From a virus, in IMG/VR virus record IMGVR_UViG_3300044798_000405, positions 1-23,854 of that record: DNA of 23,854 bases. One strand, 5' to 3'. Every line of letters starts with the position of its first letter. Within the stretch, counting starts at the first letter, position 1. The notes under the pieces are model-generated. The model ran no database searches. It saw only the letters and a list, made by a program, of their open reading frames with translations, and was not told the DNA's origin. This document shows, piece after piece, positions 1-23,854 of this stretch. The position numbers and the translations under genes are program-made.

Positions 1-590
1 AATGGGTAAAAGGCGATAAAATATATCAGGAAATGAGTCAATATACTGCGGGACTTCAAGCGTTTAATTCGGTTGATACACCTGAGTCGGCCATTAATTT
101 TGCCCATAAGTGCAGACCAAATAAATTATATGATTATCTTGCAGCAGGAATTCCCACTATCGGATATAACGGTGGAGACGGTATGGAAGTATATCGGGAT
201 AAATGGGGAATTGTAATTGATGATTTAAACCCTGAAACATTAAAAGCAATTCCAGAGAGATTAGAAAAAATAAAAATAACCAAGAAAATGAAAAATGATA
301 ATGTATTAGAAAAGGAAAAAGGTAAATTTGAAAATATTATTAAAATAGCTCTGAAAGAAGCAAAGAATAAGGATAGAAAAAGGTATTATGTTACTGATAA
401 CCCTTTCAAAATAAATGATGCCACAATATACCCCAAAAAAATAAAGGTATTTAATAAAGGGGTGATAACCATTTATAGAGGCGGTTATCTATTTTTACCC
501 AATAAAACATCGGAGGAATTAACCGTTAATATTAGAACCTATAAAGAAATAAAATCTCACGTAAGTTTGCGAATAGAGCAAATAGGATAA
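1..590 (+). CDS. Glycosyltransferase, C-terminal part (cut by left edge)
   Basis: The frame is open from base 3 and has no stop before the internal ATG at 33, so the gene starts upstream of the window. Residues shortly after that ATG read like the C-terminal half of a GT-B (GT1/GT4-type) glycosyltransferase: a KLYDYLAAGIPTIGY stretch, where this family binds the nucleotide-sugar donor, then GIVIDDLNPETLKAIPERL. The last ~80 residues (from about KRYYVTDNPFKI) are not typical of these enzymes; they look beta-rich and may be a fused phage-specific domain. Its place before neck genes suggests a role in modifying virion or host glycans. The acceptor is unknown. The family call is fairly secure; the role is inference. 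Confidence 0.7.
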   Translation, partial: WVKGDKIYQEMSQYTAGLQAFNSVDTPESAINFAHKCRPNKLYDYLAAGIPTIGYNGGDGMEVYRDKWGIVIDDLNPETLKAIPERLEKIKITKKMKNDNVLEKEKGKFENIIKIALKEAKNKDRKRYYVTDNPFKINDATIYPKKIKVFNKGVITIYRGGYLFLPNKTSEELTVNIRTYKEIKSHVSLRIEQIG

Positions 591-601
591 AGGAGAAAGC
601 A

Positions 602-868
602 ATGATAAAGTATAAAATGAAAGTTAGAAATGATAGAGAAGAAAAGATTGTAAGACATAAAAATGCCTTCCCAGCTATAAGTATTGTAGATGTAGAAACC
701 GATGAGATAGGTTTTAAGGAAATAAAAGCTTGCCGATTTTTAAAAATTGAAAAACTTATTTGTGTCTGCCCCTTTTGCCAGAAGGAATATTATAGTAAGC
801 ATGGATTATTAACTCACATTTCTAAAACACATCCGGACGAGAAATATAGATTCTTTGGGAAAGGATAG
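602..868 (+). CDS. Small phage protein with a C2H2 zinc finger
   Basis: The protein has 88 residues. The ATG follows AAGGAG at 590-595 with a 6-base gap. The C-terminal third holds a textbook C2H2 pattern: CPFC, twelve residues, H, four residues, H (CPFCQKEYYSKHGLLTH then ISKTH). The N-terminal ~50 residues are mixed charged and beta-prone and I do not recognise them. The gene sits between the glycosyltransferase and the head-tail connector, so it is probably transcribed with the late structural genes. It could be a virion-associated protein or a DNA-binding protein; the sequence does not decide. The zinc-finger call is visible directly, the function is unknown. Confidence 0.75.
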   Translation: MIKYKMKVRNDREEKIVRHKNAFPAISIVDVETDEIGFKEIKACRFLKIEKLICVCPFCQKEYYSKHGLLTHISKTHPDEKYRFFGKG

Positions 869-876
869 TGATATAA

Positions 877-1740
877 ATGGCTATCAAAACATATTATTCT
901 ACTGTTGATGAAGTTATAAAATATACTGGAGTTGAATTTGATAAATTAGGATTGGATGGTAAACAAGCTTTGGAAGATTTGATTTTAAAGTGGTTAATGG
1001 AAGTAGCCAGTTTAATTAATGCTAATCGTAATAGAGATATGATAATGGATTTAACTTTCGGAGATAGAAAGATAATTGATTATGGTATAAACCTCTGGAA
1101 TGCTTATGAAGTTACAGGGGTAGAGGTTACAATTGATAATGATACGGAAGAGCTTCCTGATTATGATACTTTTGCTGTAAATAAGATAGAGATAGAGAGT
1201 ACTGTAATAACTGGAACGGTAATTGCAGGAAGAGATATTGATAGTATCTTTCAAGATCTTTCTGATGCAAAAATATTAATGATTAAAGTTAAACCTTATA
1301 GTCTGATCATTGCTGGAGATTTACAATTAATCTTATATGGTGGAGAAGATTCAGAGACAGTATTAAAGACTTTAGATTTTCCAGAATTAGAAGAATATGA
1401 ATGGAATTTATGTAAATTCTATTTAGGATGTGATGATACTTTAACAGAAGTAAAGAGAATAGGAATTAAAATGATTGCTTCAATCGGCTCTTGTTTATGG
1501 ATATCTGATATAAGGAAGCTGATTATTCCAGAAGGGATTGCTAATATCGCTATGCGGGCGTGTGCTAATATGGTAAAATTAGCTTATGCGAATAGAGAAT
1601 CTCCGGTGATAAAAATGGAAGATATGAATGCTAAATTATTAAATGATGAAGTATTAACTGATTCTTTAAAAAAAGAATTGAAACAATATGGAGCAAAACC
1701 GACTTTTAGATTTACAAGAGTGGAGAATCCAGATGATTAG
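877..1740 (+). CDS. Head-tail connector (gp6-like) with inserted jelly-roll-like domain
   Basis: The protein has 287 residues and its start follows GGGAAAGGA at 858-866. Residues 1-55 (YYSTVDEVIKYTGV then a helix through LEDLILKWLMEVASLI) and residues 217-287 (a helix with NMVKLAYANRESPV, then an acidic linker and LKKELKQYG) resemble the two ends of small helical neck connectors of the HK97 gp6 type, which are usually near 100 residues. Between them, about residues 56-216 form a beta-rich insert. Its pattern (KPYSLIIAGDLQLILYGG, LDFPELEEYEWN, GIKMIASIG, LWISDIRKL) recalls carbohydrate-binding or jelly-roll domains displayed on virions. Gene order, before a gp10-like and a terminator-like gene, supports the neck role. 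The insert assignment is inference. Confidence 0.6.
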   Translation: MAIKTYYSTVDEVIKYTGVEFDKLGLDGKQALEDLILKWLMEVASLINANRNRDMIMDLTFGDRKIIDYGINLWNAYEVTGVEVTIDNDTEELPDYDTFAVNKIEIESTVITGTVIAGRDIDSIFQDLSDAKILMIKVKPYSLIIAGDLQLILYGGEDSETVLKTLDFPELEEYEWNLCKFYLGCDDTLTEVKRIGIKMIASIGSCLWISDIRKLIIPEGIANIAMRACANMVKLAYANRESPVIKMEDMNAKLLNDEVLTDSLKKELKQYGAKPTFRFTRVENPDD

Positions 1741-2182
1741 CGTAGAAATAAATCAAGAGCAAGTTGAGAAAATAATGAAGATACCTTTAGAAGCCAGCAA
1801 AAAGGCTTTTCAATATTTAGTTATAGAAGTTTGGGGTGGAATGAGAAAAGAACCACCTGTTGATCAGGGAAGATTAGCAGGGAGTTGGCAATTAAGAAAA
1901 GTTGATGATTTTGAATCTCATCTGGAATCAGGTGTAATTTATGCTCCGTATGTGGCATTCGGAACGGGGCTTTATGGTCCCTGGAAACAGGAAATTATAA
2001 TTGAACCAAGAATAAAAAAGTGTTTGCATTTTATCTGGAATGGCAAAGAGATATTCTCTAAAAGAGCAGTGGTTAAAGGTATGCATCCTAATCCTTATCA
2101 CGAGAGAGCAATGCAGGGTGGGATAGATAGAATTGATGAATTTATAAGAAGAGCCTTAAGCGAAACTGAACAGGGGGTTTAA
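1733..2182 (+). CDS. HK97 gp10-like tail completion / neck protein
   Basis: The protein has 149 residues. The ATG at 1733 is chosen over upstream in-frame starts because GGAG (1722-1725) lies 7 bases before it; it overlaps the connector gene's end by 8 bases (ATGATTAG), which implies coupled translation. Recognisable family features are PPVDQGRLAGSWQ, then VIYAPYVAFGTG and, near the end, HPNPYHERAM. These match the HK97-gp10_like family pattern of P-x-D-x-G-x-L-x-x-S, Y-A-x-Y-V-x-x-G-T and a final P-x-x-x-x-A. Such proteins sit at the head-tail junction or complete the tail. The charged C-terminal helix is also typical. Confidence is good from motif plus gene order. Confidence 0.8.
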   Translation: MISVEINQEQVEKIMKIPLEASKKAFQYLVIEVWGGMRKEPPVDQGRLAGSWQLRKVDDFESHLESGVIYAPYVAFGTGLYGPWKQEIIIEPRIKKCLHFIWNGKEIFSKRAVVKGMHPNPYHERAMQGGIDRIDEFIRRALSETEQGV

Positions 2183-2183
2183 T

Positions 2184-2651
2184 GTGGAAACAAAATATTT
2201 TAGTGAAGCGATAGAAGAAATATTAAATGCTATACAAACTAAATTAGAAAATGCGACTCAAGATGGAGAATTATTACAGGATGTAAAAGTAATAATTAGA
2301 GGAGATAAAACTTCAATTAAACCTGTTACCCCTGCTATCTGGATATTTCCCAGCCCAGCAACAATCCTGGAAGGTAGCCAACATACCATAATAGAGAGGT
2401 GGGAATTACCTATCCAAAATATAAGCGTAGTTTATAATACTAATACCGAGCAGGGGTTTAAAGATGCAAATGATGTTATAGCCAGAGCAAAAAGAATATT
2501 AATAGCAGACCGCACACTGGGTTTCGGGCATGGTAGTTTTATAGCTGATATTCACAGTAAATCTTTCGATTGTAATAACCCTGCTCTTGTTAATGGGAAT
2601 TTTTATTCAGCAATTTATACTTGTATAGTTAGTTTCTGTATAATGGAATGA
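2184..2651 (+). CDS. Tail terminator-like protein
   Basis: The protein has 155 residues and begins at GTG 2184, just after the previous TAA. An ATG at 2182 is in another frame and stops quickly. The upstream GGGGG is only a modest ribosome site, so translation probably depends on coupling. The N-terminal helix (AIEEILNAIQTKLENA), a central ERWELPIQNISVVYNT strand pair, a helix with ANDVIARAKRILIADRTLG, and a final strand pair follow the layout of siphophage tail terminator proteins, which cap the tail tube and join it to the neck. Its place directly before the tail tube gene fits. No catalytic motif is expected. The call rests on layout and order rather than strong identity. Confidence 0.6.
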   Translation: METKYFSEAIEEILNAIQTKLENATQDGELLQDVKVIIRGDKTSIKPVTPAIWIFPSPATILEGSQHTIIERWELPIQNISVVYNTNTEQGFKDANDVIARAKRILIADRTLGFGHGSFIADIHSKSFDCNNPALVNGNFYSAIYTCIVSFCIME

Positions 2652-2684
2652 TAAAAATATTAATAAAGAAAGGAGTGATAAATT

Positions 2685-3695
2685 ATGACAATTCCTCGCA
2701 GGTATTGTGGTTTTTGTGAAGAAGGGGTTTTCAACCCAGCAGTTGCACCTGAAGCTACATTTCATATTGATATAGCATCAGCTTCTCTCGATGTACCTTC
2801 TGACCCTAATTTACATTTTGAAGGTGGGATGAGTAGAGGTAGAAAGATAGTAAGACCTGGTTATTATGTCCCAGCAGGGAATGTTGTTTATGCTATTGAT
2901 ATCCGTTCGATTGGATATTTCTTGAAATGGGCATTGGGTTTATATAAATTTACTGATGGGGGAGTGGGAACTAATACTCATGAAATATATCCTTCAGAAG
3001 ATATAGTGTTACCTTCTTATACAGTTAGGTTAGGTAAGGATAATTTTGAGCATGTATTTAGAGGTTGTGTAATGAATGGATTAGAATTGAAGATAGAAGA
3101 TAATTTTATCTTGGGCACATTAGATAATATTGGAACTCGAGATACTAAAGCAGCCTTAAAAGAAATATCAGGATTATCTTTATTCGATGAAAACAATTTA
3201 ACTTTCATTGATGCTTCTTTAGCTTTAGGGAATGCAGTTAATTATAATTGCAAGATAAAAGGAATGACTATATCTATAACTAATGGAGCGAATGCAGCAG
3301 CGGGTAAAGGTATAGGCTCAAGATTCCCTTGTCGAATACCAGTAGGGAACAGAAATATAGACATCAAAGGCAATCTATGGTTTGAAGATTCCACCGAATA
3401 TGAAAAATTCTGGGGTGGTTCTAATGGAGTTAGTGTAAATGGAAGTACTACTGAAGCGATGGCAGTTACTATTGATTCAGGTGTAGATGGGAGTATAGAA
3501 CTGGAATTCCCTGCTTTAATGTATACTGATTTAAAAACTCCACCTTCAGGTAGAGGAGAAATTGTACAGGCTTTTAGTGGGATAGCTTTAATTGGAGATA
3601 TAACTCTTGCCGATGCACAAACCGAAATAGAAGCTGAAGTATTAGCTACTATTCAAAATAATAATGATGATATGGATGAAGATATAGTATCTTAG
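2685..3695 (+). CDS. Major tail tube protein
   Basis: The protein has 336 residues, with the strong site AAAGGAGTGAT ahead of the ATG. The sequence is beta-rich and glycine-rich, with the segments GRKIVRPGYYVPAGNVVYAI, a helix with GYFLKWALGLYK, HEIYPSEDIVLPSYTVRLGK, FRGCVMNGLELKIEDN and an acidic tail (NNNDDMDEDIVS). This is the usual plan of tail tube proteins of long-tailed phages: a beta-barrel that stacks in rings, with 'rGc.vn.lel' near the middle. Position between the terminator-like gene and the tail assembly chaperones is canonical. A hairpin follows the stop codon (3710..3754), as is common after highly expressed structural genes. Confidence 0.78.
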   Translation: MTIPRRYCGFCEEGVFNPAVAPEATFHIDIASASLDVPSDPNLHFEGGMSRGRKIVRPGYYVPAGNVVYAIDIRSIGYFLKWALGLYKFTDGGVGTNTHEIYPSEDIVLPSYTVRLGKDNFEHVFRGCVMNGLELKIEDNFILGTLDNIGTRDTKAALKEISGLSLFDENNLTFIDASLALGNAVNYNCKIKGMTISITNGANAAAGKGIGSRFPCRIPVGNRNIDIKGNLWFEDSTEYEKFWGGSNGVSVNGSTTEAMAVTIDSGVDGSIELEFPALMYTDLKTPPSGRGEIVQAFSGIALIGDITLADAQTEIEAEVLATIQNNNDDMDEDIVS

Positions 3696-3709
3696 TATCA
3701 AAAATATAT

Positions 3710-3754
3710 AGAGGCTTCAAATAAACAGGAAATTCTTCCAAATTTGAGGCCTCT
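3710..3754 (+). other. Intercistronic hairpin after the tail tube gene
   Basis: AGAGGCTTCAAAT (3710-3722) pairs with ATTTGAGGCCTCT (3742-3754) over 13 bp with one G-U. Inside the loop, GGAA (3728-3731) can pair with TTCC (3736-3739), making one long two-part hairpin. No U-run follows, so it is not a classical terminator. It ends one base before the ribosome site GGAAGGG (3755-3761) of the next gene. It may stabilise the tail tube mRNA, cause partial termination, or lower translation of the chaperone gene relative to the tube gene. Confidence 0.65.
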
Positions 3755-3771
3755 GGAAGGGATTTAGAAAA

Positions 3772-4197
3772 ATGGAAAAGATATCAATTAAGGAATTAAT
3801 TCTTAAAGGAAAAGAATATAGAAAAGTAATTACAATTGAAGGATTTGGAGAAATAGAGATTAAACCATTGACTGAAGAACAATGGGCAACAATTAGTGCT
3901 ATGGTAATGAGATCAGCTAAAACTGAATTTACTCCAATGCTAAATAAAAAAGGGGAAATAGATAAAGATAAAACCAGAGAAACAATTAAATTTAGTATTG
4001 ATGTAGAATCAATTAATAAATCTAACTTCGACAAAAATATATTGACCTGTCTCTATGGAATAGTAGAAGAAGGATTAACCGAACAAGAATTAAAACAACT
4101 ATCTCCACCGGGGATAATTGAAAAGATTGCTAATGAAATATTTAAGATTAGTGGTATTGGAGAGGAGCAACTGAAAGAATTGCAATTTTTTCGCTAA
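3772..4197 (+). CDS. Tail assembly chaperone, short form (lambda gpG-like)
   Basis: The protein has 141 residues and starts after GGAAGGG. It lies between the tail tube and tape measure genes, where siphophages encode the tail assembly chaperone, and has the expected size. The sequence begins with a beta-rich domain (EYRKVITIEGFGEIEIKPL), then helices (TEEQWATISAMVM, NKSNFDKNILTCLYGIVEEGL) and PPGIIEKIANEIFKISGI near the end. I recognise no exact homologue; the call rests on position, size and the overlapping second frame immediately after it. It should bind the tape measure protein during tail assembly and be absent from the finished virion, as known for lambda gpG/gpGT. Confidence 0.72.
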   Translation: MEKISIKELILKGKEYRKVITIEGFGEIEIKPLTEEQWATISAMVMRSAKTEFTPMLNKKGEIDKDKTRETIKFSIDVESINKSNFDKNILTCLYGIVEEGLTEQELKQLSPPGIIEKIANEIFKISGIGEEQLKELQFFR

Positions 4198-4345
4198 AAA
4201 TGATGAAGGTCAAGAGATAATATCTTTTCATATATCCGGAATAAAGTTTGTAGATAGATTTCAAGATATGACTATCGCACAAAAATTATTTATTAAATTA
4301 GCTTATGAAGAATATAACAGAAGAGTACAAAAGGAGAAGAATTAA
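3772..4345 (+). CDS. Predicted frameshifted long chaperone (gpGT-like fusion)
   Basis: Just before the short form's stop, the 0 frame reads CAA TTT TTT CGC TAA (4183-4197). Reading one base further on (GCT at 4193) gives 50 more open codons ending in TAA at 4343-4345, which overlaps the tape measure ATG. That second frame has no ATG for its first ~27 codons and no ribosome site, so it needs a shift. The extension contains SFHISGIKFVDRFQ and IAQKLFIKLAYEEYNRR, plausible protein sequence. A +1 slip of tRNA-Phe from TTT to TTC gives a 190-residue fusion; a -2 slip would give the same frame with one more residue. Known gpG/gpGT systems support the idea; the shift direction is inference. Confidence 0.7.
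4183..4197 (+). promoter_or_regulatory. Candidate programmed frameshift site (T6-C before stop)
   Basis: Six T residues (4186-4191) followed by CGC and TAA form the slip site. tRNA-Phe with a GAA anticodon pairs better with TTC than TTT, and CGC is an uncommon Arg codon among the AGA-rich genes here, so a ribosome paused at CGC could slip +1. Most tail chaperone shifts are -1; phage Mu is known for -2. I see no clear downstream pseudoknot. Confidence 0.6.
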
Positions 4346-7011
4346 TGGCTTCTATAATGGAAATCATAATGCGAGCAATAGATCAAGTTTCTCCTGTTGT
4401 TAATAAAATACAATCGGAAACTGATAAAGCTAATGCTGCAATGCAAAAAGGTTGGACAACGACAGGAAAAAGTTTACAAGCAGTTGGTATTGCAACTACT
4501 GCTTTAGGTGCTGGAATAGAAATGTTAGCCAGAAGCAATGCTCCATTAGTAGAAATGACCGGAAGATTAGCTGATAATTTAGGGATAACTGATAAAGCAA
4601 TGAGAGATTTAGTTATTTCTACTTCTAATGTTACTTTACCTTTAGATGAAGTTCTTTCTCTTATGGAATTAGGAACAAAAGAGGGATTAAATAGTGCAGA
4701 AGCATTAAAGAAGTATGCTGAATTCTGGGATATGGTAGGAGATGCAACAGGAGAAAGTGCAATTGCTTTAGCTGATTCGGGAATTGCTTTAAAAGCTTTA
4801 GGAATTTCCGCAGGCGAAGAAGGACAAGCTTTATCTGCTTTTGGATTTATTCAAAAAAATACTACTATGCAGTTAAATGAATTCATTAGTATGGTGGGTA
4901 GATTAGGACCGCAAATGCGAGCAATGAATCTGGATATAAATGATGCTGCTGTAATAATGGGTATTCTACAACAAGAATTTGGTGAAACTGCCAGAGTATC
5001 AATAGCAGAGTTTAGAAGAGCTGTTACTGAATCAGGCGGGGATATGGAAAAATTAAAAACAACTTTGGGAATTACTTCTGATATGTGGGAAAAGTATACA
5101 GGAAAATTAAAAGAAAGTTCAACTGTAATAAAGGAAAATTCAGATAGACACGAAGCACTTGCCACCAATATGCAGAAATTACAACATTGGTTATCAGAAT
5201 TAAAATATGGATTTAGTGAAACTATTACTAAAGCAGCAGAATTTGCACCATTACTTACTGGATTAGGTTCAGCAATGACTCTATTTGGGACTCTAATGAA
5301 AACTCAATTATATGCTAATTTAATGTTATCTATCCAGGGAATACAAGCGATGGGAATAAGTGTATTGGGATTAGCAGCTAATTATGCTATGGCAGGGGTT
5401 GCTCTTGCTATTTGGGTTAAGGTCTATCAAGGAGTAGTCCAAGTAATAAAAGATGCGAAAGCAATTAGAGAAGCAGAAGCTGCATCAGTAATAGCTCAAG
5501 CTGAAGCCAATGATAAATTACAGAAAGCTTATAATTTAACTTCAGAAGAAATGATAAAAGTTAATCAAAATATGAAAGACCATAAACCTCTTCTTGATGG
5601 CATAAGAGAATCTACAGATACAGTTACTACCTCAACTACTAATCTTGGAACATCAGCAGGAGAAACAACGCCAAAAGTAGAAGGATTAGGAACTGCTATT
5701 GAAGGAGTAGGAATAAAAGCAGAAGGACTTCCAACTAAATTAGATGGGATAGGGGCAAGTGTTGATGATCTTGGTAGAAAAATTGATTCTGCAACAGGAC
5801 AATGGGCTGAATCAGAGGATACTTGGTTTGATAGAATAGATGCTGCTAATACTGCAATGTATGCATCGTTGGCAGAAGGAGAGAAGAAGGTAGCAGATAC
5901 ATTAAAAGAAACTGCAAATAAAGCAAAAGAAGTATTAGATACTTATGCCAATGCAATGGGTCCTATAAAAGAAAGGATAGAGGAGTTAACTCATACAGAA
6001 GAGCAATATGCGATAATACAATTAAATACTATCGATGCTTTAGATAAAAAAAGAAAGGCGACAGAGGATACCGTTATAGCATTGGAATTATCCAATGAAA
6101 AAGAAAAAGCAGCAATGGGAGATATAGCACTCTGGTATCAAGAAGAGATCGATGCGATGGTAGCGAAATTAAGAGAAAAAAGAGATGAGATAGAAAAAAC
6201 AATTAAGGCATTGGAGTTATCTCCAGAAGAAGAGAAAAAGAAATTAGCAGAAGTATCTTTAATTTATGAAGAAGAAATAGCAAAGATAATAAAGACATTA
6301 AAGGATAAGGAACTTGCTGTAATAAAAGATGCAAAACAGGTAGGATTAAGTGCTGAACAAGAAAAGATTTTAATAGCAAATATCACTTCTGCTTATGATG
6401 CACAGATAGCCAAAGTAAAAGCGGTAGCAACAGCCACTGAAGCCTCTGCATCAAGACAGGTTGCCGCAATAAATAAAATCGTTAACGCACAAGGGAAAGT
6501 TACAGGGGTTAAAATTACCTCTAGTGGAAAGACTACAGGAATAATATCAAATGAACCGATTACTGGAGAACTTAATACACAGTCTGCTGATTCTTATGAA
6601 GAGGCACAGGCTATTGTTGCAGCGAATCAAGCGAAAGTAACCACACCAGTATCTACGCCAAGTGCAGTTATAAATCCACCGACAGCAGGTAGTGGATATA
6701 TACAATCAGGAGATAAAATTATTACATTTGCAGAAGGGACTCCCCTTGTAACCAAATCAGGTTTAGTTATAGTTGATAAAGGTGAAGCGGTATTGACACC
6801 AGAGCAAAACAAAGCATATCAATCGGAAAAAAATCTTTCTTTATCTAATACTGAAAAAACTAATCAGATTTATCTAACTATTCAAGAAGGAGCATTTAAA
6901 ATAAGTGCTAACAAATTAGATGAAGGAACTATCAGGAACGCAGGTAAATTATTATTTGAAGAAATCTTTGACCAGTTTAGAGCTCATAATATTCAATTTG
7001 CGAAAGGATAA
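4345..7011 (+). CDS. Tape measure protein
   Basis: The protein has 888 residues; its ATG overlaps the stop of the frameshifted chaperone frame (TAATG). It begins with a helical region (IMRAIDQVSPVVNKIQ) typical of tape measure proteins. A hydrophobic stretch follows at about residues 300-375 (SVLGLAANYAMAGVALAIWV), as seen in tape measures that insert into the host membrane. A long charged coiled coil covers about 510-700. Within it, a 43-residue unit occurs three times, starting near residues 579, 622 and 665 (ALELSNEKEK, ALELSPEEEK, QVGLSAEQEK). The C-terminus has the common VIVDKGEAVLTPEQ motif. By the usual ~0.15 nm per residue, the tail would be about 130 nm. Very confident. Confidence 0.92.
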   Translation: MASIMEIIMRAIDQVSPVVNKIQSETDKANAAMQKGWTTTGKSLQAVGIATTALGAGIEMLARSNAPLVEMTGRLADNLGITDKAMRDLVISTSNVTLPLDEVLSLMELGTKEGLNSAEALKKYAEFWDMVGDATGESAIALADSGIALKALGISAGEEGQALSAFGFIQKNTTMQLNEFISMVGRLGPQMRAMNLDINDAAVIMGILQQEFGETARVSIAEFRRAVTESGGDMEKLKTTLGITSDMWEKYTGKLKESSTVIKENSDRHEALATNMQKLQHWLSELKYGFSETITKAAEFAPLLTGLGSAMTLFGTLMKTQLYANLMLSIQGIQAMGISVLGLAANYAMAGVALAIWVKVYQGVVQVIKDAKAIREAEAASVIAQAEANDKLQKAYNLTSEEMIKVNQNMKDHKPLLDGIRESTDTVTTSTTNLGTSAGETTPKVEGLGTAIEGVGIKAEGLPTKLDGIGASVDDLGRKIDSATGQWAESEDTWFDRIDAANTAMYASLAEGEKKVADTLKETANKAKEVLDTYANAMGPIKERIEELTHTEEQYAIIQLNTIDALDKKRKATEDTVIALELSNEKEKAAMGDIALWYQEEIDAMVAKLREKRDEIEKTIKALELSPEEEKKKLAEVSLIYEEEIAKIIKTLKDKELAVIKDAKQVGLSAEQEKILIANITSAYDAQIAKVKAVATATEASASRQVAAINKIVNAQGKVTGVKITSSGKTTGIISNEPITGELNTQSADSYEEAQAIVAANQAKVTTPVSTPSAVINPPTAGSGYIQSGDKIITFAEGTPLVTKSGLVIVDKGEAVLTPEQNKAYQSEKNLSLSNTEKTNQIYLTIQEGAFKISANKLDEGTIRNAGKLLFEEIFDQFRAHNIQFAKG

Positions 7012-7014
7012 GAT

Positions 7015-7362
7015 ATGGATATTAGTTTAGGAATTTTAGGGAGCGAAACGACTTTTGAATATGCCTTAGTAGATTATAGTTATCAATTACAAGGTAGTGT
7101 CCATACTACTCCGAGCGGAGCTAAAAGGGTGCAATATGCTAAAGAGGATAAATATCTTTTTAATATAAAACTAACTTATGTTAATAATGGAGTCTGGGAT
7201 GATTTGATAGCTGAAGTAAATAATAGCAAAGAAGATGACCTTAATTTAATAATCGGGGAAGATAATTATACAGTAAGGATAATACCAGAAACAATTCCTA
7301 AAAAACCTATTATTGGGACAGCAGAAGGTTATGATATAAGTTTTAATTGTATCGAGGTATAA
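7015..7362 (+). CDS. Small tail-tip protein (distal-tail position)
   Basis: The protein has 115 residues and starts 3 bases after the tape measure stop, with AAAGGAT overlapping the upstream coding end. It is predicted to be mostly beta (FEYALVDYSYQLQG, KYLFNIKLTYVNN, YTVRIIPETIP) with no signal peptide or membrane segment. In siphophages the gene after the tape measure usually encodes a distal tail or tail-tip component, and the size fits a small one. I do not recognise the family by sequence. It could equally be a small adaptor between tube and hub. The assignment rests on position. Confidence 0.5.
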   Translation: MDISLGILGSETTFEYALVDYSYQLQGSVHTTPSGAKRVQYAKEDKYLFNIKLTYVNNGVWDDLIAEVNNSKEDDLNLIIGEDNYTVRIIPETIPKKPIIGTAEGYDISFNCIEV

Positions 7363-7364
7363 AA

Positions 7365-8732
7365 ATGCAAGATTTGCAGGAATTATTAATTACAGACTTT
7401 GAGAAATCCGCAATAATAATATTAGGTAAAGCTGAAATTGATATTGACGGGACAGGTAATTTTGTTGAGTTACAGGACGTTAAAAGTTTTAATATTCAAT
7501 CGAATATAACTAATATCTTCCAAAATACCTGTGCAATATCTTTTAATATTAATCTGCTAAATACTAAAGACCGTTATTCTTTTTACGACAAAGGAGCAAG
7601 TTGTTATGGGTATATTAAAGAAGGAAGAAATGTAAGATTATATTTGGGAGCAAGATTAAAACCTGAAGCAGGAGAACTTGATGATTATTATTGGAGTTGG
7701 ATATATGGAATAATAGATAAAGCTGATATGCAATATAGCGAATCAGGAGAAATATGTAATATAAGCGGTAGGGATTATATTGCTTATCTATCCGAAACCT
7801 ATTTAAAAAAAATATGGTGGGGTAAAAATAAAAAATATGATATTGTAGCAGAACAGGAACATTATACAATGGAGAATGACTGCAAAGGAATTTATCGAGC
7901 TTTTTTAGATGAAACAGGATTGGGGACAGGATTTAAAGAAATATGGTTAAATAGTGAATGGACTTATGATTGGGATATCAATGAATTTGTTTTTTTAAAA
8001 CCGAACGTTCCTGATGTGGGTGGAGTAGGTTGTTTATGGTTATATTATTTTACTCCTCAAGTAGTTGAAAATGTTATTGCTGATTTATTAGCAGAAGTGG
8101 GAATATTGAATTTATCAGAAAGATTTTTATGGTTAAACAATCCTCTCTTATGCACCCCTACCGAAAAAGAAATTGATAGAGTATGGTTTGATTCGGAAAC
8201 TTCCTATATCAGAGCATTAGATATGTTAACTGAAACGGTATTATATAGATTTTATATTAATGGAAATAAAGAACCTTGCTTTAAACCAACGCCACCTGAA
8301 TTAGGTGAAACAATTAAAAGGATTGATGATAATGAATATCTTATTAGAAAAACAGAAGAGAGGTTAGATGAATTATATAATCATTTTATTATTAATGGAG
8401 AGAGAAGAGAAATGAGAAGAAAATGGTTATCGGTTATGGCTTATTCTTCTATATCTGATTTAACTGGGATAGGCGGCACATTAAAAGGAGCGGTTACTGA
8501 TGATGGTGATAATTTAGTAGTCAAAAGAGGTTTTGTATGGAAAACTGGAGTAGAAGCTGAAATCTCCTGGAATGAAACAGGAGCAGATTTAGGTATTGGA
8601 TATTTTGAACATATTATAACTGATTTAATTCCTGATACTAATTATCAGTTTTATGCTTTTACGGAAGATAATGCAGGTAATAAAAGAAAAACAGCTTGGT
8701 ATTATTTTAGAACAGAATCTATTATAAGTTAA
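7365..8732 (+). CDS. Tail hub protein, N-terminal part, ending in an FN3-like domain
   Basis: The protein has 455 residues. The ATG at 7365 has GAGGT at 7354-7358; a TTG at 7347 lies upstream of that site and is not used here. Residues 1-150 are beta-rich (VELQDVKSFNIQSNITN, GYIKEGRNVRLYLGARL, GEICNISGRDYIAYLSE), like the first domains of tail hub or baseplate hub proteins. Residues ~320-350 (LIRKTEERLDELYNHFIING) resemble the hub segment that precedes its last domain. From ~356 to 452 it changes to a fibronectin-III-like module (KRGFVWKTG, LIPDTNYQFYAFTEDNAGNK, WYYFRT). The canonical hub C-terminus is missing here but appears at the end of the next gene. Confidence 0.62.
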   Translation: MQDLQELLITDFEKSAIIILGKAEIDIDGTGNFVELQDVKSFNIQSNITNIFQNTCAISFNINLLNTKDRYSFYDKGASCYGYIKEGRNVRLYLGARLKPEAGELDDYYWSWIYGIIDKADMQYSESGEICNISGRDYIAYLSETYLKKIWWGKNKKYDIVAEQEHYTMENDCKGIYRAFLDETGLGTGFKEIWLNSEWTYDWDINEFVFLKPNVPDVGGVGCLWLYYFTPQVVENVIADLLAEVGILNLSERFLWLNNPLLCTPTEKEIDRVWFDSETSYIRALDMLTETVLYRFYINGNKEPCFKPTPPELGETIKRIDDNEYLIRKTEERLDELYNHFIINGERREMRRKWLSVMAYSSISDLTGIGGTLKGAVTDDGDNLVVKRGFVWKTGVEAEISWNETGADLGIGYFEHIITDLIPDTNYQFYAFTEDNAGNKRKTAWYYFRTESIIS

Positions 8733-8745
8733 AGGAGAGAAATAA

Positions 8746-11010
8746 TTGTCAGTAGTGATTACTTTATCGGCAATTGACATAACTTATGAGAGAGCCAGAT
8801 TAAAAGGGCTTTATCAAAAGGAAGGGCACTCTGAATATTTTCAATTTGGATTTATTGGTTATGCTGAAGGACAAGAACCCGAAGAGGCAGTCCAAATGTA
8901 TATTTATGGAACGCACGAATATCAAACCGATGAAGGAGATTATTTTGGAGTTAACAGATTACGATATTCATTGGCTTCTAATCTTAAATATTATTATAAA
9001 GCATTTGTAAAAATCGAGGGGATTTATACTTATGCAGATGATTGGATATCCTTTACAACACCAAGTAAACTTGCTGAAGTAGAAACTTTAGCTCCTCAAG
9101 ATACTACTGTAACTACAGTAAGAGCAAGAGGATCTATTACAACAATTACTTATGGAACTACACCTTCAGTTGTAGGTGGAGAAAATGTTACCAAAAGAGG
9201 ATTTTGTTATAATACCACAGGGAATCCAACCATAGCAGATGATAAAATGGAAGAAATAGGAAGTTGGAGTACTGAAGATTTTGATCTTATAATAACAGGA
9301 TTACTTTCAAACCAGCATTATTATATTAGAGCGTATGCTTATAATAGTATGGGTTTAGCTTATGGAACTGATATCAGAGATTTTACAACTGATGAAGCTA
9401 TTGCAGAAGTTACAAATTTAAGAGTTGAACCAGACTCAACTCAAACTGCGATAAAATTTTATGGAGAAATAGTAAGTATAGAGGAAGGATTAAATATAAT
9501 TGAGAAGGGTTTTGAATATATTGTTCAAGACGAAGAACCAACACCGGAAGCAATAGGAATAGAATGCATAAAGGAAAAACCTATAGGAATAGAGTTTTGG
9601 GATATCGGAGAATATAATACACACGAATATGAAGGTAATGAGGTAGGGTGGGAAGATTATTTATATCATCTTTTAGGCGATGAATATAAATATGAACACG
9701 ATGTAATCTGGTGGTTTAGAGCATATTTTAAGGATGGAGAAAACAATAAATTCACTGCCACAACTTGGATGAAAAATATTCCTACTGTTACAACTTTTGA
9801 ATGCACCTTAGTATCAGCTCAACAGGCGACTGGAAATGGAGAACTCATTAATAAAGGAGCGAATATTGTAACCAGATTAGGATTTAGGATCATAAAAGAA
9901 TATAGCGGAGATTTAATGGGAGCAAATAGTTATACCAGAGAATGGGACGGTTATTTGGTTGCAGTCCCTCTTGAAGAACATCCTATTTATGATGTAAATG
10001 GGATTTTTATAACTGGTTGGTATTATACTGGAACTTTCTATCGAGATGCTTTCTTCCCAAAATCACAAACCGAAGGGAATTTTGATTTAGGAATTTATTC
10101 AAATATTTTAGGTGGTGGATTTAATGGAGAAGGATTCGGATATTATCTAAAACCAAATGATACTTTAAAAATTCAAGCTATTGCCAAAAATGATTTGGGA
10201 GTAGGATACGGTGATGATGTTTTTGAAATAACTACTGGACAAAATTTACTTTATGAAGAAAATGAGCCAATTATTTCTCCAACTTCGGTAGAAAAGACAG
10301 TTACCCTTCGTAATATACCAGAAGGAGCGATAGCTATCAGAGTAGGAATAAGGATGGGAAGAACTTCAAGTTGTAATGAGATAGATGTTTTTGAAGATGG
10401 AGAATGGGGTAATGATGATGAAGTAACTTTCTTTATCCCTGACCTTATTCCAGGTGAGAAATATTATGAAGAACCTTATATGGTTTTATATTATGAAGAA
10501 GAAGAATGGGAAGAAGAGATAATCGATGAAGAAGAAGAACCTTTTGAAGTACCAGAAGAAGACCCTGATTGGGATTATGATACGACTATACCAACTTATG
10601 AAGAGTATAATTATAAAACAGTTATAAAAGAAATAAGATGTGAAAAAATGTCTGATCAAAGTTTTATCGATAAAGCAGGTAGAAGAAGAAGTGTAACTAT
10701 TGATAATCATTTGATTCAAACTGAAGAAGTTAATAAGGAAGTTATAAATGCTTATCTGGAGCAATTTCAGATAGTGAAATTAAAAGTTTCCATAGATTAT
10801 GATATACCAATACCTTTTGAAAGAGGGGATGTTATTTTAATAGGGGAAGGCCAATATAAATTTAAAGCGAATGGAGAAGGAGAGATACCATTTAAAGTAG
10901 GTGGAGGAGAGATACCATTCGCAAATTCTATCTTGGCTAAAATTAGAAAAATTGATAGTAGTTTTACTTCGGGAACTGAAACAATATTAGGTTTAGAATT
11001 GGAGGTATGA
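8746..11010 (+). CDS. FN3-array tail protein with hub-like C-terminus
   Basis: The protein has 754 residues and starts at TTG 8746, with AAAGGAGAG (8731-8739) correctly spaced. Residues 1-105, 108-215 and, more loosely, 219-345, 346-500 and 500-580 look like successive fibronectin-III or Ig-like modules. The clearest is the second: KRGFCYNTTGNP, ITGLLSNQHYYIRAYAYNS, GLAYGTDIRDFTT. An acidic linker (~583-610, many Glu) follows. Residues 625-754 resemble the last domain of tail hub proteins: AGRRRSVTIDNHLIQTEEVN, then a helix, then IPIPFERGDVILIGEGQYKF. So this gene probably supplies the second half of the hub begun by the preceding gene. FN3 modules on tails often bind host surfaces weakly. 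Confidence 0.62.
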   Translation: MSVVITLSAIDITYERARLKGLYQKEGHSEYFQFGFIGYAEGQEPEEAVQMYIYGTHEYQTDEGDYFGVNRLRYSLASNLKYYYKAFVKIEGIYTYADDWISFTTPSKLAEVETLAPQDTTVTTVRARGSITTITYGTTPSVVGGENVTKRGFCYNTTGNPTIADDKMEEIGSWSTEDFDLIITGLLSNQHYYIRAYAYNSMGLAYGTDIRDFTTDEAIAEVTNLRVEPDSTQTAIKFYGEIVSIEEGLNIIEKGFEYIVQDEEPTPEAIGIECIKEKPIGIEFWDIGEYNTHEYEGNEVGWEDYLYHLLGDEYKYEHDVIWWFRAYFKDGENNKFTATTWMKNIPTVTTFECTLVSAQQATGNGELINKGANIVTRLGFRIIKEYSGDLMGANSYTREWDGYLVAVPLEEHPIYDVNGIFITGWYYTGTFYRDAFFPKSQTEGNFDLGIYSNILGGGFNGEGFGYYLKPNDTLKIQAIAKNDLGVGYGDDVFEITTGQNLLYEENEPIISPTSVEKTVTLRNIPEGAIAIRVGIRMGRTSSCNEIDVFEDGEWGNDDEVTFFIPDLIPGEKYYEEPYMVLYYEEEEWEEEIIDEEEEPFEVPEEDPDWDYDTTIPTYEEYNYKTVIKEIRCEKMSDQSFIDKAGRRRSVTIDNHLIQTEEVNKEVINAYLEQFQIVKLKVSIDYDIPIPFERGDVILIGEGQYKFKANGEGEIPFKVGGGEIPFANSILAKIRKIDSSFTSGTETILGLELEV

Positions 11011-11011
11011 T

Positions 11012-11374
11012 ATGGCACAACATAAATTTACTCAAGGGACATCCGGTAGAGTAACTACAGCAGATTATGCGGAAGAAATTAATATAATTAATGAATTAAG
11101 ACAGATCGTAGAAGATCTTGCTACGATTGTAGGGCAGGTTAAATTAGGAGATGGCCAGTATCCTGCTGATGAAAGTATCGGGATATTAGCGACTAATGTT
11201 AAAAAGAATAATTTTGAAGCAATAATTGAACCAACTGAATTTGATGATGAAACTTTAGGATATAGTAAAGGAAGTCTTTGGATATATGATATAACAGCGA
11301 GTATTTGTGTTGATGCAACCGAAGACAATGCTGTATGGGCAACGATTACAGGTGGAGGCGAACCACCACCATAG
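11012..11374 (+). CDS. Small tail fibre / tip-associated protein
   Basis: The protein has 120 residues; the ATG is one base after the previous stop, with GGAGG at 11001-11005. It starts with a helical, trimerisation-like stretch (ADYAEEINIINELRQIVEDL) and ends with a beta module (LGYSKGSLWIYDITASICVD, then DNAVWATITGGG) of the kind found at the C-termini of phage fibre proteins, where a 'GSLWxD...I' pattern is common. The final GGGEPPP looks like a flexible end. It directly follows the hub genes and precedes lysis genes. A fibre or tip role is likely; the ligand cannot be told. Confidence 0.5.
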   Translation: MAQHKFTQGTSGRVTTADYAEEINIINELRQIVEDLATIVGQVKLGDGQYPADESIGILATNVKKNNFEAIIEPTEFDDETLGYSKGSLWIYDITASICVDATEDNAVWATITGGGEPPP

Positions 11375-11392
11375 AAAGGGGTGAAATAAATT

Positions 11393-11776
11393 ATGAAAAA
11401 AATCATTTTAATAATTTTTGCAGTATTAGTATTAAGCAGGGTTGGTTATGCACAGGGGAGTAGTTTATCAGATAGGGAATTACTTCTCCAATTGTATGAG
11501 AAGGTAAGTTTTATCAATGATAGTATTACGAGGATAGAAAATAAATTTGTTTCAGTTGAGAATAAAGCTGATGTTGCTATGGAAAAAGCAGATACTCTAA
11601 AAAATAGAGTAACTGTAAATGAGCAGAGTATATTGTCTATATTAGAAAAAATAAAAGAATTAGCCACTAATTGGAACCGATTGATGATAGTTTTTTTGAC
11701 TTTTATCTTTAGTATATTTACTTATATCGGAGTAGGAGTTTATGGAAATAGAAGAGCGAATCATAAAACTAATTAA
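11393..11776 (+). CDS. Membrane protein with signal peptide, coiled coil and C-terminal TM (lysis cassette)
   Basis: The protein has 127 residues. It begins with a clear signal sequence (MKKIILIIFAVLVLSRVGYA, possible cut after GYA). Residues ~25-95 form a charged coiled coil. Residues ~98-115 (MIVFLTFIFSIFTYIGVGVY) form a membrane segment followed by a short basic tail. The coiled coil plus C-terminal TM layout resembles XhlA-type holin partners of Gram-positive phages, but those usually lack a signal peptide. It overlaps the next holin-like gene by 35 bases and lies two genes before the endolysin. It may be a holin accessory or a spanin-like component. The export and membrane features are visible; the role is inferred from neighbours. 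Confidence 0.55.
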   Translation: MKKIILIIFAVLVLSRVGYAQGSSLSDRELLLQLYEKVSFINDSITRIENKFVSVENKADVAMEKADTLKNRVTVNEQSILSILEKIKELATNWNRLMIVFLTFIFSIFTYIGVGVYGNRRANHKTN

Positions 11777-11993
11777 ATCTCTGGATAAAATAATGGATAC
11801 CTGGGATAATTTAAGTTTGCGAAGAGCCATTGTTAATATCTATACTATTATGATTTTTATCCAAGTAGTTATCCTTACTATTTTATTGGTGTTTGGGAGG
11901 GATATAACTACTAATTGGTTGGGTATATTTGGGATAGAATTCGGAGCCTGGGGGACTATTTTAGCTTATTATTTCCACACCAGAGGAAAATAG
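11742..11993 (+). CDS. Small two-TM holin-like protein
   Basis: The protein has 83 residues; its ATG lies inside the previous gene, with CGGAG at 11728-11732. After an amphipathic N-terminus (EERIIKLIKSLDKIMD) it has two hydrophobic segments: IYTIMIFIQVVILTILLVFG and WLGIFGIEFGAWGTILAYYF, ending in a basic HTRGK. Size, two membrane segments, basic end and its place immediately before an endolysin are typical of holins, which open the inner membrane to release or activate the lytic enzyme. I do not recognise a named holin family. Confidence comes from topology and context. See 11990..12058 for a possible C-terminal extension. Confidence 0.6.
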   Translation: MEIEERIIKLIKSLDKIMDTWDNLSLRRAIVNIYTIMIFIQVVILTILLVFGRDITTNWLGIFGIEFGAWGTILAYYFHTRGK

Positions 11994-12058
11994 ATGAGCA
12001 GAATAATGAAAGTGATATTAAGATAGAAGAAGAAGAACAAGAGGAAGGAGCAGACTAA
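11990..12058 (+). other. Short acidic overlapping reading frame between holin-like gene and endolysin
   Basis: In the -1 frame relative to the holin-like gene, codons from ATA 11990 run open to TAA 12056-12058, which overlaps the endolysin ATG (TAATG). The encoded tail is strongly acidic (IDEQNNESDIKIEEEEQEEG). The holin-like gene ends GGA AAA TAG, and tRNA-Lys could slip back one base on the A-run, adding this tail. Alternatively, a TTG at 11915 could start a separate ~47-residue product. The TAATG overlap is the same arrangement that joins other real genes here. Evidence is suggestive only; the GA-rich bases also serve as the endolysin ribosome site. Confidence 0.3.
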
Positions 12059-12492
12059 TGACAATAAAAAATCGAATGAAATGCCCTTGCAAGAAATGCA
12101 AAGATAAACCATATACTATCAATGAAAGATTAGAAGATTTATTGATTAAATTAGAAGAGAAATTAACGAAGGAATACGAATTGTTGACTATAAATAGTGG
12201 CAACCGATGCGAAGAAGAGAACGAAAGAGTTGGTGGAGATAAGAATTCACCACACCTAATAGGAGAAGGAGCGGACATAAAAGCGACAGGAATGACCTTG
12301 ATAGAATTAGCCAGAGTTTGTGTAGAAATAGGTTTTGATAGAATAGGAATTTATCCGAATCATATTCACGTGGACGTAATAATTCCAAAGCCATCTCATT
12401 TTTGGTATATCAAGAAATACGGCGGGAAATATATTTATTCGAGAAATATTACAAATCTCGATGAATTTTTAAAATATGTTAAATTAATATAA
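12058..12492 (+). CDS. Endolysin, M15 family (D,D- or L,D-peptidase)
   Basis: The protein has 144 residues; its ribosome site is GAGGAAGGAG at 12041-12050. It carries the M15 zinc peptidase signature: SGNRCEEENERVGG (47-60), then SPHLIGEGADI (64-74) and RIGIYPNHIHVDV (95-107). Likely zinc ligands are His66, Asp73 and His104, with Asp106 in the HVD motif. M15 enzymes cut peptide bonds in peptidoglycan cross-links or stems. There is no signal peptide, so it needs the neighbouring holin to reach the wall. An N-terminal CPCKKC (9-14) is an extra cysteine cluster that could bind metal. It has no separate wall-binding domain, as in many phages of diderm hosts. Confidence 0.88.
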   Translation: MTIKNRMKCPCKKCKDKPYTINERLEDLLIKLEEKLTKEYELLTINSGNRCEEENERVGGDKNSPHLIGEGADIKATGMTLIELARVCVEIGFDRIGIYPNHIHVDVIIPKPSHFWYIKKYGGKYIYSRNITNLDEFLKYVKLI

Positions 12493-12515
12493 TAAAAAGG
12501 AAAGGAGGTGATATT

Positions 12516-12935
12516 ATGATAGTCTGGATTATTGTTATTTTAGCAGTATTAATTACTCTCTATGGTATAAACGTAAATAAGAAAAAAGGAAAAGAAGTGA
12601 TAGGGGAAGCAGAAGTCCTTATATCTGATGTAGAATTAAAACATTTAAAAGTATATTGTTCTACCTGCGGGGATACAGAAGTAAAAGCGGGAAGCACAAT
12701 AAAAGCAATAGAAAATAAAGGATGTTTTTCGGTAAAGGGATTTAATGCAGAAGGAAAAGAAACAATATTACTCGCTTCAAAGGTAAGTTGGAAATCCAGT
12801 TGTAAAACTGTTTATTGGGAAAGTAATATAGGGCTAACAAATTGTGTATCTTGTTCAGGAGGACAATGTAGAAATGTCTGGGTAAAGTATAGCAACGGAG
12901 TTACTTTGAGCTGGAAAATAGATTTTAATAAATAA
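12516..12935 (+). CDS. Exported, membrane-anchored cysteine-rich protein of unknown function
   Basis: The protein has 139 residues. It starts after the strongest ribosome site in the window, AAGGAGGTGAT, a near-perfect match to the 16S tail. Residues 1-17 (MIVWIIVILAVLITLYG) are an N-terminal membrane anchor or uncleaved signal; the rest would face outward. That part is beta-rich and has several cysteines in groups (YCSTC, GCF, SCK, NCVSC, QCR), suggesting disulfides or metal binding. I do not recognise a family. It follows the endolysin and precedes a structured RNA element, so it may be a lysis accessory, an immunity or superinfection-exclusion protein. These roles are guesses. Confidence 0.65.
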   Translation: MIVWIIVILAVLITLYGINVNKKKGKEVIGEAEVLISDVELKHLKVYCSTCGDTEVKAGSTIKAIENKGCFSVKGFNAEGKETILLASKVSWKSSCKTVYWESNIGLTNCVSCSGGQCRNVWVKYSNGVTLSWKIDFNK

Positions 12936-12941
12936 ATAAAA

Positions 12942-13035
12942 CAAGCCTTCGCAAGGTTTAACTCAAGTTTCATCAACAGGTGGCTGGTAACCTCCTTCCC
13001 ATAACTTGCTTGATAGGAACCTAAACGAAGGCTTG
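12942..13035 (+). ncRNA. Structured RNA element with anti-Shine-Dalgarno core
   Basis: CAAGCCTTCG (12942-12951) pairs perfectly with CGAAGGCTTG (13026-13035). Inside, AGGTT (12954-12958) pairs with AACCT (13018-13022), CAAGTT (12964-12969) pairs with AACTTG (13003-13008), and AGGT (12978-12981) can pair with ACCT (12990-12993). The core holds ACCTCCTT (12990-12997), preceded by GGCTGG (12982-12987), much like the 3' end of 16S rRNA (GGCTGGATCACCTCCTT). It fills the gap between two genes. No promoter or U-run is evident, so it is probably part of the late mRNA: a cis-regulatory or processed RNA. The pairings are direct observations; the function is unknown. Confidence 0.6.
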
Positions 13036-13055
13036 ATAAGAAAGGATATGATATT

Positions 13056-13421
13056 ATGAAATATCTATGGCAATTACCTCAAAATATATTAGCTAAATTT
13101 ATTTATTTTTGTTATAAAAAATCTATATCCAAAACACAAATATATAAAGATATTATGATATATTATATTATAGGGTTTCCGGGTGGATTATCTTTAGGAA
13201 ATCATATATTCGTACAAAGTGATTGTGATGATAATATGGTAAAACACGAATATGGGCATACCTTGCAGTCAAAGATGTTAGGGTGGTTATATTTAGTAAT
13301 AGTAGCTTTACCATCTTCTATTATGGCTATCTTAACAAATTTACATATATTAAAAATAGAAAATTATTATAAACATTTTCCTGAAAATTGGGCTGATAAA
13401 CTTGGTGGGGTAAAGAGATAA
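13056..13421 (+). CDS. HEYGH-motif membrane protein, putative metallopeptidase-like
   Basis: The protein has 121 residues, with AAAGGAT at 13041-13047. The centre reads VKHEYGHTLQSKMLGWLYL, an HExxH zinc-peptidase-like motif, followed by a hydrophobic stretch (YLVIVALPSSIMAILTNLHI) and the C-terminal ENWADKLGGVKR. I recall this arrangement (HEYGH..QS..LG..YL...PS, then W-A-D-x-L-G-G-V) from a widespread family of uncharacterised small proteins in bacteria and prophages. The E of ENWADKLGG could be a third zinc ligand. It lies just downstream of the structured RNA element and upstream of membrane genes. Peptidase activity has not been shown to my knowledge; it may act at the envelope. Confidence 0.65.
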   Translation: MKYLWQLPQNILAKFIYFCYKKSISKTQIYKDIMIYYIIGFPGGLSLGNHIFVQSDCDDNMVKHEYGHTLQSKMLGWLYLVIVALPSSIMAILTNLHILKIENYYKHFPENWADKLGGVKR

Positions 13422-13446
13422 TATTATTAGAAAGGAGTGAGAAAAT

Positions 13447-13629
13447 ATGTTATATTTAAAAATGATTTTCTTTGTATTTTTAACGATGTCAGGAATACAT
13501 ACGATCTTTCATATTAACGATTTTATTCAGGATTGGTATAAGTGGTTTATAACTTTAGTTAAAGGTATCGGAAAAACAATCCTCTGGATATGGAATAAAA
13601 TTATCGGAATATTTAAAAGAGGGAAGTGA
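13447..13629 (+). CDS. Small membrane protein, unknown function
   Basis: The protein has 60 residues, with a strong AAAGGAGTGAG site before the ATG. The N-terminal ~20 residues (MLYLKMIFFVFLTMSGIHTI) are hydrophobic. The rest is aromatic and basic, with amphipathic helix character (KWFITLVKGIGKTILWIWNK, then GIFKRGK). The basic C-terminus should stay in the cytoplasm. It lies between the HEYGH gene and the possible spanin in a run of envelope genes. It might be a second holin-like or peptide-type membrane effector. No family is recognised. Confidence 0.55.
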   Translation: MLYLKMIFFVFLTMSGIHTIFHINDFIQDWYKWFITLVKGIGKTILWIWNKIIGIFKRGK

Positions 13630-13634
13630 ATATT

Positions 13635-14423
13635 ATGAAAACAATTCTAAAGATAATTGCTATTGTAATATTGATTGGAGTATTTATTTTCGCAGGGTGG
13701 CAAGGTTATCTAATATATGATAGGTGGCGAGATAAAAATATTAAAGTTAGCAAAGAACAGGAAGTAATTGAATTATTACAAAAACAACAAGGAACTATTC
13801 TAACTTTACGAACAGATATAGCAGAAATAGAAAAAAGAGTTGTAACTGATACGCTAAAAGAAAAGGTTGTTATCAAAGAAGAAGCTCCTACCTATGAAGC
13901 AAAAAAAGCAGAAATAATTGAACTAAAGAAAGAACCAGAAGTTAATCAGGAAAAAATAGAAGTGGCCAGAGTGGAATTTGAAGAAAGGATAAATGAATTT
14001 CAAGCCAGTCCAGATAAAATATTAATTAATACCGGAGATGGAAAAATTGTTATATACGAGGATTCAGAGGGCAATTTAGTATCTCTTGAAAGTGGAGTAA
14101 CAATAACCAGACACCGGAACGTTGAAGAAGTGATAGGAGATTTACAAGCTGGGAATACCATTGAGATAATTAAGAAAAAAGATTTAGGAATAAAAGCAGG
14201 AGCTTATTATGCCTTTGATTCAAGTTATGGTATAATATTATCGAAGGGGATAGTAAATATAAAAAATTACAGTTTAAATGCTTCACTTCTATTAAGTGAT
14301 TTTAAAGACTTTAAATTTATAGTAGGTGGAGATATCGCTTATAAAATAAAAGATAATTTAGAATTAGGTTTTGGATATAATACTAATAAAGAATATTACT
14401 TAAAATTACAGTATAGTTTTTAA
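13635..14423 (+). CDS. TM-coiled-coil-beta-barrel-like protein, possible spanin
   Basis: The protein has 262 residues. ATG 13635 is preferred to GTG 13626 because the GAGGGAAG site would be too close to the GTG. Residues ~4-26 (ILKIIAIVILIGVFIFAGWQ) are a membrane anchor. Residues ~35-120 are charged and helical (coiled coil). The last ~80 residues are alternating beta strands (GIKAGAYYAFDSSYGIIL, FKFIVGGDIAYKIKDNLELG) ending in YLKLQYSF. A terminal Phe after alternating aromatics is the classic signal of outer-membrane beta-barrels. An inner-membrane anchor, periplasmic coiled coil and outer-membrane-like end would suit a spanin, which joins both membranes at the last lysis step. Role inferred; only about four strands are present. 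Confidence 0.5.
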   Translation: MKTILKIIAIVILIGVFIFAGWQGYLIYDRWRDKNIKVSKEQEVIELLQKQQGTILTLRTDIAEIEKRVVTDTLKEKVVIKEEAPTYEAKKAEIIELKKEPEVNQEKIEVARVEFEERINEFQASPDKILINTGDGKIVIYEDSEGNLVSLESGVTITRHRNVEEVIGDLQAGNTIEIIKKKDLGIKAGAYYAFDSSYGIILSKGIVNIKNYSLNASLLLSDFKDFKFIVGGDIAYKIKDNLELGFGYNTNKEYYLKLQYSF

Positions 14424-14447
14424 AAAAAAGAAAGGAGATGAAAATTT

Positions 14448-15437
14448 ATGAAATTATCAACTTATGTAATCGACAAAATATTAGACCACATATTGAAGGT
14501 TACATCTTATACCCCACCGACTGGATTATTCTTTAGTTTATGGGCTGGGAATCCTGAGGATGGCGGTGTAGAATGTGCAGGTGCAAGTTATGAAAGAGTA
14601 GCCTGCGATGACTGGGATGCAGCAGTAGCAGCGACCAGAAATATAGTCAATACAGATCAAGCAGATTTTCCAGAAGCGGGAGCAGATTGGGGATATATCG
14701 ATTTTGTAGGGATACACGACCAAGCGGAAAATTTAATCGGTAGTTTTGATTTAGCAACAGCCATAGCAGGCACAAGAAGTGGGGATACTATATTCGCAAG
14801 AACTGCAGGCACTTGGACGGTGGATGCGGAAATCGGGAAGTATGTCTGGGCTTATGTAGATACTGATTATAATGGTGGGGCTTGGTTTCTAATCGCAGAT
14901 AACGACACCACTACTATTACCATAACGGGAGTTTTAACTGCTTCTTGCAATAGAATAAAAATTGCAATGAACATAACTTTAGGAATGAATTTGTATATTG
15001 AAGCAGAAGCGGTTGCTGTATCCTTCCCGGCAGGTGGAGTTACTAATAATTGGGCAGCTTTAATGTTAGACCATATCTTTATCAATACTCCAATTTCAGT
15101 GCCAACCAATTTGTATCTTGGACTTTCTACCGCAGACCCGACAGATGATGCTTCGGGAATTACTGAACCTGTAGCGATGAATTACAGTAGAACGGTTTGC
15201 AATGCCTGGCATGCAGCAACAGCGAAAGTTTCTACTAACGATGGTGTGATAGATTCACCAGTAGCAAGCGGAGCTTGGGGAGAAATTACTCACTCATTTA
15301 TTGCAGATGAAAATGATGAAGTAACAGTTGACCATATTATTTTCCACGGTGAATTGACTGACCACCGAGTAATTGGAGATGGTGATAAATTAAGATATGC
15401 GGATGAAGCTTTACAAATTAAAGTTGATGCAGTATAA
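14448..15437 (+). CDS. Fibre/decoration protein with an internal duplication
   Basis: The protein has 329 residues with a strong AAAGGAGATG site. Residues ~8-105 and ~205-329 are two copies of one domain. Shared marks are a helix ILDHILK / MLDHIFI, then LFFSLWAGNPED / LYLGLSTADPTD, ASYERVACDDWDAA / MNYSRTVCNAWHAA, and ADWGYIDFVGIHD / GAWGEITHSFIAD. The first copy is interrupted at ~106-174 by a different beta module (GKYVWAYVDTD, GGAWFLIADNDTTTITITG), and its last strands resume at ~175-195. This domain type is common among phage fibre-region proteins of unknown detail. Base composition is visibly richer in G+C than the neighbours. Likely a virion fibre, tip or decoration component. Confidence 0.55.
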   Translation: MKLSTYVIDKILDHILKVTSYTPPTGLFFSLWAGNPEDGGVECAGASYERVACDDWDAAVAATRNIVNTDQADFPEAGADWGYIDFVGIHDQAENLIGSFDLATAIAGTRSGDTIFARTAGTWTVDAEIGKYVWAYVDTDYNGGAWFLIADNDTTTITITGVLTASCNRIKIAMNITLGMNLYIEAEAVAVSFPAGGVTNNWAALMLDHIFINTPISVPTNLYLGLSTADPTDDASGITEPVAMNYSRTVCNAWHAATAKVSTNDGVIDSPVASGAWGEITHSFIADENDEVTVDHIIFHGELTDHRVIGDGDKLRYADEALQIKVDAV

Positions 15438-15462
15438 AAAGAATAATTAAAAACAAATCAGG

Positions 15463-15488
15463 AGCAGGGGATTAGAAAATCTTCTGCT
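15463..15488 (+). other. Hairpin before the small gene at 15505
   Basis: AGCAGGGGATT (15463-15473) pairs with AATCTTCTGCT (15478-15488): 11 bp including two G-U pairs around an AGAA tetraloop. It lies between the stop at 15437 and the ribosome site GAGGAG (15495-15500). There is no U-run. It may affect mRNA stability or translation of the next gene. Confidence 0.55.
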
Positions 15489-15504
15489 TCTGATGAGGAG
15501 ACCT

Positions 15505-15801
15505 ATGCCTAATATAAAAGGTATATCCGACATAAATGGCAATATAAGCATAACTGGTTTAGACAATACTAAACACGATTTACTACGGGCTGATTTACTA
15601 AAATCAATTGAGGATAAGGATAAAGGTTTAGCTATTAAAACTAAACCAGATTATGATGTCTATACCCATTGCTATGAAGATTTGAAAATGAAGAATACCA
15701 AGAGAACTGCTGTAATGGTTTGTAATAAGGGAATAATGCCACAAAAAGAATGGTGGATTAATAGAGATACCACTGGAAAAGAGGTGGTAAAAGTTGGCTA
15801 A
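15505..15801 (+). CDS. Small protein of unknown function before the giant fibre
   Basis: The protein has 98 residues from ATG 15505, which follows GAGGAG (15495-15500). An ATG at 15493 would lie within that site and is not preferred. The protein is soluble and charged, with the segments NIKGISDINGNISITG, KHDLLRADLLKSIEDKDKG, DYDVYTHCYEDLKMKNTKRT and PQKEWWINRDTTG. No motif or membrane segment is visible. It overlaps the fibre gene's TTG start by 8 bases, so the two are translationally coupled. It could be a fibre chaperone or a small structural part; I do not recognise a family. Confidence 0.5.
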   Translation: MPNIKGISDINGNISITGLDNTKHDLLRADLLKSIEDKDKGLAIKTKPDYDVYTHCYEDLKMKNTKRTAVMVCNKGIMPQKEWWINRDTTGKEVVKVG

Positions 15802-18800
15802 TTTATTCACAGATGGTTTTGAAAGTGGAAATTTAACAGCGTGGGATAGTGCAAATATTGATACAGATGATTTATCGGCTCACGCTGATGCTGCTTTACA
15901 TGGAAGTTATGGTTTAAAAGCTGTTATAGACGATACCACAGAGATAAATGTCATTGAAATCAATTCTTTTTCTGCCGAAACAAGGTTCAGGTGCAGATTC
16001 TATTTTGACCCCAATGGAATCAGTATGCCTGTCAATGGTGAAATAAGCATTTTAAGGACATTTAATGCTGCATGGTCTGCGGCTTTGATTTTAAATTTAA
16101 AATATAGCGATAGCAAATATCAGATTACTTTTAATGATAATGCAGATGGCGGGTGGGACGCTTTTTCACAGGTAGATATAACTGATGCACCTCATTGCCT
16201 TGAGGTGGATTGGCAAGCATCAAGTGGTGCGGGAGCAGATAACGGTTTCCTTAAATACTGGATAGATGGGGTAAGTGGTGGAAATGACAAACTAACAGTA
16301 GATAATGATACTGAAGTAATAGGAGTTGTTCAACTTGGAGCTTGTAGTATATCAGCTACATCAGCAGGAACTCTCTTTTTTGATGACTTTGCAAGTAATA
16401 ATGATGGGACTCCCATCGGACTAACTTTCGATGTAATATCTGCTTCTTCTATTTATTCTCTACAAACTAATTTATCTGGAGCATTAGACAAAGGTAAAAT
16501 AGAATTAGGAACTTCAATTCACTCCTTATCTTCTTTAATCGAAGGAACATTATTAGCAACCGTAGGCGGGGTAATTTATGATGCGACTTCTTCTTATCTA
16601 ATCACAACCGAAATTTCAAGTATTATCTTAAAAGGTAAAACGGAAACGGGGACTACTACTATTTCTATCTCAACTTTTGTTATCGGGGAAATAAACAAAG
16701 GCAAAATAGAAACTGCTTCTCAAATATGCGATATAAAAACTTTACTTTCTGGAACTTTATTGAATACTAATTCGATACATGCAACTGCTATATTTAATCT
16801 GCAAACTTCTGTTATTGGTGGGAAAGAAATTATAACTGCTATTGATGTAGGTAGTATGGCTACTGCAAGGACTTATAATTCCGATTATGCTTATACTTAT
16901 GTAAATAGAGACAATCCCAGTAATGAAAACGGGACAATAACTTCAATAGAAATTTATGCTGTTTCAGATTTGACTGAGGTTTATGTGGCTACTTTTTCCG
17001 CAAGCCTAAATAATCTTACTGCTCGTAATAGTGTATTTATTGGTAATGTAACTGCTGGTTCTAAGCAAATCTTTATGGTTGATGCAAATAACGACCCAAT
17101 TTCTCTTGATGTAGAGATAGGAGATTGTATCGGGATATTTTATGCTTCAGGTTCTATATGGAGAGGAAAAAATACATTTATCGGATTGTGGACTAAAACT
17201 GGTAATCAAACTTCTTGTATAGATACTACTTTTGGCGAATGGGCTGAGATGACAGTAAGTCTTTATGGCACAGGGGAAAATATAGTAATTGGAAATGCGA
17301 TATCAAAGGGAATAATAGAATTAGGAACTTCTACATATAATTTAAATACTTCTATAACTGGTGTATTAACAAGTGGAACGGTAAAGAATGCTTCTTCAAT
17401 ATTTAATTTGCAGACTTCAATATTAGGAAATTTAGGTAAAGGTAAAATAGAAGAAGGTCTAACCTCATACCAATTAACTGCAGATATAACCGGGGAAATT
17501 TCTAAAGGAAAAATTGAATTAGTTTCTTCTATTTATTCTTTGTCAACTTCTATCACAGGAATATTATTAAAGGGAAAATCTGAAACTGCTACTATAATTA
17601 TTAATCTAACTTCTAAAATAATAGGGGAAATAGGAGCGGGGAAAATAGAAACTGCTACTTCTATTATCGAAACAACCTCTGCAATAACAGGAATAATCTC
17701 TAAAGGGAAATCAGAAGAAGCAACCACAATTTATACTATAAAGACTTTATTATCGGGGAATATAGCAAAAGGAAAAATAGAAACTGCAGTCACCGGATAT
17801 AATTTATCTACTCAATTATCCGGATTATTAACCAAAGGGATTATAGAAAATATTTCTTTAATTGTCAATTTAGAAACTTCCATAATTGGAATATTATTAA
17901 GAGGGAAAATAGAAGAGGCCACCTCTATCTATACTTTAGAAACGAGTATAGAGGGGATCATAGCCAAAGGGAAGATAGAACAGGCAGGCAGTATTTATTC
18001 TTTATCTACGCAAATAATCGGAAACATAGCCATAGGCGGGATAGAAATATCTTCTACTATAATATCTATATCTACTTTAATTGAAGGGAATATAGATTAT
18101 GGAAAGATAGAAGAAGTGATCTCTATATATTCCATTGTTGTTGAAATATCTGGTATTTTGAGTAAAGGTAAAACCGAGCAGGTAACTACCAATTATAATA
18201 TTATAAGTCAAGTATTGGGATTAATAAATAAAGGGACTATAGAGCAGGCAACCTGTATTTCATCCTTATCTACTTTAATAATAGGAGCAATAGCCAAAGG
18301 AAAAACAGAAGAGGCTACAACAGAGTACCAATTGGTTACTCAAATATCAGGAGAAATTAATCACGGAATTACTGAATTAGGAACTCTAATTTCTAATTCC
18401 TCAACGAATATAATAGGAATACTTTCCAAAGGAAAGATAGAAGAAATTACTTCATCTTATTTATTGACTACCCTTCTTTCCGGTTTAATAAATAGAGGGG
18501 AAATAGAGAACGGAGTTTCTTTAATTTCTATTTATACCTTAATAACTGGTAATTTAGTTTGGGGAGCAATAAAACAAGGCACATCTGAATATGGAATAGA
18601 AACTTCTGTTATTGGAATAATAACCAGAGGGGAAATATCCGAAGGCATTACTACTATAAATTTAAGTACGATAATAAATGGAATAATAGAAAAAGGTATA
18701 ACTGAATTAGCGAATACGATTTATAATCCCTTAACAAGTATAACTGGAGTTTTGTTAAGAGGAAAACCAGAAGAGACCTCTACTGAAATTAACATAGAAA

Positions 18801-19546
18801 CAGAAGTTTCAGGAGAGTTAGGATATGGTAGGATAGAAACTGCTACTATGGATGTTGATATTACAACCTTAATCACGGGAGCAGTAGAAAGCGGAGCGAT
18901 AAAGGAAGGCCTAACTGCTTTTATCATGACCACCTTTGTAACTGGAGATATAAACAAAGGGATAGCAGAAGGTGCAACCACCGAAATAAATATTACATCT
19001 CTTATTTTGGGGGAGATATCAAGAGGCGGGACAAAAGAAGCGATCATTACTATTACTTTAAATACTTCTTTAACCGGTTTAATATCAAGAGGTAAGACAG
19101 AACAGGCGGCAACCGAGTACCTTTTGGGAACGCAAATAATCGGAGAAATAAGCAGAGGTAAAATAGAACAGGCGACAGCAGAATATTTAATCTCTACTTT
19201 AATAACAGGAACTTTAATACGATTTAGAGAAGTGGCTTCTTCTTTTATTATAGAAACCAGAATAATAGGAAACATAGAATATGGAAAGATGAAAGAAGTA
19301 TATTCTATTATAGGAATAGAAACTAAACTGGAAGGAAATATACAAAAAGGGAAAATAGAAGAAGCGAGTAGTCAATTTATAATACAAACTGATATCACAG
19401 GAGTTATTACAAAATTTGAAATTGTTAATGCTTCTTGTATAATAGAAATTGAAACTAATATAAACGGAACGATACATAGATTCTTTTTCTCCCAGGCGAC
19501 TTTAGATATTATCAGAAATGAGAGCATATTAGATATTGAAAGATGA
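15794..19546 (+). CDS. Giant tail fibre/adhesin with 22-residue solenoid repeats
   Basis: The protein has 1250 residues and starts at TTG 15794 with GAGGTGG at 15781-15787. Residues ~1-207 look like a concanavalin/LamG-type beta-sandwich (LFTDGFESGNLTAW, FRCRFYFDPNG, GTLFFDDFASNNDGTPIG), a class that often binds sugars. Residues ~208-348 hold about six irregular repeats, ~350-497 a second beta-sandwich (TSIEIYAVSDLTEVYVATFS, GIFYASGSIWRGKNTFIG), and ~506-1229 33 consecutive repeats of the form GKIE.ATS.Y.L.T.I.G.I.K. The last ~21 residues form a cap. Strict 22-residue spacing suits a beta-solenoid shaft. It probably binds the host surface. There is no signal peptide, so it is more likely virion-bound than secreted. 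Confidence 0.7.
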   Translation: MANLFTDGFESGNLTAWDSANIDTDDLSAHADAALHGSYGLKAVIDDTTEINVIEINSFSAETRFRCRFYFDPNGISMPVNGEISILRTFNAAWSAALILNLKYSDSKYQITFNDNADGGWDAFSQVDITDAPHCLEVDWQASSGAGADNGFLKYWIDGVSGGNDKLTVDNDTEVIGVVQLGACSISATSAGTLFFDDFASNNDGTPIGLTFDVISASSIYSLQTNLSGALDKGKIELGTSIHSLSSLIEGTLLATVGGVIYDATSSYLITTEISSIILKGKTETGTTTISISTFVIGEINKGKIETASQICDIKTLLSGTLLNTNSIHATAIFNLQTSVIGGKEIITAIDVGSMATARTYNSDYAYTYVNRDNPSNENGTITSIEIYAVSDLTEVYVATFSASLNNLTARNSVFIGNVTAGSKQIFMVDANNDPISLDVEIGDCIGIFYASGSIWRGKNTFIGLWTKTGNQTSCIDTTFGEWAEMTVSLYGTGENIVIGNAISKGIIELGTSTYNLNTSITGVLTSGTVKNASSIFNLQTSILGNLGKGKIEEGLTSYQLTADITGEISKGKIELVSSIYSLSTSITGILLKGKSETATIIINLTSKIIGEIGAGKIETATSIIETTSAITGIISKGKSEEATTIYTIKTLLSGNIAKGKIETAVTGYNLSTQLSGLLTKGIIENISLIVNLETSIIGILLRGKIEEATSIYTLETSIEGIIAKGKIEQAGSIYSLSTQIIGNIAIGGIEISSTIISISTLIEGNIDYGKIEEVISIYSIVVEISGILSKGKTEQVTTNYNIISQVLGLINKGTIEQATCISSLSTLIIGAIAKGKTEEATTEYQLVTQISGEINHGITELGTLISNSSTNIIGILSKGKIEEITSSYLLTTLLSGLINRGEIENGVSLISIYTLITGNLVWGAIKQGTSEYGIETSVIGIITRGEISEGITTINLSTIINGIIEKGITELANTIYNPLTSITGVLLRGKPEETSTEINIETEVSGELGYGRIETATMDVDITTLITGAVESGAIKEGLTAFIMTTFVTGDINKGIAEGATTEINITSLILGEISRGGTKEAIITITLNTSLTGLISRGKTEQAATEYLLGTQIIGEISRGKIEQATAEYLISTLITGTLIRFREVASSFIIETRIIGNIEYGKMKEVYSIIGIETKLEGNIQKGKIEEASSQFIIQTDITGVITKFEIVNASCIIEIETNINGTIHRFFFSQATLDIIRNESILDIER
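16427..16837 (+). repeat. First block of ~22-residue coding repeats (irregular)
   Basis: About six degenerate units of the fibre repeat encode segments such as GKIELGTSIHSLSSLIEG, GKTETGTTTISISTFVIG and GKIETASQICDIKTLLSG, with less regular spacing than the main block. They sit between the N-terminal beta-sandwich and the second globular domain. The repeats are recognisable in protein but not as identical DNA. Confidence 0.65.
17309..19480 (+). repeat. Main block of 33 consecutive 66-base coding repeats
   Basis: From GGA 17309 to 19480 the frame divides into 33 units. All are 22 residues except unit 30, which is 20 (FREVASSFIIETRIIGNIEY); 33 x 66 minus 6 equals the 2172 bases present. Almost every unit begins with Gly and carries E at about position 4, a small-residue pair near 6-7, alternating hydrophobics, and a Gly at about 18. 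DNA copies are well diverged, so the array is old and selected at protein level. Confidence 0.8.
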
Positions 19547-19674
19547 TTACGGGATAGCGAAAGAATAAACGGGAAGGTAGGATAATAGCAATTAGTAAGC
19601 GAAGAATATTTGAACGAGAAAAAAGGGCTAAATTTTAGCGAAAAAGATATATTGAATAAGTGAGGTGATTAAAA

Positions 19675-19977
19675 TTGACAGAGAAGTACCTTATAGGCGA
19701 TACGATCCGCTTCACTGCCAGCATCCTGAAATTAGGAAGTGAAGAGCCAGACGTTCCGGAAGTGGTAACGGTGACAATTTATCAAAAAGATGGGACGAAA
19801 TTACTTGATAAGGCAAATGCAAGTATAACAGATATTCCCGGTAATTATATATTCGACTGGAAGATTACAGGAACGGAAGGGACTCCATTGATTAAGGATT
19901 GTGATTTAGTGGCGGTTTGGGATTGGAGTTCCTCACAAAAAAAACGTCTTGAATTCCTTGTTATTCCAGAAGTTTAA
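19675..19977 (+). CDS. Ig-like / fibre-associated beta protein
   Basis: The protein has 100 residues and starts at TTG 19675, with GAGGTGAT at 19662-19669. It is beta-rich, with a sandwich-like order of strands (YLIGDTIRFTASILKLG, VVTVTIYQKDGTKLLDK, ASITDIPGNYIFDWKI, CDLVAVWDWSSSQKKRLEFL), resembling short Ig-like domains found near phage fibres. It has noticeably higher G+C than surrounding genes, suggesting separate acquisition. It is the last gene before the terminator. The 128 bases before it hold no complete gene; a short open stretch (LVSEEYLNEKKGLNFSEKD) ends at a TGA overlapping this gene's ribosome site and looks like a remnant. After it, GTG 20010 opens only a 10-codon frame. Confidence 0.5.
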   Translation: MTEKYLIGDTIRFTASILKLGSEEPDVPEVVTVTIYQKDGTKLLDKANASITDIPGNYIFDWKITGTEGTPLIKDCDLVAVWDWSSSQKKRLEFLVIPEV

Positions 19978-20068
19978 AAAGTGTTCTATCAAAAAAAAAG
20001 AAAGGAAGGTGAAAACTTTTCTGGTAAAATGTAATTACTGAAAAATCTAAAGTTACTTAATCTCAAAG

Positions 20069-20106
20069 ACCCTCTATGTATCAGTTGCTACATAGGGGGT
20101 TTTTTT
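20069..20106 (+). terminator. Rho-independent terminator closing the late unit
   Basis: ACCCTCTATGTA (20069-20080) pairs with TACATAGGGGGT (20089-20100): 12 bp with one G-U and an 8-base loop, followed at once by seven U (the T at 20100 and 20101-20106). It sits downstream of the last fibre gene and upstream of the next promoter, so it separates the late structural unit from the following region. Confidence 0.92.
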
Positions 20107-20145
20107 ATTTATATGAAAAATAAATAAATATATTTTTAAAAAAGC

Positions 20146-20174
20146 TTGACATTTATAAGTATATTATATATAAT
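20146..20174 (+). promoter_or_regulatory. Consensus sigma-70 promoter P1
   Basis: TTGACA (20146-20151) and TATAAT (20169-20174) are both perfect consensus boxes with a 17-base spacer. Start of transcription is expected near 20181, about 25 bases before the first start codon. It should drive the run of small genes from 20206 to 22445. Confidence 0.92.
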
Positions 20175-20205
20175 TTATATAGAGATTAAGAAAAGGAGAT
20201 AAAAA

Positions 20206-20388
20206 ATGGATATAATTAAAAAAAGTAACTCTACACCATTTAATTATGAAAGAATAAATTTTTTACAGTTTGCAAGAGAAATAGAACATTATACCGGGTA
20301 TAAACAAAGCAGGAAAAGATTAAATTTTAGGTTACTTAATCACGAAAATATCTTTACTAATCAATTTACTTACTTCTTAAAAATATGA
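20206..20388 (+). CDS. Small phage protein, unknown function
   Basis: The protein has 60 residues. It is the first gene after promoter P1, with AAAAGGAGAT before the ATG. It is basic and probably helical (NYERINFLQFAREIEHYTGY, KQSRKRLNFRLLNHENIF), with no membrane segment or metal motif. The position after a strong promoter suggests early expression. Its end overlaps an ATG (TATGATAG), but the next gene more likely starts further on. No family is recognised. Confidence 0.6.
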   Translation: MDIIKKSNSTPFNYERINFLQFAREIEHYTGYKQSRKRLNFRLLNHENIFTNQFTYFLKI

Positions 20389-20402
20389 TAGGAGATAAGC
20401 CA

Positions 20403-20588
20403 ATGATAAGCAAATTAATAGAAAAAGAATTTAACGAATACATCCAGGATATAATAGATAATCACATAAGTTATAAAATGGAAGAGGGTAATTTTGAAAA
20501 ATGGTTATCTTACTTAAACTCACACCCTGCAAAAGCCACATATCAAGGATTTTTAGAATATAAGGATAAATTAAAGGAGATTAATTAA
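20403..20588 (+). CDS. Small acidic phage protein, unknown function
   Basis: The protein has 61 residues. ATG 20403 is chosen because GGAGAT (20391-20396) lies just before it; the in-frame ATG at 20385 has no ribosome site. It is helical and charged (MISKLIEKEFNEYIQDIIDN, YKMEEGNFEKWLSYLNSHP, FLEYKDKLKEIN). It resembles many small early phage proteins without known function. It ends 1 base before the next start codon. Confidence 0.6.
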   Translation: MISKLIEKEFNEYIQDIIDNHISYKMEEGNFEKWLSYLNSHPAKATYQGFLEYKDKLKEIN

Positions 20589-20589
20589 A

Positions 20590-20913
20590 ATGGATAAAGC
20601 TAAAATTCAATTATTATGCGACAGGATTACAAGCCAAACAAAAGAAACATTAAAAGCTAAACAATTAGATTGCGAGGTTAATCTATTGAATGCCAAAGCC
20701 ACTTATATTATTAAAAACAAGTATACATATATTAATATCGGAGGGAGTGGCAGGTATTTAGTAGATAATAAAACTAATGAAATTTATGGAATAAAAGCAT
20801 ACGGAGTTATAAACAAAAGCCAATTTTATGGGACACTCGATACCATTGATGACTATTTCTGGGGAGATTTCAAAGCTTATAAAATAAAGGAGAATTTAAA
20901 ATGGAAATTATAA
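20590..20913 (+). CDS. Conserved phage protein of unknown function
   Basis: The protein has 107 residues and starts 1 base after the previous stop, with AAAGGAG inside the previous gene's end. The central part (GSGRYLVDNKTNEIYGIKAY, then NKSQFYGTLDTIDDYFWGDF) matches, from memory, a pattern seen in many low-GC phage and plasmid proteins in which a strand 'RYLVD..TGEIYGIKAYG' is followed by 'YGTLDT'. The function of that family is not known to me. The C-terminus overlaps the next small gene by 13 bases. Confidence 0.65.
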   Translation: MDKAKIQLLCDRITSQTKETLKAKQLDCEVNLLNAKATYIIKNKYTYINIGGSGRYLVDNKTNEIYGIKAYGVINKSQFYGTLDTIDDYFWGDFKAYKIKENLKWKL

Positions 20914-21023
20914 AATTAGCTACTATTTATGCTTTAATCTTTAAAAGGTATGTTATAATAATACCTAAATTTTGGAAAGGTTTTAGAGGATTTCATATTA
21001 AAAAATATAAAGGGAGAATTTAA
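20901..21023 (+). CDS. Tiny basic hydrophobic protein
   Basis: A 40-residue frame runs from ATG 20901 to TAA 21021-21023, with AAGGAG at 20887-20892 well spaced. It overlaps the previous gene by 13 bases and ends 1 base before the next ATG, so it fills the gap exactly. The first half is hydrophobic (MEIIKLATIYALIFKRYVII) and the second basic (KFWKGFRGFHIKKYKGRI), suggesting a small membrane-associated peptide. Function is unknown. The tight fit and the ribosome site make it a likely real gene. Confidence 0.6.
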   Translation: MEIIKLATIYALIFKRYVIIIPKFWKGFRGFHIKKYKGRI

Positions 21024-21024
21024 A

Positions 21025-21327
21025 ATGGAAGAAATAAAAACTACGATTAAGAAAATGTTTTGGGATGATTTAAGGGGATACATAAAGGCAAAATGTATTT
21101 CGGATTTCGATAATTTAAGAAGTTATTTTCTGGGATATTTGCACGGATTACTGAAGGCAAGAATGATAACTGAAGAAGAGCAAAGCAAGATGGAAAATAG
21201 ATTGATTGGAATAATAGATTATGAAAAAGAAAAGGCAAAAAAGTTTACCCCTGAATTGACATCGAATCAGGAAGACCTTATCAGAGATCTGGTTTATCAT
21301 GATAGATTATGCGAAGGGAATAAGTAA
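21025..21327 (+). CDS. Helical phage protein, unknown function
   Basis: The protein has 100 residues, with AAAGGGAG before the ATG. It is mostly helical and charged: EEIKTTIKKMFWDDLRGYIK, DFDNLRSYFLGYLHGLLKAR, MITEEEQSKMENRLIGIID. This resembles small early phage proteins that have no assigned role. Its stop overlaps the start of the PP-loop enzyme (TAATG), so the two are translationally coupled and may act together. Confidence 0.6.
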   Translation: MEEIKTTIKKMFWDDLRGYIKAKCISDFDNLRSYFLGYLHGLLKARMITEEEQSKMENRLIGIIDYEKEKAKKFTPELTSNQEDLIRDLVYHDRLCEGNK

Positions 21328-22223
21328 TGGAAATATGGGAACTTAAACAAAAGCAATCTTTACCATTAGAAGCCAAAGTAAAATTATCATTAGATAGGAT
21401 TAGAAAATGGTATGAATACTGGGATGGTAATGTCTATGTAGCTTTTTCTGGTGGTAAAGACAGCACTATATTATTACATCTTGTAAGAAATTTATATCCT
21501 AAAGTTCCTGCTGTATTTGTTAATACAGGTTTGGAATATCCCGAAATAGTTAAGTTTGTTAAGACGATAGATAATGTAACTTGGCTCAAACCTAAAAGGA
21601 ACTTTAAGGAAGTTATAGAGAAATATGGTTATCCGGTAGTGAGCAAAGAAGTAGCAAAACAGATTCATGAAATTAGAAATACAAAATCAAATAAGTTAAG
21701 GGATAAAAGACTTTATGGTATTGGTAAAAAGACTGGGAGATTATCCGATAAGTGGAAATTCTTAATTGATGCACCATTCAAAATATCAGATTATTGTTGT
21801 GATGTGATGAAAAAAAGACCTTTTAAAATATATGAAAAGGGAACAGGGAACAAACCAATTATCGGAATGATGGCAAGTGATTCAAGGGGTAGGTTAAGAG
21901 TATATATAAAGAATGGCGGTTGTAATGCTTTTAACACTACCCGGCCTATGTCAAATCCGTTAATGGTATGGCTTGAAAAAGATATCTGGGAATACATTAA
22001 GAAATACTCTATCCCCTATTCAAGTATCTATGATATGGGATATCGCAGGACTGGTTGTATGTTCTGTATGTTCGGGGTGCATTTAGAGAAGAAGCCAAAT
22101 AGGTTTCAACTTATGGAACATACACATCCAAAACTGTACAGTTATTGTATGAATAAGTTGGGTTGCAAAGAAATATTGGATTATATTGGAGTGGCAAGGA
22201 AGATACCAGAAAGTTTATTTTAG
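21327..22223 (+). CDS. PP-loop ATP pyrophosphatase, PAPS reductase-like
   Basis: The protein has 298 residues. It has the PP-loop SGGKDS at residues 41-46, then VFVNTGLEYPEI, both typical of the PAPS reductase/CysH superfamily, whose members activate a substrate with ATP or bind PAPS. Further phage-type marks are SDYCCDVMKKRP (Cys157/158), GGCNAF (Cys199) and RTGCMFCMFG (Cys244, Cys247). These cysteines could hold an iron-sulfur cluster or zinc. Such phage proteins are often annotated as phosphoadenosine phosphosulfate reductases but may act in base or tRNA sulfur chemistry instead. No other sulfur or DNA-modification gene lies in the window. Family call is strong; the substrate is unknown. 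Confidence 0.88.
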   Translation: MEIWELKQKQSLPLEAKVKLSLDRIRKWYEYWDGNVYVAFSGGKDSTILLHLVRNLYPKVPAVFVNTGLEYPEIVKFVKTIDNVTWLKPKRNFKEVIEKYGYPVVSKEVAKQIHEIRNTKSNKLRDKRLYGIGKKTGRLSDKWKFLIDAPFKISDYCCDVMKKRPFKIYEKGTGNKPIIGMMASDSRGRLRVYIKNGGCNAFNTTRPMSNPLMVWLEKDIWEYIKKYSIPYSSIYDMGYRRTGCMFCMFGVHLEKKPNRFQLMEHTHPKLYSYCMNKLGCKEILDYIGVARKIPESLF

Positions 22224-22238
22224 AAAGGAGAAATTAAT

Positions 22239-22445
22239 ATGAAATGTTGGGAATGTAAAAAGAAAATTGACCATTGTCATAGAGTTTTTTATTCTGATGA
22301 ATATCAAGAAAAAGGAAGAGATGTTTGTGATGATTGTTATCCGAAATTAAAGTTTACTAATAATTATGTTCGAGTAAAAAGGATAATGGGAAGACAATTA
22401 GGAGTAAAGTATTATAATGAAAATGTCCGAAATTCGGAAAAATAA
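22239..22445 (+). CDS. Small zinc-ribbon-like protein
   Basis: The protein has 68 residues, with AAAGGAG before the ATG. Two CxxC pairs (CWEC at 3-6 and CDDC near 31-34), plus DHCH between them, fit a small zinc ribbon. A basic C-terminus follows (YVRVKRIMGRQLGVKYYNEN). It directly follows the PP-loop enzyme, ends the P1 transcription unit and lies just upstream of promoter P2. It may bind nucleic acid or assist the enzyme before it. No specific family is recognised. Confidence 0.7.
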   Translation: MKCWECKKKIDHCHRVFYSDEYQEKGRDVCDDCYPKLKFTNNYVRVKRIMGRQLGVKYYNENVRNSEK

Positions 22446-22448
22446 ATC

Positions 22449-22477
22449 TTGACAGTTGTAGATAATTTATATATAAT
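22449..22477 (+). promoter_or_regulatory. Consensus sigma-70 promoter P2
   Basis: TTGACA (22449-22454) and TATAAT (22472-22477) are perfect boxes with a 17-base spacer. The leader after it (AGAATTAAGAAAAG) resembles the leader after P1 (AGATTAAGAAAAGGAG), suggesting the two promoters and leaders share origin or control. It drives the ribbon-helix-helix and nuclease genes. Confidence 0.9.
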
Positions 22478-22513
22478 AGAATGTAGAATTAAGAAAAGAA
22501 AGGAGTAAAAATT

Positions 22514-22684
22514 ATGGTACATCCGGCAATTTTAAGACAGAGAAAGAAAAATAAATTAATCTGGCTTTCAAATGAGCATCATCGCACGATACGATTAATG
22601 GCAAGGGAAGAAGGATGTTCTGCAACTTTTGTGCTGAATAGAATTTTAAGTAAATATTTTGGAAAGGAGAAAAAGAATGAATAA
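22514..22684 (+). CDS. Ribbon-helix-helix-like small DNA-binding protein
   Basis: A 56-residue frame runs from ATG 22514, with AAAGGAG just upstream, to TAA 22682-22684. It reads as a basic N-terminal arm (AILRQRKKN), a short strand (KLIWLSNE), helix 1 (HHRTIRLMAREEG) and helix 2 (SATFVLNRILSKYFG). This is the plan of Arc/CopG-type ribbon-helix-helix dimers, which bind operators through the strand. It is the first gene after P2 and overlaps the nuclease gene by 8 bases. It may repress its own promoter. Similar RHH proteins occur as antitoxins and as phage regulators. Confidence 0.65.
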   Translation: MVHPAILRQRKKNKLIWLSNEHHRTIRLMAREEGCSATFVLNRILSKYFGKEKKNE

Positions 22685-23573
22685 TAGTATTATGAAAATA
22701 TTAAAATTAGAAGGTTTAAGTGAAGAGGAAGTAAATTTAATAGGAGGAAAAATAACTGGGATACAACTCACAAAATCCGCAACAATAAGTACAGCACCTT
22801 TCGAGAATCATAAACTAGGATATGGTATGAGTATGGATACACAAGGGATGACCCCAGAGCAGGTAATGACAGCTTATAGAATCGGGAATAAAATATTGGA
22901 TAGTCAAATGAAGATAGAGGCACATAACAAATTAGCGGAGAAACTGGCCATAGATAGTAAGATAGGATTTTCGATGATTAAAGATATTGCGTACGCCTGG
23001 GTAAGTTCGATTTGTAGTTTTGACATAATATGGAGATTACCTGATTTCGAGTTAGACCAATATGCCTGCAGGGGAAAGTTGGCAGAGGCAATATTCTGCG
23101 AACTTCTGGACGGGAAAGAGTATCCAAAGGATTTAGAAGCATTTTTCTATCTGAAGGATCTACATGAAAGCTATGCGATTATGATCAAGGGTAGTTTGGG
23201 GTTAACCTTAGAATGCCTGCCGATACAGAAGGTATATGATGAGCAAGTAAAAGGCCACATAACTAACATAAGATATCAAGTAAGAGTAGTAAATGATGAG
23301 CATCTATACGTAGGTAAAGCCGATGTATTTTGTGACTGGGATAACATCCCCACATGTTTTGATATAAAAGCTACAGCACAATTACCAGACTATAAGCAAG
23401 TGGTAATGTATGCAGTTTGTGAGCCAGGAACGAAGAAGATAGGGTATATCCCATTGGGAGAATCGGATACTAAAAGAGGATATCAACTTATGAAGATGAC
23501 AGATGATATCCCAGGGGAATTTAAGGAGGCGATAAAAAAACGAGAACGATTCTATCGAAGATATGGCTTCTAA
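22677..23573 (+). CDS. RecB-like PD-(D/E)XK nuclease
   Basis: The protein has 298 residues. ATG 22677 is preferred because GGAAAGGAG lies before it; an upstream TTG (22659) precedes that site. The C-terminal half carries the RecB-family signature: a conserved Glu in LAEAIF (Glu137), GKADVF (Asp216), FDIKAT (Asp229, Lys231) and, after it, QVVMYAV (Gln241, Tyr245), matching G-x-x-D, D-x-K and Q-x-x-x-Y. Such enzymes are DNA exonucleases in recombination (RecB, AddB, lambda-exonuclease relatives, Cas4). The N-terminal ~95 residues are not recognised. Co-transcription with the RHH gene suggests tight control. A recombination or DNA-processing nuclease is most likely; a toxin-like role is possible. 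Confidence 0.65.
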   Translation: MNNSIMKILKLEGLSEEEVNLIGGKITGIQLTKSATISTAPFENHKLGYGMSMDTQGMTPEQVMTAYRIGNKILDSQMKIEAHNKLAEKLAIDSKIGFSMIKDIAYAWVSSICSFDIIWRLPDFELDQYACRGKLAEAIFCELLDGKEYPKDLEAFFYLKDLHESYAIMIKGSLGLTLECLPIQKVYDEQVKGHITNIRYQVRVVNDEHLYVGKADVFCDWDNIPTCFDIKATAQLPDYKQVVMYAVCEPGTKKIGYIPLGESDTKRGYQLMKMTDDIPGEFKEAIKKRERFYRRYGF

Positions 23574-23591
23574 TTTATTAAAGAAATAAAT

Positions 23592-23620
23592 TAGACATTT
23601 ATAATCAGATAATATATAAT
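23592..23620 (+). promoter_or_regulatory. Near-consensus sigma-70 promoter P3
   Basis: TAGACA (23592-23597) and TATAAT (23615-23620) with a 17-base spacer. Expected transcription start is near 23626-23628, exactly where the 5' arm of the structured RNA begins. Confidence 0.85.
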
Positions 23621-23626
23621 ATTGAA

Positions 23627-23731
23627 TGACAAGTAAAAAGCGATTTTTTGTTATAAAAATATAAAAGACCTCAAGTAAGTGGTAAAAGATTTAATCGTTT
23701 TTTACTTGTCACACTGAAAGAGGTCTTTTTT
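23627..23731 (+). ncRNA. Structured small RNA or attenuator leader with interleaved pairings
   Basis: TGACAAGTAAAAAGCGATT (23627-23645) pairs with AATCGTTTTTTACTTGTCA (23693-23711) over 19 bp with one G-U. A second pairing, AAAAGACCTC (23663-23672) with GAGGTCTTTT (23720-23729), is interleaved with the first, so the two form a pseudoknot or exclude each other. In the second form, AGTG (23678-23681) with CACT (23712-23715), GTAAAA (23682-23687) with TTTTAC (23700-23705), and GAT (23688-23690) with ATC (23694-23696) can add nested stems. A U-run follows. With P3 this makes a ~105-base transcript. It is either a free-standing small RNA or a leader that controls the next gene by termination. Confidence 0.7.
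23663..23731 (+). terminator. Terminator at the end of the structured RNA
   Basis: AAAAGACCTC and GAGGTCTTTT form a 10-bp base with an unusually long 47-base interior that can fold further; six U (23726-23731) lie at its 3' side. It ends 3 bases before the AGGAGA of the next gene. The long interior and the competing 5' stem suggest conditional rather than constant termination. Confidence 0.65.
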
Positions 23732-23744
23732 ATTAGGAGATATT

Positions 23745-23854
23745 ATGGATATAAAAGAATATCAGAAAAAATATCGAAAAGAACATAAAGAATATATGAA
23801 AGAATGGCAAAAGAATAATAAAAAATATATATTAGAATATCGGAGAAAATATCA
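23745..23854 (+). CDS. N-terminus of a probable HNH endonuclease (cut by right edge)
   Basis: The gene starts at ATG 23745 after AGGAGA (23735-23740) and runs off the window after 36 codons. The visible sequence is a run of charged, Tyr-rich repeats (EYQKKYRKEHKEYMKEWQ, then NNKKYILEYRRKY). This is the usual N-terminal lead of many phage HNH homing-type endonucleases, whose catalytic HNH part comes later and is not visible here. Similar KEY-rich leads also occur in other DNA-binding phage proteins. Transcription from P3 would have to read through the terminator just upstream. Confidence 0.5.
   Translation, partial: MDIKEYQKKYRKEHKEYMKEWQKNNKKYILEYRRKY

Follow-up and report, generated by a model that had tools for sequence, protein, structure and literature searches.

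Ribosomes that translate the tail chaperone gene of the virus analyzed here most probably skip one base at a conserved UUU-C, and we put the probability that this is a +1 recoding signal, as suggested by comparison with related sequences, at about 0.87. The window, that is the whole stretch of DNA analyzed, is the IMG/VR virus record IMGVR_UViG_3300044798_000405 (23,854 nt, positions 1 to 23,854). Its tail module is arranged in the order neck/terminator pair, tail tube, ORF1, ORF2 in the +1 frame and tape measure, with the following features:

2184..2651, + strand: probable tail terminator (PHROG 4204, E=0.0018, a weak match)
2685..3695, + strand: tail tube (major tail) protein, upstream of ORF1 (PHROG 290, E=2.4e-20)
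3772..4197, + strand: ORF1 in the zero frame, 141 aa, putative G-like tail assembly chaperone (PHROG 14268, E=4.5e-7)
4175..4197, + strand: 23-nt overlap with both frames open (the +1 frame is closed by TGA 4172-4174, frame 0 by TAA 4195-4197)
4186..4194, + strand: predicted shift site UUU_UUU_CGC (TTTTTTCG invariant in 10 relatives, TTT_C in 8 outgroup viruses)
4193..4345, + strand: ORF2, extension in the +1 frame that would add 50 aa beyond the shift and form the T-like part of the predicted fusion, kept in relatives
4345..7011, + strand: tape measure protein, 888 aa (assigned by position; matches the tape measure of PhiCh1 at 25%, E=2e-6)

The order of the genes and their matches to known families suggest that ORF1 and ORF2 form a G/GT-type pair of tail chaperones: they are flanked by tail tube and tape measure genes, a chaperone family is matched, and the second frame is constrained and lacks a conserved start. 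Relatives of the tail tube protein are annotated as such in MSTV1 and vir075, and its best match lies in Drs3. ORF1 is 39-81% identical to its relatives and matches PhiF3 with E=1e-3. Structure prediction for ORF1 was unusable (pLDDT 48), and a sequence search of the PDB gave no match.

Within the overlap frame 0 reads AAA GAA TTG CAA TTT TTT CGC TAA, with CAA at 4183-4185, TTT TTT at 4186-4191, CGC at 4192-4194 and TAA at 4195-4197, exactly the junction given in the original prediction. The +1 frame is open from 4175 up to TAA 4343-4345, the last base of which is the A of the tape measure ATG at 4345, so that the overlap of the second stop with the tape measure start likewise holds. Any shift must fall inside the 23 nucleotides 4175..4197. 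ORF2 contains a single ATG, GTG or TTG, namely the ATG of codon 26 (about 4268), and starting there would lose the conserved first half of the segment. Among the 7,206 codons of the window, TTT TTT C occurs in frame once, at this very place, as does TTT CGY, and CGC is the rarest sense codon (5 of 7,206, 0.7 per 1000); TTT accounts for 77% of the phenylalanine codons. No stable RNA structure is predicted downstream (four relatives gave z-scores of 0.3 to 1.6), which matches the lack of an evident stimulatory signal at other UUU_CGN sites (PMC5009743). An Rfam search returned a chance-level match only (ylbH, E=0.92).

Near relatives were compared as ten distinct IMG/VR sequences (the window, L014, L015, L008, L017, L020, L022, L023, L059 and L061). 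All ten have TTT TTT CGY in frame 0 and ORF2 in the +1 frame, as the original prediction had it for the window; the T-run, which it proposed to compare in relatives, is invariant. Eight bases, TTTTTTCG, do not vary at all, both phenylalanine codons are always spelled TTT, and the A-site codon that follows is CGC or CGT in every family member. The codon 5' of the run is CAA, CAG, GAC or AGC, and the frame-0 stop lies one to three codons past the second TTT at a distance that differs among the ten, so that the fixed element is neither the codon before the run nor a stop next to it. ORF2 itself is 48-76% identical to its relatives. In a set of eight sequences third-position variability changes from frame 0 to the +1 frame at nucleotide +9 relative to the run's first T (2-log-unit interval +4 to +11); all ten sequences give the same optimum with a wider interval, and leaving the switch out of the model costs 53-79 log units. 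These patterns argue that ORF2 encodes a stretch of protein under constraint, which is connected to ORF1 at the T-run.

More distant homologues were reached by tblastn, which led to Methanobacterium virus PhiF3 and halovirus HSTV-2 and from these to Drs3, vir075 and further haloviruses, and via the tail tube protein, which led to MSTV1. The ORF1 profile matches the methanogen-virus set with E=3.6e-15 (98.5%) and the ORF2 profile the +1 extensions of these viruses with E=1.4e-8 (95.5%); matches to the halovirus set are weaker (E=1.9e-5, 77.5% for ORF1; E=4.7e-5, 68% for ORF2). The junctions read CAA TTT CAT in PhiF3, AAA TTT CCT in Drs3, GAC TTT CCT in vir075, GAA TTT CGT in MSTV1 and HRTV-25, TCC TTT CGC in HSTV-2 and AAG TTT CGC in HF2, HJTV-2, HRTV-14 and HRTV-27, and TTT_C is the sole element common to every one of them. 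In-frame TTT_C falls within the overlap and in one alignment column in 17 of 17 homologous chaperones, a shared column that represents consistency and not independent proof because the alignment was built on a shift at TTTC. The chance of an in-frame TTT_C in the overlap is 0.6-11% for each of eight outgroup records, which are related to each other, so that these figures are not independent and their product is not a p-value. As the A-site codon is CCU or CAU instead of CGN in three of the four methanogen viruses, the C after UUU appears to be the fixed part of the site and CGN its common form.

Annotation of the second chaperone half differs between these viruses. In the methanogen viruses the +1-frame segment lies at L011:4374-4544 (PhiF3), L024:1937-2086 (Drs3), L025:1931-2083 (vir075) and L026:4722-4955 (MSTV1); it carries no CDS in the first three, whereas MSTV1 lists it as a hypothetical protein of its own. 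In HF2 a CDS is assigned to ORF2 by itself, and the GenBank entries of the chaperone genes of HRTV-14, HRTV-25, HRTV-27 and HJTV-2 (L027-L030) bear the note 'putative programmed translational -2 frameshift'; at the TTT_CGY site of these four, however, re-pairing is clean at +1 and mismatched twice at -2. Intermediate relatives of the PhiF3 and Drs3 chaperones were not found in viral contigs, and no such chaperone pair was seen just 5' of the related tape measure gene of PhiCh1. The phages psiM2 and psiM100 were left out of the comparison, because what lies ahead of their tape measure genes looks different, with the -1 frame open. In Gordonia phages with a related tail tube protein the second ORF is in the -1 frame; the +1 site hence does not generally track the tail tube protein.

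A second frame in this position can be entered by a shift of either +1 or -2, and the homologues largely settle the matter, with +1 clearly favored. Within the T6 family both re-pairings are perfect, UUU to UUC at +1 and UUU to UUU two bases back at -2, and the slip of tRNA-Phe from TTT to TTC was rightly called favorable in the original prediction: every one of the 18 sequences tested allows it at the homologous UUU, and TTT_C is kept in the homologues. The -2 alternative, in which the P-site tRNA moves back two bases on UUU_UUU and reads UUC GCU to give ..QFFFAK.., with the same net effect as in phage Mu, also draws on the invariance of T6 in the ten sequences and on the '-2' notes attached to halovirus homologues in GenBank. 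Left open in the original prediction, it has the pairing it needs in the T6 family, but re-pairing at -2 is confined to that family and not available in all homologues, as would be expected for a Mu-type shift: two of three positions mismatch at the single UUU of PhiF3, Drs3, vir075, MSTV1, HSTV-2, HF2 and HRTV-14/25/27. It is because the single UUU of the methanogen-virus and halovirus relatives cannot re-pair at -2 that +1 is favored. Visual inspection also shows a gap-free alignment of the +1 fusion at the junction (KELQFF-AKNDEG in the window, KEIEKF-LKTDEG in Drs3, SELDQF-IRSDDG in PhiF3), whereas a -2 fusion would add one phenylalanine there and break this alignment. The Mu site region, moreover, is without a U run, and we regard a -2 shift as improbable. 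The site has the features of the UUU_CGN class of +1 sites, namely a P-site UUU followed by a C that allows re-pairing to UUC, a rare CGN codon in the A site and no strong structure. Further observations count against +1. The CGC after the site is a sense codon, whereas in textbook bacterial +1 sites the zero-frame codon after the site is a stop, and the retention of T6 as TTT TTT in all ten sequences could hint that the run itself matters.

Other ways of connecting the two frames, or of leaving them apart, fare worse. Transcriptional slippage, in which RNA polymerase would add or drop bases on T6 and so produce mRNAs with both ORFs in one frame, would suit a family-invariant run at the junction; T6 is, however, short for efficient slippage, and homologues with a single TTT keep the arrangement despite having no run to slip on, which makes this reading very unlikely. 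That ORF2 is a separate small protein, made from the ATG at codon 26, from a non-standard start or by re-initiation, would agree with the presence of this ATG in seven of the ten family members and with the separate CDS annotated in HF2, but the conserved segment DEGQxII..GI.F sits 5' of the ATG and conservation changes frame at the T-run itself. In addition, L008 has no ATG, GTG or TTG in ORF2 codons 1-50, the sole candidate in L015 is a TTG at codon 36, and no start stands at a common position across the family or the outgroups, which bears out the original statement that ORF2 lacks a usable start and renders a separate protein highly improbable. A -1 shift on U6C as in SPP1 was rejected, since in every near relative the -1 frame runs for only a few residues before it closes, and it is not conserved. 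The probability that an error or a decayed gene accounts for the two frames, with no fusion at all, is negligible. The window does stem from a metagenomic assembly and the run is a short homopolymer, but the same T-run and the same +1 arrangement recur in ten distinct sequences from many metagenomes, and a separate contig of the same virus (IMG/VR 3300044799_000778) has an identical T-run and aligns over 6,423 nt with three mismatches and not a single gap, so that a sequencing error is excluded; against decay, both ORFs are under constraint at the protein level.

For the favored +1 shift we propose that most ribosomes end at TAA 4195 and release the 141-aa chaperone. A minority would stall while peptidyl-tRNA-Phe occupies UUU 4189-4191 in their P site and the A site holds the very rare CGC (4192-4194); the tRNA would slip by +1 from UUU 4189-4191 to UUC 4190-4192 and translation would resume at GCU, yielding a 190-aa fusion (..LQFF-AKNDEGQ..) that ends at 4345. 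If the pair works like lambda gpG/gpGT, the short form may coat the tape measure and the long form recruit tail tube subunits. This scheme draws on comparison of sequences for the frames, the site, its conservation and the lack of -2 re-pairing in the homologues; we infer the direction of the shift in the window virus itself, the role of CGC in pausing, the efficiency and the function as chaperones.

The nearest relatives of the window's tail tube protein, and of the portal and capsid proteins encoded on a sister contig, are those of methanogen viruses, so that a homologous head and tail module is shared with methanogen tailed viruses (the head proteins being taken from the sister contig, not from the window). 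A host genome or provirus search of genome contigs gave no match. Although the tail is nearest to methanogen viruses, the window encodes an M15 peptidase (12058-12492; Pfam PF08291, E=3.8e-13), a type of enzyme that commonly acts on peptidoglycan, and RecT- and DnaD-like genes are present on the sister contig; these genes would be compatible with a bacterial host. A head morphogenesis protein encoded on the sister contig IMGVR_UViG_3300031586_000007 (L035:8500-10425, minus strand) seems to carry an intein splicing domain at residues 304-611 (Pfam PF14890, E=2.1e-10). Further genes of the window comprise a small C2H2-like zinc-finger protein between the partial first gene and the neck genes (602-868, below the Pfam cut-off), a PAPS-reductase-like gene (21327-22223; Pfam PF01507, E=3.7e-25) and a 1,250-aa ORF (15794-19546), probably for a fiber-like protein, the second part of which is a long series of degenerate repeats with a unit resembling 'GKIE.ATS.Y.L.T.I.G.I'.

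The comparison appears to extend the +1 site to the uncultured family of the window and to methanogen viruses in which ORF2 is mostly unannotated, and it speaks against the '-2' notes that several halovirus records in GenBank carry. Published annotations of archaeal tailed-virus chaperones conflict, giving +1 or -2, and the natural series of UUUUUU in the window family and a single UUU elsewhere argues for +1 and names the exact nucleotides; it also supplies the missing second chaperone half in several methanogen viruses. We consider it slightly better than an even bet that one ancestral +1 site, composed of UUU_C and a slow codon starting with C (mostly CGN), was inherited by the clade of chaperones from methanogen viruses, haloarchaeal myoviruses and uncultured viruses. 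If so, it would be a deeply conserved +1 signal in prokaryotic viruses that has converged on the eukaryotic UUU_CGN class; it would also be a candidate for the first experimentally proven +1 programmed frameshift in archaea. The choice between +1 and -2 can now be put to the test with a short reporter in genetically tractable archaea.

The original prediction had expected a less common mechanism with either outcome. This rarity was somewhat overstated, as +1 shifting at TTT-CGC has already been proposed for haloarchaeal chaperones: in HSTV-2 it was called very likely (PMC5009743), and for HF1-like haloviruses the conserved TTT-CGC was noted and +1 suggested, with the eukaryotic motif as a parallel (PMC7230728). 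A 2021 review of archaeal recoding lists the +1 case as apparent only (PMC8211752), and the open-licence papers searched contained no report of the site in methanogen viruses. The Hafunaviridae (HSTV-2 and the HF1/HF2 group) resemble the window in that a pair of ORFs precedes the tape measure, the second of them lies in the +1 frame and TTT-CGC occurs near the end of ORF1; unlike the window, they have a single TTT after AAG, TCC or GAA, GC-rich genomes, contractile tails and a long, variable ORF2 tail, and some records annotate -2. In the methanogen viruses (Anaerodiviridae Drs3 and PhiF3; vir075; MSTV1) ORF1 and ORF2 are homologous to those of the window, TTT_C is in the same place and the overlap is short, but the TTT is single, the A-site codon is CCT, CAT or CGT and no frameshift is annotated.

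Outside this group, lambda G/GT and SPP1 gp17.5/17.5* share the genetic position and the presumed role, and SPP1 even has UUUUUUC at its site (PMC6316719). Both of them shift by -1, however, whereas the run of the window is phased TTT_TTT_C and its -1 frame ends after a few non-conserved residues. In the gp41 region of phage Mu the second frame is equivalent to +1/-2 as in the window, but Mu shifts by -2 (PMC3498833) and has no UUU_C. Mechanistic parallels are found in influenza A PA-X, where +1 shifting at UUU_CGN was proven by mass spectrometry, and in plant amalgavirus: both share with the window UUU_CGN, a P-site slip of tRNA-Phe from UUU to UUC, as predicted for the window, and the lack of an evident downstream stimulator (PMC3498833, PMC5052127). 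As these are eukaryotic RNA viruses with unrelated proteins, the likeness is convergent.
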